From NCBI GenBank assembly GCA_903642235.1, contig CAHJWL010000001.1, positions 124,001-188,000 on the forward strand: a stretch of DNA of 64,000 bases, given 5' to 3'. Numbering within the stretch: position 1 is the stretch's first letter; each line of letters opens with the position of its first letter. Made by a program: the position numbers and the translations under genes. The notes beneath the pieces are model-generated. The model was not told the DNA's origin and ran no database searches. It was given only the letters and a program-made list of their open reading frames with translations. Below are positions 1 to 64,000 of the stretch, in pieces. The stretch is from Acidobacteriaceae bacterium. Lineage in GTDB: Bacteria > Acidobacteriota > Terriglobia > Terriglobales > Acidobacteriaceae.

Positions 1-329
1 TGGGGAGGGGCGGCTGCATCAATGGTCCTTAGGTGTTCCCGGGGCAGCTGGCTGATAGGGTGGCTGCAAATAGTCCACAGCGATAGTTTAGACGGGCTGG
101 CGATCTGTGGTGTCGGTCGACCTGGCGTGAGGGACGCGGCCGACGAGGATCTCGCGGGTGGCGTCGACGGGAAAGCGGGTTAGGACAGAGGTGTTGACGC
201 GCTATTCATTTGGGTGTGGCTCCATAGACCGGTAACTCGAGACCGGTAACTCACGACGGGGACTCACTGCCATCAGGGATCGACTGCGCAGTCCGTTACC
301 CGACTGAGCGAAGGACGGAGGCGGGACGT
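1..329. other. Gene-free left edge with 14-bp tandem repeat
   Basis: No supportable gene is seen before the phosphatase start at 330. A 14-base unit beginning gaccggtaactc occurs twice in direct tandem at 227-240 and 241-254, about 80 bases upstream of the phoD-like start, and could be a regulator site. On the minus strand a short open stretch (about 216 down to the stop at 88-90) reads like a protein tail but has an in-frame stop before it and no start codon. Confidence 0.4.
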
Positions 330-2120
330 ATGGAGCAGGGCGTGCGTGAGGGTAGAGTGAATCGGCGATGGTTCGTCAAGGGTGCGGCCGTGGCAGGGGC
401 GCTGGCGTGGGTGTCGGGTTCAAGGGCACTGAAGGGACAGACGGCCGCGGGCGGGTACGCGCACGGCGTACCGTTTGTGGTGGATCCCACAGTGACGGGG
501 TTAACCTCGACAGAGATGGCGGAGGTGTTTGTGGTGGATGCGGCGAGGACGGCGCAGTTACAGGCAGTGGTGTATCCGCAGAGCGTCGCATCGGGAGATC
601 CGCAGACGAATGGGATCGTGCTTTGGACGCGGATCGATCCGACACAGCAGGGCGGGGTGACAGCGGGACAGGTCGGCTGGCAGATTGCGTCTGCGGCTGA
701 TTTCTCGGCAGCATCGCTGGTGGTGGAGGGGATCGCGCAACTTGATCCGGCAAAGGACAATACGGTGAAGCTGCCGGTCTCAAATGGGGCGCTGCTGCCT
801 TATACGGGGTACTTCTATCGCTTCGTCTATAACGGCGTGGCGAGCCGGACCGGGCAGTTCAAGACGCTGCCGGAGAAGGGTGCGAGTCTGGCGCAGATCC
901 GGCTGGGGTATGTAGTCTGCCAGGACTTCGGCAATGGATACTATACGGCGCTGGCGCATCTCGCAGAGGAGCAGGTGGACTATGTGGTGCACCTGGGGGA
1001 TTACATCTACGAGACGATCTCAAGCGCGACGTTCCAGGGTGGGCCGGTACGGCCGGTGCCGCCGTTTCCGAGCGGGTCAACGACGGTGCCGCAGAACGTG
1101 GACGACTACCGACACCTGTACAAGGTGTACCGGAGCGATGTGAACCAGCAGGCGGTGCATGAGCGCTTCGCATACATCCAGCTGTGGGATGATCATGAGT
1201 TTGCCAACGATTGCCATCAGGACTTTCACCCGGATGACGATACGGCACCCAGCACCGCAACGACGCCGCAGCCGGCACTGCGGCAGGCAGCGAACCAGGC
1301 TTGGAGTGAGTACGGCCTGGCGGATGTGGCGTTTGATCCGAGCCAGGACTGGGAGCACTCGATCCAGGTGTACCGGACGTTCGCGTTTGGCACACTGGCG
1401 GAGCTGATTGTCACGGATGAGCGGCTCTATCGGGACGGACCACCATGTGGGAGCAGCGAGTTTGGCGGACGGTACTTCTCGCTGGGATGCGGCGAGATGG
1501 GCGACAAGAACCGGACAATGCTGGGGCTCGACCAGAGGGCGTGGTTTCTGAACCAGGTTCAAACAACGCAGGCAACATGGAAGCTGTGGGCGAACGAGGT
1601 CATGCTGATGCAGCTGAAGGCGGGTCCGGTGTATGTGGACCTGGATCAATGGGATGGGTACCAGCAGGAGCGAAACCTGATCCTGAATGCGGTGAAGCAC
1701 GGAAACATCAAGAACTTCGTCGCGCTGACAGGGGATCTGCACACCTTTCTGGCGGGATATCTGAAGACTGACTTTGATAATCCATTTGAGCCGCATGTCG
1801 GAATCGAGCTCATGGTGGGATCGCTGACATCGGCAAACTTCCGGGAGGAGATCGAGTCGGCGGTACATCTGCCGAGCTCGCCGGCTCCGGCGAAGATGAT
1901 GAAGGTATCGCCGGATCTGCTAAGCCCGGTCGTTCGGACGGCGAACCCCTGGATTCAGTTCTTTGACTCATCGACGCATGGCTATGGAGTCTTGACGCTG
2001 ACGCCACAGCAGCTGGTCTGTGAGTTCAAGGCCGTGACGACGATTCGGGAACCGACAGCGGAGCTGGTGGCGCTAAAAACATTTACGGTTCCGGTGAACG
2101 AAGTAAAGCTCCATTCATAA
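330..2120 (+). CDS. phoD: PhoD-type alkaline phosphatase/phosphodiesterase, Tat-exported
   Basis: This 596-residue protein belongs to the PhoD metallophosphatase family, which releases phosphate from phosphoesters outside the cytoplasm. Residues 10-35 form a twin-arginine signal (NRRWFVKG followed by a hydrophobic stretch), as expected for a metalloenzyme exported folded. A PhoD N-terminal domain motif (YPQSVASGDPQTNGIVLWTR) follows at about residue 81. The catalytic domain shows VVHLGDYIYE, LWDDHEFANDC and GDLHTFLAGY, which carry the usual metal-binding Asp, His and Asn residues. The ATG at 330 has GGAGG eight bases upstream; a GTG at 357 just before the Tat motif is an alternative. The gene stands alone and ends in a strong hairpin. 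No Pho box was recognised. A fragment of a second PhoD-like gene lies at 25.1 kb. Confidence 0.93.
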   Translation: MEQGVREGRVNRRWFVKGAAVAGALAWVSGSRALKGQTAAGGYAHGVPFVVDPTVTGLTSTEMAEVFVVDAARTAQLQAVVYPQSVASGDPQTNGIVLWTRIDPTQQGGVTAGQVGWQIASAADFSAASLVVEGIAQLDPAKDNTVKLPVSNGALLPYTGYFYRFVYNGVASRTGQFKTLPEKGASLAQIRLGYVVCQDFGNGYYTALAHLAEEQVDYVVHLGDYIYETISSATFQGGPVRPVPPFPSGSTTVPQNVDDYRHLYKVYRSDVNQQAVHERFAYIQLWDDHEFANDCHQDFHPDDDTAPSTATTPQPALRQAANQAWSEYGLADVAFDPSQDWEHSIQVYRTFAFGTLAELIVTDERLYRDGPPCGSSEFGGRYFSLGCGEMGDKNRTMLGLDQRAWFLNQVQTTQATWKLWANEVMLMQLKAGPVYVDLDQWDGYQQERNLILNAVKHGNIKNFVALTGDLHTFLAGYLKTDFDNPFEPHVGIELMVGSLTSANFREEIESAVHLPSSPAPAKMMKVSPDLLSPVVRTANPWIQFFDSSTHGYGVLTLTPQQLVCEFKAVTTIREPTAELVALKTFTVPVNEVKLHS

Positions 2121-2144
2121 GAAGGCAATGGAGACGTGCTGGTT

Positions 2145-2175
2145 AGAAGAGGAGACCCGGTGGGTCTCCTCTTCT
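2145..2175 (+). terminator. Hairpin terminator after phoD
   Basis: A perfect 14-bp stem (2145-2158 with 2162-2175) closes on a 3-base loop 24 bases after the phosphatase stop. The T-run after it is weak, so termination could be incomplete. Confidence 0.7.
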
Positions 2176-2517
2176 GCTGTGAGCGGGACAGGTTGGCCGT
2201 CACGAGAGTGAAGGTCAGGGAAGAGGCTTGGCACGGCGCTCCTCGGGCGTGGCGGCGAGGAGGTGCTGGCGCAGGGGTTTGGGGCTGCGGTCTTCCCAGT
2301 AGGTCTTCGCTGTGAGGAGAGAGGCGTCGGCGCAGGAGGAAGATGTATCTAGGACCGAGGCGGTCTGATATAGTTGGGAAAAATGAGGAAGGTCCCCGCA
2401 GAAGACTTTTGGCGAAGTGCTGCGAGGACCCTTTCAATCCGAACGCCGGATGGCGAACGAACGTCTCCACAGTGTAGACCGTTTTTTGCTGCTGTCCGGA
2501 AATGATGAGGTTTCCTG
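2176..2517. other. 342-bp intergenic region before the first TonB receptor
   Basis: No intact gene is seen. The minus strand from about 2410 to the TGA at 2220-2222 stays open for some 60 codons and reads like a natural protein C-terminus, but an in-frame stop precedes it and there is no start codon, so it is at best a gene remnant. The receptor's ribosome site (GAGG) lies at the right end. Confidence 0.35.
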
Positions 2518-5500
2518 ATGGCCGATCTACGCCGACGCACTCTGCTCGCGGCTTCCACCTTTTGCATTTTTCCTGTTGCGGCGGCGCAGAATGCGCAGCT
2601 TTCCGGTCTGGTGCGCGACCAGGCGAACGCCGTCGTGCAACATGCCACTGTGACGCTCGAAAACCTGGATACCCAGGAGAAGACTGAGGTTCGCAGCAAT
2701 GGGGAGGGACTCTATGTCGTGCCATCGCTCAGGCCGGGTCCCTACCAGGTCACGGTTGACGCATCGGGCTTTCAGCAGCAGGTGATTCAGGATGTGCGCT
2801 TTGCCGTGGCTGGCAAGACGTCGCTCGACGTGGAGCTTAGGGTAGGCAGCGACAAACAGGCAGTGATGGTGGAAGCATCTGGCGCCCAGACGAATACCGT
2901 GGACGCATCCGTCAGCACTGTGATCGACCGCAAGTTTGTCGAGAACCTGCCGCTGAACGGCCGATCCTTCCAATCGTTGCTCACAGTGATTCCCGGCGTG
3001 ATCTCGGTACCGTCGTCGGGCTCGGGGACCAGCGGACAGTTTGCGGTGAACGGCATGCGGACGGAGTCAAACTACTTCCTGATTGACGGTGTAAGCGCCA
3101 ACACCGGTGTGAACAGCACCTACGGACCTGGACTGGGAGCGGGTTACTCGGGATCGCTGCCGTCCAGCACGGCCCTTGGCACGACGCAGAGCCTGATCTC
3201 GATCGATGCGCTTGAAGAGTTCCGCGGCACTACATCGACCTATTCGGCAGAAAACGGCCGCGTACCTGGCGGACAATTTTCATTTCGTACGCGCTCTGGA
3301 ACAAGCCAACTTCGCGGCTCCCTCTATGACTACTTCCGTAATGACGTGATGGATGCCAACAGCTACTTCAACAAACGCGCCAACCTCGGTCGCACCAAGA
3401 TGCGGCAGAACGACTTTGGGGGCACCGTCGGTGGTCCGGTCCTTCTTCCCAGGATTACAGCGCGCCGCGACCGCACGTTCTTCTTCTACTCCTATGAAGG
3501 CCTGCGCCTGCGATCTCCGCAGGAAGCGACCACGACCTACGTTCCGACACCGGCGCTGGTCGCTGCGGCTCCTGCCGTGCTGCGTCCTCTGTTTGCGGCT
3601 TTTCCCACTCCGCTGGCCGCCGATGCAGCGGCTGCATCTGCCGCTACCGGGTTCCTGGCTGCCTATCGGCAGAGCTACTCGCAACCCAGTACGATCAACG
3701 CGCATAGCCTGCGCATTGATGAAGCTGTTACGGATCGCTGGCGCATCTTCGGACGCTTCGGTTACACGCCGTCGTCCACCATCTCCCGCTACTCCAGTGA
3801 TCTGGCGCAGGTAAACAAGAACGATGTGAATGCCAAGACTCTGACGCTGGGCAGCACCAACCTGTTTCATTCGCGCCTCGCTAACGAAGCACGGTTTAAT
3901 ATCAGCTGGAACGATCAGATCTCCCGCTCGTCGATCGATGCTTTCGGTGGGGCCACACCGCTGGCTATCTCTGATCTCGCCGGTCTGACTGCGCAGGACT
4001 GGTCCCTGTTCGCCTACCGTCCTGGCGTCTCATCGGCCTTTTTCCTGAATCCGCAAAACAACCGGCAGAAGCAATACAACGTGGTCGATACGGTGAGCTA
4101 TGCCGTAGGCCGCCATGCGCTGACGTTTGGGGTGGACTGGCGCATGATCCGCACCGATTCAACGCTGCCGGGCTTCTATGAGTCGCCCTTCTACATAACG
4201 GGCACTGCTTACACGGGCACAGCCTACCAGCAGCTGGTCAGCAACAGTCCAGGGCTCTTCACCTTGTATCGCTCCAACGGCAACATGGCTCCCGTGTACA
4301 AGAACTTTTCTTTGTTTGCTCAAGACGAGTGGAAGGCGAGCAGCCGGTTAAGTGTCTCCGCCGGTCTGCGCTGGGATGTGAACCCAGCGCCGCGTGATGC
4401 GAACGGAAATCAGCCATACACCATCGACCAGATCACCGATCTGGCCACGACCAAGATTGCGCCGCGGGGAAGCGACTTGTGGAAGACGACCTATGACAAC
4501 TTCGGTCCGCGCTTGGGCCTGGCGTATCAGGCGCACACTGCTGCGGGACACGAGACGACGCTTCGCCTGGGCTCAGGCCTTTTCTTTGACGCCAGCAGCG
4601 TGCAGGCTTCGCAGGGGTACCTGTACGGCATTGGCGTTACCGGGTCGTTGAATCTGAATTACAAGCCATTCCCGGTGAGCGCGGCGACGTTGGCAAGCAC
4701 GCCGCTGCCGTCCGCCACGCCCACGGCAACTTCCTCGTCAAACATCTTCGGCTTTGATCCGAATCTGAAGCTGCCGCGTTCCATCCAGTGGAACGGGGCG
4801 GTGGAACAGAATCTGGGCCAGAACCAGACCCTGATACTGAACTACGTTGGCTCGATCGGTGACCGGCTGCTGCTGGCCCGCCAGTTCTTTCCCAACCTGT
4901 CCGGCAACCCGCTCTTTCCTACCGCGTCGGCAGCATACCTCTATGCGACCGTTAACGGCTCCAGCAGCACCTACAACGCGCTCCAGGTGCAGTACCGTCG
5001 CGAACCATGGCACGGCCTGCAGACCCTGGCGAGCTATACCTACGCGCACGCGCTTGATGACTCCACCAGCAACTTCACGCTCTCGTCGTTGCTTCGCGCC
5101 AGTTCGGACTATGACATACGGAACAATTTTCAAGCGGCTGTGACTTACCAGCCGCCCGATCACTATGACAGGGCATGGCAGCGGGCGGTGCTTGGCGGTT
5201 GGGCCCTGGATTCACGCGTATCTGTGCGTTCGTCCTTGCCGGTCGATGTCGTTGCTTCGACGCAGACAAGCGCTTCGGGTTCGTCCTACTCCCCGCACCC
5301 GAACCTCGTTCCGGGACAGCCGCTCTACACCTCCGACAGCAGCGCTCCTGGCGGCCGTGCCATCAACCTTGCGGCCTTCTCTGTTCCGGCGCGAGGTGCA
5401 GAAGGTACTGCGGGCCGGAACGTGGCACGCGGCTTTGCCTCCGCGCAGTGGGATGCAGCGTTCCGCCGTGAGTTCCGCATCACGGATCGCGTCAACACAA

Positions 5501-5697
5501 CATTCCGCGCGGAGGCCTTCAACGCACTGAACCATACCAACTTCGGCGCGATCAACAGCAACATCCAGACAGGCACGACGGCCCAGCCCTTTGGCTGGGC
5601 TACGGGGACGCAGGCCAGCCAGCTTGGCGGCTTAAACGCTCTCTACCAGACAGGCGGCCCACGCTCCCTGCAGATGGCGCTCAGGGTCAGCTTCTAA
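2518..5697 (+). CDS. Oar-like TonB-dependent outer-membrane receptor
   Basis: This 1059-residue outer-membrane receptor takes up a ligand with energy from TonB. A signal peptide covers about residues 1-23, cut after VAAA. A carboxypeptidase-regulatory-like fold (about 26-105, starting AQLSGLVRDQ) is followed by a plug domain (about 120-240, with NGRSFQSLL and FAVNGMRTESNYFLIDGV) and a long beta-barrel ending in an aromatic residue (MALRVSF). This matches the Oar-like receptors abundant in Acidobacteriota. No clear TonB box was found. ATG 2518 has GAGG about eight bases upstream. The next gene starts two bases after the stop, so the two are co-transcribed. The PepSY partner suggests an iron-siderophore ligand, but the receptor sequence itself does not show the substrate. 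Confidence 0.88.
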   Translation: MADLRRRTLLAASTFCIFPVAAAQNAQLSGLVRDQANAVVQHATVTLENLDTQEKTEVRSNGEGLYVVPSLRPGPYQVTVDASGFQQQVIQDVRFAVAGKTSLDVELRVGSDKQAVMVEASGAQTNTVDASVSTVIDRKFVENLPLNGRSFQSLLTVIPGVISVPSSGSGTSGQFAVNGMRTESNYFLIDGVSANTGVNSTYGPGLGAGYSGSLPSSTALGTTQSLISIDALEEFRGTTSTYSAENGRVPGGQFSFRTRSGTSQLRGSLYDYFRNDVMDANSYFNKRANLGRTKMRQNDFGGTVGGPVLLPRITARRDRTFFFYSYEGLRLRSPQEATTTYVPTPALVAAAPAVLRPLFAAFPTPLAADAAAASAATGFLAAYRQSYSQPSTINAHSLRIDEAVTDRWRIFGRFGYTPSSTISRYSSDLAQVNKNDVNAKTLTLGSTNLFHSRLANEARFNISWNDQISRSSIDAFGGATPLAISDLAGLTAQDWSLFAYRPGVSSAFFLNPQNNRQKQYNVVDTVSYAVGRHALTFGVDWRMIRTDSTLPGFYESPFYITGTAYTGTAYQQLVSNSPGLFTLYRSNGNMAPVYKNFSLFAQDEWKASSRLSVSAGLRWDVNPAPRDANGNQPYTIDQITDLATTKIAPRGSDLWKTTYDNFGPRLGLAYQAHTAAGHETTLRLGSGLFFDASSVQASQGYLYGIGVTGSLNLNYKPFPVSAATLASTPLPSATPTATSSSNIFGFDPNLKLPRSIQWNGAVEQNLGQNQTLILNYVGSIGDRLLLARQFFPNLSGNPLFPTASAAYLYATVNGSSSTYNALQVQYRREPWHGLQTLASYTYAHALDDSTSNFTLSSLLRASSDYDIRNNFQAAVTYQPPDHYDRAWQRAVLGGWALDSRVSVRSSLPVDVVASTQTSASGSSYSPHPNLVPGQPLYTSDSSAPGGRAINLAAFSVPARGAEGTAGRNVARGFASAQWDAAFRREFRITDRVNTTFRAEAFNALNHTNFGAINSNIQTGTTAQPFGWATGTQASQLGGLNALYQTGGPRSLQMALRVSF

Positions 5698-5699
5698 CC

Positions 5700-7049
5700 A
5701 TGGCTGCCATCACCGCTGTTGCCACCCGCAAGACTGGCCTGCTGCGCCGCTTCCTGGAGAGGCCGCAGCAGGTCTTTCTTCGCAGAGCTCTCTTCCAATT
5801 TCATCTGTGGGCCGGACTCCTTCTTGCGCTTTACGTCATTGCGATCGGAGTCAGCGGTTCCATCCTCGTCTTCAAAGAGGAGCTCATGCCCAAACCGCAT
5901 GTCTCCGTCGGTCCCGTAAACTACCGGGCATGCACGGCCGATCAGCTGACACACGCCATAGAGCGCGCCGATGCGCAGATTCCTGGTATGAAGGCCTTTC
6001 TCGCCTCCTGTCCTACGCCTGGGAACAAGCTCTTCACGGTCACCGTGCGCGAGGTGCCGAAGGGTCCACGAGGCCTGTCAGGACGCAGCGGGGGCACAGA
6101 GGCTGCTGCCCGCTCTCTCCTGAAGCAGCGAGCGATCTACATCCATCCACAGACTGGCGCGGTGGTTGGGCTTGCCGACCGGGAGTCCTCATGGGTGGAG
6201 ACAGTGGAGCAGTTCCACGTGAGCCTGCTGCTGGGCCGCACTGGACGCTTGTGGAATGGCGTAGGAGCGGCCGTGCTGGCCGCCCTCGCTCTGTCCGGCC
6301 TCATCCTCTGGTGGCCCGGCCTTCGCATCTGGACGCGCGGGTTGACGATCGATTTTCGTAAGAGCTGGAAGCGAATCAACTTCGATCTGCACACTGTACT
6401 TGGCTTCTGGACGCTGTTCTTTACGCTGACATGGGCGATGACGGGTATGTACTTCGCCTGGCCGAAGATTTTCACGACACCGCTTCAAAAGGTCTCGCCC
6501 ATCACGACAGCGATGTACCCCGCGGCGCAGTTGAAGGTCGCGCAGCAGCAATCGTCAGCACCGGACAGGCCGCTTGATGTGTCTGCCATGATTACCGACG
6601 CGCAGAGGGAGTCTCTCACGGGACACCTCGAAGGCGTCTTTTACGGATCTGGCCCGCGGCCAATCCTCACCGTTTACATGGCGCGCGGTGTTCTAGGCGA
6701 TTACTCCAACACGGATTTTGTGTACTTCGACCAGCGCAGTGGACACCTGCTGTACACATGGCATCGAGGGCAGAACCACACGCTCGGCGAGTGGCTGCTC
6801 TGGCTGGTGGCGCCGCTTCATTTCGGTACGTCATGGGGGCAAACGGTAAAGGCTCTATGGGCGCTGCTCGGATTGACGCTTCCAGTGCTGACGATTACCG
6901 GCATGCTGATGTACTGGAATCGCTGGTTACGGAAACGATGGGCCAAGGTACGATACCCGCGGAGACGCAGGCTCGCTCAGATTGAAGAGGCTGCTTCCCG
7001 CTCTCACGCGGTCTCTGACGCGGAAGCAAACCTCACCCTCGAGCGATAG
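5700..7049 (+). CDS. PepSY-associated TM protein, probable siderophore-iron reductase type
   Basis: This inner-membrane protein of 449 residues belongs to the PepSY_TM family. It has four long membrane segments (about 30-60, 190-210, 235-260 and 370-405) and a periplasmic part between the first two. Histidines sit at helix starts (FQFHLWAGLL, FHVSLLLGR, FDLHTVLGFW, PLHFGTSWGQ), as in family members thought to bind haem and reduce ferric siderophores. It starts two bases after the TonB receptor stop. Pairing of a receptor with PepSY_TM is a common iron-acquisition arrangement, so iron is the best guess for the substrate; reductase activity is inference. Its last 46 bases overlap the 3' end of the convergent permease gene. 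Confidence 0.82.
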   Translation: MAAITAVATRKTGLLRRFLERPQQVFLRRALFQFHLWAGLLLALYVIAIGVSGSILVFKEELMPKPHVSVGPVNYRACTADQLTHAIERADAQIPGMKAFLASCPTPGNKLFTVTVREVPKGPRGLSGRSGGTEAAARSLLKQRAIYIHPQTGAVVGLADRESSWVETVEQFHVSLLLGRTGRLWNGVGAAVLAALALSGLILWWPGLRIWTRGLTIDFRKSWKRINFDLHTVLGFWTLFFTLTWAMTGMYFAWPKIFTTPLQKVSPITTAMYPAAQLKVAQQQSSAPDRPLDVSAMITDAQRESLTGHLEGVFYGSGPRPILTVYMARGVLGDYSNTDFVYFDQRSGHLLYTWHRGQNHTLGEWLLWLVAPLHFGTSWGQTVKALWALLGLTLPVLTITGMLMYWNRWLRKRWAKVRYPRRRRLAQIEEAASRSHAVSDAEANLTLER

Positions 7050-8335
7050 ACCGCGGCCCCGATGGCGATCCAGGCGGTTCCGGTCAGGAGTGCCAGCCAG
7101 CTCAGATTCAACCAGAGCAGGAGACACACAAGCATGCCCATGACGGAACCTGAGGCTAGAACAAGATGGAATCGTTCGCGGTCCAGCCAGGCGCGTCGCG
7201 CAGCGCAGGCATTGACCAGCATGAACCCGACAAGGGCACCGAAGTTGAGCAGTTCCGCACCGATCTCATAGCTCATCAGCAAGCCGCCTGCGAGGCAGAT
7301 GGCGCCGATGAGGAGAACGTTGTTTCCTGGAATACGGCTGCGGACGGAGAGGGCGCCAAAGAAGCGAAGGGGCAGAGCGCGGTCGCGGCTCATGGCGAAG
7401 ATCAGGCGGGCGGCGCCCATCTGCGACGCGACGCCGGAACCGATCGTGGCGAGTAGGAGTGCGCCGTTGATGAGGGTAAAGAGCACGACGCCGCCGATGA
7501 CCCCGCCTACCTGGGGAAGGGCCGTTTCGACATTGGGAAAGACGTAGCCGCGAGGCAGAACGAGTTGAGCGGCATAGACCTCCACGGTCGCGAGCAGACC
7601 GGCAAGCACGCACGTCAGCACGATGGCACGGGGGATATCGCGGCGCGGGTGGATCGATTCATCGGCGAGAGTGGAGATGCCGTCGAAGCCGATATAGGTG
7701 AGCACCGCGATGGAGGTGCCGTGCAGAACGGAGGGTAGAGAGAAGGTCTGCGGATCGAAGAGAGGACCGAGCCATGCCGTGCGAGCGACGGCATGACCAT
7801 GAAAGATCCATCGGCCAACTGCAACGAGAAAGATCACGATCACCAGGCCGAGCAGGGCGGTCATGATGGCGTTGAGGCGAGCAGTCGTCTCCACACCGGC
7901 GAGATTCATTAAGGTGAAGAGGAGCGTAAAGAAGACGACCCAGGCTGCGTACGGAACGGCAGGCACAAAGGCCAGGGCGGCGCGGCTGCTCCAGATCGTG
8001 CAGATAAGGGGATTGAGTACATAGTCGAGCGTCATGCACCAGCCACAAAGAAACCCGAGCGAAGGCTGGAACTCACGGCTGACATATAGAAAGGCTGAGC
8101 CGCCCTGAGGGTACCGGCGTGCCATGCGACCGTAGCTGATGGCGGTGAGCAGCATGGCGAACATTGCAAGCAGAATAGTCGTTGCCACGTGTCCATGCGC
8201 CTGCTGATACAGCACACCGAAGACAGGCATTGGCGCTGTGGGCTGGATAAGGATGATGCCGTAGAGGACAAGATCGAAGAAGCGCAGACTGCGGCGGGGC
8301 TGCAGTGTTTGTGCGCTCGAGGCTGTCTCGTTCAC
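7004..8335 (-). CDS. APC-superfamily amino acid/polyamine permease
   Basis: The product (443 residues) is a polytopic inner-membrane transporter of the amino acid-polyamine-organocation superfamily, with about twelve hydrophobic segments. Helix 1 carries LYGIILIQPTAPMPVFGV, similar to the unwound substrate-binding stretch of APC proteins, and IGFDGISTLADE resembles the conserved helix 6 region. The GTG at 8335 is chosen because GTGA overlaps the LacI-type gene's stop by four bases, showing translational coupling; longer reading into the regulator gene is an artefact of the open frame. It is co-transcribed with the regulator, which may sense its substrate or a related compound. The substrate cannot be read from the sequence. 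The 3' end overlaps the PepSY gene by 46 bases. Confidence 0.87.
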   Translation of the reverse strand: MNETASSAQTLQPRRSLRFFDLVLYGIILIQPTAPMPVFGVLYQQAHGHVATTILLAMFAMLLTAISYGRMARRYPQGGSAFLYVSREFQPSLGFLCGWCMTLDYVLNPLICTIWSSRAALAFVPAVPYAAWVVFFTLLFTLMNLAGVETTARLNAIMTALLGLVIVIFLVAVGRWIFHGHAVARTAWLGPLFDPQTFSLPSVLHGTSIAVLTYIGFDGISTLADESIHPRRDIPRAIVLTCVLAGLLATVEVYAAQLVLPRGYVFPNVETALPQVGGVIGGVVLFTLINGALLLATIGSGVASQMGAARLIFAMSRDRALPLRFFGALSVRSRIPGNNVLLIGAICLAGGLLMSYEIGAELLNFGALVGFMLVNACAARRAWLDRERFHLVLASGSVMGMLVCLLLWLNLSWLALLTGTAWIAIGAAVYRSRVRFASASETA

Positions 8336-9426
8336 AGAGCGTCGCCTGTGTGGGTGAAGGCGCGGGTCGACTCGCGAACAACCATCTTTGGCGGATGAAG
8401 TCGAATTGTTGCGTCGGATCGCTTGATCGCTGGATCGTCTTCGATGAGAGCCAGGACATGGGTTGCGGCAAAGGCGCCCATCTCCTTCATCTCCTGCGCG
8501 ACGGTGGTGAGGCTTGGCGTGGTGAGTACGGCCTGAGGGATGTCGTCGAAGCCGACAACGGAGACGTCCCGAGGCGAGCGTATGCCGGCTTCGTACAGAG
8601 CGCGGAGTGCACCGCACGCGGTGAGATCGTCAAAGGCGACGATGCCGGTGAAAGCTTCGCCCTGCCGGAGGAGTTCGGCGATCGCGTGATGACCACCGAC
8701 GAAGCCTTGAAGCGGATCGGCGGATTCAGGCAGACGCAGGACCAGCTTGGGATCGAGCGTGTGACCGGCTTTCTTTGCCGCCTGCTGAATGCCGCGCCAG
8801 CGCCGGTCGCTATCCTGTAGATGTTTGGGACCGCGAATGACAGCGATGCGGGTGTGGCCGAGAGACAGCAGGTGCTGCATGGCAGCGCGGCCGCCTGCCT
8901 GATTATCGACCAGAACGGAGGTGATGTTTTTGGAAGGGAACTCCCGCCCGATGATGACGGCGGGAATGCCGGCCTCCTCAAACCTGCGAAGCCCATCGAG
9001 ATCGATGAAGAGCCAGTTGGCAACGATGATGAGACCTTCTACCTGATGCTCGACAACCATTTCAAGGTAGCGGTCGAAGCGCTCGTTCCGGTTCTGCACG
9101 TCGAGGATGATGGGCAGCAGGTCCGTCTGACGGACGGCCTCTTGCACACCCTGGAGGATGAGCGTGCAGTAGGGGTCGGCAATATCAAAGACGATCACGC
9201 CAAGGAGCTGAGTGCGCGCGTTGCGCAGTGAACGGGCGGCGGCGTTCGGACGGTAGCGAAGCTCCTGCGCGGCCCTGCGGATGCGCTCGCGTGTGTCAGC
9301 TGCAAGATTGCGAGCGAGCGGCCGGTCGTTAAGCACGAGCGAAACAGTGGACTGCGAAACGCCGGCAAGGCGCGCGACCGTCGCGAGTGTGCTGCGGCTT
9401 TTGCCTGGAATGGGAGAAGACTTCAT
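8332..9426 (-). CDS. LacI-family transcriptional regulator
   Basis: This 364-residue LacI/GalR regulator has an N-terminal helix-turn-helix (about residues 13-35, with TLATVARLAGVSQSTVSLVL), a hinge helix (PNAAARSL) and a periplasmic-binding-protein-like sensor domain (about 65-340). ATG 9426 is chosen because it directly precedes the DNA-binding domain with AGGA 11 bases upstream; a longer frame to 9522 would run into the divergent promoter. It is coupled to the permease by a GTGA overlap and is divergent from a TonB receptor whose promoter carries a matching operator, so it very likely represses that receptor. A near-identical operator at the GH2 gene start (15840) suggests that gene is also in the regulon. 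The effector is probably a sugar, as usual in this family. Confidence 0.93.
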   Translation of the reverse strand: MKSSPIPGKSRSTLATVARLAGVSQSTVSLVLNDRPLARNLAADTRERIRRAAQELRYRPNAAARSLRNARTQLLGVIVFDIADPYCTLILQGVQEAVRQTDLLPIILDVQNRNERFDRYLEMVVEHQVEGLIIVANWLFIDLDGLRRFEEAGIPAVIIGREFPSKNITSVLVDNQAGGRAAMQHLLSLGHTRIAVIRGPKHLQDSDRRWRGIQQAAKKAGHTLDPKLVLRLPESADPLQGFVGGHHAIAELLRQGEAFTGIVAFDDLTACGALRALYEAGIRSPRDVSVVGFDDIPQAVLTTPSLTTVAQEMKEMGAFAATHVLALIEDDPAIKRSDATIRLHPPKMVVRESTRAFTHTGDAL

Positions 9427-9498
9427 GGGTGGCAAGTCCTGCTTAGCATAGTGCGATTCTGGGCGGATGAACAGAAGAAAGCTTGTTTGCGAATTCCA

Positions 9499-9527
9499 TT
9501 GACTTTGCTGCGCGACCTGCATACTCT
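9499..9527 (+). promoter_or_regulatory. Sigma-70-like promoter of the LacI-adjacent TonB receptor
   Basis: TTGACT (9499-9504) and TACTCT (9522-9527) are separated by 17 bases, matching the housekeeping consensus well. Transcription should begin near 9534, immediately before the inverted repeat at 9539-9574. Confidence 0.7.
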
Positions 9528-9538
9528 TTGCGCAATCC

Positions 9539-9574
9539 TTGAGTTCAAACGTTGCAACAGCATGTTGAACTCAA
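9539..9574. promoter_or_regulatory. LacI-type operator downstream of the promoter
   Basis: Two 10-base arms, TTGAGTTCAA (9539-9548) and TTGAACTCAA (9565-9574), form a perfect inverted repeat. Between them lies the CG-centred core of TTCAAACGTTGCAACA and the 8-base palindrome GTTGCAAC (9551-9558). The site starts about five bases after the predicted transcription start, a position where bound repressor would block RNA polymerase. Assignment to the neighbouring LacI protein is inferred from position and from a 15-of-16-base match at 15840. Confidence 0.6.
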
Positions 9575-9609
9575 CAGGTCCTCACTCTCTCTGCTCCAGG
9601 AGATCGCCC

Positions 9610-12600
9610 ATGTCCCGTCCACTTGCTTCTCAAGCTTCCCTTGCAGTGACGATGATTCTGCTTGCCGCGTCTGCGACGACGGTGAGCCCAGCGCAGGAGA
9701 TTACCGGAACGATTCGCGGAGCGGTAACGGATAGCTCCGGCGCGCGCCTGCCGGGGGCCACCGTCGTCGTCGTGAACTCGAACACGGGCATTGAAACGCG
9801 GCGACTGACGACGAATAGCAGTGGCGAGTATGTGGCGCCCTTGTTACCGGTCGGCACCTACGAGATCGATGTGGAGGGGCCAGGATTCAAGCGCTACGCG
9901 GAACGTGGAGTCGTCGTGAATGTGTCCGATCGCCTGGAGAAGAACCTGCAGCTGCAGGTCGGCGACAGCTCACAGACAGTGGAGGTAAATGCATCGCAGC
10001 TTGGGGTGCAGACAGACAACGCGAATGCGGAGAGCCTGATCAGCGGGGAGCAGGTGCGTGCGCTGCCTACGAACAATCGCAACTATGAGCAGCTTGTGGC
10101 GCTGCAGCCGGGCGTCAGCGGCAATGTGCCGGACCAATTATATGTGGGCGTCTACAACTACAAAAACCAGACGAATATAGCTTCGTTTTCAGTCGGTGGA
10201 GGTCGAGATTCGCAGAACAACTGGACGATCGACGGTGCGGATAATGTGGACCGTGGGTCGAACAAGACACTGCTCAACTACCCCAGTGTCGATGCAATCG
10301 AAGAGTTCAAGCTGCTGCGTGGAACCTATAACGCGGAGTATGGCCGTGGTGCAGCCGGGCAGATCGAAGTTGTAACTCGATCCGGCGGCAAGCAATTTCA
10401 CGGCGGTGTCTACGAGTTTTTTCGCAACGACGCGATGGATGCAAACAGCTACTTCAACAAGCTTGGAGGGCTTGGTCGAACACCGCTGCGCTATAACGAC
10501 TTTGGTGGGACTTTTGGCGGCCCGCTGACGATTCCAGGACTCTTCCACCCCGCAAAGCAGCGGACGACCTTCTTCTTTTCTGAAGAGATTCGCCGCATTA
10601 AGACGCCGACGGTACTGAATGCGGAGGTGCCTACGATTGATCTGCGCAATGGTGCATTTCCCTACGCGGTGTGCACGGCCAACGACAACAACGGAAACTG
10701 CACGACGACTTCTGCCACGATTACTCCGACGCCCGCTGCCGCGGCTTACATCAAAGATGTCTTCAGTCGACTTCCGGCACCGCAGGGTGCAACGGACCCG
10801 TTCTCCTTGATCAGTTCGCAGACGGCACAGTTCAACTACCAGGAGGAGCTCTACCGCGTCGATCACACCTTCAGCGATCGACTCTCACTGATGGGCCGAT
10901 TTCTGAACGACAAGATTCCCACGCAGGAACCGGGAGGATTGTTCACCAATGCGAATCTGCCGGGAGTAAGCCAGACCGGCACGAATGCGCCGGGTAAGAG
11001 CTGGATGGGTCGAGCAACGTTCGCCATTACGCCAACCCTTTACAACGAGGGCGGGTACGCGTATTCGTACGGTGCGATCGTGAGCCAGCCGACAGGACTG
11101 GATCTGCAAGCGAACTCACCCGATGTCCTGCCGACGATGACGCTGCCGTATGCTTCGACACTCAAGAGGATCCCTGATCTTAACTTTGCCGATTTCGAGC
11201 CGGTGACAGGATTTGGACCGTACCTGGACTTCAACCGAAACCATAACGTCTTTGACAACCTGAGTTGGGTTCGCGGCAATCACTCTTTGAAGTTCGGGAT
11301 CAGCTACAACCACTACAACAAGAACGAAAACTCCGCCGGTAACTCGGCCTCGCCGGCAAACGGAGCGTTCAGCTTTGACGAGACCGGCACGCCACTTGAT
11401 GCGAGCGACAACTGCCTCTATGGTGCAGACGGAAACTGCGGAATTTACCAGAACTGGGCAAACTTCCTGCTGGGCAACGCTGTCAGCTTCACGCAGCAGT
11501 CGACGGATCTTACCGCGGACATCATCGAAAATACGTATGAGGGGTACGCGCAGGATGAGTGGCGTGCCAGCAGCAAGCTGACGCTCAGCTATGGGCTGCG
11601 GTACTCCCTGTTTCTGCCGCCGAAGGATGGCGGCGGTATCCTGACGAACTTTAGCCCTTCCGCCTATAGAGCAATGAATGCACCGCAGCTGGACAGCCGC
11701 GGGCAGCTTGTCGCGAATACAGGATTGGCGTTGAACGGCATCATTCTTGGAGGTAAGGGCTCACAGTATGGCGAGGGTGTGAACTCGCGAAGTTACACGG
11801 CGCTGGGACCGCGCTTCGGTCTGGCGTTCGATCCGGCCGGCGACGGCAAGACCAGCCTGCGCTTCGGATTCGGGCTGTTTGATGAAGCCCTGCTTGCCGG
11901 GCTGTGGGAGGCCGCCGTCTACCAGAACCCACCGTATAACGCGACCACAAACTTCAATTCGACGAGCCTGGCGAATCCCGCTGCAGGAAGTGCGGCCGTA
12001 AACCTGAACCCTCCCGGGCTCATCGGGTTCGCCGAGAAGTGGCACCCGTCGTATACCGAGCAGTTCAGCCTCGATGTGCAGCGCGAGATTGCACCCAATC
12101 TGATTGTGGATGTGGGCTATTACGGCCAGCACGGAGTCCATCTGGTGGGACAACGGGACATCAACGAGGTGCAGCCGGGGGCGGCACAGGCCGCAGGCAT
12201 TACGCTGCCGTTGAAAATTTCACAGGCAGCGCTGCTGAACCGGCTTCGGCCTTACCAGGGGTATGGCGCGATCTCTATCTACACGCCTTCGTACACGTCG
12301 AACTACAACTCTCTGCAGACGCAGATCACCAAGCGATTCCGCGATGGCTCTACGCTGACGGCGAACTATACCTTATCCCACGCATTGACAGATAATCAGG
12401 CGGCTTCGGGAACACAGACGTTCGATACCTATCATCCGGAGCGCGACTACGGTCCAACACAGCTGGACCGCAAGCATGTGTTCAACGGAACGTATGTCTA
12501 CAAGCTGCCGTTTCTGCGGGAGAACAACGGGCTAGCGGGCAAGCTGCTCGGCGGGTGGGAGTTCTCGGGCATCTTTGCCGCCGATACGGGATTGCCTCTG

Positions 12601-13056
12601 ACCATCTTCCAATCCTCGGCGAACGGCGACGCGGCAGGGCTCGGCATCTACGATTCCTCGAACCTGGGATCCACGGCTCGACCAAATCTGGTGGGCGACC
12701 CGAACCGCAAGGCGCCGCACACACTGGCACGCTGGTTCAACGTGTATGCTCTGGCGAACAATACAACGCCGGGGCAGGATGGGACGGAGCGGCGCGGTGC
12801 GGTACGCGGACCGGGCTTCTGGAAGTTTGATACGGCCTTTGAAAAGACCTTCCGCATCACCGAAGGGACTTCCTTCAACTTCAGGGCAGCCGCTTACAAC
12901 GTAACAAACTCTACAAGCTTTCTTGGCGTGCGGACGACGGGATTCAGTACCGCATCGAACCCTGTCACACAGACAGGCTATGGCAGCACCTTTGGGCGCA
13001 TCACGTCGACTCACGATCCACGCATTCTTCAGGTCGCGGCGCGAATCAATTTTTGA
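9610..13056 (+). CDS. Oar-like TonB-dependent receptor under LacI control
   Basis: This outer-membrane receptor (1148 residues) has a signal peptide at about 1-28 (cleaved near SPAQ), a carboxypeptidase-regulatory-like domain (about 30-115, GTIRGAVTDSSGARLPGATV), a plug (about 125-250, with NNRNYEQLVALQPGVSGN and SQNNWTIDGADNVDRGSN), and a beta-barrel ending in VAARINF. ATG 9610 follows AGGAGA with six bases spacing; the open frame back to 9451 crosses the promoter and is not used. It is divergent from the LacI-type regulator. Regulation by a sugar-type repressor suggests a carbohydrate ligand, unlike the PepSY-linked receptor at 2.5 kb. It ends by overlapping the convergent GH2 gene by 11 bases. 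Confidence 0.9.
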   Translation: MSRPLASQASLAVTMILLAASATTVSPAQEITGTIRGAVTDSSGARLPGATVVVVNSNTGIETRRLTTNSSGEYVAPLLPVGTYEIDVEGPGFKRYAERGVVVNVSDRLEKNLQLQVGDSSQTVEVNASQLGVQTDNANAESLISGEQVRALPTNNRNYEQLVALQPGVSGNVPDQLYVGVYNYKNQTNIASFSVGGGRDSQNNWTIDGADNVDRGSNKTLLNYPSVDAIEEFKLLRGTYNAEYGRGAAGQIEVVTRSGGKQFHGGVYEFFRNDAMDANSYFNKLGGLGRTPLRYNDFGGTFGGPLTIPGLFHPAKQRTTFFFSEEIRRIKTPTVLNAEVPTIDLRNGAFPYAVCTANDNNGNCTTTSATITPTPAAAAYIKDVFSRLPAPQGATDPFSLISSQTAQFNYQEELYRVDHTFSDRLSLMGRFLNDKIPTQEPGGLFTNANLPGVSQTGTNAPGKSWMGRATFAITPTLYNEGGYAYSYGAIVSQPTGLDLQANSPDVLPTMTLPYASTLKRIPDLNFADFEPVTGFGPYLDFNRNHNVFDNLSWVRGNHSLKFGISYNHYNKNENSAGNSASPANGAFSFDETGTPLDASDNCLYGADGNCGIYQNWANFLLGNAVSFTQQSTDLTADIIENTYEGYAQDEWRASSKLTLSYGLRYSLFLPPKDGGGILTNFSPSAYRAMNAPQLDSRGQLVANTGLALNGIILGGKGSQYGEGVNSRSYTALGPRFGLAFDPAGDGKTSLRFGFGLFDEALLAGLWEAAVYQNPPYNATTNFNSTSLANPAAGSAAVNLNPPGLIGFAEKWHPSYTEQFSLDVQREIAPNLIVDVGYYGQHGVHLVGQRDINEVQPGAAQAAGITLPLKISQAALLNRLRPYQGYGAISIYTPSYTSNYNSLQTQITKRFRDGSTLTANYTLSHALTDNQAASGTQTFDTYHPERDYGPTQLDRKHVFNGTYVYKLPFLRENNGLAGKLLGGWEFSGIFAADTGLPLTIFQSSANGDAAGLGIYDSSNLGSTARPNLVGDPNRKAPHTLARWFNVYALANNTTPGQDGTERRGAVRGPGFWKFDTAFEKTFRITEGTSFNFRAAAYNVTNSTSFLGVRTTGFSTASNPVTQTGYGSTFGRITSTHDPRILQVAARINF

Positions 13057-15856
13057 GTGCAGCATCGATCGGAGCGGAGGCATCTGCGGCCTGCGCTCCG
13101 ATTAATCCGGGAAGACGCACGGTAGAGGACTCGACGTTCCAGCCGGAGAGGCGGATCGAATCGAGGTCGGATGTTGTGCCGGTCTGCAACGGAGACGCTG
13201 TGAGTGTGCGTCGCTCCCCGGGCAGAAGAACGATGTAGTTGTCGCTCCAGAGCAGGGAGTCGTACGGCGTCCCGTCGTGCCGCCGGCTTTCGAGCGTGAG
13301 CTGAAAGGCGATGGTGCCGGACTGATTGTGGAGCTCCAGACGGATCGGATCCTTTGCGGTTGCGGGGAGAAGATGCGCGACCACGTGGGCGGCAGGCAGC
13401 GTGCGGAGCCCGACCAGCTGCTCGAAGACCGTTGGCTCAGTGTGGGTGTAGTCGGTCTTTGGCCAGTCGAACTCGGTCTGTATCCCAGAGACCCAGTAGT
13501 CGTTTGTTCCGAGTTCGAGACCGGTTCTGTCCTGCAGCCGCAGCCGGACGAGGCATAACGAGCCGTCCTGCAGGAGGGTTTTCGGCAGAGTGAGAACGCG
13601 GGCTACGCCATCCTGCGGGACTGCGGCGCGCTGCTCGCCATGCCAGAGAAGTTTGGCGTTGATGTTGTACGCATCCGCACTGACATGCAAACCGCTCACT
13701 GGCGTAAACAGGCTGTTGACGATCGCGACCGTGTGGTCGTCGTAGCTGTATTGGGCGTGAACGGGTTCATTGGCTTTCTTTGCCCCGTAGTAGCCGGCGC
13801 CAGGCTGCAGGTAATAGTCATACAGGTGCCAGATGAGAGAGGGCCAGGCGTTGTTGAGCATCCATTGCACTACGCCGGTGCTGGTGTACTTGTTGCGTCC
13901 GTATGCTTCGAACATGGCGCGCTCTGCGTCGTACTGCATGGCGTTGGCAGTACGGGTGTAATCCTCCAATCCGCCTGGTGAGCCATAGATGTTGGTCATG
14001 GCGCGATTCATGACGGCGAGGCTTTTATACTTGCCGCCGCCCGTGTGGTAATCCCACGTGGAGTTGATGGGCCATAGCTTGTCAGCCGGAAGGAATCGCC
14101 TGAGTTCGGCCACGTCGGGTACAGCGGGTCCGGGGCTGGTCTCTGTATTGAAGCCGTAGGCTCCGCCGGCTTTGAGTGTGTCACGGAGCCAGTAGGACGG
14201 AACCACGTAGTCATAGGGGCCGAGCATTTTGACACCGCTCTTCCCGGTAGGAACAGTCGGCGTAGCGGAGGCGGAGGAAAGGATGGCGTTTGGCCAGCGG
14301 GTCTCCTGCTCGACCTGCAGGTAGGCGTTCTCAACGTTTGCTGGTGGCGGCCCGTCACTGCCGTTGAGCCACACAAGCATGCTGGCGTGACTGCGCAGGC
14401 GCAGAAGCTGAGCGCGCAGACTTGCGGTTGCGATCGTGAGATCGGCTGGTGTCCAGTCCTTCCAGTGCTCCCAGTGATCGCAGCAGCACCAGCCCGCCAT
14501 GACAAGCACGCCCTGTTCGTCGGCGAGATCGAAGAACTGCTCCGTTTCCAGCTTGCCTTCCAGCCGGAGTGTGTTGAGGTGCAGATCGCGGACAAGCTGA
14601 AACTGCTGGCGCATGCGTTCCGGCGATTCACGCAGCAGCATGTCCGGGGACCAGCCACCGCCGCGTATCAGGATAGGGTGCCGATTGATGCGAAAGAGAC
14701 GGTGGCCTTGTGCGTCGAGCTCGCTGAAGGTCTCGCGGATACCGAAGCGGGCGGAGGCGGTGTCGGTGACGACCTCAGCTTCGTCTGCCCGTCCCGCCTG
14801 CTCGACTGTGAAGCTGAGCTCGAGCCGATTGAGATGCTGGCCACCGAGTGCATACGGCCACCAGACTTCAGGATGAGCAATGTGCAGCTGCGGGAGATCG
14901 GCCGGGGTGAGCAGCAGCTCTTTCTGCTGTCCTGCTGCAAGCTGCACAGGCGCAGTGAACTCGATGGAACCGCCCGCTGCGGTGCCCAAGCCGGTGAGTC
15001 GTCCGCGCACGTGGCCCCGTATTGAAGAGGCACTCTGGTTTGCGAGCAGGGCACTGACGGTCAGGTCAGCGACGGTGAGAGAGTCGTCAGAGAAGTGCGT
15101 CGTCACCGCAGGTGAGCGGACCGTTCCCGCGCCGCTGGTAAGCAGGGCGACCTCACCCCAGAGGCCCATGTCCTTATCCGCCGGGCACGGGTTCCAGTCA
15201 ACCCAGTTGATCCCCAGGTCCTTAGCGCCGGGGGCGAAGGTCTCCACGAGAACGACGTTGCCGGCTCCGGGATGAACGTACTCCGTCACATCGAATTCAT
15301 ATCGCCGGTAGGCTCCGGCGATGACGCTCTGGCCGGCGATCTGGCGTCCGTTCACCCACAGTTCGCCACGGTAGTTGATGCCCGCGAAACGCAGATAGGT
15401 ATGCTGGCCAGCGAGCACCGATGCGGAGAAGGAGCGCCGATAGAACCAGCCGCAGGCGTACGGACTCGTCGCGGGAATCTGCTGGTTGGAGTAAAAAGTG
15501 CCGATCGGGTACTCGGTGCCCGGGACGCGCCGAAGATTCATGCTGAAAAAGGGATCGAAGTGAGATCCGGATGCTGATGCCTCAGCCAGGGAATCGAAGC
15601 GGCCGGAGGCAAGCTGTGCTGCCATCACTGTCGAGGGAACAGAGGTTGTGATCCATTGCTGGGGCGAGTACGCGGCCGTCGAGATTGCTCCGGGAAGCTC
15701 CTTTGTCTCGCAGGCAGATGCGAGTTGCCAACCATCGCGGAGGACTTCGCTGGAGCTGAGCGGAGGCTGCTGCTGCGCGGGGCAGAGTGAAGGAGACAAC
15801 AGCAGCAGGAGAAGGAAAGAGTGCAGCCAAACCCTGACATTCAAACGTTTCAACAT
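13046..15856 (-). CDS. GH2 exo-beta-D-glucosaminidase-like glycoside hydrolase
   Basis: The 936-residue secreted enzyme resembles the CsxA type of family GH2, exo-beta-D-glucosaminidases that remove glucosamine from chitosan ends. A signal peptide covers about 1-27 (a run of leucines, cut near CPAQ). A sugar-binding jelly roll (about 40-240), an immunoglobulin-like domain (about 250-375) and a TIM barrel (about 380-700) follow. The barrel shows NTLRLEGKLETEQFFDLAD, then LNGSDG with Asp501 at the acid/base position (Asp as in CsxA rather than Glu), and FNTETSPGP with Glu572 at the nucleophile position, then GYYGAKKANEPVHAQYSYDD. ATG 15856 has GGAGGA six bases upstream. It is the last gene of the receptor-TPR-glycosidase operon. 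Beta-mannosidase-like activity is an alternative; substrate is inferred from recalled similarity. Confidence 0.75.
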   Translation of the reverse strand: MLKRLNVRVWLHSFLLLLLLSPSLCPAQQQPPLSSSEVLRDGWQLASACETKELPGAISTAAYSPQQWITTSVPSTVMAAQLASGRFDSLAEASASGSHFDPFFSMNLRRVPGTEYPIGTFYSNQQIPATSPYACGWFYRRSFSASVLAGQHTYLRFAGINYRGELWVNGRQIAGQSVIAGAYRRYEFDVTEYVHPGAGNVVLVETFAPGAKDLGINWVDWNPCPADKDMGLWGEVALLTSGAGTVRSPAVTTHFSDDSLTVADLTVSALLANQSASSIRGHVRGRLTGLGTAAGGSIEFTAPVQLAAGQQKELLLTPADLPQLHIAHPEVWWPYALGGQHLNRLELSFTVEQAGRADEAEVVTDTASARFGIRETFSELDAQGHRLFRINRHPILIRGGGWSPDMLLRESPERMRQQFQLVRDLHLNTLRLEGKLETEQFFDLADEQGVLVMAGWCCCDHWEHWKDWTPADLTIATASLRAQLLRLRSHASMLVWLNGSDGPPPANVENAYLQVEQETRWPNAILSSASATPTVPTGKSGVKMLGPYDYVVPSYWLRDTLKAGGAYGFNTETSPGPAVPDVAELRRFLPADKLWPINSTWDYHTGGGKYKSLAVMNRAMTNIYGSPGGLEDYTRTANAMQYDAERAMFEAYGRNKYTSTGVVQWMLNNAWPSLIWHLYDYYLQPGAGYYGAKKANEPVHAQYSYDDHTVAIVNSLFTPVSGLHVSADAYNINAKLLWHGEQRAAVPQDGVARVLTLPKTLLQDGSLCLVRLRLQDRTGLELGTNDYWVSGIQTEFDWPKTDYTHTEPTVFEQLVGLRTLPAAHVVAHLLPATAKDPIRLELHNQSGTIAFQLTLESRRHDGTPYDSLLWSDNYIVLLPGERRTLTASPLQTGTTSDLDSIRLSGWNVESSTVRLPGLIGAQAADASAPIDAALKN
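15840..15855. promoter_or_regulatory. LacI-type operator-like site over the GH2 start codon
   Basis: TTCAAACGTTTCAACA matches the core of the operator upstream of the TonB receptor (TTCAAACGTTGCAACA) at 15 of 16 bases and contains a CG-centred near-palindrome. It overlaps the start codon and codons 2-6 of the GH2 gene. Part of the match could be dictated by the encoded residues, so binding is only a hypothesis. Confidence 0.4.
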
Positions 15857-16035
15857 GAACGTTCCTCCAGACTCGTTCCATGCTAATACGTTCCGCTGGA
15901 TTCTCTCGGTTGGGTTTCCAAGTGTCGTACTTCGCGTCACTCAGACCGGGCAAGAAGAGAGACGAGGGAGCTTACGCCGCACAACCAGAGCCATGAAGCG
16001 AGCGGCCCTGACGTGAGCATGCTTCCCCGAGACCA

Positions 16036-18120
16036 TCACGGCGCACCGCTCTCGACTGCTACTGGTTTGAGTACCTGACGCGGGAGGGATGGGCCTTCCC
16101 ACAGGACGAGGGGCAGTTCAGCCACGCTGCTTCCCGGGGGCGCCGCGTTTTCGAGAGAGCTGTCCCGTTCGACTCTCAGGTGGTGCTCCCCTTTTCGCAG
16201 TGCAACGCTCACGCGTACCGGCTGCACAGCATTTCCTTCTGCACCGCACACCTGAGCGCGTGGCTTCGGCGTCGTCACTGGCGCGAGGTCGTCAATCGCA
16301 AGGCTTCCTTTGGTACTGGTAAGCAGGGTGAAGCTGTACCCGCCATCTGCCGGTACGTGAAAGGGGATGGTGCTTCTCCGCATCGTGTCTCCGGCATGTA
16401 CAGGGGGCGGGGGCACGCGCTGCGCTTTCTGTGCGGGTGCAGCCACTACAAGAGACTGACTCGCCCAGCTCTGTCTCCCAGCAGCCCCCGTTCTATGCAG
16501 AAGCACACGATACCGGCCGGAACCGTCCAGCAGAGTGCCCTGAGCGTCCCCGAAGGTATGCGTTACTGTCCTGCCAAAGGCGCGGGTTCCATCTCCGAAC
16601 AGCCACTCGTACCGGAATGCCGACGCCTCCTGCGCTGCAGCCTCAAAGCGAATGCTCTGCCCTGGTTTCAACAAGCCTGGCGTATACACAAATCCGCCTG
16701 CGGGCGAGCCTGCGCTGCGCGATGGGGCGGCGGCTCCGCTCTGGACGTCGAGAGATGCATCCGCGAATCCTTGAAGGGAGGCGTCATCAAGCCGGACATC
16801 TGCAACGTCGCCCAGCACCACGGGTGAGACCATGGCTGACCCGTCCATCGCCCACACGTCGACGAAAGAGATATCTCGTATTTCAGGCGCGGGCTGGCGG
16901 ATCTGCAGCAGGGAGTACCAATCCTCCAAGCGAATGTCGCGGAAGCTGTAGTCCTCATGCCGCCCGTGGCCATCCGGATCCGCCCAAAGCTCAAAGAAAG
17001 CGAAGGGGACTTTGCAGCCGCCAAAGCCTGTGTGAAGGACATCGACGTCGCTCATATGGAAGTGAGCGCTGTTGAAGGTCTTCTGCGGCCATGCGACTCG
17101 AACCGTGTTGGAGATGCTCGTCGATGTGACGGTGTCTTCGATGGTGATGTTTGTTACGTTATGGCCGGGCACTTTAAGCAGGTCCAGATCGTATCCGTCC
17201 CAGTTGCCTTGCAGCGCGAAGACGTCGTCCGACGCGCGAAAGAAGCTGTTTCGAACAGTCGTGTCGCCACCACCTAGCCAGTCCATGCCGTCCTGATTTG
17301 CATCGTTGGGGTTACCGCCGATTGCCTTGATGTTGTAGAAGCCGATATGCCGGGAGTCGCGCATCTGGATCTGCCAGGAACGGCTGCGGGTGATGCAGGT
17401 GATGCCATCGATCTCGATGTTTTCAGCCTGATCCATCACGATGCAATGCCAGTTTGGCTTGTGTATCCAGCCTTCATCCGTATGCGGGTCCTGGGGTCCG
17501 TCGTAGACGATCGTGCCTTGACCGAAGACCCGCACGTTCTTCACCTGCCATACATTCAGAGATCCGAGAACGACCGCACCGCCGTCGAGATAGATGCGGT
17601 CCCCACTTCTGGCATCGATATTTTCCCGATGAAGTCCAGGGCCGAAGTAGCGAAGCTGCGGATCTTTCTTCAGGTCCGGTCGGGTCTCGCGAAGGTTCGC
17701 AAAGACGAAGAGCATGTCTGCGTCGGCAAAATGATCTCCTGGCCGGGCGATGGTCAGCTTCCCCGGTCCGGCTACCGGGAAGGTGATGGTGGCTCCCTTC
17801 CGCACCGGGCGAATGCCGAGGCGCATGGGCTGTACCTCAACCCCTCGATCCCAGAAGTGGGAATCTTCCGCGGTGACAGAGATCGTCACCGGTCCGTCGA
17901 CTTCAAAGTTGACGAGGTAGTATCCGGTGGCGGCGTGCAGGACATCCGCATGCCGGCCGTTGATGCTGACGCGATAATGCGTCGAACGTACCTCTGCCGG
18001 CAGGGCATAGGTTCTGATTTGCGAGACAGGCGCCGCAGCCGCACGCAGCGGCAGGAGAGCAGCAAAGAGGAGCAGGGCCAGGGCGAGGCGAGGCGGGAAG
18101 GGATGCAGGCAATGCGGCAC
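16036..18120 (-). CDS. Secreted beta-helix glycosidase (GH28/GH49-like) with PKD-type domain
   Basis: The 694-residue secreted protein has a signal peptide (about 1-30, ending LRAAAA), an N-terminal beta-sandwich (about 35-130), a right-handed parallel beta-helix (about 135-455) and a PKD-like domain (about 485-570, with YEWLFGDGTRAFGRTVTHTF). The helix carries IYLDGGAVVLGSLNV, NQDGMDWLGGGDTTVRNSF and RASDDVFALQGN. The paired aspartates resemble the catalytic Asp arrangement of GH28 and GH49, but the GHG and RIK motifs of typical polygalacturonases are not visible, so substrate and exact family stay open. GTG 18120 is chosen because GGAAAGG lies about eight bases upstream and the signal peptide begins at once; ATG 18228 would add a basic, non-signal extension. 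It lies between the TPR and GH2 genes and probably acts with GH2 on the same polymer. Confidence 0.7.
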   Translation of the reverse strand: MPHCLHPFPPRLALALLLFAALLPLRAAAAPVSQIRTYALPAEVRSTHYRVSINGRHADVLHAATGYYLVNFEVDGPVTISVTAEDSHFWDRGVEVQPMRLGIRPVRKGATITFPVAGPGKLTIARPGDHFADADMLFVFANLRETRPDLKKDPQLRYFGPGLHRENIDARSGDRIYLDGGAVVLGSLNVWQVKNVRVFGQGTIVYDGPQDPHTDEGWIHKPNWHCIVMDQAENIEIDGITCITRSRSWQIQMRDSRHIGFYNIKAIGGNPNDANQDGMDWLGGGDTTVRNSFFRASDDVFALQGNWDGYDLDLLKVPGHNVTNITIEDTVTSTSISNTVRVAWPQKTFNSAHFHMSDVDVLHTGFGGCKVPFAFFELWADPDGHGRHEDYSFRDIRLEDWYSLLQIRQPAPEIRDISFVDVWAMDGSAMVSPVVLGDVADVRLDDASLQGFADASLDVQSGAAAPSRSAGSPAGGFVYTPGLLKPGQSIRFEAAAQEASAFRYEWLFGDGTRAFGRTVTHTFGDAQGTLLDGSGRYRVLLHRTGAAGRQSWASQSLVVAAPAQKAQRVPPPPVHAGDTMRRSTIPFHVPADGGYSFTLLTSTKGSLAIDDLAPVTTPKPRAQVCGAEGNAVQPVRVSVALRKGEHHLRVERDSSLENAAPPGSSVAELPLVLWEGPSLPRQVLKPVAVESGAP

Positions 18121-18177
18121 GGGCGAGCCTTTCCGAAAACGAAGAACTCGACGGTCTCGAGTGGTTCGGTAGAGAGA

Positions 18178-18207
18178 CAGCTCCCTACGGATGAAAGCAA
18201 AGGAACG
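18178..18207 (+). repeat. Diverged copy of the dispersed 30-base repeat
   Basis: cagctccctacggatgaaag followed by caaagg aligns with the repeat consensus cagatccctacgggatgaca plus acaagaag with one missing base and few substitutions. It lies between the TPR and glycosidase genes. This is the weakest of five copies. Confidence 0.35.
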
Positions 18208-18235
18208 GGCACGGCTGCAGCGGGACACTCAACCT

Positions 18236-19933
18236 TCATGGTGTCGCTTCAAGCGAGTTGTTCACGGCGGTGACGGCGCGGCTGCGGCGATCGGCAAGTA
18301 ACGCTCTGGCGTGAGCCTCCGCCTGCTCGGCCTCGGCTTTCTGCCCTTGCCGGCGGTACAGCCGGGAGAGCTGAAAGGAGAGACTTCCATCGCTATCGCT
18401 GGGAAGCCCCAGAGTCAGATCGGCGATCGCGCCGGCAAGATCGCCGGCATCGGCTTTGATCTGACCGAGAAGGGCGTGCGCAGACGGCAGCAGGCTCTCG
18501 GAGCGTCCGCTCCTCGCGTCGGTGGTGGCTCCGGCGAGAGCGTGCTCGACGAAGGGCCGCGCGTCGGTGAAGTGGTGCTGCATGACAAGCGCCTCACCCA
18601 TCAGGAGGTTGAGCCGTGGATCTTCCGGCCGATCGGTGAGCGCGGACCGGGTCGTGCTCACCGCCAGCTCAGGCCTGCCGGTTGCGAGATAGGCTGCGGC
18701 AGACCCGAGCAGGGCCGGCCTGTCGTGCGCGTCAGCTACCAGGGCGCGCGTGTACTCCTCGAGCGCACGGTCCGGCTGCAGCCGTCTGCGATACAGATCT
18801 CCCAGCAGATCAAAGGTGGCTGCGGACTGCGGCGCGAGCCGTTGGAACTCCGCCAGCGCCTCGACCGACCGGCGTTCGTTTGCCTTGACTGACCAGAAGA
18901 GCGCCTCAGGATCATCAGGCCGCGCCAGGAGCCCGGCCGCGGCCGCAGATGCTGCCTGTGTTGCATCGCCCTGCAGGGAGCCGCAGGCGATGCCGGCTGC
19001 CGCACTTCGGGACGCAGATGAGTCGGTTGCAGGGCAGGGAGCGGACGCAGGCGCATTGGCCGGCTGCACGATTGCGAGAACACGATCGAGCGCCTCCGGC
19101 GAGACGTCTCCCTGCGGAGAGCCCTGCGCAGAGCCCTGTGCGAACCCCTGTGCAGACAGATCGGCCGGCTGCCGCCGTGCCAGAAGTATCGCGGCAAAGA
19201 TCGATCGCTGCCGTGGACTTGCGTTCGCGACCGCTTGCCGGAAGGTGTCGACGGCTTCACCGGTACGCCCCTGGAGGAGAAGCTCCTCAGCATAGAGAGC
19301 CTGCGCCCACGCCGAGCGAGTGAAACGCCTGGCCAGACGGCCTCCATCTCGATCGATCACAGCGAGACGCGTTGTGGCGAGAGCAAACCAGGCGCCCGTG
19401 TTCGCCGGCGCACTCCGGACCGCAGTCTCTAAAGCACTGGCGGCCTGATCCAGTCTTCCCAGAGAGGTCAGCGACGAACTGAGCGCCACGAGGGCGTCAG
19501 GATTTGTTGGTTGCAGCCGCAGAGCGCGATCGAGGTACGGTACGGCCTGCTGCGGCTGGTTGAGAGCGGCGTAGTCAATGCCCGTGAAGAGAAGAGCGGT
19601 GAAGAGCTTGGGCTTGGCGGCAAGCGCGTGTTGAAAGCTGCTGATGGCCGTTGCGGGCTGGCCGGCAAGATGCTCCATCAGACCTCGATTCGCCCAGAGC
19701 TCCGGAATCGCCGGATTGATGGCAGTAGCCTGTGCGTAGACCTTGGCCGCCTCGGCATATCTGCCTGCTGTCTGCGCCTCCTGTGCCCGGCTGACCACGT
19801 CGTCGAGTGCAGGAGAGGCAGAAGCACTCTGCGCGTGTGCTGCCGGCAGGAGACTCACCGGCAGCAACACCGACAGCAGGAGCACCAATCGGCCGAGACC
19901 ATCGGCTTGCGACAACCCGAAGCCCATGCCCAC
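18236..19933 (-). CDS. Secreted tetratricopeptide-repeat protein
   Basis: This 565-residue protein has a signal peptide (about 1-35, ending AAHAQ) and at least eight TPR-like units, for example AGRYAEAAKVYAQATAINPA (about 57-76), then LAGQPATAISSFQHALAAKP, and later LQPDRALEEYTRALV near residue 385. A low-complexity linker rich in Ala, Gln, Gly and Ser (about 255-285) splits the two repeat blocks. The start ATG lies five bases after the upstream TonB receptor's stop, so the two are tightly co-transcribed. TPR arrays mediate protein contacts. In Bacteroidetes, SusD lipoproteins built on a TPR scaffold follow SusC receptors; a partner role at the receptor is therefore possible here, although no lipobox or SusD signature is visible. 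Confidence 0.8.
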   Translation of the reverse strand: MGMGFGLSQADGLGRLVLLLSVLLPVSLLPAAHAQSASASPALDDVVSRAQEAQTAGRYAEAAKVYAQATAINPAIPELWANRGLMEHLAGQPATAISSFQHALAAKPKLFTALLFTGIDYAALNQPQQAVPYLDRALRLQPTNPDALVALSSSLTSLGRLDQAASALETAVRSAPANTGAWFALATTRLAVIDRDGGRLARRFTRSAWAQALYAEELLLQGRTGEAVDTFRQAVANASPRQRSIFAAILLARRQPADLSAQGFAQGSAQGSPQGDVSPEALDRVLAIVQPANAPASAPCPATDSSASRSAAAGIACGSLQGDATQAASAAAAGLLARPDDPEALFWSVKANERRSVEALAEFQRLAPQSAATFDLLGDLYRRRLQPDRALEEYTRALVADAHDRPALLGSAAAYLATGRPELAVSTTRSALTDRPEDPRLNLLMGEALVMQHHFTDARPFVEHALAGATTDARSGRSESLLPSAHALLGQIKADAGDLAGAIADLTLGLPSDSDGSLSFQLSRLYRRQGQKAEAEQAEAHARALLADRRSRAVTAVNNSLEATP

Positions 19934-19938
19934 AGTGT

Positions 19939-22900
19939 CTACCAGTACAGCTTGAGAGCGAACTGGATGTCACGCGGACCGAAGGCGGACCGGATCGTTC
20001 CAAAGCTGCCGCTGGCAACCGGATTGCCGCTTGCATTCGAGGTGATGACACGATCCCCCAGGCTGGTATCCGGGGCGTAGAGGTTGGCGTGATTGAGTGC
20101 GTTGAAGAACTCCGCCCGGCCCTGCAGCCGGATTCTGTCAGTGAAGTTCCAGTACTTCTGCGCGGCGATGTCGGTGTTGTCGAAGCCGGGCGCCCGCAGG
20201 TGCGAGATATAGCGAGGTGCGTTGCCGAAGCCGTAGAAGCTGGAGGGTACCTGCTCAAAGGCAAAGGTATTGAAGTACTGGTTGACGTTTCTCTTCTGCA
20301 CGTTGAAAGTGCCGACGATGTTCGGACGAACATTGGCACCGTACAGGTTGGCACCGCCACCGCCCGTGACGGAGAGAGGGAAGCCAGACTTGAAGGAGCT
20401 GATACCCGACACCTGCCAGCCGCCGATGACAGCATCGACACCGCGATTCATGTGGCTGCCAAGCTTGCGGCCGCGACCGACCGGAAGCTCATAGATGTAA
20501 TTGGCGACCAGAGAGTGAGGCGTATCGCTGCCGTCGACCGACTTCTCCGCGGCGAGATCGTAGTAGTTCTGGGGTCCCTGATCGCCGGTATACGCCCAGT
20601 TGTTGGTGCCTGAGACGTTGTCGAGGAACTTCGAATAGGTGTAGGAGACGAGAACGTTCAGACCGGCGTGAAAGCGATGGTTATAGTCCGCCTGCAGCGC
20701 GTTGTAGATGGAGAAGCCAACAGGTGCCTGGGGCTCCGAAACGCCGCAGTACTGCGGGTACGGAGAGAGCAGGCGGCCGCGGGCAACGGTGGGCTGATCC
20801 AGACCGCAGCTTGAGGATTTGATCGCGCCGTAGAAGGGGTTGGCCACCTGGTCGTTCAGTGCTGTTCCCAGGGAGTAGAAGGATGGGTTGAGCTGGCTGT
20901 GATTGAACGAACTCAGCAACAGCTTGGTGCCGTGATTGCCCACAAAGGTTGCGGTCAGCACGTCGTTGCTGGTGAAGGCGTACTGCACGCCAAGCGAGTA
21001 GTTCTGCATGTAGGGCGAGCGGCGATTGAGAGGTGTTGCCGTGGTGTTCTGCCCGACATCCTGCAGGGCACCGAGCGCCGAACCCTGCGGCGTGAGCAGG
21101 CCAGTCGGAAAAGGGTTGCTGAGGCTGGAGGAGAGCGTTGTCCCGTTGTTGACAGATCCGGAGTAGGTCGTGGACTGACTGAAGCCGGGATTGTAGCCGC
21201 CGCCAAACCACTGCGGCGCGTAGAAGATGCCATAGCCGCCGCGAAGAACAAGCTTTCTGTTTACTTCGTCTGAGAAGCCAATACGGGGCGCGAAGTTGGT
21301 GTAGCTGGTGTTGTAGAGACCGCGATGGCCGCTGTTGTTGTAGACGAGTTCGCCAGGAAGCGTCTGGCCGATCTGGGCTCCGATCGGGTTGGCGGCTGTG
21401 TAGTCGAAGTGAGCCAGGCGGTTTTGCCGCTCGGTGGGAGCCCCCTGCCACTCGTAGCGCAGGCCGAGATTGAGGGTGAGGGTGGGCGTTGCCTTCCAGT
21501 CATCCTCGCCGTAGAAGCCGTTGTAGTGCTTGCTGATGGCCGGGTTGAAGGTGTTGGTGGAGGTGGCGGTATTCGCCGCCCCAAGCAGCAAGGACGCGAA
21601 GCCATAGCCGGTCTGCGGTGTGATGGCCGTCGGATCCGGGCCGCCGGTAAGACCGGTATCGAAGGTGAACGTGGTGTTCGGCAGGCTGTTGCCGTTGTTT
21701 TGCAGGATCGCGCCCATGAAGCCGAAGGAGAGATTGTGCCGGCCCTTCGACTTGGTGAAGTCAACCGACAGGCTGCCGACGTTGCGGAAGCCGGCACCCT
21801 CCGTGCCCTGTGAGGGACCGAGAGTGGCCTGGCTTGAGACATTCAGGATGGGAAAGACCGGCGAGTTGCCGCTGAGCGACGCAGGCAGGCCGACTGAAGT
21901 GTAGTCAAAGGGGTAGCCCTGCACGACGCCACCTTCGGCCCACCGGCTGAGACCGGCAGTGGCGCTCATGGCGAAGGTCGGCGTGAAGACGTGGCTGCCG
22001 CCAAGAACGAGGCTGAAACGATTGTTCGGGCGGATGTTGCCGGGGCCGGCGATATTGTTCGCGCCAAAGTAGGAGGGAGAGTTGGTCTTTAACTCGCGTT
22101 TTTGGGCCCATCGGCCGAAGATGCGGCTGGCGTCCGTGAGGTTATGGTCCACGCGGATGAGGTACTCGTCCGACGTGGCCGGTGCGGACGCGGCTGCGGA
22201 GAAGTTATTCGAGATGCTGCTGTTGATGGGGTTGGGATAAAAGCTGGCGAGCTTGGCACCGACGGGATTGATGCTCGTTGTGGGGATGACATTGCCGGAG
22301 AAAGGATCGCGGACAAAGCCGGTCCCGGTGGCGATGCGGCCGGTCGCGGGATCCACCTGGCCAGCCGTGACCTGACGGCCGGAGTTGGGGTTATAGATGG
22401 CGCCTTCGAGCACCGGCCGGCCGAGCAGATCGACGGACGGGGCGCCGGTCGAAGCTACGATCTGCGGCCCGAGCAGGGCGGAGAAGTCACCGGTGCGGAA
22501 GCCAGCGGTAGGCACGGTGCCGGTGAAGTTGGCGGGTGTGCTCTGGCGAAGTCCTTCATATAGACCGAAGAAGAAGGTCTTGTCCTTGCCCTTGTAGAGG
22601 CCCGGGATGGTAAGCGGACCACCGATGGAGGCGCCGAACTGATTGCGGCGGAAGGATGGTTTCGCCAGCCCGTTGAAGTTGTTGAAGTAGGAGTTGGCGT
22701 CGAGCTTGTCGTTGCGCAGGAACTCGTAGGCGGAGCCGTGGAAGTCGTTTGTGCCGGATTTCGTCGTGACGTTGATGACGTTGCCGGTCGAGAAGCCGTA
22801 CTGCGAGGTGAAGGAATTGGTCTGGATCTTGAACTGGTCGACGCTGTCGACGGACGGAACGTAGACGACGCCGCCCCAGTCTGACGCGGTATCCCAGATG

Positions 22901-23535
22901 CCATCGAGCATGAAGGCGGTGGTGCCGAAGAAGCCCCCTCCGAAGTTCAGGAAGGAGATGTCCTGGTCGGCGGTGTCGGACGTACCGCCACCCGAGACCC
23001 TCTGGCCGGCGTTTGAGTTCTGCACGGAGGAGTTGAGAGTGGCAAGGCCGTAGACGTTCCGGAGGTTGAGGGGAAGCTCGACGACCTGCTTGGACGAGAT
23101 GTCCGCCGAGAGATTCGCATTGTCGACGTTGAGCAGCGGGATCTCGCTGGTGACGGTAACCTGATCGGAGCCGGAGCCCACCGTCAGGCTTACCTGCTGG
23201 GTCGCTGTCTGGCCGGCGGTGAGGATGAGTCCTTCCTGCTGGTAGGACTTGAAACCGGGCGTCTCGATCTTCAGGGTATATGTGGAGGGCGGTAAGAGCC
23301 GGAAGGCAAAGCTTCCTCCGCTGGTGGTGGTGAAGGTACGGACGACACCATTTTCGGTTCCGGTCAGTGTCACGGTGGCGCCGGAGATGACGGCTCCGCT
23401 CGCATCGGCGACGATGCCGTTCAGGGCAGAAGCGGTGGTCTGGTCCTGTGCCAGAGACGCCCGGCTAGTCAGAGTCACGGGTGCAAGAGCGGCCAGATGC
23501 AAGAGCAGGATGGATCGAGAGAGATAGAGTTTCAA
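19939..23535 (-). CDS. Oar-like TonB-dependent receptor heading the carbohydrate operon
   Basis: The 1198-residue outer-membrane receptor carries a signal peptide (about 1-30, ending ASLAQ), a carboxypeptidase-regulatory-like domain (about 38-120, LNGIVADASGAVISGATVTL), a plug (about 130-260, QVVELPLNLRNVYGLATLNS and FMLDGIWDTASDWGG) and a beta-barrel ending in QFALKLYW. TTG 23535 is chosen because GGAGG precedes it by five bases and the signal peptide follows directly; the open frame to 23607 has no comparable ribosome site. It leads a minus-strand operon with the TPR protein, the beta-helix glycosidase and the GH2 enzyme, so its ligand is likely an oligosaccharide released by those enzymes. 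A hairpin lies in its 5' leader and a membrane-bound regulator is divergently encoded. Confidence 0.9.
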   Translation of the reverse strand: MKLYLSRSILLLHLAALAPVTLTSRASLAQDQTTASALNGIVADASGAVISGATVTLTGTENGVVRTFTTTSGGSFAFRLLPPSTYTLKIETPGFKSYQQEGLILTAGQTATQQVSLTVGSGSDQVTVTSEIPLLNVDNANLSADISSKQVVELPLNLRNVYGLATLNSSVQNSNAGQRVSGGGTSDTADQDISFLNFGGGFFGTTAFMLDGIWDTASDWGGVVYVPSVDSVDQFKIQTNSFTSQYGFSTGNVINVTTKSGTNDFHGSAYEFLRNDKLDANSYFNNFNGLAKPSFRRNQFGASIGGPLTIPGLYKGKDKTFFFGLYEGLRQSTPANFTGTVPTAGFRTGDFSALLGPQIVASTGAPSVDLLGRPVLEGAIYNPNSGRQVTAGQVDPATGRIATGTGFVRDPFSGNVIPTTSINPVGAKLASFYPNPINSSISNNFSAAASAPATSDEYLIRVDHNLTDASRIFGRWAQKRELKTNSPSYFGANNIAGPGNIRPNNRFSLVLGGSHVFTPTFAMSATAGLSRWAEGGVVQGYPFDYTSVGLPASLSGNSPVFPILNVSSQATLGPSQGTEGAGFRNVGSLSVDFTKSKGRHNLSFGFMGAILQNNGNSLPNTTFTFDTGLTGGPDPTAITPQTGYGFASLLLGAANTATSTNTFNPAISKHYNGFYGEDDWKATPTLTLNLGLRYEWQGAPTERQNRLAHFDYTAANPIGAQIGQTLPGELVYNNSGHRGLYNTSYTNFAPRIGFSDEVNRKLVLRGGYGIFYAPQWFGGGYNPGFSQSTTYSGSVNNGTTLSSSLSNPFPTGLLTPQGSALGALQDVGQNTTATPLNRRSPYMQNYSLGVQYAFTSNDVLTATFVGNHGTKLLLSSFNHSQLNPSFYSLGTALNDQVANPFYGAIKSSSCGLDQPTVARGRLLSPYPQYCGVSEPQAPVGFSIYNALQADYNHRFHAGLNVLVSYTYSKFLDNVSGTNNWAYTGDQGPQNYYDLAAEKSVDGSDTPHSLVANYIYELPVGRGRKLGSHMNRGVDAVIGGWQVSGISSFKSGFPLSVTGGGGANLYGANVRPNIVGTFNVQKRNVNQYFNTFAFEQVPSSFYGFGNAPRYISHLRAPGFDNTDIAAQKYWNFTDRIRLQGRAEFFNALNHANLYAPDTSLGDRVITSNASGNPVASGSFGTIRSAFGPRDIQFALKLYW

Positions 23536-23567
23536 AACGGCCTCCGACGACAAGCCTCTGCAGCATG

Positions 23568-23593
23568 ACCGGTTCCCATCTTCTGGGACCGGT
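23568..23593 (-). promoter_or_regulatory. Hairpin in the 5' leader of the TonB receptor operon
   Basis: ACCGGTTCCCA (23568-23578) and TGGGACCGGT (23584-23593) can pair with one bulged base around a 5-base loop, 33 to 58 bases upstream of the TTG start. It could be an operator for the divergent regulator or a transcript structure. Function is not shown. Confidence 0.35.
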
Positions 23594-23759
23594 TTGTACC
23601 GGGGCAAGAGTCGGGAGCCATGAAGCTTGTTTGATCAGAGAACTGTCAACGAAAGTTACGGTAGGTATCGGGATGGGGGCTGTATTTCCCAGCAGATAGC
23701 GACGTAATGAGGACGTATACTACCTCTCTGAAATGTAGAGTGTACGGCGGCGGCACGCA

Positions 23760-25091
23760 GTGATACAGGCAGCGAGCAAGACGAACGAACAAGCCGGGCA
23801 GGGACCTGATGGCGGACCGCCAGAGCCGGCGGACGTGTACCGGGCGCTCGAGGAGATCCTTGCGAGTCAGCCTTTCCGAACGAGCAAGCAATGCCAGGAT
23901 CTGCTCCGCTACGTCGTGCAGCACTCCTTGGCCGGAGATGACACGAGCCTGCGAGAGCGGGTGGTAGGCGTAGAGGTCTTCGGTCGTGCGGCCACCTATG
24001 ACACCAGTGAAGATCCGGTAGTGCGCATGCGGGCCGCGGATGTCCGCAAGCGCCTCGCGCAGTACTATCAGTCGGCTGAGTACCACGGCACAGCGGTGCA
24101 CATTGAGTTGCGGCCAGGATCGTACCGGGCGGCCTTCCACTCTGGCCACGCCTTGAGCGACATCGCTCCTGCGGTCCCGGCATCTCCTGCAACCCCTTTG
24201 GAGTCTCCCGTTCTTCTTGAGCCGGCAGTCCTGCCGAGTGTGGTCACCCGATCAAGACGGACGAGGGTATACGTTCTTCCTCTGTCAGCCCTCGCCGTCC
24301 TCCTTGTTGTGGTCCTTGGCATCTTGTTTTTTCATCGCGACCCTTCAATACGGGCAGGAGCGGCACAGAGGCAGTTCTGGGAGCCATTGATCGGAAACGG
24401 ACGGCCGATCCTGCTCTGTCTCGGGTCAAATGTCGTCTATATTCTGCGGCCGGAGCTGCTCGAGCGCTACCAGCAGGATCACGGCCTCGAGTATGTCGGA
24501 CCTGAGTTCTTTCCGGATCTGCCGAAGGGCGGCTCCATCCGCAATGAGGATCTTCTGCCGCAGCCGAACACCTTTATCACGGTTCAGGATGTGGCAGCCT
24601 CGGCCAAAGTGATTGGCCTGCTCAGCGGCTGGTCCAAGTCACCGATGCTGCGCTCCGCCGACGACGTATCGATGAGCGAGTTGCGCGATTCGCCGACGAT
24701 TCTGGTGGGCGGCTTCAACAACCGGTGGACGATCCAGACCATGAACGAGCTGCCCTTTGTCTTCCGGGACGGCACGCGCATCGAGAGTCGAACCGACCCC
24801 TCCAAAGTTTGGAGAAGGGTAACGAGTACGTCTGGAACTACGGAAGACTTCGCTCTGATCTCCCGCGTGCCGCATGCAAATACGGGCGGCCCGGTGCTGG
24901 CCATCGGCGGTGTCGGCTCCTTCGGAACGCAGGCAGCGGCGGAGTTTGTGTCGAGCAGCGATGAGATGGAGAAGCTGTTGCAGTCCGCGCCGCCAGGATG
25001 GGAGAAGAAGAATATGCAGGTTGTTCTTCGCATTAAGGTGATCGGCTACGCGCCGGTTGCGGTCGAGGTCGTCGCAACGACGTACTGGTAG
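23760..25091 (+). CDS. Single-pass membrane regulator of an acidobacterial family
   Basis: The 443-residue protein has a basic, helical N-terminal cytoplasmic domain (about 26-125). Its features are FRTSKQCQDLLRYVVQHSL, then LRERVVGVEVFGRAATYDTS and EDPVVRMRAADVRKRLAQYY. One transmembrane segment (about 170-191) and a C-terminal extracytoplasmic domain (about 205-443) follow. I know this N-terminal pattern as recurrent in Acidobacteria next to TonB receptors, usually annotated as a hypothetical or adenylate-cyclase-like protein; no cyclase motif is visible. The layout resembles ToxR/CadC one-component sensors, so a role in sensing a ligand and controlling the divergent receptor operon is plausible inference. 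The GTG start at 23760 has only a GC-rich sequence upstream and is uncertain; a second GTG occurs 25 codons inside. Confidence 0.65.
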   Translation: MIQAASKTNEQAGQGPDGGPPEPADVYRALEEILASQPFRTSKQCQDLLRYVVQHSLAGDDTSLRERVVGVEVFGRAATYDTSEDPVVRMRAADVRKRLAQYYQSAEYHGTAVHIELRPGSYRAAFHSGHALSDIAPAVPASPATPLESPVLLEPAVLPSVVTRSRRTRVYVLPLSALAVLLVVVLGILFFHRDPSIRAGAAQRQFWEPLIGNGRPILLCLGSNVVYILRPELLERYQQDHGLEYVGPEFFPDLPKGGSIRNEDLLPQPNTFITVQDVAASAKVIGLLSGWSKSPMLRSADDVSMSELRDSPTILVGGFNNRWTIQTMNELPFVFRDGTRIESRTDPSKVWRRVTSTSGTTEDFALISRVPHANTGGPVLAIGGVGSFGTQAAAEFVSSSDEMEKLLQSAPPGWEKKNMQVVLRIKVIGYAPVAVEVVATTYW

Positions 25092-25120
25092 CCCAGCCTT
25101 GCCGTTCCAAAACACGCCGC

Positions 25121-25336
25121 TACAACAACGACCAGCGTGGCAACTTCCGGTGTGAGATCACGCGCAAACAGATGACAAGCGAGCTGCGGGTCGCCTACGG
25201 GGTGACGACGCGCTATGGCACGATGAGTATGTCTGCTCGCTTCGTCACCGAATCCGGCCGCCCCGGCTGCATCGGCTGGGACAGGGTTTCCGGCACAAGG
25301 GTTCCTCTTCCGGTTACGAGATCTCCGAGCCGCTAG
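25121..25336 (+). pseudogene. C-terminal remnant of a PhoD-like phosphatase
   Basis: A 71-codon open stretch ending in TAG at 25334-25336 reads YNNDQRGNFRCEITRKQM and, further on, GTMSMSARFVTESGRPG. These resemble the C-terminal end of PhoD-type phosphatases (RGY-x-CE/DVT and A-SFV-E-GRPG patterns). There is no start codon and no N-terminal part, and the last 20 residues look random, so this is a decayed gene fragment. Its end overlaps the end of brp/blh on the other strand. Confidence 0.5.
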
Positions 25337-26297
25337 ATCCCTGGCCGTGACATCGCGAGGTCGTCGAAGCAGAGCCCGCCCAGCTCTCTTGTGCGTAGAG
25401 GAGCGCTGCCTGTGCGGCTTGCCGGTCCCCTGGTTGGTGAGGAAGGCCGGTGAGAACCTTCAGGAGCATGTGCGGCACGGTTAGAACAGCGAGGCCTACG
25501 AAGATAACCTGCAGCAGGCGGCCTACGGTGACCTGGACGGCAGGACTCGCCAGAAAAGCTGTTGCTGCCGCAACGACAACGAGTGTCGGTGCAGCGGTAT
25601 GTCGCAGGATCTGTCCAAAGCTGCCAAGATGCTCTTCTTTCGCGGTTGCAAGAAGGTGCCGTGGACTATGAAGGAAGCAGAAGTAGCAGAGGAAATAGAG
25701 GGTCGGCGGGAGAACGAGGCCGCCAAGAAGGATGCCGACGGCTTCGGGAAGGTCACGCGCACGCGAGCGCCTCTGCCTGCAGGCAGCGACGAGCATGAGA
25801 ACACAGGCGGGAAGAACGATCACTCGTGCGGCGAGCAGAAATATTTCTGGAGCACTGACTCCCAATGCTTTATAGATCTGAAGGACTTCGTCTCCATGAG
25901 CAGCTGCCGGTACGGTGACGACAGCGAAGCCATACGCGAGGCGATTGGTCAGGGTTCCCCGCCGCTCCCAGTCTGTGCCGAAATGGAACGCAGAGAGGGT
26001 GAGAAAAGCCGCAAAGGCAAGCATGGGAGATTGCCACCAGAGAAAGCCGTAAACAGCAGAGAGCAGAAGGTACCCAGCGAGAAAGAGAGCGAGCGAGGAG
26101 ATCGTCTTCAGGTGCAAGGCCCGTCTGGCAACAAGGACGTCAAGCGAACCATGGGGCAGGCCGAACAGAACGACTCCGGTACCAAGCAGGATCGTGGACA
26201 GCATCGTTCCGGGAAGCCGGTGCGCAAGCGTCAGAACCATGCATGCGGAGAGAACGCCCAAAAACAGCAAGCCGTCACAGCGCGCGACCCTGTTCAC
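25314..26297 (-). CDS. blh: Brp/Blh-type beta-carotene 15,15'-dioxygenase
   Basis: This 327-residue integral membrane enzyme cleaves beta-carotene symmetrically with oxygen into two molecules of retinal, the rhodopsin chromophore. It shows the Brp/Blh family's conserved histidine motifs in hydrophobic surroundings: GLPHGSLDVLVARR (about 44), LSAFHFGTDWERR (about 95), CFLHSPRHLLAT (about 205) and LTVPHMLLKVL (about 275); the histidines are the expected iron ligands. About eight to ten membrane segments are visible. The GTG at 26297 shares one base with the crtY stop (TAGTG); the frame open upstream of it belongs to the crtY region. It is the last gene of the rhodopsin operon, downstream of crtY, which makes its substrate. 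Confidence 0.9.
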   Translation of the reverse strand: MNRVARCDGLLFLGVLSACMVLTLAHRLPGTMLSTILLGTGVVLFGLPHGSLDVLVARRALHLKTISSLALFLAGYLLLSAVYGFLWWQSPMLAFAAFLTLSAFHFGTDWERRGTLTNRLAYGFAVVTVPAAAHGDEVLQIYKALGVSAPEIFLLAARVIVLPACVLMLVAACRQRRSRARDLPEAVGILLGGLVLPPTLYFLCYFCFLHSPRHLLATAKEEHLGSFGQILRHTAAPTLVVVAAATAFLASPAVQVTVGRLLQVIFVGLAVLTVPHMLLKVLTGLPHQPGDRQAAQAALLYAQESWAGSASTTSRCHGQGSSGSEIS

Positions 26298-27454
26298 TAA
26301 CGCCGTCCCCAGTTGTAAGCAGCCGCGGGTCCGGCACGGAGAAAACGGGTCCAGGGCAGGCTTCGCACCACCGGCCAGAGATCCGCTGTTCGCGGCAGGC
26401 CGGCTAGAAAGCGGACCAGCGAGTCTGACGGGCAATTCTGAAATAGAGCACCGAACAGGCTGGCCGCAGAACAGGAACGCTGCTGTAAGACCTGGAGAAA
26501 GAGCGTATCCATCACTTCGAGCAACCGACTGCGCTCCGGTGCAGTCGGCACACCTGTTGTGCGCAGTGAAGCAGCGCAGCTTTCGCTCCAGCGCTGGATG
26601 GCATGGAAGGCGTAGCCGGAGGAAGCACGCATACTTCCTCCTCTGGTACCCGCCTGGATGACTCTGCCCTGCGTTGACGCAGGAGCAACCGCCATCGGGA
26701 GAGATCCGCTCTCCTTCCGTTTCAGTTTCCAGCCTGGGAGCGCATGGCGGTTTAGCCAGTTCAGTAGATTTGCCTCCAGCTCCAGGGGCATGCACTCCAT
26801 GCGGGAGAACTGAGTCCACTCGCAGAGAAACTCTCGTTCCCGAATCGGAAGAACGTACATGAACTGTGCGACGCAAGCACCTTCAGGCTGGAAGTCCATC
26901 AGAGTGGGAACATGGTGAAAAGCTGACTCGGTCGGTTCGAACTCGAGAAGAAAGCCAAGGAAATGTTGCCAGAGCCATGGACTGCGCAAGGTCCTATGCT
27001 GCGGCCGAGTATCGATCACCCACGGAGCGACGGCTGTCGATCCGTCGCTCAGGGCGACCTCCACATTTGCTTCCAAGATTGTGCAGGTCTCTGCGGAGAC
27101 ACCCTGCAGCATTGAGCAGGTTGACGATCGGGCGATCGCCGCCAGCGCTTTTGCGTAGAAGAGATCGGAGCGGATCATCTCGTAGGGGTAGGCGTCGCTC
27201 CCTCGTTGTATCGTCCTAGAGCTCGCGACGACGCGCCACTGGGGCCACTCCGCCACGGCGCAGTCCTCGAAGAGATGCGATTGAACACGCCAGCCGCACC
27301 AAGTTCGGTCTTCCTCGTAGGTCAGACGCGGTTCGACGATGAGTACGTGCAGCGACGGTGCTTCGATTGCCAATCGAGTCGCCAGACTGAGACCGGCGCA
27401 CCCTCCGCCAAGGATGATGAGATCGGCCTGGATCGCTGGAGTTTGGCTGTTCAT
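26297..27454 (-). CDS. crtY: Lycopene beta-cyclase (CrtY type)
   Basis: The 385-residue product is a CrtY-type lycopene cyclase, which converts lycopene to beta-carotene by cyclising both ends. An N-terminal dinucleotide-binding motif (DLIILGGGCAGLSLATRL, residues about 9-27) is followed by EEDRTWCGW, and later by HHVPTLMDFQPEG and GTRGGSMRASSGYAFHAIQR, as in CrtY proteins. ATG 27454 overlaps the crtB stop as ATGA, indicating translational coupling; the frame open upstream to 27823 is antiparallel noise within crtB. It supplies beta-carotene to the Brp/Blh enzyme encoded immediately downstream. Confidence 0.9.
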   Translation of the reverse strand: MNSQTPAIQADLIILGGGCAGLSLATRLAIEAPSLHVLIVEPRLTYEEDRTWCGWRVQSHLFEDCAVAEWPQWRVVASSRTIQRGSDAYPYEMIRSDLFYAKALAAIARSSTCSMLQGVSAETCTILEANVEVALSDGSTAVAPWVIDTRPQHRTLRSPWLWQHFLGFLLEFEPTESAFHHVPTLMDFQPEGACVAQFMYVLPIREREFLCEWTQFSRMECMPLELEANLLNWLNRHALPGWKLKRKESGSLPMAVAPASTQGRVIQAGTRGGSMRASSGYAFHAIQRWSESCAASLRTTGVPTAPERSRLLEVMDTLFLQVLQQRSCSAASLFGALFQNCPSDSLVRFLAGLPRTADLWPVVRSLPWTRFLRAGPAAAYNWGRR

Positions 27455-28389
27455 GCCATACCTGGCATTTCGGCCAAAGGCCGATGCAGGCGATCGATCT
27501 CGGAGCCCTCGAGCACAGGATGTGGCGAGCTTGCTCGAGCAAGCACCCAACCAGCTAGAAGCAGTTTGCGCGAGGTCGACACAACGGTGCGTTCGCCCCA
27601 CCAGCGCATGCCCGAAGCCCGCAACGCGACGCCGATCTCGCGATAGATGGTTGCCGCCATCTGGATGGCGAGACGGCTGCGATACGGAATGAAGACAAAG
27701 CCCTGCGAGGCAGAGGCATAGTATCGGTCTGCCAGGGTGAGCAAGCGGCCGATCGCGCCGCTGACAGATGGTCGACACAATGGATCGGCTACGATCTGCT
27801 GCGGCGTAAGCTCGCCGAGCCATTCCCCAGGCAGATAGCGGCGGCCGATCCGGGCATCCTCAAGAACATCGCGCGCTATGTTTGTCATCTGCATCGCTAT
27901 CCCGAGATCAGCGGCATACAAGCGGGCCTGCTTCTCCTGCACCCCGAGAAGTGGCGACATCAAAAGGCCGACTGTGCCGGCGACACCGAAACAGTAACGA
28001 ACAAGCTCGGTTTCTGTCTGCAGATGCAGTGATTTCGAGCTGTCGTCGACAAAGGTCGACACTAGATGTGCGGCAACATCGAGCGGAAGGGCTCGACGCT
28101 GCGCGAGAGCAAGCAGCCCCGCGACGCAGGTATCCGCAGTCGCACCGCTGGGAAGATCGTGTGCGAGAGCCTCGAGACGCTGCACGGTTTGCGGCGTCGG
28201 AGCGTGGTCGGCGAGGTCATCAAGCGTGCGACAAAAGGCATAGAGCTCTGCGACATCTGCTGCGACCTCCCGGGGTAGAAATCTGCTGGCAAACCAGAAG
28301 GAGCGACCGTTGCGGCGCATGGTGTCTGCCGGCGTGGATGCTGCTCCTGAACACGGCGACGGTCCCTCGGGAAGTGAGAAGGTTGCCAT
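27451..28389 (-). CDS. crtB: Phytoene synthase
   Basis: This 312-residue trans-isoprenyl diphosphate synthase condenses two geranylgeranyl diphosphates head to head to phytoene. The first aspartate-rich motif is DDLAD at residues 57-61 in AELYAFCRTLDDLAD; the second is in MTNIARDVLEDARIGRRYLP (about 168-187). The start is ATG 28389, which shares one base with the crtI stop (TGATG); a GTG one codon earlier would give a GTGA overlap instead. It is the fourth gene of the rhodopsin operon, with overlaps on both sides. Confidence 0.94.
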   Translation of the reverse strand: MATFSLPEGPSPCSGAASTPADTMRRNGRSFWFASRFLPREVAADVAELYAFCRTLDDLADHAPTPQTVQRLEALAHDLPSGATADTCVAGLLALAQRRALPLDVAAHLVSTFVDDSSKSLHLQTETELVRYCFGVAGTVGLLMSPLLGVQEKQARLYAADLGIAMQMTNIARDVLEDARIGRRYLPGEWLGELTPQQIVADPLCRPSVSGAIGRLLTLADRYYASASQGFVFIPYRSRLAIQMAATIYREIGVALRASGMRWWGERTVVSTSRKLLLAGWVLARASSPHPVLEGSEIDRLHRPLAEMPGMA

Positions 28390-29858
28390 CACGCCACCCT
28401 TGGGAGCATATCGTCGACGATTTTGGCACTGGTCAGCACACCGGGTAGACCAGCGCCCGGATGCGTACCGGCTCCTACCAGATAGAGATTGGATACACCC
28501 TCCGCACGATTGTGAAAGCGGAACCAGGCTGACTGGTGAAGGACGGGTGCGAGCGAGAATCCCGCACCATCTACGCTGAGGTAGCGCTGCTCGAAGTCGC
28601 GGGGCGTCATGTGAAATCGTTCGACGATGCGCTCCTCAAGACCAGGAAGCATGGTCTCGCCGAGTGCCTTCACGATGGAATCGCCATAGGCGTCAGCGAT
28701 GTGCTCCCAGTTCGCAACAGAGCGCAGGTTCGGCACGGGAGCCAGCACGTACCAGGAGTCGCATCCGGCCGGTGCAAAGGTCGGGTCTGTCGCCGTTGGC
28801 CGATGGATGTAGAGCGAGAAGTCCTTCCCGAGATGGAAGCGGTTGAAGATGTCATGCAACAGCTCGCGATAGGTGTCGCCGAACCAGATGGTGTGGTGTG
28901 CGATCTCCGGGTACTGCCGTGTTGTACCGAAGTACAGAACGAAGAGACCCATCGAGCGCTTGGCCGCCCGCGCCTTAAGCCTGGTGAACAGAGGCGGCCG
29001 ACGCAAGAGGCCGGAGTACAGAAAGAGTGGATCGGCATCGGAGATGACGAGATCGGCTAGCAAGCGCTGCTTGGTTGCGAGTTCAACACCGATAGCAGCA
29101 CCGCCCTCGACCAGGATCTCTGTCACGGTTGTGTTGAGTCTGACGTCGATGCCGACCTCTTCCATCAACCTGCCAATTCCAGCGACGAGAGTGCCCGTTC
29201 CTCCCATTGCAAACTGAATTCCCCATCTTTGCTCAAGGTAGTGAATGAGCGAGTAAATGCTTGTCGTGCTGAAAGGATTGCCACCAACGAGCAGAGGTGA
29301 AACCGAGAAGGCCCGGCGCAGCCAAGGGTGGCGAATATGGCGGCAGACAAACTGCCAGACGCTGCGATAGCCGCCCAGCCGAACCAACTGGGGCAGCAGC
29401 GCGATCATGGTGCCGATCTGATCGAAAGACTTTGCCGCCAGTTGCTCAAAGCCGACAGCAAAGATCGCTTTCGATTCCTCCAGAAGATTCAGGTACCCTG
29501 TGCGATCGCCGGGAGAGATGCGATCAATCTCAGCGAGGGTTTCCTGCAGCGTTCCACCATAATTAAAGGATGTACCGTCGGGAAAGCGGAAGCGGTACCA
29601 GGGACTCACTGCCACAAGCTCGGCATAGTTCTCAAGCTGCTTTCCGAACAGCGCGAACAGTTCTTCAAACAGGAAGGAGGCGGTGATGACAGTCGGACCG
29701 GCATCGTGGCGAAATCCTCCTCGCTCAAAAACCTGTGCCCTGCCTCCCAGCTGAGGACAGCGGTCGATGACTAGGACCTCATAGCCTTTCGCGCGTGCTC
29801 GAAGCGCGGCTGCCAAGCCACCAAAACCCGCTCCGATGACGATCACTTTCTTACTCAT
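28389..29858 (-). CDS. crtI: Phytoene desaturase (CrtI type)
   Basis: The 489-residue FAD-dependent enzyme introduces four double bonds into phytoene to give lycopene. The N-terminal Rossmann motif VIVIGAGFGGLAAALRA (about 5-21) and the substrate-side sequence GGRAQVFERGGFRHDAGPTV (about 40-59) are typical, as is the C-terminal FAD motif GAGTHPGAGLPGVLTSAKIV (about 463-482). ATG 29858 overlaps the crtE stop as ATGA, so the two are coupled; earlier in-frame codons lie inside crtE. With crtE, crtB, crtY and brp/blh it completes the route to retinal. Confidence 0.95.
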   Translation of the reverse strand: MSKKVIVIGAGFGGLAAALRARAKGYEVLVIDRCPQLGGRAQVFERGGFRHDAGPTVITASFLFEELFALFGKQLENYAELVAVSPWYRFRFPDGTSFNYGGTLQETLAEIDRISPGDRTGYLNLLEESKAIFAVGFEQLAAKSFDQIGTMIALLPQLVRLGGYRSVWQFVCRHIRHPWLRRAFSVSPLLVGGNPFSTTSIYSLIHYLEQRWGIQFAMGGTGTLVAGIGRLMEEVGIDVRLNTTVTEILVEGGAAIGVELATKQRLLADLVISDADPLFLYSGLLRRPPLFTRLKARAAKRSMGLFVLYFGTTRQYPEIAHHTIWFGDTYRELLHDIFNRFHLGKDFSLYIHRPTATDPTFAPAGCDSWYVLAPVPNLRSVANWEHIADAYGDSIVKALGETMLPGLEERIVERFHMTPRDFEQRYLSVDGAGFSLAPVLHQSAWFRFHNRAEGVSNLYLVGAGTHPGAGLPGVLTSAKIVDDMLPRVA

Positions 29859-30724
29859 GCCTGGACGCCTGCGGCTGGAAGCTCCACACCTAATTGCGCC
29901 TGGAGTGAAAGGACGTGATCCGTCAAGACAGAACCGCACCTCGAGGGCAGCCTATCCGCTAGTGCCAAGACCGTGAACATCTGGTCCTCGGCTCTTTCAC
30001 GCGCAATCCCTCTTGCTTCCGCTACGGAGACTCTGAGCGACGTTGCGAGGACCTGCACAAAGTTCAGGCAGTTCGCGAGCTGGTCCTCTTCTACGTCGCG
30101 AAGATCATCCGCAATCTGATAGGCCACAGCGAAGGCGTCCGCTACCTGTTGTGCCAGCGGCAGGGCAGCGCCAAGCCCCGCAAACAGAAGTGGTAACTGC
30201 AGACAGAGGCTGATCAGAGAGGCAGACTTGCCAACGGCAAGAGCCTCATAGCCGGCTGGGGACTGTGGACGCAGGGTCGCTTGCAGTTCCTGAACCTGAC
30301 CGCAGATGAGTTCCTGCGTGCGCGAGGACACCAGGGCCCAAAGCTCTCGCGCACAGGAAGCAGGGGTCGTCTGCATAGAAGAGTAAGCGGCACTGAGCAT
30401 CAGATCGCCCGCGCAGATCGCGATGCCATCACTGAACTGACTCCAGGTAGAGCGTCGCCCCCGCCGCCGTGGAGACCGGTCCATTAAGTCGTCGTGCAGG
30501 AGCGAAGCATTGTGCAGGAGTTCACAGGTGGTGGCAAAGCCGATAGATATAGCTGGCGATATGCCGAGACGGTCACAGGCATCCAGACATAGCCGGGCAC
30601 GTAACTGGTTGCCCGGTACAGACAAATGATAGTTCACTGCAAGGATGACTGGATTCGTAGGGGACGCAGAGCCGGCGCAGATCCTCCGCATAGCTAGATC
30701 TACTTCATGGGCTAGATCCTTCAT
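29855..30724 (-). CDS. crtE: Geranylgeranyl diphosphate synthase
   Basis: The 289-residue polyprenyl synthase extends farnesyl diphosphate (or shorter units) to geranylgeranyl diphosphate, feeding phytoene synthase. The first aspartate-rich motif is DDLMD (residues 78-82 in ASLLHDDLMDRSPRRRGR) and the second is DDLRD (206-210 in YQIADDLRD). The spacing in the first motif (DD-x2-D) and the bulky residues before it should be compared with known synthases to confirm chain length; C20 is inferred from operon context. It begins 24 bases after the rhodopsin stop and overlaps crtI by four bases. Confidence 0.92.
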   Translation of the reverse strand: MKDLAHEVDLAMRRICAGSASPTNPVILAVNYHLSVPGNQLRARLCLDACDRLGISPAISIGFATTCELLHNASLLHDDLMDRSPRRRGRRSTWSQFSDGIAICAGDLMLSAAYSSMQTTPASCARELWALVSSRTQELICGQVQELQATLRPQSPAGYEALAVGKSASLISLCLQLPLLFAGLGAALPLAQQVADAFAVAYQIADDLRDVEEDQLANCLNFVQVLATSLRVSVAEARGIARERAEDQMFTVLALADRLPSRCGSVLTDHVLSLQAQLGVELPAAGVQA

Positions 30725-30748
30725 GCGGCTACCACCTGCTCTACACCG

Positions 30749-31528
30749 TTAGAGAGCCACAACATTCTGTTTATGCCCAGGCGTCTCAGCTTCATCCTGA
30801 CTCTTGCGAAGGGCTATGACATAGATAAACAGGCCAAATCCAGCCTTTGCAAGAATGTCAGCAATACTGTAGCCCACTTGTACGCTTACATACGCAGTAG
30901 GACCTGAAAGACCTATCAGAGGGAAGAGGTAGACTATCGGGTAGAAAAGCCAGGTAACAACCGTGATATACCGGGCGGCACTTACCATTTTTCGCGCATT
31001 CTCCGGCTGCTGGCTGATTGCAGCCTTCAATCCGAAAAACAACTCATATTGGATCAGAAGGAAGAAGATCATCGACAGTCCCCACCAGAGCAGACGGGTC
31101 CCAGTCGCCGTGGCACCTTCTCCTGGAAAGCCTAGAACAATCATCAGAACAGCGTAGGTTGCGAGGCGGGTCGACTTAGCTGTACCTTCCTTGCCGGGAA
31201 GGTTCATAACAAGAATAAGTTCAGTGACGAGGAGTGGCACTGTCAGCAGCCAGTCAATATAGCGATACGCATCATTAAAGGGACGGCCTGTCGCGGTAAC
31301 GTTTTTGTTGAGAACTGTGTAGGCCTGCTCCCAGCTATTGAAGATGCGCACATAGTGATAGAGCGCAATCATGCAAACGATACCGGAGACTGTAACCGCG
31401 GTCTTGTAGGTTGTGGAGATCTGTGAGCGGCTGAGAAAGAGAAAGACTGTCGCGGCCAACATAGATGCGATGACAAGAGACAGCGCGTTATAGACCGTGT
31501 TGTATTGCGAATAGGACAGCTGCACCAT
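30749..31528 (-). CDS. Proton-pumping rhodopsin (proteorhodopsin/xanthorhodopsin type)
   Basis: The 259-residue seven-helix membrane protein binds retinal at Lys228 (SIADILAKAGFG, helix G). Helix C reads RYIDWLLTVPLLVTE, giving Asp92, Thr96 and Glu103, the D-T-E motif of outward proton pumps with a carboxylic proton donor. His58 in helix B (ALYHYV) matches the histidine that partners the counterion. Leu100 is at the spectral-tuning site (residue 105 in proteorhodopsin), which predicts green absorption. ATG 31528 is preferred over ATG 31534 because GGAG lies six bases before it and directly abuts the earlier ATG. The gene is clearly lower in GC (about 46-47% in two sampled 60-base stretches) than its neighbours. 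It leads the carotenoid-retinal operon. Whether helix E allows a carotenoid antenna cannot be judged without alignment. Confidence 0.95.
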   Translation of the reverse strand: MVQLSYSQYNTVYNALSLVIASMLAATVFLFLSRSQISTTYKTAVTVSGIVCMIALYHYVRIFNSWEQAYTVLNKNVTATGRPFNDAYRYIDWLLTVPLLVTELILVMNLPGKEGTAKSTRLATYAVLMIVLGFPGEGATATGTRLLWWGLSMIFFLLIQYELFFGLKAAISQQPENARKMVSAARYITVVTWLFYPIVYLFPLIGLSGPTAYVSVQVGYSIADILAKAGFGLFIYVIALRKSQDEAETPGHKQNVVAL

Positions 31529-32151
31529 AGTCATCTCCAGTAGTGTTGCGGTAGAGCGTTCTTAGTGGTGAAGGTAGTCTGCTGAAGACCTTGGGAAAGC
31601 AACGAGAGCGCATTTTGTACCTTGTATCTCAAGGAAGGACAGTCGTTTGCCATCACCAGGGCTGGAGTACAGCCTCGCCTAGAAAGAGAATGAAAACTCT
31701 GATGCAAAACGAACAGTGGAGCTCAGGTCAGAAATCAGTCTGATTGGCCCTTACGGGATCCTTACCTATGCTGGCCGTCTTCCCATCGGTGAGGACCCGT
31801 ACATTGGGTGATGTGATGCTATCTGGCAGGTACAAAGAAAGCGAAACGCAAAGCAGTTTCATCAGGGCAACATGGCTCTATCTGGGTTTGTAAAGTACAA
31901 GGCCAGATGGAGGAGATGCTATTCAGGATGGCAGCCGGGGCAAGTCTGTGATGACATGACGAAGAAAAGCCGGCCTAAGAAACTGGGCGCAAGCTCGCTT
32001 CAACCGCGTAAGTCGCAAGAGGCGCTGCTGCTCCTGCTCTCTTAGTTGAGATGTCAGGGAAAGCAGCCTACCAGGCTCATGCCTCAGGAAGGATGTTCAC
32101 TGCGACATGCTCAGTGTCTCTACGACAAGCAAACACAACAGATTCTGTGGA
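31529..32151. other. 623-bp intergenic region upstream of the rhodopsin operon
   Basis: This is the longest gene-free stretch in the window and should hold the rhodopsin promoter (minus strand) and the end of the his transcript. No convincing sigma-70 pair was found. A 57-codon plus-strand ORF (31872-32045, beginning MALSGFVKYKARW) has a weak ribosome site and no recognisable family. Base composition is lower in GC than the surrounding genes, like the rhodopsin gene. Confidence 0.5.
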
Positions 32152-33321
32152 TCAGGGGCGCTGCCATTTCATCACGTCGAGGCTCTCGCGAAGAGCGGCG
32201 AGGCCCTGGGTGACGTGATCTTCGATGCCGACAGTGATGCGGATAAGTCCAGTGCAGCCGGGGTCTGAGGATCGATCGCGGAGGAGGATGCTTTTTGTTC
32301 GCATGAGAGTTACAAACTCAGCGTGGCGGGGGCCGATCTCGAAGAGGACGAAGTTCGCTTCCGACGGCCAGAAGCGAACGTTGAAGTCGCGAAGGGTAGC
32401 CTCAATGCGGGCGCGTCCGGCGCGGACCTGGTCCGTGTACCAACTCAGATAGTCCTGGTCGGCAAGGGCGTCCGGAAGCACGGTCAGCGCGATGCCATTG
32501 ACGTTGTAAGGGGAGGCCACTTTACGAACAGCGTGCATGAGCGGGGCGGGACCGGCGAGCATGCCGAGCCGAAGATTGGCAAGACCGTAGGCTTTCGAAA
32601 AGGTGCGGCCGACGATGAGATTGGGGATGTGACCCACGTCTCCGAGGGTAGTTTCGCCGTGAAAATGAAAGTAAGCCTCGTCGACGAAGAGGACGGCCTG
32701 GGGTGCGGCGCTGGCGATCTGAAGCAGCTGCTCGCGCGCGATGGTTGTACCTGTGGGGTTGTTAGGGCTGGCGACAAGGATGAGCTTGGTACGCGGGGTG
32801 ATGGCGGCGAGAAAGCGGTCAAACGGGAAGGCGAAGCTTTCGTCGCATTGAACGCGGCGCAGGTTGCCGCTCATGATGCCGACGGAGACGTCGTACATGA
32901 AGAAAGTCGGAGTGTTGATGATGGCTTCATCGTCCTCCTCGAGGAAGGCGAGGCAGAGCAGATGGATCGCTTCATCAACGCCGTTCGTGAGGAGGACCTG
33001 GTCGGGGGTCAGGCCGAAGTGCGCGGCTGTGGCGATCTCGGCGTGCTCACGCTCCGGGTAGACGGTCAGATCGGCGGCAGTTACAGATTGCAGGCGCTCA
33101 AGAACGCGAGGCGAGGGAGCAAAGGTGTTCTCGTTGAAGTCCAGGCGAAGCGCGGTGCGCGCAGCGAGGGGCGGGTGGTACTCAGGCGCGGCGAGGACAC
33201 GACGGCGGGGTTGCGGAAGTGTGGGTGCCGGGTCCGCTTGATGGCTGGCAATGTGATCGTCAAGCTGCGTGGCGGGCGTCGTAGCAAAGGAACCGGGCAT
33301 GATGGCGGACTCGGGGCTCAT
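32152..33321 (-). CDS. hisC: Histidinol-phosphate aminotransferase
   Basis: This 389-residue PLP enzyme of fold type I converts imidazole-acetol phosphate plus glutamate to histidinol phosphate. Visible family features are RLDFNENTFAPSPRVLE (about 59), LTNGVDEAIHLL (about 110), VASPNNPTGTT (about 180), VDEAYFHFHG (about 210) and the PLP-lysine motif GRTFSKAYGLANLRLG (about 230). The N-terminal 45 residues are Pro/Ala rich and longer than in most family members. ATG 33321 overlaps the hisD stop as ATGA. It is the last his gene visible in the operon; the remaining his genes are not in the window. Confidence 0.95.
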   Translation of the reverse strand: MSPESAIMPGSFATTPATQLDDHIASHQADPAPTLPQPRRRVLAAPEYHPPLAARTALRLDFNENTFAPSPRVLERLQSVTAADLTVYPEREHAEIATAAHFGLTPDQVLLTNGVDEAIHLLCLAFLEEDDEAIINTPTFFMYDVSVGIMSGNLRRVQCDESFAFPFDRFLAAITPRTKLILVASPNNPTGTTIAREQLLQIASAAPQAVLFVDEAYFHFHGETTLGDVGHIPNLIVGRTFSKAYGLANLRLGMLAGPAPLMHAVRKVASPYNVNGIALTVLPDALADQDYLSWYTDQVRAGRARIEATLRDFNVRFWPSEANFVLFEIGPRHAEFVTLMRTKSILLRDRSSDPGCTGLIRITVGIEDHVTQGLAALRESLDVMKWQRP

Positions 33322-34589
33322 GCGGTCTCCAGCTTAACGCTGATGCTGTTGGCGTGGGCAGCGAGGCCTTCGGCTTCGGCGAGGCGGATAGCATGGGGCG
33401 CGATGGTGGCGAGACCGTCGCGGGTATAACGCTGGACGGTGATGATCTTGACGAAGTCGAGAACACTCAAACCGCCGCGCATGCGGCCATGGCGGCCGGT
33501 GGGGAGAACGTGGTTGGGGCCGGAGATGTAGTCCCCGAGCGACTGCGGTGTGTGCTGGCCGATGAAGACGGAACCAGCGTTTTGGATCCAGCGGACGTCG
33601 GCGCCGTCGTCGACGGAGAGATGCTCGGGGGCGAGGCGGTTGGTGAGGGTTTGAGCTTCGGTAACAGACTCTGTTACAAAAATGAAGCCCTGCGCGGCGA
33701 GCGACTGTTGCGCAATGGGGTTGGCTGCGGATTGCAGGTCGCTCTCACGGCGGACCTGCTCGGCAAGCTGCAGGTTGGACGTGAGCAGAATGGCGAGGGC
33801 TTCGGGATCGTGCTCGGCCTGCGCGACGAGATCGGCGGCGATGCCGCGGGGGTTGCCGGTCTCGGAGGTGACGACGATCTCCGTGGGACCAGCGGGCATG
33901 TCGATCCCACAGACAGCGGAGACGGCGAGCTTGGCGGCGGTAACGTATAGGTTGCCGGGGCCGACGATCTTGTCGACGCGGGCGATAGTCTCCGTGCCGT
34001 AGGCGAGGGCGGCAATGGCCTGGGCGCCGCCAATGCGGTAGAACTCAGTGACGCCGGCGAGGTGGGCGGCAGCAAGGGTTTCAAGTGCGGGTTTGGGCGA
34101 GCAGACGACGATGCGCGGGACGCCGGCTACCTGCGCGGGCGTGGTGGTCATGAGCAGCGTCGAGGGCAGGGGATAGCGGCCGCCGGGAACGTAGCAGCCG
34201 ACGGAGCCGAGCGGGCGAACGACTTGGCCGGTCTCGATGCCGGGACCCTGCTGAGTGCTCCAGCTTTTCGGGAGCTGGCGCTCCGCAAAGGCGCGGATGT
34301 TAGCCTGCGCGACAAGCATGGCGGCCTTGAGGTCGTCGGGGATGGTGTCCCAGGCGAACTTCATTTCTTCCTGCGAGACGCGGAGGCTGGCGATGCTGGT
34401 GCCGGCGAAACCGTCGAGACGGGTGGCGTACTCGAGGAGAGACGCGTCGCCGTGGGTGCGGATGGCAGAGAGAATCTCATTGACGATGGGCGCGACCTTG
34501 GCGGTGTTGGTGTCGCCGCGATGTTCAATCTCGCGAAGGAGGGCTTCTGCCTGGTCGCGACTCTCGCCAAAGGTATGAAGGAGCTTCAT
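33318..34589 (-). CDS. hisD: Histidinol dehydrogenase
   Basis: The 423-residue zinc and NAD enzyme performs the last two oxidations of histidine synthesis, histidinol to histidine. Typical stretches are PLGSVGCYVPGGRYPLPST, VDKIVGPGNLYVTAAK, DMPAGPTEIVV, QAEHDPEALAILLTS and the C-terminal SGPNHVLPTGRHGRM. ATG 34589 (AGGA just upstream, protein start MKLLHTFGES) is chosen. A TTG at 34649 would add 20 residues and overlap the preceding gene's stop as TTGA, so it remains an alternative. It is coupled to hisC by an ATGA overlap. Confidence 0.95.
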   Translation of the reverse strand: MKLLHTFGESRDQAEALLREIEHRGDTNTAKVAPIVNEILSAIRTHGDASLLEYATRLDGFAGTSIASLRVSQEEMKFAWDTIPDDLKAAMLVAQANIRAFAERQLPKSWSTQQGPGIETGQVVRPLGSVGCYVPGGRYPLPSTLLMTTTPAQVAGVPRIVVCSPKPALETLAAAHLAGVTEFYRIGGAQAIAALAYGTETIARVDKIVGPGNLYVTAAKLAVSAVCGIDMPAGPTEIVVTSETGNPRGIAADLVAQAEHDPEALAILLTSNLQLAEQVRRESDLQSAANPIAQQSLAAQGFIFVTESVTEAQTLTNRLAPEHLSVDDGADVRWIQNAGSVFIGQHTPQSLGDYISGPNHVLPTGRHGRMRGGLSVLDFVKIITVQRYTRDGLATIAPHAIRLAEAEGLAAHANSISVKLETA

Positions 34590-34645
34590 GGTTCCTGCTT
34601 GTCTTGACTGCTGGTGTCGTTCGTAGAGCGCGTTTGGCAGGGTGC

Positions 34646-35113
34646 TCAACGAATCTTGTTGATAGGCGGCTGATAGCCGGATTGGGTTCTCTGGTGAAAG
34701 CGGCGCGGGTGCTTGAGTTGAGCCTGCATGAGCTTCTGCTCCTGTTTTGTGCCGGTAAGGGTTACACGTTTTGCGGCTTCCGGAGAGGCGGGGTAGACGC
34801 GCTCGGGTTTCTTCGGGTCGATAACAACGATGAGGCTGAGGTTAGGGGTGATGCGCTGGCCGGCCGGCAGGCGGGTGCGAAGCGTGACTTCGCGCGGAGG
34901 CTTGGCGGGCTCCTGAACGCGAAGGCGGATGTCGTGAAGGCCGAGAGCCTTGAGCCAGCCGCCGATCTTTGCGGCGGAGATGACAATGCCATAGAGCACC
35001 AGGCCTTCGTTCTGAATCTTCTCCTGCGCCCGGCGCTGGCGCAGGTAGTTGATGCCGGAGACGAGAGCGAGAAGAGCGAGGATGCTGAGCGTGATGATGA
35101 GAGTGAGCTTCAT
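34646..35113 (-). CDS. Small membrane-anchored protein of unknown function in the his operon
   Basis: This 155-residue protein begins with one transmembrane segment (about 3-22, LTLIITLSILALLALVSGIN). A short basic stretch (YLRQRRAQEK) and a soluble alpha/beta-looking domain (about 35-115) follow, and the tail is basic (HPRRFHQRTQSG). The N-in, C-out or C-in topology cannot be decided. I do not recognise a family. It sits between hisG and hisD on the same strand, 57 bases before the preferred hisD start, so it should be co-transcribed with histidine genes, but nothing in the sequence ties it to histidine synthesis. Confidence 0.6.
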   Translation of the reverse strand: MKLTLIITLSILALLALVSGINYLRQRRAQEKIQNEGLVLYGIVISAAKIGGWLKALGLHDIRLRVQEPAKPPREVTLRTRLPAGQRITPNLSLIVVIDPKKPERVYPASPEAAKRVTLTGTKQEQKLMQAQLKHPRRFHQRTQSGYQPPINKIR

Positions 35114-35150
35114 CGGGCGGGTACCTGTGGGTTGGAGGCGATTGGGTAGA

Positions 35151-35183
35151 GAAGCAGATCCCTACGGGATGACAACAAGAAGA
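35151..35183 (+). repeat. Dispersed 30-base repeat, copy 1
   Basis: gaagcagatccctacgggat followed by gacaacaagaaga. The centre ATCCC-tac-GGGAT is a small palindrome. It lies in the gap between hisG and the small membrane gene. Matching copies are at 39986, 49156 and 52459, all in the same orientation. Confidence 0.7.
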
Positions 35184-35217
35184 ACAGCGAACAGAAAAAA
35201 GAACAGCGAACAGAAAA
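35181..35217. repeat. Tandem 18-19-base repeat
   Basis: agaacagcgaacagaaaa occurs twice in direct tandem (35181-35198 and 35200-35217), next to dispersed repeat copy 1 in the hisG to membrane-protein gap. Confidence 0.7.
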
Positions 35218-35265
35218 GTGAGACAAGAGGCAAAACAGAAAGGCGATACAGATGGAGAACAGCTG

Positions 35266-36144
35266 CTAGAGGACCACCTTGCTGAGCGGGTACTCGACAA
35301 TGCCAGTCGCGCCAGCCTCTTTGAGTCTGGGGATGACGTCGCGGACGGTGCGCTCGTCGAGAATGGTATTGAGGGCGACCCACTCGGAGTCCGAGAGCTG
35401 GGAGATGGTGGGAAAGTTCAGCGCGGGAAGAACGCGAAGCACATCCGTCAGGTCAGTCTTCATGACATTCATCATGAGACCGACGCGGCCCTGGGCGGCG
35501 ATCGCGGCGTTGAGCATGAGTGAGACATTCTCGATCTTCCTACGCTTCCACTCATCGGCAAAGGCGGAGCGGTTAGCGATGAGCTGAGTCTCAGACTCCA
35601 TAAGGGTTTCAATGATGCGGAGGCGATTGGCACGGAGAGAGGAGCCGGTCTCAGTGACTTCGACGATAGCGTCAGCGAGGGTAGGCGGCTTGACCTCGGT
35701 GGCACCCCAGGAAAACTCGACTTTGACGGGAATATTTTTCTCGGCGAAGTAGCGCTTCGTGTACTCGACGAGTTCGGTGGCAATGATCCTGCCAGCGAGA
35801 TCTTCGGGCCGCTGAAAAGGGGAGTCTTCAGGAACGGCAAGGACCCACTTAACGGCATTGCGGGACTGCTTGGAGTAAGTGAGGGAGGTAATGCGCTCGA
35901 CATCAGACTGGTTCTCGAGGATCCAATCGTTGCCGGTGAGACCGGCGTCGAGGGCGCCGTGCTCGACGTAGCGGGCCATCTCCTGCGCACGGACGAGCAT
36001 GCATTCGATGTCGTCGTCGTCGATGGTGGGGAAGTAGGAGCGGCCGTTGGCGAAGATGCGCCAGCCGGCGCGTTCAAAGAGGGCGATGGTGGCGTCCTGG
36101 AGTGAGCCTTTGGGAATGCCGAGGCGGAGCTTCTGCTGGCTCAT
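35266..36144 (-). CDS. hisG: ATP phosphoribosyltransferase (long form)
   Basis: This 292-residue enzyme commits ATP and PRPP to histidine synthesis by forming N1-phosphoribosyl-ATP. It starts [20 protein letters not shown], shows [11 protein letters not shown] (about 68), and has the phosphate-binding [18 protein letters not shown] (about 163-180). The C-terminal 75 residues ([20 protein letters not shown]) form the ACT-like domain that binds histidine in the long form, so feedback inhibition is expected. ATG 36144 overlaps the hisI stop (ATGA) with GGAG seven bases upstream. Confidence 0.96.
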
Positions 36145-36512
36145 CGGGCGACTCCATTGGCGGTTGGCAGTGCAATCGGCCTGGTGAAGCAGGAGACCGT
36201 GCCCTCGTGGCAGACGAGTCCGTCACCTTCGACCTCGACCTTGAAGAGGAGCGTGTCGGTATCGCAGTCCGTGGCGGCACTGAGGATACGGAGGCGGTTG
36301 CCGCTGGTCTCGCCCTTCATCCAGAGCTTGTTGCGGGTGCGGCTCCAGAAGGTGACGAAGCCGGTCTCGAGGGACCGCTGGTAGCTGAGCTCGTTTAAGA
36401 ATCCGAGCATGAGAAGCTCGCCAGAGCTGGCATCCTGCACGATACCGGGAACAAGACCGCCCATCTTATCGAAGTCGATGGTGGGCGCAAAGGTGGAAGC
36501 GGTGGTGGTCAT
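36141..36512 (-). CDS. hisI: Phosphoribosyl-AMP cyclohydrolase
   Basis: The 123-residue zinc enzyme opens the purine ring of phosphoribosyl-AMP, the third step of histidine synthesis. It is the stand-alone HisI form without a fused HisE domain. Conserved parts are [20 protein letters not shown] (about 50-69), the metal-binding [11 protein letters not shown] (about 82) and CHEGTVSCF (about 100). It is the first structural gene of the his operon, with AAGGAG just before its ATG, and lies downstream of the His-rich leader peptide and attenuator, so its transcription should depend on histidyl-tRNA charging. Confidence 0.95.
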
Positions 36513-36562
36513 GAGCTCCTTTTCGAGGGTTGCTGGCGGAGGCGTCGAGTGGGTGGCAGAAG

Positions 36563-36601
36563 AAAGGCCCGCTCGCGGTGAACGCGTTGGCGGGCCTTTT
36601 T
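36563..36601 (-). terminator. his operon attenuator terminator hairpin
   Basis: On the transcribed minus strand, AAAGGCCCGC (36599-36590) pairs with GCGGGCCTTT (36572-36563) in a 10-bp stem, with an inner CGCG/CGCG pairing, followed by TTCT. It lies between the His-rich leader peptide and hisI. Its 5' arm contains CCGCCAAC (36593-36586), which is perfectly complementary to GTTGGCGG (36651-36644) inside the leader-peptide reading frame, giving a mutually exclusive antiterminator. The hairpin could also stop transcripts from the other side. Confidence 0.8.
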
Positions 36602-36623
36602 GAAGTCCTGAGGAGCGATGCTT

Positions 36624-36692
36624 TTACTTCGCCACGACAGACGCCGCCAACATGCGATGGGAATGTCCGTGATGGTGGAGGCAGGCGCTCAT
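36624..36692 (-). CDS. hisL: His operon leader peptide, His-rich
   Basis: A 22-codon ORF reads MSACLHHHGHSHRMLAASVV then AK and stop. Five of seven consecutive residues (6-12) are histidine. It lies 112 bases upstream of hisI and directly before the terminator hairpin. It has no Shine-Dalgarno sequence, but a good promoter ends eight bases upstream, so the transcript probably starts at or next to the AUG (leaderless). Known his leaders of enterobacteria work the same way: scarce charged tRNA-His stalls the ribosome on the His codons and lets an antiterminator form. A ribosome stalled on codons 6-8 would leave the antiterminator segment at codons 14-17 free; one that reaches the stop would cover or pass it. 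Confidence 0.82.
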   Translation of the reverse strand: MSACLHHHGHSHRMLAASVVAK

Positions 36693-36700
36693 CAGATTCA

Positions 36701-36729
36701 ACGGTAAAGGCAGGCAGGAGCGGTGTCAA
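36701..36729 (-). promoter_or_regulatory. his operon promoter
   Basis: On the minus strand a perfect -35 box TTGACA (36729-36724), a 17-base spacer and TACCGT (36706-36701) precede the leader peptide ATG by eight bases. The predicted start of transcription falls within about two bases of that ATG. Confidence 0.72.
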
Positions 36730-36864
36730 ACCAGGGTCGGTGAGATCCTTCATGAGTTCCTTCGCGAGCCGTGGCTCCTCTGCGACCGGAGCACCTGCCC
36801 GCGATAGCTGACAGACTGTCGTGCACCGCGGAGGGAATATCGATGGCGCGCGAGAGAGCAGGCG

Positions 36865-36893
36865 TTGACCTGCTTTGCGGTGTCGGCTACCCT
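36865..36893 (+). promoter_or_regulatory. Promoter of the ComEA-like gene
   Basis: TTGACC (36865-36870) and TACCCT (36888-36893) with 17 bases between them lie about 50 bases before the ComEA-like start codon. Confidence 0.5.
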
Positions 36894-36941
36894 TTATCCG
36901 TTTGCTGCTCATCCCAGGTCGTTCCGCTCGAAGGAGTTCCC

Positions 36942-37280
36942 ATGACTTTTGTTCGTCGCATCGCCGCTGCTGCTCTGTTTCTGACAGTACTTCCTCTTCT
37001 GCAGGCGCAGACCAGCGCCAAGAGCAGCAAAGCTGCTGCAACCGCGAGCACCCAGCCAGCAGCGGGCAACAGTGCAGCGGCTGGCGAGAAGCTTGATATC
37101 AACACGGCCACCGCGGATCAGCTGAAGTCCTTCAACGGGATTGGCGACGCGTATGCGAAACGGATCATGGATGGCCGGCCGTACACGATGAAGACGCAGC
37201 TGGTGACCAAGGGCGTGCTGCCGCAGGCGACATACAACAAGATCAAGGACAACATCGTCGCGTCAAAGGTGAAGAAGTAA
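36942..37280 (+). CDS. Secreted ComEA-like helix-hairpin-helix protein
   Basis: This 112-residue protein has a signal peptide (about 1-23, LFLTVLPLLQAQ), a low-complexity Ala/Ser/Thr linker (about 24-48) and one helix-hairpin-helix DNA-binding unit (about 50-108). The unit starts LDINTATADQLKSFNGIG, the classic ComEA signature. ComEA binds incoming DNA at the cell surface during natural transformation. Single-HhH exported proteins also exist without a proven competence role, and no other com gene is present here. ATG 36942 has AAGGAG six bases upstream; the frame open further upstream crosses the promoter. It is divergent from the his operon. Confidence 0.85.
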   Translation: MTFVRRIAAAALFLTVLPLLQAQTSAKSSKAAATASTQPAAGNSAAAGEKLDINTATADQLKSFNGIGDAYAKRIMDGRPYTMKTQLVTKGVLPQATYNKIKDNIVASKVKK

Positions 37281-37379
37281 GCTGGCCTTGACAGTTCGCG
37301 TCGCTTCGCTCCGTCCGAAAGGCGAGAAGCAGGTTGCCGCTACGCTCAGCTTGACGAGAGATGAGACGGCGAAGGCGGA

Positions 37380-38633
37380 TTATTGAAGGTCGGGCTTGAG
37401 CTCCATGACAGCGATGCGGCCGTCAGAGAAGAAGCTGCCGCCGGTGGCAGTCCTGGCAGTGCGGAGCGCGTCGGACGGGGTAACATACGCGGCGCTCGAA
37501 AAGGCGCCGGTGGCGTCAAAGCTGTCGACGAGGAATTTGCGCTCGAGGTCGATGTTTGGATCGATCTTGTGGGTGGTGCCGTTATTGCGTTGGTCACGTT
37601 CAAAGCCGATGTCGTGGGTGGCCGAGCCGACCCAGAGCGGCTGGCCGTTAACCAGTTCGGGGCTCTTCCAGACGCGGAGATGATGACGCTCGGCGGCAAC
37701 GGTGAGCGGATCGGCACGGGCGAAGGAGAGATCCTGCGGGCGGTTGAAGAGGTAGAGGGTGCTCATCGGCATCTCCACATAGGCCTGGTGGCTGAGGGTG
37801 GAGAGCAGGCCATGCAGCACGGCGGTCTGCGTATTCTTATCGACAGCGACCCAGCCGGCATTCTTGAAAGCAGCCTCAATCTGTGACTGCGTGCCGATCA
37901 GACCGAAGTTCACCATGTCGCCCGGTGCGCCGGCCTGGTCGCCGACGCGGCGTGGAATTGTGGCAAAGAGCTGCGGCGAAAGTTCAGTCGAGACCGGCGC
38001 GGGGACAGCGGTGGCAGGCCGCTGGGTGGAGACGGCGGCAGTGCTTGCCGGGCGAAGGGTCACATCGAAGTTGCCGGTGCCGCTAAGGTCGTCCGTGAGG
38101 TTGGCGCGCAGGTAGAGGTGGCCGCTGGTAGGCATGACGGCATCTGCCTTTGCGCCGATAAGAAAGGGGACGGAGGCGCCGAGATCGCTGACGCGGCCAA
38201 TGAGCGCGGCGGTATTGGCCTGGTTCAGGGGGAACTGCCGGAGAAGGTCCTTCCAGCCGCGATCAAGCCCATCGGGGGTGACGGCGCGGCCGTCAGCGAG
38301 GCTAAGACTGCCAGTGGCCGTGATCGTCAGGTGTTCTCCGCCGACCACCGCGAGACCGGAGTCCGTCCACTCCTTACCGCCGGGCACAGTTACGTCGTAG
38401 GACTTTTTCCGGGCGGCAGTGGGAACCGCGGCGGCACCGGTAGCGGGATCGCGCATACTCACGATTGCTTCAACGGCAGCGGGCGGTGCGGCAGCGGATG
38501 GCGCCACCGTCTGAGCCAGGATGGAACGACAGCCAGGGAGAGCAAAGGCAAGCACTGTAATCAGGCAGATGCGCTCCGTCAACCCCCCGAAGGTTAGGGA
38601 TTGCTTAGGAGGAAATCGGATAGAGTAGCTCAT
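37380..38633 (-). CDS. Exported LssY_C-domain protein
   Basis: The 417-residue protein has an N-terminal signal (about 18-41, ICLITVLAFALPGCRSILAQ), a Pro/Ala linker, a beta-rich region (about 75-195) and a C-terminal LssY_C-like domain (about 225-417). The domain shows GDMVNFGLIGTQSQIEAAFK, GWVAVDKNTQTAVLHGLLS and LWVGSATHDIGFERDQRN. LssY_C domains are found in membrane-associated phosphatase-like proteins but their own activity is unclear, so no function is assigned. The ATG at 38633 is preferred because AAGGG lies upstream; an ATG eight codons earlier would overlap the divergent gene's start. The start codons of the two divergent genes are only 18 bases apart. Confidence 0.75.
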   Translation of the reverse strand: MSYSIRFPPKQSLTFGGLTERICLITVLAFALPGCRSILAQTVAPSAAAPPAAVEAIVSMRDPATGAAAVPTAARKKSYDVTVPGGKEWTDSGLAVVGGEHLTITATGSLSLADGRAVTPDGLDRGWKDLLRQFPLNQANTAALIGRVSDLGASVPFLIGAKADAVMPTSGHLYLRANLTDDLSGTGNFDVTLRPASTAAVSTQRPATAVPAPVSTELSPQLFATIPRRVGDQAGAPGDMVNFGLIGTQSQIEAAFKNAGWVAVDKNTQTAVLHGLLSTLSHQAYVEMPMSTLYLFNRPQDLSFARADPLTVAAERHHLRVWKSPELVNGQPLWVGSATHDIGFERDQRNNGTTHKIDPNIDLERKFLVDSFDATGAFSSAAYVTPSDALRTARTATGGSFFSDGRIAVMELKPDLQ

Positions 38634-38651
38634 AGTGCCGTGCCCTTTTTG

Positions 38652-39425
38652 ATGCATACTTTCGAATCTGTCGCCACTCTCGGAACGAGACTTCGCCGAT
38701 TGCCGCGGCAGATAGCTGCGGGTGCGATGCTGGGGTCAATGTCGCTGCTGCTGGCGGGATGCCAGGCGGTGGTGAGCAGCCCGACTGCCTCGCAGGTGCG
38801 CATTATTACAGCCTCGCCAGACGCGCCGGGGCTGGACATCTATCTCAATAATAATATTCTGGCCTACAACGTGGGATTTGCTCGCGTGAGCTCATACATC
38901 GCGGTCAATGCAGGGACGGACACGGTTTCAGCCGATACGGCCGGTACCCGACAGACGCTGATCTCGGCCAAGAACACATTTCTGAACTCCAACCAGTACA
39001 CCGTGCTGATCGGGAATGTGTCGGAAAATCTGCAGGAACTGGTGATCCAGGATCAGGCGCAGGCGGCGCCTTCCGGGCAGATCTCGCTTCGTTTCATCGA
39101 TCAGGCGACGCAGATTGGCGCCCTCGATGTGTATCTGGTGCCAATGGGACAGAAGTTTACGGCAGTAACGCCCTTGATGACGAATCTGACGTTTGGAAAC
39201 GCGCCTTCGTATCTGAATGTGCCAACTGGGACCTACAGTGTGGTTCTGGTTCCGACGGGTACGATTCCAACGAGTATGACGGTGGCAACTTACACAGGGG
39301 CGCAGACTGCATATTCCGGCGGGTCTGCGACAACAGTCGTGCTGGTCGATCAACAGCTGCTGACGACGCCCGGTGTGCAGATCGTGACGGCGACGGACTA
39401 TCTTCCGCCGGCAGTGGCGAACTAG
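38652..39425 (+). CDS. DUF4397 lipoprotein
   Basis: This 257-residue protein has a basic N-terminus, a hydrophobic stretch and a lipobox LLAGC (Cys at about 37), so it should be a lipid-anchored envelope protein. The mature part contains two beta-sandwich repeats of the DUF4397 type: VRIITASPDAPGLDIYLNNN (about 50) and ISLRFIDQATQIGALDVYLV (about 155), each followed by YLNV or YIAVNAGT-like turns. The function of this domain is unknown. ATG 38652 has no clear ribosome site; an internal ATG at 38727 just before the hydrophobic stretch is possible. It faces the LssY_C gene head to head. Confidence 0.75.
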   Translation: MHTFESVATLGTRLRRLPRQIAAGAMLGSMSLLLAGCQAVVSSPTASQVRIITASPDAPGLDIYLNNNILAYNVGFARVSSYIAVNAGTDTVSADTAGTRQTLISAKNTFLNSNQYTVLIGNVSENLQELVIQDQAQAAPSGQISLRFIDQATQIGALDVYLVPMGQKFTAVTPLMTNLTFGNAPSYLNVPTGTYSVVLVPTGTIPTSMTVATYTGAQTAYSGGSATTVVLVDQQLLTTPGVQIVTATDYLPPAVAN

Positions 39426-39616
39426 ATCGCGACCGCAGCGACGCGATTGCGAGGCGCGCGAGGCGGATCGAGCAACGTGAATGTAGAGAAAAAGTTGCGA
39501 TTCATCCCGGAAATCTATCTTTTCCGTGCAGCGCAACTCGCGGGATGAGGATGGGTCTGCTGTGACGTGCGCATGCGGTGCAGGTCGTAAGACGCGTGCC
39601 AAACAGGAGAGACACC

Positions 39617-39961
39617 ATGATCATTACACGACGACTTGTTCTTGCAGCCAGCTTCATTCTTACCCCTCTTGCCATGTTTGCCCAGACCGCGCCGACGCCC
39701 GGACGCAACGATTCCAGCATCAATCAACGCAAGAATGCGCAGCAGCAGCGTATCGGAAATGGCGTGAGGAGCGGACAGCTGACGGCGGGTGAGACGAGCC
39801 GACTCGAGCACCAGGAAGCTGGGATCAACCGGGAAGAGCGTGGCATGCGCGCGCAGGACAACGGTCATCTGACGAAGCAGGATCGCAGCACACTGCATCA
39901 CCAGCAGAATCAAGAGTCACGTCGGATCTACCGTGACAAGCACAATGCGAAGGTGCGGTAA
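39617..39961 (+). CDS. Small secreted protein of unknown function
   Basis: The 114-residue protein has a clear signal peptide (about 1-23, VLAASFILTPLAMFAQ) and a highly charged, helical mature part rich in Arg, Gln, His and Glu (NQRKNAQQQRIGNGVRSGQL, TSRLEHQEAGINREERGM). ATG 39617 has AGGAGA about six bases upstream. Two similar segments (about 38-70 and 78-105, each with a QLT/HLT turn before R-L-H-Q or T-L-H-H-Q) suggest an internal duplication. Such proteins recur in Acidobacteria, but I know no function. It stands alone between the DUF4397 gene and ahcY. Confidence 0.75.
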   Translation: MIITRRLVLAASFILTPLAMFAQTAPTPGRNDSSINQRKNAQQQRIGNGVRSGQLTAGETSRLEHQEAGINREERGMRAQDNGHLTKQDRSTLHHQQNQESRRIYRDKHNAKVR

Positions 39962-39985
39962 GGCTTGACGCGAGCATTCCGTAGG

Positions 39986-40018
39986 AAAGCAGATCCCACG
40001 GGCTGACAACAAGGAAGA
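39986..40018 (+). repeat. Dispersed 30-base repeat, copy 2
   Basis: aaagcagatcccacgggctg followed by acaacaaggaaga. One base is missing in the palindrome centre and its right arm is altered. It lies between the small secreted gene and the ahcY terminator. Confidence 0.6.
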
Positions 40019-40019
40019 A

Positions 40020-40049
40020 AATGGCCGCGAGGTTGATCTCGCGGCCATT
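40020..40049 (-). terminator. ahcY terminator
   Basis: A 12-bp perfect stem (40020-40031 with 40038-40049) and a 6-base loop lie 20 bases after the ahcY stop; on the minus strand it is followed by TTTTCTTCC. Confidence 0.8.
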
Positions 40050-40068
40050 GCTGTTGGGCGGGTGACGC

Positions 40069-41526
40069 TTAGTAGCGGTAGTGATCTGCCTTGTAGGGCC
40101 CCTCGGGCTGCACGCCGAGGTAGCTGGCCTGCTTGGGGGAGAGTGTAGTGAGCTTCACGCCGATCTTCTCAAGATGGAGTCGCGCGACCTCTTCGTCGAG
40201 GCGCTTGGGAAGGACGTAAACACCAATCTTGTAGGTGTCGCGGTTGGCCCAGAGATCGAGCGCGGCAAGCGTCTGGTTCGAGAAGCTGGCCGACATGACA
40301 AAACTGGGATGACCGGTGGCGCAGCCGAGATTAACCAAACGGCCTTCGGCGAGAATGAAGATGCTCTTGCCGGTCGTCGAGAAAGTGTACTTATCGACCT
40401 GCGGCTTGATGTTCAGACGGGTTGCAGACTTGTCGGTGTTAAGCGCGTCCATCTGGATTTCATTATCGAAGTGGCCGATGTTGCAGATAATGGCTTGATC
40501 TTTCATCTGCTGCATATGCTCATGGGTAATGATGTCGAGGTTGCCGGTGGCGGTGACATAGATGTCGCCGCGGCCGAGGGTCTCCTCGATGGTGGTGACC
40601 TCGTAGCCCTCGATGGCGGCCTGGAGAGCGTTGATCGGATCGATCTCCGTGATGATCACGCGGGCGCCGAGGCCGCGCAGCGAGGCAGCAGAACCTTTGC
40701 CGACATCGCCGAAGCCGCAGACGACGGCGACCTTGCCGGCGATCATGACGTCAGTCGCGCGCTTGATGCCGTCGACGAGTGACTCGCGGCAGCCGTAGAG
40801 ATTGTCGAACTTGCTCTTGGTCACGGAGTCGTTCACGTTGATGGCGGGAACCAGGAGCTTGCCCTGCTCGAGCATCTTGTAGAGACGATGGACGCCGGTG
40901 GTGGTCTCTTCGGCGACGCCGCGCCACTCCTTGGCGACGTTGGTGAAGTGCTTGGGATCTCTGGCGTGGACGGCCTTGAGCAGATCCTTAATAACGCCCT
41001 CTTCCTGAGTCGAGGCGGGCTCACGGACCCAGGTGTCGCCGTTTTCCATCTCGACGCCTTTGTGGATGAGGAGAGTGACATCGCCGCCGTCATCGATCAC
41101 AAGCTGCGGGCCGAGGCCGCCGGGGTGCGAGAGCGCCTGCTCCGTGCACCACCAATACTCTTCGAGCGATTCGCCCTTCCAGGCAAAGACAGGGACGCCA
41201 GCGGCGGCGATGGCGGCGGCCGCGTGATCCTGCGTGGAAAAGATGTTGCAGGAGGCCCAGCGGACGTCGGCGCCGAGGGCGACCATGGTCTCGATCAGCA
41301 CGGCGGTCTGGATGGTCATGTGCAACGAGCCGGTAACGCGGACACCGGCGAGAGGCTTGCCGGCGGCATATTTATGGCGGATGGCCATGAGGCCCGGCAT
41401 CTCCTGCTCGGCAATGTCAATCTCTTTACGGCCGAACTCGGCCAGACCGATATCGGCAACCTTGTACTCGGTTGCGATGCCCTTTGCCGATACTGCTTGG
41501 TCCTGTCCGATCGTCGCTGTTGCCAT
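40069..41526 (-). CDS. ahcY: S-adenosylhomocysteine hydrolase
   Basis: The 485-residue cytoplasmic NAD enzyme splits S-adenosylhomocysteine to adenosine and homocysteine and so keeps methylation running. Conserved parts include [20 protein letters not shown] (about 69), [14 protein letters not shown] (about 93), [16 protein letters not shown] (about 235), the NAD-binding [20 protein letters not shown] (about 272) and the C-terminal [20 protein letters not shown]. The insertion around residues 140-185 matches the long bacterial form. It is transcribed alone from a start at 41526 with GAGG ten bases upstream. No SAH riboswitch was recognised in its short leader. The partner enzyme metK is at the right end of the window. 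Confidence 0.97.
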
Positions 41527-41654
41527 GAGTGATTTGCCTCAGTTTCTGTGGTGTTTAAGCAGTCTCAGAATACCATTGGGTCCTAAGTGGCAGGATTAAT
41601 GGGGTGTTCGCATCCACGTTATCGAAGTCGCATCTTCTCCTTGAAGGAGACTTT

Positions 41655-42227
41655 ATGGCACTCAAGTTGAATGCGCAGCAGACGGCGCTGGTACTTATCG
41701 ATCTGGAACAAGGCATCATAGCGCGAGACCTGGCGCCGCATACGGCGAGCGAGGTCGTGGCTCGCTGCGCGGCGCTGGCAGGGGCTTTCCGAGCAGCAGG
41801 CGGAATGGTTGTGTACGTGCACGTTCTGCTGCATGAGATTGCGTCGGAGCCGGCGGACTCGCCGATGATGCCTCCGGGCACGCCACCACCATCGCCCGCA
41901 TTGTCGGAGCTGGTTCCGGAGGCGGGGTTTGCAGCTGGTGACATCCTCATCACAAAGCGGCAGTGGGGTGCATTCCATGGCACGCCGCTTGATCAGCTGC
42001 TGCGCCGGCGAGGCATCACAACCGTTGTGATGAGCGGCATCGCCACCAACTTCGGTGTGGAGTCTAGGGCGCGATCCGCGGTCGAGCACGGCTACGCCGT
42101 TGTCTTCGCCGAAGATGCGATGAGCACGATGTCGGCGGAGCTGCATGCGTTTGCGGTCGAGAAGCTGTTTCCGATCATCGGCCGGGTACGGTCCGCGGCG
42201 GAGATCACAGAGGCGCTGACGGGTTGA
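41655..42227 (+). CDS. yecD: YecD-like isochorismatase-fold hydrolase lacking the catalytic Cys
   Basis: This 190-residue protein resembles Escherichia coli YecD along its length (ALVLIDLEQG, ITKRQWGAFHGTPLDQLLRR, SGIATNFGVESRAR). Asp16 and Lys101 of the isochorismatase/cysteine-hydrolase site are present, but the position of the nucleophilic Cys is Gly134 (TNFGVE instead of TN-x-CVE). YecD also has Gly there. Members without the Cys cannot act as amidases by the usual mechanism; isochorismatase-type vinyl-ether hydrolysis remains possible. The true substrate is unknown. ATG 41655 has AAGGAG six bases upstream. It is divergent from ahcY and convergent with an MFS gene across a shared hairpin. 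Confidence 0.85.
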   Translation: MALKLNAQQTALVLIDLEQGIIARDLAPHTASEVVARCAALAGAFRAAGGMVVYVHVLLHEIASEPADSPMMPPGTPPPSPALSELVPEAGFAAGDILITKRQWGAFHGTPLDQLLRRRGITTVVMSGIATNFGVESRARSAVEHGYAVVFAEDAMSTMSAELHAFAVEKLFPIIGRVRSAAEITEALTG

Positions 42228-42233
42228 GTGTGA

Positions 42234-42259
42234 GACGGAGGCGCGGTTAGGCCTCCGTC
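42234..42259. terminator. Bidirectional hairpin between yecD-like and MFS genes
   Basis: GACGGAGGC (42234-42242) pairs with GCCTCCGTC (42251-42259) around an 8-base loop. It lies seven bases after the yecD-like stop and overlaps the last codons of the convergent transporter gene. Confidence 0.6.
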
Positions 42260-43587
42260 GTCTTGCTCTGGTCGCGTCCCGGAAGGAAGAGACATAGGAC
42301 GGCGGCCAGCACAGCGACTCCCGCGACGGCGTACAGACCGGCAGAGAAGCTGTGGGTCGCGTCGCGGAGGCGGCCGGTAACCGTTGGGCCGACAAAGCTG
42401 CCGAGTGAGCCGATCATCGTGATGATGGCGACTCCACCGGCGGCGGCCTGACCGCCGAGCACGCGCGTGGGAAGCGCCCAGAATGGTCCCATTAGGCTGA
42501 AGAAGCCGACGGCTGCCAGGGTAAAGGCGACGAGACCGATCACGAGCGAGTGGGCCAGGGCCGCCCAGGCAAAGCCGACAGCGCTGACGAGCATGCAGAG
42601 GATCATATGGCCTCGGCGCTCGCGAAGGCGGTCGCTCGACCAGCCGATGATGACGGTGACGATGGCAGCGGCGATGTACGGAAGGGTGGAGTAGCGCGCG
42701 ATCTGGCTGGCGCCGGCGGCGTCTGTGATCTCTTTCGCGGCGGCTGCCGCGGGGTGCACGATGGCATTCAGGACGAGCGGCATCCAGAAGTTCACGGTGT
42801 AGATGCCGATCTGATCGAGCAGGAAGATACCGGCAAGAACCCAGACCATAGGAAGCTTGAAGGCGTCAAGGAGATGATGGCGCTCCGTGGCGCCACCGGC
42901 CTTGCGATCGCGCTCGAGCTCATCGTCCAGCCATTTCTTCTCGGCATCGGTGAGCCAGGGGGCATCGCGAGGGTGATCGCGGAGGTAGAACAGGACGGAG
43001 ATGCCGCCAAGGATGGTGGGTATGCCTTCAACGATGAAGAGCCACTGCCAGCCGTGCATGCCGGAACGGCCTTCGAGCTTGAGTAGAAAGCTGGAGATCG
43101 GGGCGCCGATGACGCCGGCCAGAGAGGTAGCCGTCATGAACTTGGCGACGGCGCGGGCTCGCTCTTCCGATGGGAACCAATAGGTCAGGTAGAGGATCAT
43201 GCCGGGAAAGAAGCCGGCTTCGCTGACACCGAGAAAGAAGCGCAGGAGATAAAAGGAGTGCTCGCCTTTCACCAGGCTCATGCAGGTCGCGATAATGCCC
43301 CAGGTGATCATGATGCGCGCGATCCATAGCCGGGGGCCGACCTTGCCGAGGAGCAGGTTGCTGGGCAGATCGAAGAGACCCTGACCGAGAAAGAAGATGC
43401 CGGCGCCGGTGCCGTAGACGGTGGCTGAGAGCATCAGGTCGCGGCGCATCTCCAGTGCAGCGAAACCGACGTTGACCCGATCCAGGTAGGCCAGGATGTA
43501 CAGGAAGAAAATGTACGGAATGATGTGCCAGCTGATCTTGGAGAAGAGAGCTCTGCGGTCGACGGATGCGGTTTGGGCCGTAGGCAT
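42247..43587 (-). CDS. MFS transporter, anion:cation symporter type
   Basis: The 446-residue inner-membrane protein has twelve predicted membrane segments split by a cytoplasmic loop (about 200-235, rich in Asp, Glu, Lys and Arg). The N-terminal half shows LYILAYLDRVNVGFAALEM and RFFLGVSEAGFFPGMILYLT, both typical of the ACS family that imports organic anions such as tartrate, sugar acids or aromatic acids. The loop SDRLRERRGH after helix 8 is the second MFS motif A. It stands alone. The substrate cannot be told; its neighbour yecD-like is convergent, so no operon clue exists. A hairpin at 43624-43660 lies in its 5' leader. Confidence 0.88.
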   Translation of the reverse strand: MPTAQTASVDRRALFSKISWHIIPYIFFLYILAYLDRVNVGFAALEMRRDLMLSATVYGTGAGIFFLGQGLFDLPSNLLLGKVGPRLWIARIMITWGIIATCMSLVKGEHSFYLLRFFLGVSEAGFFPGMILYLTYWFPSEERARAVAKFMTATSLAGVIGAPISSFLLKLEGRSGMHGWQWLFIVEGIPTILGGISVLFYLRDHPRDAPWLTDAEKKWLDDELERDRKAGGATERHHLLDAFKLPMVWVLAGIFLLDQIGIYTVNFWMPLVLNAIVHPAAAAAKEITDAAGASQIARYSTLPYIAAAIVTVIIGWSSDRLRERRGHMILCMLVSAVGFAWAALAHSLVIGLVAFTLAAVGFFSLMGPFWALPTRVLGGQAAAGGVAIITMIGSLGSFVGPTVTGRLRDATHSFSAGLYAVAGVAVLAAVLCLFLPGRDQSKTTEA

Positions 43588-43623
43588 AGCTTAAGGAGAT
43601 GCAGCGCGGTCTGATCTGGCGCA

Positions 43624-43660
43624 GCTTCTTTGGCACTCATTGTCTGAGCAACAAAGAAGC
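43624..43660 (-). promoter_or_regulatory. Hairpin upstream of the MFS gene
   Basis: GCTTCTTTG (43624-43632) and CAAAGAAGC (43652-43660) form a perfect 9-base inverted repeat with a 19-base spacer, 37 bases upstream of the transporter start. It may be an operator or a leader structure. Confidence 0.35.
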
Positions 43661-43751
43661 GGGCAACGTACCACGAAATTGTAGTTGAGCTGAGCCTGAT
43701 CGCGAGTGACGACCAGGAGCTATGGCAAGAGAGCTCAGGCTGATTTGTCCG

Positions 43752-44456
43752 TCACGGGCTGACAAGAGTGCCAAGAGCCTCGCCGCCGACGACGCGGGTG
43801 ATGTTGCCCTCCTCGCGCATTGAGAAGACCATCATCGGCATCGCGTTATCGCGGCAGAGCGAGACCGCGCTGGTATCCATAACGCGAAGATTGCGCGCAA
43901 GGATCTCGCTGTATGTGATCGTAGCGAAGCGAGTGGCGGTGGCATCGGTCTTGGGGTCGGCGGTGTAGATGCCATCCACGGAGGTAGCCTTGAGCAGGAT
44001 ATCGGCCTTGATCTCCATGGCGCGCAGAGCAGCGGCGGTATCGGTCGAAAAATAGGGGTTACCGGTGCCGGCGGCAAAGATCACGACGCGCTTCTTCTCA
44101 AGGTGACGCATGGCACGACGGCGGATGTAGGGTTCAGCGACCTCGTGCATCTCGATGGCCGACATGACACGGCAGAAGAGCCCGCGCTTTTCGATCGCGT
44201 CCTGGAGCGCAATGGCGTTGATGACGGTCGAGAGCATGCCCATGTGGTCGGCAGCGACGCGGTCCATGTCGATGGCCTGCTGGGCGACACCGCGAAAGAA
44301 GTTGCCGCCGCCCACGACAATAGCGATCTCACAGCCAAGGGCGTGTACGTCGGCGATCTCGGCGGCTACTTTATGGATGAAGATGGCATCGATGCCGAAG
44401 CCGCGCCCGGCCGCTAGGGCCTCGCCTGAGATTTTGAGCAGAACTCGCTTGTACAT
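43752..44456 (-). CDS. pyrH: UMP kinase
   Basis: This 234-residue enzyme phosphorylates UMP to UDP with ATP, an essential pyrimidine step. It begins [14 protein letters not shown] and shows the phosphate-binding [13 protein letters not shown] (about 44-56), the UMP-binding [20 protein letters not shown] (about 70) and [14 protein letters not shown] (about 129), all typical of the bacterial PyrH family. In many bacteria pyrH follows tsf and precedes frr; here it is alone and about 5 kb from tsf. Its promoter should lie in the 145 bases before the divergent AIM24 gene. Confidence 0.97.
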
Positions 44457-44601
44457 GTCAGATCCAAGTATCGCATGCGGTCAGGCAGAGCCGCCGCCGG
44501 GAGGCGGACGGGACGACGGAACTTTCGGGCGCAGAGGAACGTAGCTTTTCTGTCTGGCTGCTGCAGACGCGCGATACTATTCATCGCGAGGGAGACGCAC
44601 C

Positions 44602-45357
44602 ATGCAGAGCCGAATTGTTGGGACTACGATGCCGGTGCTCGAGGTACTGCTTGAGCCGAATGAGAGTGTGATCTCGGAGGCGGGCGAGCTCTCCTGGATG
44701 TCAGGAAGCATCCAGATGGACACGCACACGCAGATGGCCGGCGGGGGTGGCCTGCTGGGTGCGATCCGCCGCGTGGCGGGTGGCGGCACGCTCTTCATGA
44801 CGGAGTACCGCGCGGCCGGAATGCGCGGCGAGATCGCCTTTGCGGCAAAGATCCCGGGCCACATCGTGCCGGTGCAGGTGGGCGGCGGGCAGGAGTACTT
44901 TGCGCATCGGCATGGCTTCCTCTGTGCGACGCCGCAGGTGCAGCTTGGTGTGGGTTTTCAGCAGTCGCTGGGGGCGGGCATCTTTGGCGGCAACGGATTT
45001 CTGCTGCAGCGTATCGGTGGACAGGGAACGGCGTGGCTGGAGCTCTCGGGCGAACTGATCGTCAAGGATCTGCAGCCGGGAGAGACCTTGCGGGTTCATC
45101 CAGGGCATGTAGGCGCATTTACAACCGGCATCAATTTCCAGATCACGCGCGTCCCCGGCATCCGCAACCTGATCTTCGGGGGTGACGGCATCTTTCTGGC
45201 TGCGCTCACCGGCCCCGGCCGCGTCTGGCTGCAAACCCTTCCGCTGGCTCGGCTGGCGCATGCGCTCCAGGAGTACCTGCCCTCCGGCGGGACGGCGGAG
45301 CGCACGGAGGGCGGTGTAGTCGGGGGTGTGGTGGGCAGCATTCTGCGCGGGATGTGA
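44602..45357 (+). CDS. AIM24 family protein
   Basis: The 251-residue protein matches the AIM24/TIGR00266 family (VLEVLLEPNESVISEAGELS, then GGGGLLGAIRRVAGGG, MTEYRAAGMRGEIAFA and LVKDLQ-type repeats). It is a beta-rich tubby-like or trimeric fold with many glycines and no signal peptide. The family is widespread in bacteria and includes a mitochondrial inner-membrane protein in yeast, but its bacterial role is unknown. The C-terminal tail (GGVVGGVVGSILRGM) is hydrophobic and may contact a membrane. The ATG follows GAGGGAG with a spacing of about seven bases. It is divergent from pyrH. Confidence 0.87.
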   Translation: MQSRIVGTTMPVLEVLLEPNESVISEAGELSWMSGSIQMDTHTQMAGGGGLLGAIRRVAGGGTLFMTEYRAAGMRGEIAFAAKIPGHIVPVQVGGGQEYFAHRHGFLCATPQVQLGVGFQQSLGAGIFGGNGFLLQRIGGQGTAWLELSGELIVKDLQPGETLRVHPGHVGAFTTGINFQITRVPGIRNLIFGGDGIFLAALTGPGRVWLQTLPLARLAHALQEYLPSGGTAERTEGGVVGGVVGSILRGM

Positions 45358-45421
45358 CGAGCTTCCGGCGCGGGCTAAGATGTGTTGTAGGTTGAAAGCG
45401 GGTACTGCATGGAGGAGCGCG

Positions 45422-45628
45422 ATGGATTGGACCAAATGTCAACTTGTCGAGGTTGTTCCAGGTAAAGTCAGCGGGGCGCCGTTGATCAAGGGAACCCGCG
45501 TTCCCGCCGACACCGTAGTCGAGAATCGCGAGCTTGGAGTGGATGGCATTGTCGAACAGTTTCATCTCCCCCGCGAAACGGTTGCCGCCCTGCTTGTGTT
45601 CTGGCGATCCCACTCCCGTGCCGCTTAG
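45422..45628 (+). CDS. DUF433 antitoxin-like protein
   Basis: This 68-residue protein is of the DUF433 type: VPGKVSGAPLIKGTRVPADT followed by a helix-turn-helix-like segment (VDGIVEQFHLPRETVAALLV). DUF433 proteins are the predicted antitoxins paired with DUF5615 PIN-like toxins and are thought to bind DNA and repress the pair. ATG 45422 has GGAGG about five bases upstream. It lies two bases before the partner gene, so the two are co-translated. Confidence 0.8.
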   Translation: MDWTKCQLVEVVPGKVSGAPLIKGTRVPADTVVENRELGVDGIVEQFHLPRETVAALLVFWRSHSRAA

Positions 45629-45630
45629 GC

Positions 45631-45963
45631 ATGAGGATCCTGCTTGATCAGAACCTGCCTCTTGGTTTGCGGCAATTCTTAAATCCGCACACCGTCATGA
45701 CTGCTGATGAAGAGGGATGGTCAGAGTTTTTGAATGGTGATTTGCTGCGCGTCGCCGAGGAGCATGGCTTTGATCTCCTTCTCACGGCAGATCAAAGCCT
45801 GTCCTATCAGCAGAACCTGATGGGTCGAAGACTCGCTATTGGGGTTCTTACAACGAATCATTGGCCGAGTGTTCGGTCGTCCGCGGGTGCAATTGCAGCT
45901 GCGGTTGACACATGCAGGGTGGGTGACTTCTTCATCGTCAAGGTTCCGCGACTCCCGTCCTGA
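45631..45963 (+). CDS. DUF5615 PIN-like toxin
   Basis: The 110-residue protein starts MRILLDQNLPLGLRQFL and has DLLLTADQSLSYQQN in the middle. These are the acidic motifs of the DUF5615 PIN-like fold (Asp6 and Asp53 near the presumed metal site). It is the expected partner of the DUF433 gene two bases upstream, making a type II toxin-antitoxin-like module; ribonuclease activity is inferred from the fold. It ends three bases from the recQ stop on the other strand. Confidence 0.8.
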   Translation: MRILLDQNLPLGLRQFLNPHTVMTADEEGWSEFLNGDLLRVAEEHGFDLLLTADQSLSYQQNLMGRRLAIGVLTTNHWPSVRSSAGAIAAAVDTCRVGDFFIVKVPRLPS

Positions 45964-45966
45964 CGG

Positions 45967-47979
45967 CTACCGTTCATTTTGGGAGCTCAGAAATTCCATC
46001 TTCATCTTCTTGTCGCCGCTCTTCTTAAAGTGGACCAGGGCTGTGTCTCCGTCGGTCTCCTTGACCGTGCCCTCGCCAAACTCCTGATGGCGCACAAGAT
46101 CGCCCTTGTTCAGGCAAGGTTCGTCTCCGCAGGGTTCGGGCAGGGTCTCGGGCGCCGTGGTGACGATAGTTCCGTGCATCGTCTCCTTGCGCACGACACC
46201 TCCGCCATCATGCGACTCGTCGGCCCGGCGGGTCTCTGCGTGGGCTGCCAGCGGCATGCCCCCGGGCTGCGGGTGCGTCTGTGCCGAAGCATCCGCCTTG
46301 ACCCGAGCGGCATGCTCGTCTTCCGGGGTTTGCTGTGCCGCGCCGGAAGCGCAGTTGTCACAGCGACCGCAGGGCTCTCCGAGGTCTTCGTCGAAGTATT
46401 CCCGGATTGTCCGGACGCGACACTCGGTAGATTGCGCGTAGTGCATCATCGCGGAAAGCCGGTTTTTGTCACTTTCGGTGCGATCGGCATAGGTCTTCAG
46501 CAGGTCGTCGATGACCTCAGGGGTTGGCGGCTTGGTGGCCGTAAGAGTGAACCCGCGCCGCCCACGGCGAACCATACCGGCCTCGCGCAGAAGATGGAGG
46601 ATGACCTGCGTTTTCTTGAGACTGACTCCAGCCTTCTCTGAGATGGCATCGACGGTGCTTTCCGGCGCTCGTTGAGCTGCCTCGGTCTTGACACGGGTTT
46701 GCGTGCCGACCACGACAACGTCGGATCCATCGGGATCGACCTCGGACGGCGGCACCATCATGGCTTCGAAAACTTTGTTTGATTCCTCAGGCTTGGGATA
46801 GCGGCCGCCGAGAAAGAAGCTCTGGATGCGTTTGTCTTCCAAGCGGTAGAGAAGGACGGCGCGGCTGGGCAGACCATCGCGCCCGGCACGCCCGGCCTCC
46901 TGGTAGTAGGTCTCCAGCGAGTCAGGGAACTCGAAGTGGCAGACAAAACGAATGTCCGGCTTGTCAACGCCGAGACCGAAGGCCTTCGTGGCGATCATGA
47001 CCTTGTGCTCACCCTGCATAAAGGCGCTCTGTACGGCTGCCCGGTCGCGGGCCTTCATTTTGCCGTGGTAGTGGCCGGCTGAGATGCCGTGCTCGGTGAG
47101 CCAGGTGCAGAGTTCGTCCGCGCTGCGGGTGCTGGCCGTGTAGATGATGCCGCAGCCCTCCTCCTGCGCGAGGAGTTCAGAGATGCAGGCGAGCTTGGCG
47201 TCTGTATTGACGGTGCGATGTACGCTGAAGTGCAAATTGTCGCGCTCAATGCCGGCGTTGACGATCTTCGCATCGTCAATGGCCAGGCTGTCGCGGATCT
47301 CCGTGACCACAGCGTCCGTGGCTGTCGCCGTCAGAGCGAGCACGGGAGGCATGCCGAGAGCCTGCCGGGCATAGCCGATATTGAGGTAGGCAGGCCGGAA
47401 GTCGTGTCCCCATTGCGAGATGCAGTGAGCCTCATCGACCACCAGCAGAGAGATGCCGCCGGCTTCTTTCAGCATGGCGACAAACTCCGGCTTCTCCAGC
47501 CGCTCGGGTGTGACATAGATAAGCTGCGCATCGCCATGATCGATGTGATCTTCGGCCGAGCGTTGCTCCCTGGTGGTAAGGGTGGAGTCAATCTTCTCAA
47601 CGGCAATGTCGGCGTCGGCTGCATGCTCCTGCTGATCCTGCATGAGCGCGATAAGCGGGCTGACGACGACGACCGGGTGCGGAAGGAACAGCGCGGGAAT
47701 CTGATAGGTGAGACTCTTGCCTGCGCCGGTCGGCATGAGGCCGAGAACACTGCGGCCACTCAGGACTTCCTCGAGAACTTCGCGCTGGCCAAGGCGAAAA
47801 TCGGTGATACCGAAGCGGGCTCTTGCTTCCCTAAGGACCTTAGGCCAGGGGATAGCTCTGCTCTTCGCAGGGGTGGATCGTGTCGATTGCCTTGCGGATC
47901 TGTTCTGGTGGGATGTTGAATGCGCCTCAGAGTGACTCTGTGCTGGCTCCTGGGAGTGTGTCGTGCGTACGTGCGTCAT
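45967..47979 (-). CDS. recQ: RecQ-type ATP-dependent DNA helicase with C-terminal Tudor-like domain
   Basis: The 670-residue superfamily 2 helicase unwinds DNA 3' to 5' in recombination and repair. A basic, Ser/Thr/His-rich N-terminal tail (about 1-45) precedes the helicase core: FRLGQREVLEEVLSG, Walker A PTGAGKS (about 83-89), DEAHCISQWGHDFRP, TATATD and motif VI QEAGRAGRDG. A winged-helix-like stretch and a four-Cys zinc site (CRVRTIREYF and EPCGRCDNC) follow. No HRDC domain is seen. Instead a charged linker leads to a small domain (GDLVRHQEFGEGTVKETDGD, about 620-665) that resembles the C-terminal Tudor-like domain of UvrD/PcrA, which contacts RNA polymerase. ATG 47979 with GGAG upstream is chosen. 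Confidence 0.93.
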   Translation of the reverse strand: MTHVRTTHSQEPAQSHSEAHSTSHQNRSARQSTRSTPAKSRAIPWPKVLREARARFGITDFRLGQREVLEEVLSGRSVLGLMPTGAGKSLTYQIPALFLPHPVVVVSPLIALMQDQQEHAADADIAVEKIDSTLTTREQRSAEDHIDHGDAQLIYVTPERLEKPEFVAMLKEAGGISLLVVDEAHCISQWGHDFRPAYLNIGYARQALGMPPVLALTATATDAVVTEIRDSLAIDDAKIVNAGIERDNLHFSVHRTVNTDAKLACISELLAQEEGCGIIYTASTRSADELCTWLTEHGISAGHYHGKMKARDRAAVQSAFMQGEHKVMIATKAFGLGVDKPDIRFVCHFEFPDSLETYYQEAGRAGRDGLPSRAVLLYRLEDKRIQSFFLGGRYPKPEESNKVFEAMMVPPSEVDPDGSDVVVVGTQTRVKTEAAQRAPESTVDAISEKAGVSLKKTQVILHLLREAGMVRRGRRGFTLTATKPPTPEVIDDLLKTYADRTESDKNRLSAMMHYAQSTECRVRTIREYFDEDLGEPCGRCDNCASGAAQQTPEDEHAARVKADASAQTHPQPGGMPLAAHAETRRADESHDGGGVVRKETMHGTIVTTAPETLPEPCGDEPCLNKGDLVRHQEFGEGTVKETDGDTALVHFKKSGDKKMKMEFLSSQNER

Positions 47980-48120
47980 GCGTGTCTCCGTCCAGGGTGT
48001 GGGATGCGAGGACCCAGAGTACGTTTTCCACTGGACCGGACGAACTACCATCCTGCGAACAGCGCACACCGGCCAATTTCGCCGGCACGAAGGGGAGGTT
48101 CTTTGCTCCCAGAGATCGCT

Positions 48121-48149
48121 TTGCTCGGACCCTATGCGCGGTCTACACT
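48121..48149 (+). promoter_or_regulatory. Promoter of the dienelactone hydrolase gene
   Basis: TTGCTC (48121-48126) and TACACT (48144-48149) have a 17-base spacer. The ATG of the gene is at 48157, about one base from the predicted transcription start, and no ribosome site precedes it, so a leaderless transcript is likely. Confidence 0.5.
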
Positions 48150-48156
48150 CGCGTGC

Positions 48157-49080
48157 ATGAGACGATCTTGCAATCTGGCCCTTGCCGGTATCCTTCTGCT
48201 GCTATCGATCTCCGTGCCCTCGCGCGCCACGCAGGCGCAGGAGTGGGCGAAAACGTCGCTCGAGAAGAGCCCGCGGCATCGCGAATACGTAGCCATTCAG
48301 GCGGGCGGCCGCGTAATCAACACGTTTGTGGTGTATCCGGAGGTCCCGAAAAAGGCGCCGGTCGTCGTGCTGATCCATGAGATCTTCGGGCTCTCCGACT
48401 GGGCGAAGCTGATGGCGGACGAACTGGCAGCGAAGGGCTACATCGTGCTGGCGCCGGATCTGCTGTCAGGAACGGGCCCGGGCATGATGAATCCAGAGTC
48501 GGCAGCGGCGGGAACCGAGGCGGCCCTGCATGCGGACCACATGGCCGGCATGGCGCAGAGCAAACCCTCTGGCGCAGGAAGCGCGGGCAGCGGAACCGAC
48601 AGCTACAAGAGCATGGACGATCTTACGAAGGCGGTCTCCGGCCTGCCGCCGGCACAGGTGATGTCGGACCTGGATGCTGTCGCTGACTATGGAGTGAAGC
48701 TGCCGAGCGCCAATGGAACGCTGTTCGTAACAGGCTTCTGCTGGGGCGGCGGGAAGACCTTCGCCTTTGCCACACACCACACCGGGCTAAGTGCGGCATT
48801 TGTCTTCTATGGCCCGCCGCCTCCGCCAGCAGACATGGCGAAGATCACGGCACCGGTATATGGCTTCTATGCGGGGAACGACGCACGAATCGATGCGACT
48901 CTGCCGGATACGATCACGGCGATGAAGGCGGCGGGCAAGAGCTTCGAACCGGCAACCTACGAGGGCGCAGGGCACGGATTCATGCGGGCGGGGCAGGCAC
49001 CGGATGCTACGCCGGAGAACAGGAAAGCCTTCACTGATGGATTCGCGCGCTTGACGACGCATCTGCAAGCAGGGAAGTAA
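48157..49080 (+). CDS. Exported dienelactone hydrolase family protein
   Basis: This 307-residue alpha/beta-hydrolase has a signal peptide (about 1-28, ending RATQAQ). The catalytic Cys195 is in VTGFCWGGGKTF, Asp242 (or Asp246) in YAGNDARID, and His273 in GAGHGFMRAG, the Cys-Asp-His triad of dienelactone hydrolases. An insertion rich in Met, Ala, Gly and Ser (about 110-160) is longer than in the classical 230-residue enzyme. Export argues against a role in cytoplasmic chlorocatechol degradation; the natural substrate is unknown. Longer upstream frames have no signal and cross the promoter. It is divergent from recQ and ends in a strong hairpin. Confidence 0.88.
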   Translation: MRRSCNLALAGILLLLSISVPSRATQAQEWAKTSLEKSPRHREYVAIQAGGRVINTFVVYPEVPKKAPVVVLIHEIFGLSDWAKLMADELAAKGYIVLAPDLLSGTGPGMMNPESAAAGTEAALHADHMAGMAQSKPSGAGSAGSGTDSYKSMDDLTKAVSGLPPAQVMSDLDAVADYGVKLPSANGTLFVTGFCWGGGKTFAFATHHTGLSAAFVFYGPPPPPADMAKITAPVYGFYAGNDARIDATLPDTITAMKAAGKSFEPATYEGAGHGFMRAGQAPDATPENRKAFTDGFARLTTHLQAGK

Positions 49081-49103
49081 GCTTGCGGCACGGGCTTTGA
49101 CGG

Positions 49104-49133
49104 AAAAAGCCCCGGCGAGTGCCGGGGCTTTTT
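49104..49133. terminator. Bidirectional terminator between the hydrolase and tsf
   Basis: AAAAAGCCCCGGC (49104-49116) and GCCGGGGCTTTTT (49121-49133) form a perfect 13-bp stem with a GAGT loop and T or A runs on both sides, suited to stop both convergent transcripts. Confidence 0.88.
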
Positions 49134-49155
49134 ACGTTCTATAAGTGCAAAGAGC

Positions 49156-49189
49156 AACAGCAGATCCCTGCGGGATGACAACTAAAAGG
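49156..49189 (+). repeat. Dispersed 30-base repeat, copy 3
   Basis: aacagcagatccctgcggga followed by tgacaactaaaagg, with an intact ATCCC-tgc-GGGAT palindrome. It lies between the bidirectional terminator and the tsf stop codon. Confidence 0.7.
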
Positions 49190-49215
49190 CCGGAGAACGT
49201 GCCCGGCGATTCGAC

Positions 49216-49881
49216 TTAGGCTTCGGAGTCTTCGGCGGCGAGCTTCGTGGTGGCGACAGTCCAGTTTGGATCGCCGACCTTGAAGCGGGCGAAGCGGCGG
49301 ACGGAGATGTTTTCGCCGAGCTTGGCGACCTTGCTGGCGATGAGCTGCGCGATGGTCTGCGACTGTTCCTTAATGAAGGGCTGCTCCAGCAGGCAGACCT
49401 CTTCATAGAACTTGCTCATTTTGCCTTCGAGGATCTTCTCAACGACAGCGGGCGGCTTGCCGGTAGCGGCAGCCTGTGAACGGTAAATGTCTTTCTCGCG
49501 ATCCATGTCGTCGGAGGTGACGTCTTCCTTGCGGACGTAACGCGGGTCGCTGGCGGCGATGTGCATGGCGACGTCGCGCAGCAGGCCCTGGAAGTCCTCG
49601 GTGCGGGCGACGAAGTCCGACTCACAGTTGAGCTCGAGCAGAACGCCAATCTTGCCGCCGGCGTGGATGTACGTGCCGACTGCACCCTCGTTGGTGGTGC
49701 GGGTCGCCTTCTTGGCAGCCGAGGCCATGCCGCGCTTGCGCAGGACGACGAACGCCTCTTCCATGTTGCCCTTGGTCTCCTGCAGAGCCTTCAGGCAGTC
49801 GCCCATGGGCGCGCCGGATTTCTCACGGAGTTCCTTGACCAGCTTCGCGTCGACCTTCGGTGTCTCGGTTGCGGTGCTCAT
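49216..49881 (-). CDS. tsf: Elongation factor Ts
   Basis: The 221-residue factor exchanges GDP for GTP on EF-Tu. The N-terminal UBA-like domain reads VKELREKSGAPMGDCLKALQ (about 15-34). It is followed by the core (GTYIHAGGKIGVLLELNCES, about 70-89, and NCESDFVARTEDFQGLLRD), and KPPAVVEKILEGKMSKFYEE and ENISVRRFARFKVGDPN near the end. The protein is shorter than the 280-residue E. coli form because the second core repeat is reduced, as in many bacteria. ATG 49881 is chosen; the longer frame to 49956 would cross the rpsB-tsf hairpin. It follows rpsB. Confidence 0.96.
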   Translation of the reverse strand: MSTATETPKVDAKLVKELREKSGAPMGDCLKALQETKGNMEEAFVVLRKRGMASAAKKATRTTNEGAVGTYIHAGGKIGVLLELNCESDFVARTEDFQGLLRDVAMHIAASDPRYVRKEDVTSDDMDREKDIYRSQAAATGKPPAVVEKILEGKMSKFYEEVCLLEQPFIKEQSQTIAQLIASKVAKLGENISVRRFARFKVGDPNWTVATTKLAAEDSEA

Positions 49882-49961
49882 GCTCTCACTATCCTTCACG
49901 TTTATCTTGCTTTGGGATTTCGCCGGCGCAGCAAGCGCGGGCAGGTTGTGACGCAACAGAA

Positions 49962-50007
49962 AGAGCGTGGAGCCGGTCGCGTACCGCGGCTCCGGCCTCC
50001 ACGCTCT
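49962..50007 (-). terminator. Hairpin between rpsB and tsf
   Basis: AGAGCGTGG (49962-49970) pairs with CCACGCTCT (49999-50007), and inner GCCGG (49972-49976) pairs with CCGGC (49992-49996). It lies in the gap between rpsB and tsf and may act as a partial terminator or processing site that lowers tsf expression relative to rpsB. Confidence 0.55.
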
Positions 50008-50039
50008 CAGCGAACAAAAGCACGGATCGTGTAGCCGGT

Positions 50040-50975
<936 letters not shown>

Positions 50976-51106
50976 GTTAACTCCTTCTATGCATCCGCGA
51001 CGATATTTCCGATGTCGGGATTGAATGCCTGCAACGACCAATCGGTGAGATCAGAGGCAGGAAATTAGACTCCTGACCGCGAGCCTGAGCCCACGGGTGG
51101 TGCGAT

Positions 51107-51134
51107 GGCCAGATCGCTACGAGCCGATCTGGCC
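51107..51134 (-). terminator. Hairpin after rpsI
   Basis: GGCCAGATCG (51107-51116) and CGATCTGGCC (51125-51134) form a 10-bp perfect stem with an 8-base loop, about 55 bases after the rpsI stop and before rpsB. Without a clear T-run it may attenuate rather than stop transcription. Confidence 0.5.
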
Positions 51135-51187
51135 GAAGTGCCTGCACAAGAACGAACAACAGCAAAGGACCTTGCTGAGAAGCGTTT

Positions 51188-51583
51188 CTATCGCTTCGAG
51201 AACTGGAAGCGGGCTCGTGCGCCTTTCTGCCCGTACTTCTTGCGTTCCTTACCGCGCGAATCCCGGGTGACGAGGCCCTCGCTCTTCAGTGCCTTGCGCA
51301 GCTCAGGATTGAACTCCATAAGGGCACGTGCGATGCCGAGCTTAACGGCATCCGCCTGGCCCATGACACCACCACCGCGAACGGTGGTCATAACGTCGAA
51401 GGTCTCGCCGATATCCTGAATGCCAAGCGACCGTTTAGCCGCCGCGCGCTGCTGCGCCGTGACGAAGTAAACGTCGACATCCTTCTTGTTCACCGTAAAG
51501 TTTCCGCTGCCGGGGCGCAGGAAGACACGAGCGATGCTCGACTTCCGCCGACCGGTGCCGTAGTACTGAATCAGATCCGCCAT
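51188..51583 (-). CDS. rpsI: 30S ribosomal protein S9
   Basis: The 131-residue protein is S9: [20 protein letters not shown] near the start, [20 protein letters not shown] in the middle, and the basic C-terminus [18 protein letters not shown], whose last residues reach the P-site tRNA. ATG 51583 is set by homology ([11 protein letters not shown]). It follows rplM by about 70 bases, the usual L13-S9 pair. Confidence 0.97.
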
Positions 51584-51652
51584 GCTGCTCCTTGAACTTC
51601 TACTTCGTCTTGCTCTGGGGTCCCGCAACGGGAGGCCTCCAGCGGAAACGTA

Positions 51653-52087
51653 TTAGGCAACCACTTCCATAGGCTGCGGCTGCTGGGCGATGTGCGGGTG
51701 CTCGCCGCCCTTGTAGACTTTAAGCTTGGTCGCCATCTGCTTGCCCAGCTTGGACTTGGGCAGCATGCCTTTGACGGCCTGCTCGACGATGGCCTCCGGC
51801 CGGCGAGCGAGCAGCTTGAGGAAGGACTCTTCGCGCAGACCGCCAGGAAACCCGGTGTAGCGGCGATAGAGCTTCTGCTCGGACTTGAGCCCGGTCAGAA
51901 CGATCTTCTCGGCGTTGACGATTACGACATGGTCGCCCATATCGATATAAGGGGTGTACAGCGGGTTCAGCTTGCCGGCCAAAACGCTGGCGGCGTGCGT
52001 TGCCAAGCGGCCCAGGGTCTTGCCGCTGGCGTCGAGGACGAACCACTTACGCTGAATGTCTTTGCCGCTCGGGATGGTGGTGGACAT
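51653..52087 (-). CDS. rplM: 50S ribosomal protein L13
   Basis: This 144-residue protein is L13: [20 protein letters not shown] near the start, [34 protein letters not shown], and [20 protein letters not shown] toward the end. The start [15 protein letters not shown] fits the usual bacterial length; the frame is open far upstream but reads as non-ribosomal sequence. GGAG lies about 12 bases before the ATG. It heads the ribosomal cluster; its promoter should be in the 487 bases upstream. Confidence 0.97.
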
Positions 52088-52458
52088 GTGTCTGCTGCTC
52101 CGTTGCTTCCTTGAACTTGAACTGCGATCTGGATCCAAACTTGCCGGCGCGCTCTGCATAGAGAGAACGGCGGAAGCGCAATGCCTTCGCACAAGAGCCC
52201 CGGTGCCGGACCTGTGAAGTGGGTGCTTTGGAGACGGCCGGCCTGCTGGCGGTCTCGCATGGATCCACAACGATGCCTCTTCCGCCCGCATTCTGCTCCA
52301 AAACTCTAAATGGAGGCACGCGGGCACGAGACTGCGCGAAGCTCTATCGTAACGGAGGAGTTTTTACCGCGTCAAGGGGAGATCGGGATGGGACGCGGGC
52401 TTCGGTGGCTGGAGAGGGCGAAGACGGAGCAGATACCTGCGGCATCAAGAACAAAGGA

Positions 52459-52490
52459 CAAAGCAGATCCCTACGGGATGACAACCAGAA
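52459..52490 (+). repeat. Dispersed 30-base repeat, copy 4
   Basis: caaagcagatccctacggga followed by tgacaaccagaa, with the intact ATCCC-tac-GGGAT palindrome. It lies in the gap between rplM and the polysaccharide genes and runs into the tandem repeat at 52487. Confidence 0.7.
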
Positions 52491-52550
52491 GGCTGGGACA
52501 GTGACGGATCCTCACTGCAGAAGGCTGGGACAGCGACGGATCTTCACTGA
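52487..52550. repeat. 32-base tandem repeat, two units
   Basis: Units at 52487-52518 and 52519-52550, both starting agaaggctgggacag, differ at three positions. Confidence 0.8.
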
Positions 52551-52574
52551 AGGATGAGGAACAGAGTGTAGTCC

Positions 52575-54539
52575 TCAGTGCGTTGCTACCTGCTGGAGAT
52601 CGAGCACGAAGAGTTTTCCATCATCAAAGACGTGGCGCCGGGTCTGGGCGAGCTCCTCATATTGATGGTGGGCGTCCAGCTGCAGGGCGTTCTCACTATG
52701 GATCCACTGTGTGGCATGGGGGTCGTGCATGGTGTAAAGGGCGGCCTCATCGGTCAGCTCGACGCCGTCGTGGTACGAGTAGGCGAGATAGCGGATGCCT
52801 GAGCGCTGGAGGTACTCGGATAGCGCCTCACCGGACTGACGTGCCGGCCAGCCGGGTGGCAGGCTTGCTCCGCCGGGGACGTCAGCCATGTAGATGCGGT
52901 GGTGGCCGAAGTCGAGCAGAAAGGCGTAGGCGAGGGTCTCGAGAACGGCGCCGTCCTTCGGAATCGCAGCTTGAAGTGCGGCGTACTCGGCCCGAACGTC
53001 AGGCGAGGTGATGCGAAGGTCGGTCAGGCTGGCGCGGAAGGAGCGGAGATACCAGCCGTATTCGTAGGTAAAGGTGTTGAGGCCGACATAGACTGCGACG
53101 AGCAGGATGAAGGCGGCGCTGGCGAGCTCGACCAGGCGCCAGCGGCGGCCGTCCGAAGAACCTCCTGCGGGATAATTCACGCGGCTGGCGAAGACCGGAT
53201 AGAGCAGAAGGATCGCCGGCAGGATGCAGGGATAGTTGTAGCGACGGACGGAGTCGCCGCCGGTGGCGATGCCGACCAGAATGGAGGCGACGGCGGCGGC
53301 GATGGCGAGGGTCACAGCGGCGCGGCTGCCGGCATCGCGGCGGCCCCAGATCCAGATCGCCGCCGCGATGACCACCATGGGGAGATTAAAGGGCAGTACC
53401 TTCTTGGCAATGATGCGGAGATCGTAGTTGCCTGGCGGCGGATAGAGCCGGTAGCGACTGTAGTGGTAGCCCTGTCCGAGTGACGGGTAGAACCAGGTGG
53501 CCGAGGCCTGGTGGTTGGCGAGCATCCACGGGAACATGACCAGCAGGCAGCCGAAGCCAGCAATGGCAAGGACCTGAACACCGGCGAGCAGGCTGCCGCG
53601 TCGCGTCTCAAGCAGGGCGAAGACGACAAAGAAAAGCACGCCGTGGACGATATAGGTGGACTTGATGGTGCCGATGCCGCCGGCGATCAGGCCGAGCAGC
53701 AGGGCCTGCAGCCAGGGTTTGCGCGCGAGGGCTCCGGTGTCGGCGGCGACAGAGACCATGCCGAGGAACAGGGCGCTCGGCAGGATGACAAAGGTGAGAT
53801 TGAACTGCAGCTGCGGCATTGCGAGAACGAGCGCGGCAAAGGCGGCTGTCTGGGTGCGCGTGAGATTGAACTGGCGGGAGAGGCGAAAGGCGAGCAGGGC
53901 GAGCAGCAGCAGTCCAACGGCGCGATCGGCCATCTGCACGTCTTCGATGGGGAGAGCGGAGAGAACGAGGACCTCGAGGAAGTTGTTGCCGCCGAGCGAG
54001 GACATAATGCGCCGCTCGCTGAAGGGGTCAGACGCGAAGTGGTGCGTCTCGAGCATCTTTACGGGCGACGCGAGATAGAAGTTGTAGTCGTCGGAGATCT
54101 GGTAATAGGGAGTGTGAACGGAAGCACCGAGGCGCAGCGCGAACATCAGGGCGAAGGCAGTGAGCAGAGCTGTGGTGAGCCAGATACGGGTGCCTGGGGG
54201 CGGTACGGGCTGGTCAGCCGCAGGATTTACTGCGCCGCGCTGAACCCAGCCGAGAGCGCCTGCGACGAGGCCGAGCGCGAGAAAGCCGAAGAGTACGGGA
54301 GCGGTGATGAGGCCGCGGAGGTTGAGCACGCCGCCAAGAAGAAGGACGATACCGAAGCCTGCCACGGCCGCGGTGGCGAGTGCCACACGGCGGACACCGG
54401 CGAGGCGAAGCAGGAGACTGCCGTATCCGGCTACGCTCAGCAGGATCAGAACGGACCAGAGGATAGCGCCGGCGAAGTGCAGCAGAGAGAGGGCAGTGAT
54501 GGCTGGCAGCAGCGGCATGGGGATGCTGTCGGGGATCAC
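52575..54539 (-). CDS. Polytopic GT-C-like membrane protein
   Basis: The 654-residue protein has at least twelve hydrophobic segments (first at about 14-60, last at about 470-490) and a C-terminal soluble domain of about 160 residues. A loop after the third or fourth segment reads YYQISDDYNFYLASP; paired acidic residues in such a loop are typical of GT-C glycosyltransferases using lipid-linked sugars. I cannot name the family more closely. Its ATG overlaps the stop of the GT2 gene (ATGA), so the two are coupled, and the pair probably adds or moves sugars for a surface glycan. Confidence 0.65.
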   Translation of the reverse strand: MIPDSIPMPLLPAITALSLLHFAGAILWSVLILLSVAGYGSLLLRLAGVRRVALATAAVAGFGIVLLLGGVLNLRGLITAPVLFGFLALGLVAGALGWVQRGAVNPAADQPVPPPGTRIWLTTALLTAFALMFALRLGASVHTPYYQISDDYNFYLASPVKMLETHHFASDPFSERRIMSSLGGNNFLEVLVLSALPIEDVQMADRAVGLLLLALLAFRLSRQFNLTRTQTAAFAALVLAMPQLQFNLTFVILPSALFLGMVSVAADTGALARKPWLQALLLGLIAGGIGTIKSTYIVHGVLFFVVFALLETRRGSLLAGVQVLAIAGFGCLLVMFPWMLANHQASATWFYPSLGQGYHYSRYRLYPPPGNYDLRIIAKKVLPFNLPMVVIAAAIWIWGRRDAGSRAAVTLAIAAAVASILVGIATGGDSVRRYNYPCILPAILLLYPVFASRVNYPAGGSSDGRRWRLVELASAAFILLVAVYVGLNTFTYEYGWYLRSFRASLTDLRITSPDVRAEYAALQAAIPKDGAVLETLAYAFLLDFGHHRIYMADVPGGASLPPGWPARQSGEALSEYLQRSGIRYLAYSYHDGVELTDEAALYTMHDPHATQWIHSENALQLDAHHQYEELAQTRRHVFDDGKLFVLDLQQVATH

Positions 54540-55834
54540 GGCAGACGCTCCTGAATATTGGCTTCCTGCAGAGCTGCTTGCTGCAGGTTCCCCTCGCGAA
54601 CTGCCGCTTTGGCGGGCGATACGGGCTCGTGCTCGGAGCTCTCCGGCAGGTGGTGGCGCACGCTCAGCGCAAGAGTGCTGAGAAAGAAGCTGAAGAGCAT
54701 GGTTTCGACGCCGAGCGCCATGGCCGTCGCGGCCGGGATGACCAGCCGGGCGGTCTGGCTGAGCTCGAGCTCGCCAAAGGCCTGCCGCTTCCAGGTGACG
54801 ACCGAATAGATAGCCAGACCGAGGCCGGTCAGGAGGAGCAGGAGTCCGGCGAGAAGCCCGCGCTCGGTCGAGAGACTCTCTGAGAGCTCCTTCGAGCGAC
54901 GGCTGGTGGGATAGAGGTTTTCCTGCACGGCATAGGCACGGGAGAGCTGCGCGAACATGAGGCCCTGAAATCCGATCAGCAGCCCGAACGCGCAGTAGAT
55001 CAGGGTGTCGATGTCGAAATGCAGGTTGCCAAGGGTGACAGGGCCGGCCTCGATCAGTCCACCAAGCACCAGGGCAACCACCATGAGGGCAACGCCGGGG
55101 AAGAGGAAGAGCCAGTTGGGGCTGAGCAGCAGCATAAAGCGGAGATGCCGCCAGCCGTCGCGCCAGGGTCGGAGATGGGGCGGCCGGCTGCGGCCGTCAG
55201 GCGAGAGTGTTGTGGGGACTTCGGCGAGGCGCATACGCATCTGCGTGGCCTTGATGACCATCTCGGAGGCAAACTCCATGCCGGTGGTGTGGAGGTCCAT
55301 GCGGAGAAAGGCGTCTTTTGAAAACCCCCGAATGCCGCAGTGGAAATCTCCGAGCGACGAGCGGAAGAGCAGCTTGCCGATGCCGGAGAGAATCGGATTC
55401 CCAATATAGCGATTCTTCCAGGGCATGGCGCCGGGCTTGATCTCGCCGGCGAAGCGGTTGCCCATGACCAGATCGTTTCCCTGGCGCAATTTTTGAACGA
55501 ACGCGCCGAGGTTTGAGAAGTCATAGCTGTCGTCGGAGTCGCCCATGATGAGATAGCGCCCGCGCGCCGCCATGCACGCGGCGTAGAGAGCCGCGCCATA
55601 GCCGCGGACAGGCACATCGATAACCCGGGCGCCGAGCGCGAGCGCGATGGACTGTGAGCCGTCGGTCGAGCCATTGTCGCCAAGGATGATCTCGCCCGCG
55701 ATGCCGGAGGTACGCAGGAAGAGTTGCGCCTTTTCCAGGCAGATCGCGAGCGTCTCCGCTTCGTTCAGGCACGGCATGACGATGGTCAGTTCTACAGTGT
55801 TGATCTGCGCGCTGATTGTGAACCCACCTTCCAT
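54536..55834 (-). CDS. GT2 glycosyltransferase, dolichyl-phosphate sugar synthase-like
   Basis: This 432-residue protein has an N-terminal GT-A domain (about 15-235) with TIVMPCLNEAETLAICLEKA, the nucleotide-site ILGDNGSTDGSQ and the metal-binding DSDDSYDFSNLG (about 95). Four or so C-terminal membrane segments follow (about 250-385). This matches bacterial synthases that load a sugar onto polyprenyl phosphate. It would supply the lipid-linked donor for the GT-C-like protein with which it overlaps by four bases. ATG 55834 is chosen just before the catalytic domain; the frame is open to 55873. Confidence 0.87.
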   Translation of the reverse strand: MEGGFTISAQINTVELTIVMPCLNEAETLAICLEKAQLFLRTSGIAGEIILGDNGSTDGSQSIALALGARVIDVPVRGYGAALYAACMAARGRYLIMGDSDDSYDFSNLGAFVQKLRQGNDLVMGNRFAGEIKPGAMPWKNRYIGNPILSGIGKLLFRSSLGDFHCGIRGFSKDAFLRMDLHTTGMEFASEMVIKATQMRMRLAEVPTTLSPDGRSRPPHLRPWRDGWRHLRFMLLLSPNWLFLFPGVALMVVALVLGGLIEAGPVTLGNLHFDIDTLIYCAFGLLIGFQGLMFAQLSRAYAVQENLYPTSRRSKELSESLSTERGLLAGLLLLLTGLGLAIYSVVTWKRQAFGELELSQTARLVIPAATAMALGVETMLFSFFLSTLALSVRHHLPESSEHEPVSPAKAAVREGNLQQAALQEANIQERLP

Positions 55835-56052
55835 GCGATTGGGCCGGCAGAGCCTCAAGCACCCCACGCACACGCCGCCAGAGTAACATCCTGGGAGATA
55901 CCTGAGGTCTGCAACTCCAGTTATCGGCAGGTTCGGGCCGGCATGTAACTCCCAGGGATTTCTGCTGTAAACGCGAGAGAGCAGCTCGTGCCTCCGCGAT
56001 GGTGAATCGCCTTTGCAGGAGGCGAAGACTGCCCCAGCACAACAGGAAGGCC

Positions 56053-57699
56053 CTAGTGCTGCAGCTGGTTGACGCTTGGCTGCTGACCAAGCTTCGAGAC
56101 GAGACTTCTCGGCAGAGGCTGGCGCCGCCGGTGAACGGGTGAGTGGTAGCCCGCGGCTGGGTCGAGGCGGTAGAGGATGATCAGGTTCCGATCCGGATCG
56201 TCGAGCGCGGGGAAGGCCGCGATGCGCTCGAGGTGATACTGCGGCGTAAGCGCGTCCATCTTATCGTCGTCCACCTGATTCCAACTGACGTACCATCCAG
56301 GCTTATAGAGGGCGACACGCTCCTCAAGCTCGAGGGTGCCGAAGTCGTCGCAGATGGAGGGCAGGCCGGTCATCAGCGAGAGGTCGGAGCCGCTGATCGA
56401 GAGCAGCAATCTGCTGTGGGCGCGCTCAGCATTCACGAGAGTCTCTATGCGGCGCGCCGCCGTAAGAAAGGTGTACTCCGGCCTTCGAACATAGGAGAGG
56501 GTGACCCGCGCATCGAGCGCAAGGGCCACAAGCAGCAGAGCGGCGACGCTGGCCGAGGCGATCCGTGTGGAAAGCAGAAAGGCTCCACCCGGGCCTGGAC
56601 GCTCCACACCGGGTGTCTTGCGCGTCCAGGCAAGCTCCACAACAAGAGTCAGCAGCAGGGTAAGCGGCACGGCGACGACAAGGTAGTACCGCGGCTGCAA
56701 ATTATTGTGGTAAGCGAGAAAGCACATGTAGCCAAGCGCCCAGAGCAGCAGCGACATGGCCGCGGGATTTGCACGAAGACGGGGCCAGAGAAGGGTTGCA
56801 CCCGCCCCGAGCAGGGCCAACGGGAAGAGCAGCGATCCCATCCACCGTCCGTCGCGCATGGTGTTCAGGAGCACGTCAGCAGCGGTTGCGAGTGTGATGC
56901 CGGTATAGGCGTTGGCGCTGAACAGGTAGCGGTAATCCTCAAGAAACCGGGGCCGAACAAAGAAGCCGAAATACAGCAGCCAGAGACCTAGCCCCGACGT
57001 GGCGGCGACGGCTCCCCATCGCAGCAGAAGACGGAGTTGGAATCCGCAGCGGGAGGCGAGCATCCAGGCGATCGATGGCAGAAGAAAGATTGCCGTGGTC
57101 TTGGTGAGGACCATGAGAGGCAGCAGACACCCGAGAAGAAGGGGCGGAAGCAGGCGGCGTGCGCGGCCTGGCGCGAAGGGTGCCACGGTAGAGGCGACCA
57201 GCAGAGATAACAGCGTGAGAAGTATCAGCAGCGGCTCAAGAATGGCCATGCGCATGAAGGCGTAGCAGAACGGATTTGCGACCAGCAGAAGAACCGCGGC
57301 GGCAGGGGCAAGGCTCACGGCGGCCTGCGGTCCGCGAGTGATCCGAAGAGCCCGCGAGAGGAACACGTAGGAGCAGAGCAGCGTCAGGCCGAAGACGCTG
57401 ACCACCAAGGCACGCGCCGGAACAATGCCGACCCCGGTGAAGCGGAATAACAGGCCCTCTACAAGTGGCCAGACCGGCAACGCCGCAGCAGGGTTAAAGT
57501 CTCCGCGCACATACCAGTGGCCAAGAGCAAAGTGACGAATCGCCGCATCGCCGTACCACCCCTCGTCGGTATACTTCGCCCAATCCATCCAAGGCGAGTG
57601 GTTGGGAAAGTCAGCTGAAAGGTGAAAAAAATAAAGGGCGAAGAGCAGGGCAGACAGGGTAAGGAACACCCCTCGCGCTGTTCGTCGTCGCCAGAACAA
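56053..57699 (-). CDS. GT39/ArnT-like membrane glycosyltransferase
   Basis: This 548-residue protein has about eleven membrane segments. The first periplasmic loop carries MDWAKYTDEGWYGDAAIRHF (about 38-57), where the Asp-Glu pair is the catalytic signature of PMT/ArnT-type GT-C enzymes that take sugars from polyprenyl phosphate. A smaller soluble C-terminal part (about 430-548) follows. TTG 57699 is the start, with AGGAG six bases upstream. It is the last gene of the row acyltransferase, polymerase, ABC permease, this gene, all on the minus strand. The acceptor is unknown. Confidence 0.82.
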   Translation of the reverse strand: MFWRRRTARGVFLTLSALLFALYFFHLSADFPNHSPWMDWAKYTDEGWYGDAAIRHFALGHWYVRGDFNPAAALPVWPLVEGLLFRFTGVGIVPARALVVSVFGLTLLCSYVFLSRALRITRGPQAAVSLAPAAAVLLLVANPFCYAFMRMAILEPLLILLTLLSLLVASTVAPFAPGRARRLLPPLLLGCLLPLMVLTKTTAIFLLPSIAWMLASRCGFQLRLLLRWGAVAATSGLGLWLLYFGFFVRPRFLEDYRYLFSANAYTGITLATAADVLLNTMRDGRWMGSLLFPLALLGAGATLLWPRLRANPAAMSLLLWALGYMCFLAYHNNLQPRYYLVVAVPLTLLLTLVVELAWTRKTPGVERPGPGGAFLLSTRIASASVAALLLVALALDARVTLSYVRRPEYTFLTAARRIETLVNAERAHSRLLLSISGSDLSLMTGLPSICDDFGTLELEERVALYKPGWYVSWNQVDDDKMDALTPQYHLERIAAFPALDDPDRNLIILYRLDPAAGYHSPVHRRRQPLPRSLVSKLGQQPSVNQLQH

Positions 57700-57820
57700 T
57701 GCTGTCTCCTATCGCCTGTGAGCCTTTTGACTCGATCCGGGGTTCAGCCGCCCATCCTTCTCGATCTTCTCGATCTCTGCGCCATGCATGTGCGGAAGAA
57801 GTCTACGGGACCGCTACGAT

Positions 57821-58924
57821 CTATTCGTATGCCAGGGCGTCGATCGGATCCTTGCGCGCTGCCTTCAGTGCTGGATACAGCGCACCCAGCATGGCGCCGG
57901 TGAATGCAATCGAGACTGAAAGCAGAATCCAGTGCGGCGTCACGGTGAAGTCGGTTCGTGGCGACTTGATGTGGAGAACCGTTCGCAGCAACAGCGTAAA
58001 GCCTATGCCAACGAGAATGCCGGTCAGTGCCAGCAGGCCCGTCTCGCGTAGAACGACGGAGACGATATAGCTGCCCGAGGCGCCAAGTGACTTCAGCACG
58101 CCGATCTCGCGCGTTCGTTCCATGACTGCCGTATACATTGACTGAAAGATGACCAGAAAGCCGATGACGACCGCAATCCCGATCACGATGCGCATGGCGA
58201 TGTTGAAGCCTGGCAGGTGCTCCGGCGTCATCAGGCTCATCCATTGGTCGAGCGTCTGCACATCGTATTGCTGCATGCCAGGTGTGGCCGCAATCTCTTG
58301 TTTGACAGCAGGCTGATGTGTGAGGTCATCAGTCTTCACGTAAAAGGCGTTCGCCTTGCCGGGGTTATTCGTGATCTCACCCATCGTCCTCAGCGGGATG
58401 AATTTTCGGCCGCCCTTTCCATGTTCGACGATGCCGCAGATACGAAAGGTATGGTGGAGAATCTCAAGCGTATCCCCCACTTTGTGCCCGGCATCAGAGT
58501 GCGCGAGATAGTCGTCAATGATGACGTCATCGGGACCGCGGAAAGGTCCCCCCTCGAGAAAAATGAAAGGTTTCAAGGCATTGAAGCTGTTGAAATCGAT
58601 GCCGAAGATGTTTTCGAGCGTGGACCCCATCGACATCTGCACGTTGACCGGCGAGGCGACGGCAACATGTGGCAAAGAGGCAATCACGTCCGCGACCTTC
58701 ACCGACGTGGCAGCGGAACTAAGAGCAGCGAAGTTTGTGGTGCTGCTGGGACGTACAAACATGTCCAGACCGATGCCGCTAGTCTGAGCCTTGTTTCCGT
58801 TGAGCATGCCCAGCATGATCCCAGCGATCGACAGGATCATGGTTACTTCGATTGCAACAGCCAGCGCGCTGATGAGCGAACGCAGCGGGCGATGCACGAG
58901 ATTGCCGACGACAAGGCGATTCAT
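57821..58924 (-). CDS. FtsX/MacB-type ABC transporter permease
   Basis: The 367-residue protein has one N-terminal membrane segment (about 17-42), a periplasmic MacB-like core domain (about 45-235) and three C-terminal membrane segments (about 243-268, 295-320, 335-355) in the FtsX layout. ERTREIGVLKSLGASGSYIV (about 275) is the typical cytoplasmic coupling loop, and the C-terminus ends ALKAARKDPIDALAYE, as in MacB/LolC permeases. No ATPase gene is nearby in the window, so its partner must be encoded elsewhere. Its place among polysaccharide genes hints at envelope export but does not prove it. Confidence 0.87.
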   Translation of the reverse strand: MNRLVVGNLVHRPLRSLISALAVAIEVTMILSIAGIMLGMLNGNKAQTSGIGLDMFVRPSSTTNFAALSSAATSVKVADVIASLPHVAVASPVNVQMSMGSTLENIFGIDFNSFNALKPFIFLEGGPFRGPDDVIIDDYLAHSDAGHKVGDTLEILHHTFRICGIVEHGKGGRKFIPLRTMGEITNNPGKANAFYVKTDDLTHQPAVKQEIAATPGMQQYDVQTLDQWMSLMTPEHLPGFNIAMRIVIGIAVVIGFLVIFQSMYTAVMERTREIGVLKSLGASGSYIVSVVLRETGLLALTGILVGIGFTLLLRTVLHIKSPRTDFTVTPHWILLSVSIAFTGAMLGALYPALKAARKDPIDALAYE

Positions 58925-58971
58925 GTGGTTCCAGTCTATGCGATCAGTACGCCGAGCCCAGGCAAAGAGAC

Positions 58972-60498
58972 TTACCGCTCTTCCGCGACGGAGGGCTGAA
59001 GAGGTCTTCGGCGGACGGCTTGCAGCGGAGCAGGTATGCGTCTATCGCCTGCCTTTGTGCCTGGCCCGATGAACAGGCCGCCGAGAATCGGCATGACATA
59101 CCCGGTAAGAACGGCCGCAAAGGTGATCGCGAAGGTGATATAGCCCATGGCATAGACGATGCCGGCGAGCAGGCCTTCCGGAGCAATATGGGCAAAGTAG
59201 GTCAGCACGAGCAGACCCCAGGGGCTCCGTCGGACGTCACCGCAGAGGGAGTCAAAAAGCAGAAACAGCATGAGCCACAGGCATGGAACGAGCACCAGCA
59301 TGCCAACCCACCGGCCAAGATGGAAGGCCTCGCCTGCTGGGGAAAACGACACGCCTGTGCTCAGATCATCTTCGGCAATATTGACGCCTGCTTCATGGGC
59401 ATAGATGTTGCCCCAGAGGAACTGGGGCTTACCGGGCCAGAAAGCATGCGGGACGAGGTTTTCAAAGTCTTCAAGCACGGGGTAGTAGCCCTCAGGACCC
59501 TGCCGCTCTGTCGCGTCGATGAGCATGTCGTCAAACGAGATCATCTGCAGACGATCGAAGATGCCGTGCGGCTTGTTGAAATAGCCGGCAGACTGGCCGA
59601 CCTGGTCCGCTGCTTGCTGCGCCTCGTAACTTCGGCGAAGCTTCGGCAGATCGGAAAGCAGCAAAACAGCTGTTTCGAGACTTGGGCCAAGGCCTGGTCG
59701 CATGAGCGTGCGCCCATATTGGGAGTACGGCACCATGTAGTAGGAGAGGAAGAGCATAGCCAGAGCGCCGGTAACCAGCTGCGCCAGGCTTAATCGCAGT
59801 CGCTGCGCGCCCGCCGCCAAGGCCCAACAGATCACCGGAGTGAAAAAGGCTTCCTTGGAGAAGCCGAAGAAGCCGCCGAGAACCAACAGGGTAGCCGCTG
59901 CTGTAAGGACCGGTATGCTCAAGCTGCGGCGTCCGCCGGACTTACGAATGGCATTCGTCACTCCAAGGATGATGGCAAGCTCGCAAAAGCGATTAATCTG
60001 AAAGAGAGCGCTGATCGCAGTGCCGGAGCCGCGGTCAACGGTTCGTGTCGCAACCGAGAGGATGATGCCGAGGACCAGGCAGCCGACAGTCGCGCGGGAG
60101 AGGTTGTTGTCGCCCACCAGGTTCTCAAGGAAGGGCCGCTTCTTCGCAAACTTTCGCGAGGCCGCCGCCGCCAGCAATAGGCCAAGGCTGGAGACGGCGT
60201 AGACCGTAATCGTAAGGTGTGGTCGTAGGAGATTGCTCTCGCCCCGCTCTCCCACGAAGGCCTTTACGGACAAGCCAAGGATCACTGCCAGCACACTGTA
60301 AAAGAAGATGTAGCCGCCCGAGGGCCGTGTGAGGCCGCCGGCGACGTTGAAGGCCAGTGTGGCAATCACGATAAAGAGAAACGAGCAGGCGCTGAAGTAA
60401 AGACCGGTATGTTCCAGTTGCTGCAGGAGGAACAGGCCTGACGCGTACAGGAATGCATACAGCAGCGGAATGCGGTCCGGCAGGGAGATGCGAAACAT
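58972..60498 (-). CDS. Wzy-like O-antigen polymerase family membrane protein
   Basis: The 508-residue protein has about ten to twelve membrane segments and a large central loop (about 270-375) with FDRLQMISFDDMLIDATERQ and FENLVPHAFWPGKPQFLWGN, resembling the periplasmic loop of O-antigen/EPS repeat-unit polymerases. Such enzymes join undecaprenyl-linked repeat units in the periplasm. The assignment rests on topology and this loop, because these proteins share little sequence. ATG 60498 has GGGAGAG upstream and starts two bases after the acyltransferase stop, so both are co-transcribed. Confidence 0.7.
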   Translation of the reverse strand: MFRISLPDRIPLLYAFLYASGLFLLQQLEHTGLYFSACSFLFIVIATLAFNVAGGLTRPSGGYIFFYSVLAVILGLSVKAFVGERGESNLLRPHLTITVYAVSSLGLLLAAAASRKFAKKRPFLENLVGDNNLSRATVGCLVLGIILSVATRTVDRGSGTAISALFQINRFCELAIILGVTNAIRKSGGRRSLSIPVLTAAATLLVLGGFFGFSKEAFFTPVICWALAAGAQRLRLSLAQLVTGALAMLFLSYYMVPYSQYGRTLMRPGLGPSLETAVLLLSDLPKLRRSYEAQQAADQVGQSAGYFNKPHGIFDRLQMISFDDMLIDATERQGPEGYYPVLEDFENLVPHAFWPGKPQFLWGNIYAHEAGVNIAEDDLSTGVSFSPAGEAFHLGRWVGMLVLVPCLWLMLFLLFDSLCGDVRRSPWGLLVLTYFAHIAPEGLLAGIVYAMGYITFAITFAAVLTGYVMPILGGLFIGPGTKAGDRRIPAPLQAVRRRPLQPSVAEER

Positions 60499-60500
60499 AG

Positions 60501-61724
60501 CTACTCTCCCGCCGCCCGGGCAGCCTGCGCCCGCACGGGTACTTCGTTTGTGTGGTTCTCGATCCGATCGTTACTGTGGACCTCGAGAGCCGGTGCCTGG
60601 TACGTATGGGCTCTGCGCAGCAAACGATTGCGGAGGCGCAGCGCCGGTTGTTCGATGAGGGTGTAAGAAAGCTCAGCGGCGACCAGAACGGCGATCCAGT
60701 TAAGAGGAAAGCGGCCAAGCCAGCTCACTCCGGCGAAGACGCCTGCATTGAGGTGATGAAGGAAGAGCGTCTGCCACAGATACATGCTGTAGGAGAGAAC
60801 GCCGATGTGCGTGACGAAGGAAGCATTGAGCGCACGGCCGGGCAGGCTGGCGGGATTGCGTATGGTCCACAGCAGGACAGCGACGATCAGCACGCCGGTG
60901 TAGGTCTCTCCTAGAGGAAAGTTCCAGTAGTTCTGAAAGCGCATTTCGAGGTAGCTGCCCAGAACCAGACCGGCAACGGGGAGCCACGTAACGCGCGTGA
61001 CTCCGCGATACAGACGTTCAAAGCGATCAGAGCCTTCGAGCAGCGCGGCCGCGCAGCCGAACATCAGGGCATCGGCGTGCATATGGAAGCCGGCGCTCTG
61101 GTGAAGGAAAGAGTTGTGCGTGCGGAAGCTCGCGATGCGGATCAGCGGAGACAGCACGATGACGGCGCACGCGATGGAGGCAGCGCGATTTCTGCCAGAG
61201 CTGCCCCGCACACGCAGGCAAAAAATCAGAAGGACCGGCCAGATGAGGTAGAACTGCTCTTCGACGCTCAACGACCAGAAGTGCTCGATCGCCCAGCAGT
61301 TGGAGCTCGCCGCATAGTTATGAAAGAAGAAGAGCGCGCTGACGACGTCCCACCGGGTGAGCGCCAGCCGGCCGGCAGCGCTGAGCAGAACGAGGACGGC
61401 GACGTAGACATAGAGTGGCGGCAGGATGCGAAAGGCTCGCTTCAGGTAAAAGCCGGACATGCTTATCATGCCGCGCGACTCCTGCTCATGCAGCAGCAGG
61501 CGCGTGATGAGATAGCCACTGATGACGAAGAAGATAGTGACGCCCAGCGAGCCATTCAGGACGACCGACCACGCCAGGCCCGGAAGGTGATCCGGATAAT
61601 CGGCGCCAAAGCGCTGCACCGTATGCAGGCCCATAACCATGGTAATGGAGAGTGCGCGTAGACCGTCGAGGCTGGGAATGCGGCGAAGAGAGGCCGTGCG
61701 CGCCGGGGTGTCGTCTGCAGTCAT
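60501..61724 (-). CDS. Acyltransferase 3 family (OafA/YrhL-like)
   Basis: The 407-residue integral membrane protein has about ten segments. The family's early motif is present as IPSLDGLRALSITMVMGLHT (about 16-35), as are the FFVISGYLITRLLLHE (about 65) and EHFWSLSVEEQFYLIWPVLL (about 145) signatures; the His in GLHT and the Glu-Glu pair are expected to be functional. Such enzymes add acetyl or other acyl groups to surface sugars. ATG 61724 is selected just before the conserved core; the frame is open to 61943. Its location next to the Wzy-like gene supports a role in decorating the polymer. Confidence 0.88.
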   Translation of the reverse strand: MTADDTPARTASLRRIPSLDGLRALSITMVMGLHTVQRFGADYPDHLPGLAWSVVLNGSLGVTIFFVISGYLITRLLLHEQESRGMISMSGFYLKRAFRILPPLYVYVAVLVLLSAAGRLALTRWDVVSALFFFHNYAASSNCWAIEHFWSLSVEEQFYLIWPVLLIFCLRVRGSSGRNRAASIACAVIVLSPLIRIASFRTHNSFLHQSAGFHMHADALMFGCAAALLEGSDRFERLYRGVTRVTWLPVAGLVLGSYLEMRFQNYWNFPLGETYTGVLIVAVLLWTIRNPASLPGRALNASFVTHIGVLSYSMYLWQTLFLHHLNAGVFAGVSWLGRFPLNWIAVLVAAELSYTLIEQPALRLRNRLLRRAHTYQAPALEVHSNDRIENHTNEVPVRAQAARAAGE

Positions 61725-61863
61725 GGGGGTACTGGTGAGGGTCCGCTGTGCAGATTGTACCCGTCTGTCTCTTTGACTCCATACCCCGACCGGGCTATGC
61801 TCCGGACAACCGCGGGCTGCCGACGTTGCGGAGACGGTCCAGGATCCAGGCTGAGCGGAGTGA

Positions 61864-62349
61864 ATGGAGACATTCTCGGACGACTTAAGACGGGAACGCG
61901 AGCGGCAAGGGATCTCGTTGGCCGCGATCAGCCAGGCGACCAAGGTCTCAGAGCGTCATCTGCGCGCGCTGGAAGCAGGCGACCTCGCCAGCTTGCCGGG
62001 AGGGGTCTTTCGCCGGGGCATCCTCCGGGGTTATCTTGCCGCGCTGCATCTTGATCCGGCGCCCTGGCTGAGCCGTTTAGAGCACTGCATGGCCGCGGTT
62101 GAGGCACCTGCCGGTTCGCCCGAGACGATCGCAGCCTTTGCGGAGAACATAAGCCGGAACCGGATGGAGACGCCGCGCGAACCGACTCGATGGCCCGGTG
62201 TAGTTGCCATGCTGCTGCTCCTGCTCGTCTTCGGCTGGTGCGTCTGGCGCTTCGCCCTCCATGGTCATGTTGTACTCTCGCGTTCGGGGCGACCGCTGCA
62301 GACAATCGGGTTGCGGCGGCTGTCTGTAGCGAGCTTGACTCCTCTCTGA
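61864..62349 (+). CDS. Short RodZ-like HTH membrane protein
   Basis: This 161-residue protein has an N-terminal RodZ-type helix-turn-helix (about 1-70: GISLAAISQATKVSERHLRA, GVFRRGILRGYLAAL), a linker and one transmembrane segment (about 118-138). Only about 20 residues lie outside the membrane, whereas full RodZ proteins have a large periplasmic domain. It may therefore be a truncated RodZ paralogue or a small regulator. In cell-shape RodZ the HTH binds MreB. It is transcribed toward metK, which starts 160 bases downstream. Confidence 0.78.
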   Translation: METFSDDLRRERERQGISLAAISQATKVSERHLRALEAGDLASLPGGVFRRGILRGYLAALHLDPAPWLSRLEHCMAAVEAPAGSPETIAAFAENISRNRMETPREPTRWPGVVAMLLLLLVFGWCVWRFALHGHVVLSRSGRPLQTIGLRRLSVASLTPL

Positions 62350-62509
62350 AGAAGCTCTTCGACGCTTCTCCGCCGCTTGATGCGGCAGCTTGCCATTCGC
62401 CTGGGATCTACGGCAAACGGCTGCGGCGCTTTGCTCGACCTCTGCCGATCTGCGTAAAATGATCGCTGATTGAAGCTCCCCTATCCGCACCATCCCTGGA
62501 GGAAGTTCC

Positions 62510-63688
62510 TTGGCTACACGCGACCGTTTTCTTTTTACCAGTGAGTCCGTTACAGAGGGCCATCCCGATAAGATTGCTGACCAGATCTCCGACGCCATTC
62601 TCGATGCCTGCCTTGAACAGGACCCACTCAGCCGGGTCGCCTGCGAGACCCTGACCTGCACCGGACTTGTGGTGATTGCCGGCGAGATCACCACCAAGGC
62701 CTACGTCGATTTTCAGGGCCTGGTGCGCTCGACCGTCGCCGGGATCGGCTATACGCATTCGGACTACGGTTTTGACGCGAACACCTGCGCCGTGATCTCG
62801 ACGATTAACAAGCAGTCGCCTGACATCGCACAGGGTGTCGACACCGGCGGCGCCGGCGATCAGGGCATGATGTTCGGGTATGCGACAAACGAGACACCGG
62901 AGCTGATGCCACTGCCGATCTCGCTCGCGCACCGGCTGAGCGAGAAGCTCTCCGAGGTGCGGAAGTCCGGTCTGATGCCGTATCTGCGGCCCGACGGCAA
63001 GAGCCAGGTAACGGTGGAGTACGCAGAGGTCGGCAAGCCGTCTCGCATCGATGCCGTCGTCATCTCGACACAGCATGACGAGGATGTAACGAATGAGACG
63101 CTGCGGGCGGAGATCGAGAAGAACGTCATTCGTGCAGTAATTCCAGCCGAGTTGCTCGATGAAAACACTAAGTTCCACATCAATCCGACCGGCCGCTTTG
63201 TGATTGGCGGGCCGATGGGTGACTCCGGTCTGACTGGCCGCAAGATCATTGTCGACACCTACGGCGGCATGGGCCGGCACGGCGGCGGCGCGTTTTCCGG
63301 CAAGGACGCTACCAAGGTCGATCGGTCGGCAGCTTACATGGCGCGGTACATCGCGAAAAACATTGTCGCGGCCGGTCTTGCGGAGCGTGTTGAGGTGCAG
63401 TTGGCCTACGCCATCGGCGTGGCCGAGCCGGTCTCGGTTCTGGTCGACACCTTCGGCACGGGAACGATCGAGCCAAAGCAGCTGGAAGACCTGGTGCGCG
63501 CAAACTTCCAGCTCACGCCGAAAGGCATTATGGAAAGCCTGAACCTGCGTCGGCCCATCTACAAGCAGACCGCTGCCTACGGGCACTTCGGCCGCACCGG
63601 CGCGGACTTTACCTGGGAAGCGACGGACAAGGCCGCAGCCCTGAAGAGCGGCGCAGTCAAGGCGGAGCCCGCCGTGGCTGCCCGGTAG
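62510..63688 (+). CDS. metK: S-adenosylmethionine synthetase
   Basis: The 392-residue enzyme makes S-adenosylmethionine from methionine and ATP. It shows [20 protein letters not shown] (start), [18 protein letters not shown] (about 122), ATP-binding [20 protein letters not shown] (about 245) and the P-loop-like [19 protein letters not shown] (about 270). The TTG start at 62510 has GGAGGAA eight bases upstream. Its 160-base leader shows no recognisable SAM riboswitch. A strong hairpin follows the gene. Together with ahcY at 40 kb it supports the methyl cycle. Confidence 0.97.
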
Positions 63689-63708
63689 TCTCAGCAAGGA
63701 AGAGGAAC

Positions 63709-63744
63709 GATCGAGCGGCAAGCCCAGGGCGAGCCGCTCGATCT
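63709..63744 (+). terminator. metK terminator
   Basis: GATCGAGCGGC (63709-63719) and GCCGCTCGATC (63734-63744) form an 11-bp perfect stem with a 14-base loop, 20 bases after the metK stop. The following T content is low. Confidence 0.65.
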
Positions 63745-63811
63745 GCATTGAGACATCGTGCGTCTGCGTGCCGGGGCGGAAGAGCCGGCTATCATCACCG
63801 TTGACTCTCCC

Positions 63812-64000
63812 GTGCTTACAGCCTTCTCAACCGCGCGCCTTCGCCTTCTGCTGACGATCTACATCGTGGCCGTCGCATTCGTGACGGTCGCATTTGCTCT
63901 GCTGAACGCGCGGCTCGCCCACCCATGGGTCATCGGCGAATGGTTGATCAATTACAGCGGTGGCTTCCTCCGTCGCGGCTTGCTCGGAGAGCTCCTGCTG
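63812..64000 (+). CDS. Start of a membrane protein, truncated by the window edge
   Basis: A frame open from GTG 63812 to the window end encodes 63 residues: a basic start, a long hydrophobic segment (LRLLLTIYIVAVAFVTVAFA, about 10-29) and GEWLINYSGGFLRRGLLGEL. The SGGFLRRGLLGE pattern is familiar from polytopic polysaccharide-associated proteins, so this may continue the surface glycan theme. A TTG at 63749 in the same frame is an alternative start. Confidence 0.6.
   Translation, partial: MLTAFSTARLRLLLTIYIVAVAFVTVAFALLNARLAHPWVIGEWLINYSGGFLRRGLLGELLL

Follow-up and report, generated by a model that had tools for sequence, protein, structure and literature searches.

A putative ribosome-mediated attenuator with a His-rich, probably leaderless leader peptide upstream of the hisI operon in acidobacteria

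Described attenuators and the acidobacterial his leader

The enterobacterial hisL (Rfam RF00514) is a His-rich leader peptide followed by alternative terminator and antiterminator structures before the his operon (PMC9413887; here and below, statements on papers cited by PMC number refer to the excerpts available). His attenuators are described in Proteobacteria and Firmicutes, and those of the latter phylum (Bacillus cereus group, Peptostreptococcaceae and Erysipelotrichales) likewise combine a His-rich peptide with a terminator and an antiterminator; the excerpt of that paper neither mentions acidobacteria nor claims leaderless messages for the Firmicutes attenuators (PMC9413887). In Actinobacteria, the excerpt of PMC1262725 reports no conserved his element. 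As of 2010 leader peptides were known in Proteobacteria and Actinobacteria, to which PMC2965389 added those preceding Bacillus hisS and hisZ, and according to the same excerpt hardly any predicted acidobacterial attenuator had been given a function. The remark in the initial annotation of the present locus that peptide-type his attenuation is best known from enterobacteria is justified, although Firmicutes too have his leader peptides (PMC9413887, PMC2965389). Its further remark that none is described in acidobacteria agrees with the literature searched, where no such description was found; most subscription papers lie outside that literature, so that the absence is not proof.

Leaderless attenuator peptides are known from Sinorhizobium (PMC7298713) and Corynebacterium (PMC11857589). 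The trpL transcript of Sinorhizobium meliloti, also an attenuation system, begins at the leader ORF's own ATG (PMC7298713), and the ilvBNC leader of Corynebacterium glutamicum couples a leaderless peptide with a three-hairpin model (PMC11857589). Unlike the acidobacterial his leader, however, the former is a Trp leader before trpE(G) in Alphaproteobacteria and the latter concerns branched-chain amino acids in Actinobacteria. In the polycysteine attenuators of mycobacteria, too, the ORF is leaderless and contains an uninterrupted run of codons for the amino acid sensed (Canestrari 2020 via PMC9031893); since they sense cysteine, they are closer to the acidobacterial Cys leader described below than to the his leader.

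The present locus lies in the window, that is, the whole 64,000-nt stretch analysed, from a genome of 3.79 Mb, and all its elements are on the minus strand. Re-reading of the sequence confirmed to the base the element positions of the initial annotation. The −35 element TTGACA (36724–36729) and the −10 element TACCGT (36701–36706) are separated by 17 nt, and the latter stands 8 nt 5' of the ATG of the leader ORF MSACLHHHGHSHRMLAASVVAK (36624–36692; ATG 36692–36690, 22 codons, TAA 36626–36624), which is probably leaderless. The putative regulatory His codons, residues 6–8, 10 and 12 (36657–36677), form a conserved cluster. They are followed by the antiterminator segment 2 (36638–36657, recognised by comparison and folding), whose core GTTGGCGG (36651–36644) is the exact complement of the core CCGCCAAC (36593–36586) of segment 3 (36582–36598), the 5' arm of the terminator. 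The intrinsic terminator hairpin 3:4 (36564–36598, −22.8 kcal/mol) is supported by covariation and has a U-rich tract reaching to 36558, while a protector hairpin 1:2 (36632–36675; 36675–36658 with 36649–36632) is indicated by folding and by the swapped-arm tests described below.

The operon downstream has the order hisI-hisG-X-hisD-hisC. Behind a Shine-Dalgarno sequence AGGAG (36516–36520, by reading), its first gene hisI (36141–36512, ATG at 36512) encodes phosphoribosyl-AMP cyclohydrolase (Pfam PF01502, 3e-28) and overlaps hisG (35266–36144, Pfam HisG and HisG_C) by 4 nt; hisD (33318–34649, PF00815) has an uncertain start codon, and the hisC-like aminotransferase gene (32152–33321, PF00155) is called hisC by position and reading. 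X, between hisG and hisD (34646–35113), encodes a 155-aa protein of unknown function without Pfam match. By reading, this protein has a hydrophobic stretch at the N-terminus, and a similar ORF is found in seven of the 155 other loci of L001–L156 (two at 26% identity), a count limited by the flank lengths. Further along the window (27451–31534, minus strand) a rhodopsin gene (Pfam Bac_rhodopsin) precedes ORFs that, by reading, resemble polyprenyl synthase, phytoene desaturase and phytoene synthase; the group perhaps represents a light-driven pump and the carotenoid genes belonging to it.

The reading we favour, with a probability of roughly 0.94, is that hisI-hisG-X-hisD-hisC is controlled by a ribosome-mediated transcription attenuator of the classical three-hairpin type whose leader peptide is translated from a leaderless message. 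We infer the transcription start, the translation of the leader and the response to histidine as follows. RNA polymerase would start at the AUG or within about 3 nt of it, and the ribosome would initiate directly on the 5'-terminal AUG. When His-tRNA is plentiful, the ribosome would reach the stop codon and cover segment 2, and the terminator 3:4 would form. When His-tRNA is scarce, the ribosome would stall on the His cluster and open 1:2, segment 2 would pair with segment 3, and this pairing would block the terminator and allow transcription of the operon. In the absence of translation, 1:2 would form and lead to termination.

Judged from its sequence, the acidobacterial leader would work like the enterobacterial his attenuator yet matches no Rfam his-leader model: RF00514 gives no match in the window at the gathering score, nor in the leader at E values up to 10. 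It also differs from hisL in being probably leaderless and in preceding an operon that begins with hisI. Among the leader matches at E ≤ 10, the best, ctRNA_p42d (22.9 bits, gathering score 50), and Trp_leader (19.1 bits, gathering score 41) were set aside. Control of the operon by a T-box or a riboswitch might be considered in view of the His T-boxes of Firmicutes and Actinobacteria (PMC9413887), but the window holds no Rfam family at the gathering score and the E ≤ 10 list of the leader includes no T-box and stays far below the gathering scores throughout, so that this reading has a next to negligible probability. A peptide-type his attenuator would bring this mechanism into a phylum whose predicted attenuators almost lacked an assigned function as of 2010 (PMC2965389, excerpt).

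Conservation of the leader upstream of hisI

Among 61 related genomes, hisI was located in 57, and 53 of these have a small ORF with at least three clustered His codons directly upstream. The class-wide search found hisI in 352 of 399 genomes. The best 80 of 534 HisI relatives in titled genomes are acidobacterial by title, mostly MAGs with one Verrucomicrobia label, and include Granulicella, Edaphobacter, Terriglobus, Terracidiphilus, Silvibacterium and Acidipila. A set of 196 loci was drawn from the related genomes, these 80 titled loci, 19 new class-wide loci and 40 chosen loci of other genera, and it includes the same genomes from two collections. Under a rule asking for an ATG start, at least four His in nine residues, a length of 8–40 aa and a distance of at most 400 nt upstream of the hisI match, a His-rich ORF is present in 187 of the 196 loci, versus 9 of 3860 dinucleotide shuffles and 1 of 193 reverse complements. 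Behind the ORF, 186 of the 187 carry a terminator (median −22.5 kcal/mol; median gap from stop codon to stem 25 nt), the exception under the rule used being L045, and that of L176 is very weak. The arrangement looked for in relatives on the suggestion of the initial annotation, a His-run ORF and then a terminator before hisI, is thus common among them; the cultured relatives Terriglobus roseus (L137) and Granulicella aggregans (L073) are two of its carriers. The 186 leaders with a terminator include 164 distinct ones, which supply a collection of natural leaders with coevolving arms.

Nine loci have no ORF passing the rule. Three of them (L046, L114 and L192) have less than 330 nt of upstream sequence covered, the leader of L112 starts with GTG, L051 and L192 have only three His, and no His leader is found upstream of hisI in L054, L055 and L056. 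In the ninth, L184, the ORF before hisI looks leaderless by reading and holds a single His codon; a hairpin is also present, and the whole may be an attenuator whose sensor codons have been lost. At the family level, where sampling left out f12, f13 and f14, the leader unit is present in most sampled families of the class; it is absent from the single sampled loci of f9 and f10 and from both f4 loci, one of them short, and in f5 L051 has three His and L176 is doubtful.

The peptides contain 4 to 10 His each. In 29 peptides of equal length, residues 12, 13 and 14 are His in 29, 28 and 29 cases, respectively, with both CAT and CAC in use. At every position where at least one of two compared peptides has His, pairwise codon differences add up to 827 synonymous and 892 non-synonymous ones, so the His cluster as a whole is not rigidly kept. 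That the small ORF encodes a functional His-rich metal-binding peptide, with the hairpin merely its terminator, would suit this number of His residues; moreover, the loci were collected through hisI, and of the seven promoter-ATG matches in the genome of the window (see below) only the his leader opens a His-rich ORF. The rest of the peptide, however, varies between families while the pairings 1:2 and 2:3 are kept, and a metal-binding peptide is extremely unlikely.

Outside the class, 20 loci were picked by hand for stand-alone-looking hisI frames, and 18 of them have a His ORF before hisI (two only with GTG or TTG starts), a proportion that is not an unbiased rate because of the picking. A terminator stronger than −12 kcal/mol follows in 17 of these 18, that of L311 being very weak and unconvincing. 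Among the 30 best-scoring PF01502 loci of other classes, 2.2–3.2 kb searched on the hisI strand contained no His leader.

Alternative pairings and the protector hairpin

The pairings were examined in 85 distinct leaders less than 80% identical, of which 49 form an alignment (A1) that leaves out 31 leaders of other families and L035, L037, L133, L148 and L171. The antiterminator pairing 2:3 is kept in 86.0% of the cells of A1 versus 82.6% in shuffles (0/500 as high), and sliding the partner by 1–3 columns lowers the paired share to 20–54%. An example is the column pair 70:156, which is U-A in 30 leaders, C-G in nine, U-G in four and unpaired in six. For 2:3, three of five covariation measures exceed all 500 shuffles, including cells changed on both sides (26 versus 10.7; 0/500), and two do not, namely pairs with change on both sides (6 versus 4.3; 48/500 as high) and further pair types (17 versus 16.4; 228/500 as high), which are the measures least affected by relatedness. 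The terminator passes all five (0 to 6 of 500 shuffles as high), with 35 both-side-changed cells versus 16.1 and nine both-side-changed pairs versus 5.7 (0/500 each). The covariation that the initial annotation proposed to look for is accordingly found in the terminator and by most measures of the antiterminator, but not by two of the latter's five.

An alignment-free comparison of each leader's own arms with arms exchanged among leaders favours the native combination for 1:2 and 2:3, and not for 1:3, a pairing that is not expected to form. In the 85 leaders, z is −8.7 for 1:2, −8.6 for 2:3 and −1.1 for the control 1:3; in 46 leaders the values are −6.0, −5.6 and −1.1, and in 19 leaders below 62% identity −4.8, −3.7 and −0.05, the larger sets being inflated by relatedness and the 19-leader set much less so. 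The 18 leaders of other classes give −2.9, −4.3 and +0.25, with 42, 1 and 11971 of 20000 permutations as good. Some single leaders, for example L040, L041, L176, L178 and L179, pair no better with their own arm. The proposal that antiterminator and terminator exclude each other is upheld by this own-arm preference of 2:3 both within the class and outside it, and that of his attenuation by a leader peptide by the conserved His codons and by pairings kept through compensatory changes. Comparison of natural sequences thus shows the pairings 1:2, 2:3 and 3:4 as well as the ORF with its His codons and the terminator.

The same data bear on the idea, put forward in the initial annotation, of a simplified two-state attenuator in which terminator and antiterminator alternate without a protector hairpin. 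In its favour, RNAalifold on the family alignment recovers only the terminator well and has no strong 1:2 hairpin; poor alignment of the ORF's first half accounts for the weakness outside the terminator and is why the swapped-arm test was used instead. In addition, when the 3' terminator arm is missing and no ribosome is present, 2:3 forms at equilibrium in 57 of 85 leaders (mean 1:2 pairing 0.23), so that the off-state without translation would depend on 1:2 forming first. Against it, when only the part 5' of the terminator is folded, segment 2 pairs with the upstream half of the ORF at a mean probability of 0.66 over the 85 leaders; 61 of them have a folding z below −1 and two a z above 1. 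The pairing 1:2 also coevolves as strongly as 2:3. In the window, the 151-nt leader has a folding z of −3.6, a value matched by 1 of 200 shuffles; the predicted fold starts at the third base of the AUG, and the 1:2 hairpin takes in most of the antiterminator core. Because 1:2, pairing segment 2 with the first half of the ORF, is a classical protector hairpin, the simplified design is rejected as very unlikely.

For the three-hairpin attenuator, a model ribosome with an assumed footprint was placed on the 85 leaders in the absence of the 3' terminator arm. With the ribosome on the His cluster, 2:3 is predicted to form in 82 (first His) or 83 (middle His) of them, versus none with the ribosome at the stop codon. 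When arm 4 is present, the terminator persists in the window's minimum-energy fold even if a ribosome occupies the His codons, so the choice between terminator and antiterminator must be kinetic.

Promoter position and probably leaderless leader peptides

In leaderless bacterial genes, a TA-like signal about 10–12 bp before the start codon is a hallmark (PMC3160421). A generic sigma-70 scan did not call a promoter at the leader of the window, which is ascribed to TACCGT being a poor −10 element, and the promoter shows itself through conservation. In 101 leaders (the 85 and 16 of other classes), allowing up to two mismatches in TTGACA, a promoter is recognised in 83 and none in 18, and the best promoter has an exact TTGACA in 57. 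The −10 element ends 4–11 nt before the ATG in 70 of the 83, mostly 8–9 nt (shuffles 26/2020), and since the ATG was chosen by a length rule some of these distances may be off. TAnnnT occupancy peaks at 8–9 nt: of the 101 leaders, 28, 28 and 15 have the motif at distances of 8, 9 and 10 nt from the ATG, and no distance from 15 to 39 nt has it in more than three. Several leaders of family f6 have a poor −35 element, yet carry TAnnnT at the same place. SD-like 4-mers precede the leader ORF in 4 of 101. Furthermore, seven sites in the whole genome, the his leader among them, fit TTGAC-18/19-TAnnnT-6..10-ATG, versus two in the reversed control.

Promoter position and SD scarcity indicate that the his leader mRNA is probably leaderless; this favours the leaderless peptide suggested in the initial annotation, as the promoter lies so close to the ATG that a leaderless message should result. 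An attenuator whose message starts further upstream and whose ORF is initiated in the ordinary way would fit the weak TACCGT, the 18 leaders lacking a recognised promoter and the 13 of the other 83 with the best promoter outside 4–11 nt, but is unlikely in view of the TAnnnT peak at 8–10 nt, the frequency of exact TTGACA, the rarity of SD-like 4-mers and the place of the window leader among the few genome-wide fits. With this attenuator in hand, whether the switch requires leaderless initiation becomes testable.

The seven sites also include an ORF MAFSQLLAGACCPDRARTLLWG before sulfite reductase (G000:C2 from 25654; L322, L329), which has two Cys and fails the Cys ORF rule. Thirty sulfite reductase loci (L330–L359) of 30 genomes were surveyed with this rule, an ATG ORF with a given Cys count in nine residues. 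At least four Cys are found in 17 of 30 loci (5/900 shuffles, 2/30 reverse complements), and at least three in 25 of 30 (40/900 and 6/30). The Cys ORF lies 4–11 nt behind TAnnnT in 23 of the 30, with a terminator-like hairpin in 22 of these. Exchange of arms among 20 Cys leaders gives z −4.5 for 1:2 and, weakly, −1.9 for 2:3, the control 1:3 being no weaker at −2.3. A Cys-rich leaderless leader before assimilatory sulfite reductase is therefore likely to be real in relatives, as a candidate switch. Looking for promoters that directly precede short ORFs with a codon run offers a way to find further leader peptides, and has already given this Cys candidate.

In the regions up to 450 nt upstream of trpE-family genes (23 loci), ilvB (17 loci, less than 80 nt covered in three) and leuA (18 loci), no Trp-rich small ORF (at most two Trp in eight residues) and no convincing branched-chain leader, respectively, are found, in a search that covered these genes and not the first genes of their operons. 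At somewhat less than even odds, leaderless leader peptides may form a general layer of regulation in acidobacteria, comprising no less than a His attenuator before hisI and a Cys attenuator before assimilatory sulfite reductase, each followed by a terminator; initiation on the 5'-terminal AUG would then be part of the switch, because folding of the leader would set in only a few bases further on.

In the genome of the window, two ordinary genes, by reading a nuoA-like one (L323, G000:C3:337059) and one for an XRE-type regulator (L325, G000:C9:122798), also follow directly on a promoter of the kind seen at the his leader; leaderless genes thus probably extend beyond leader peptides. Another of the seven sites (L324/L328; G000:C5, promoter 295171–295208, minus strand) opens the leaderless-looking ORF MLSVSRCCCCRSSQACPAELSRRAHTCR, followed by a gene for a TonB-receptor-like outer membrane protein and by an aminotransferase gene.
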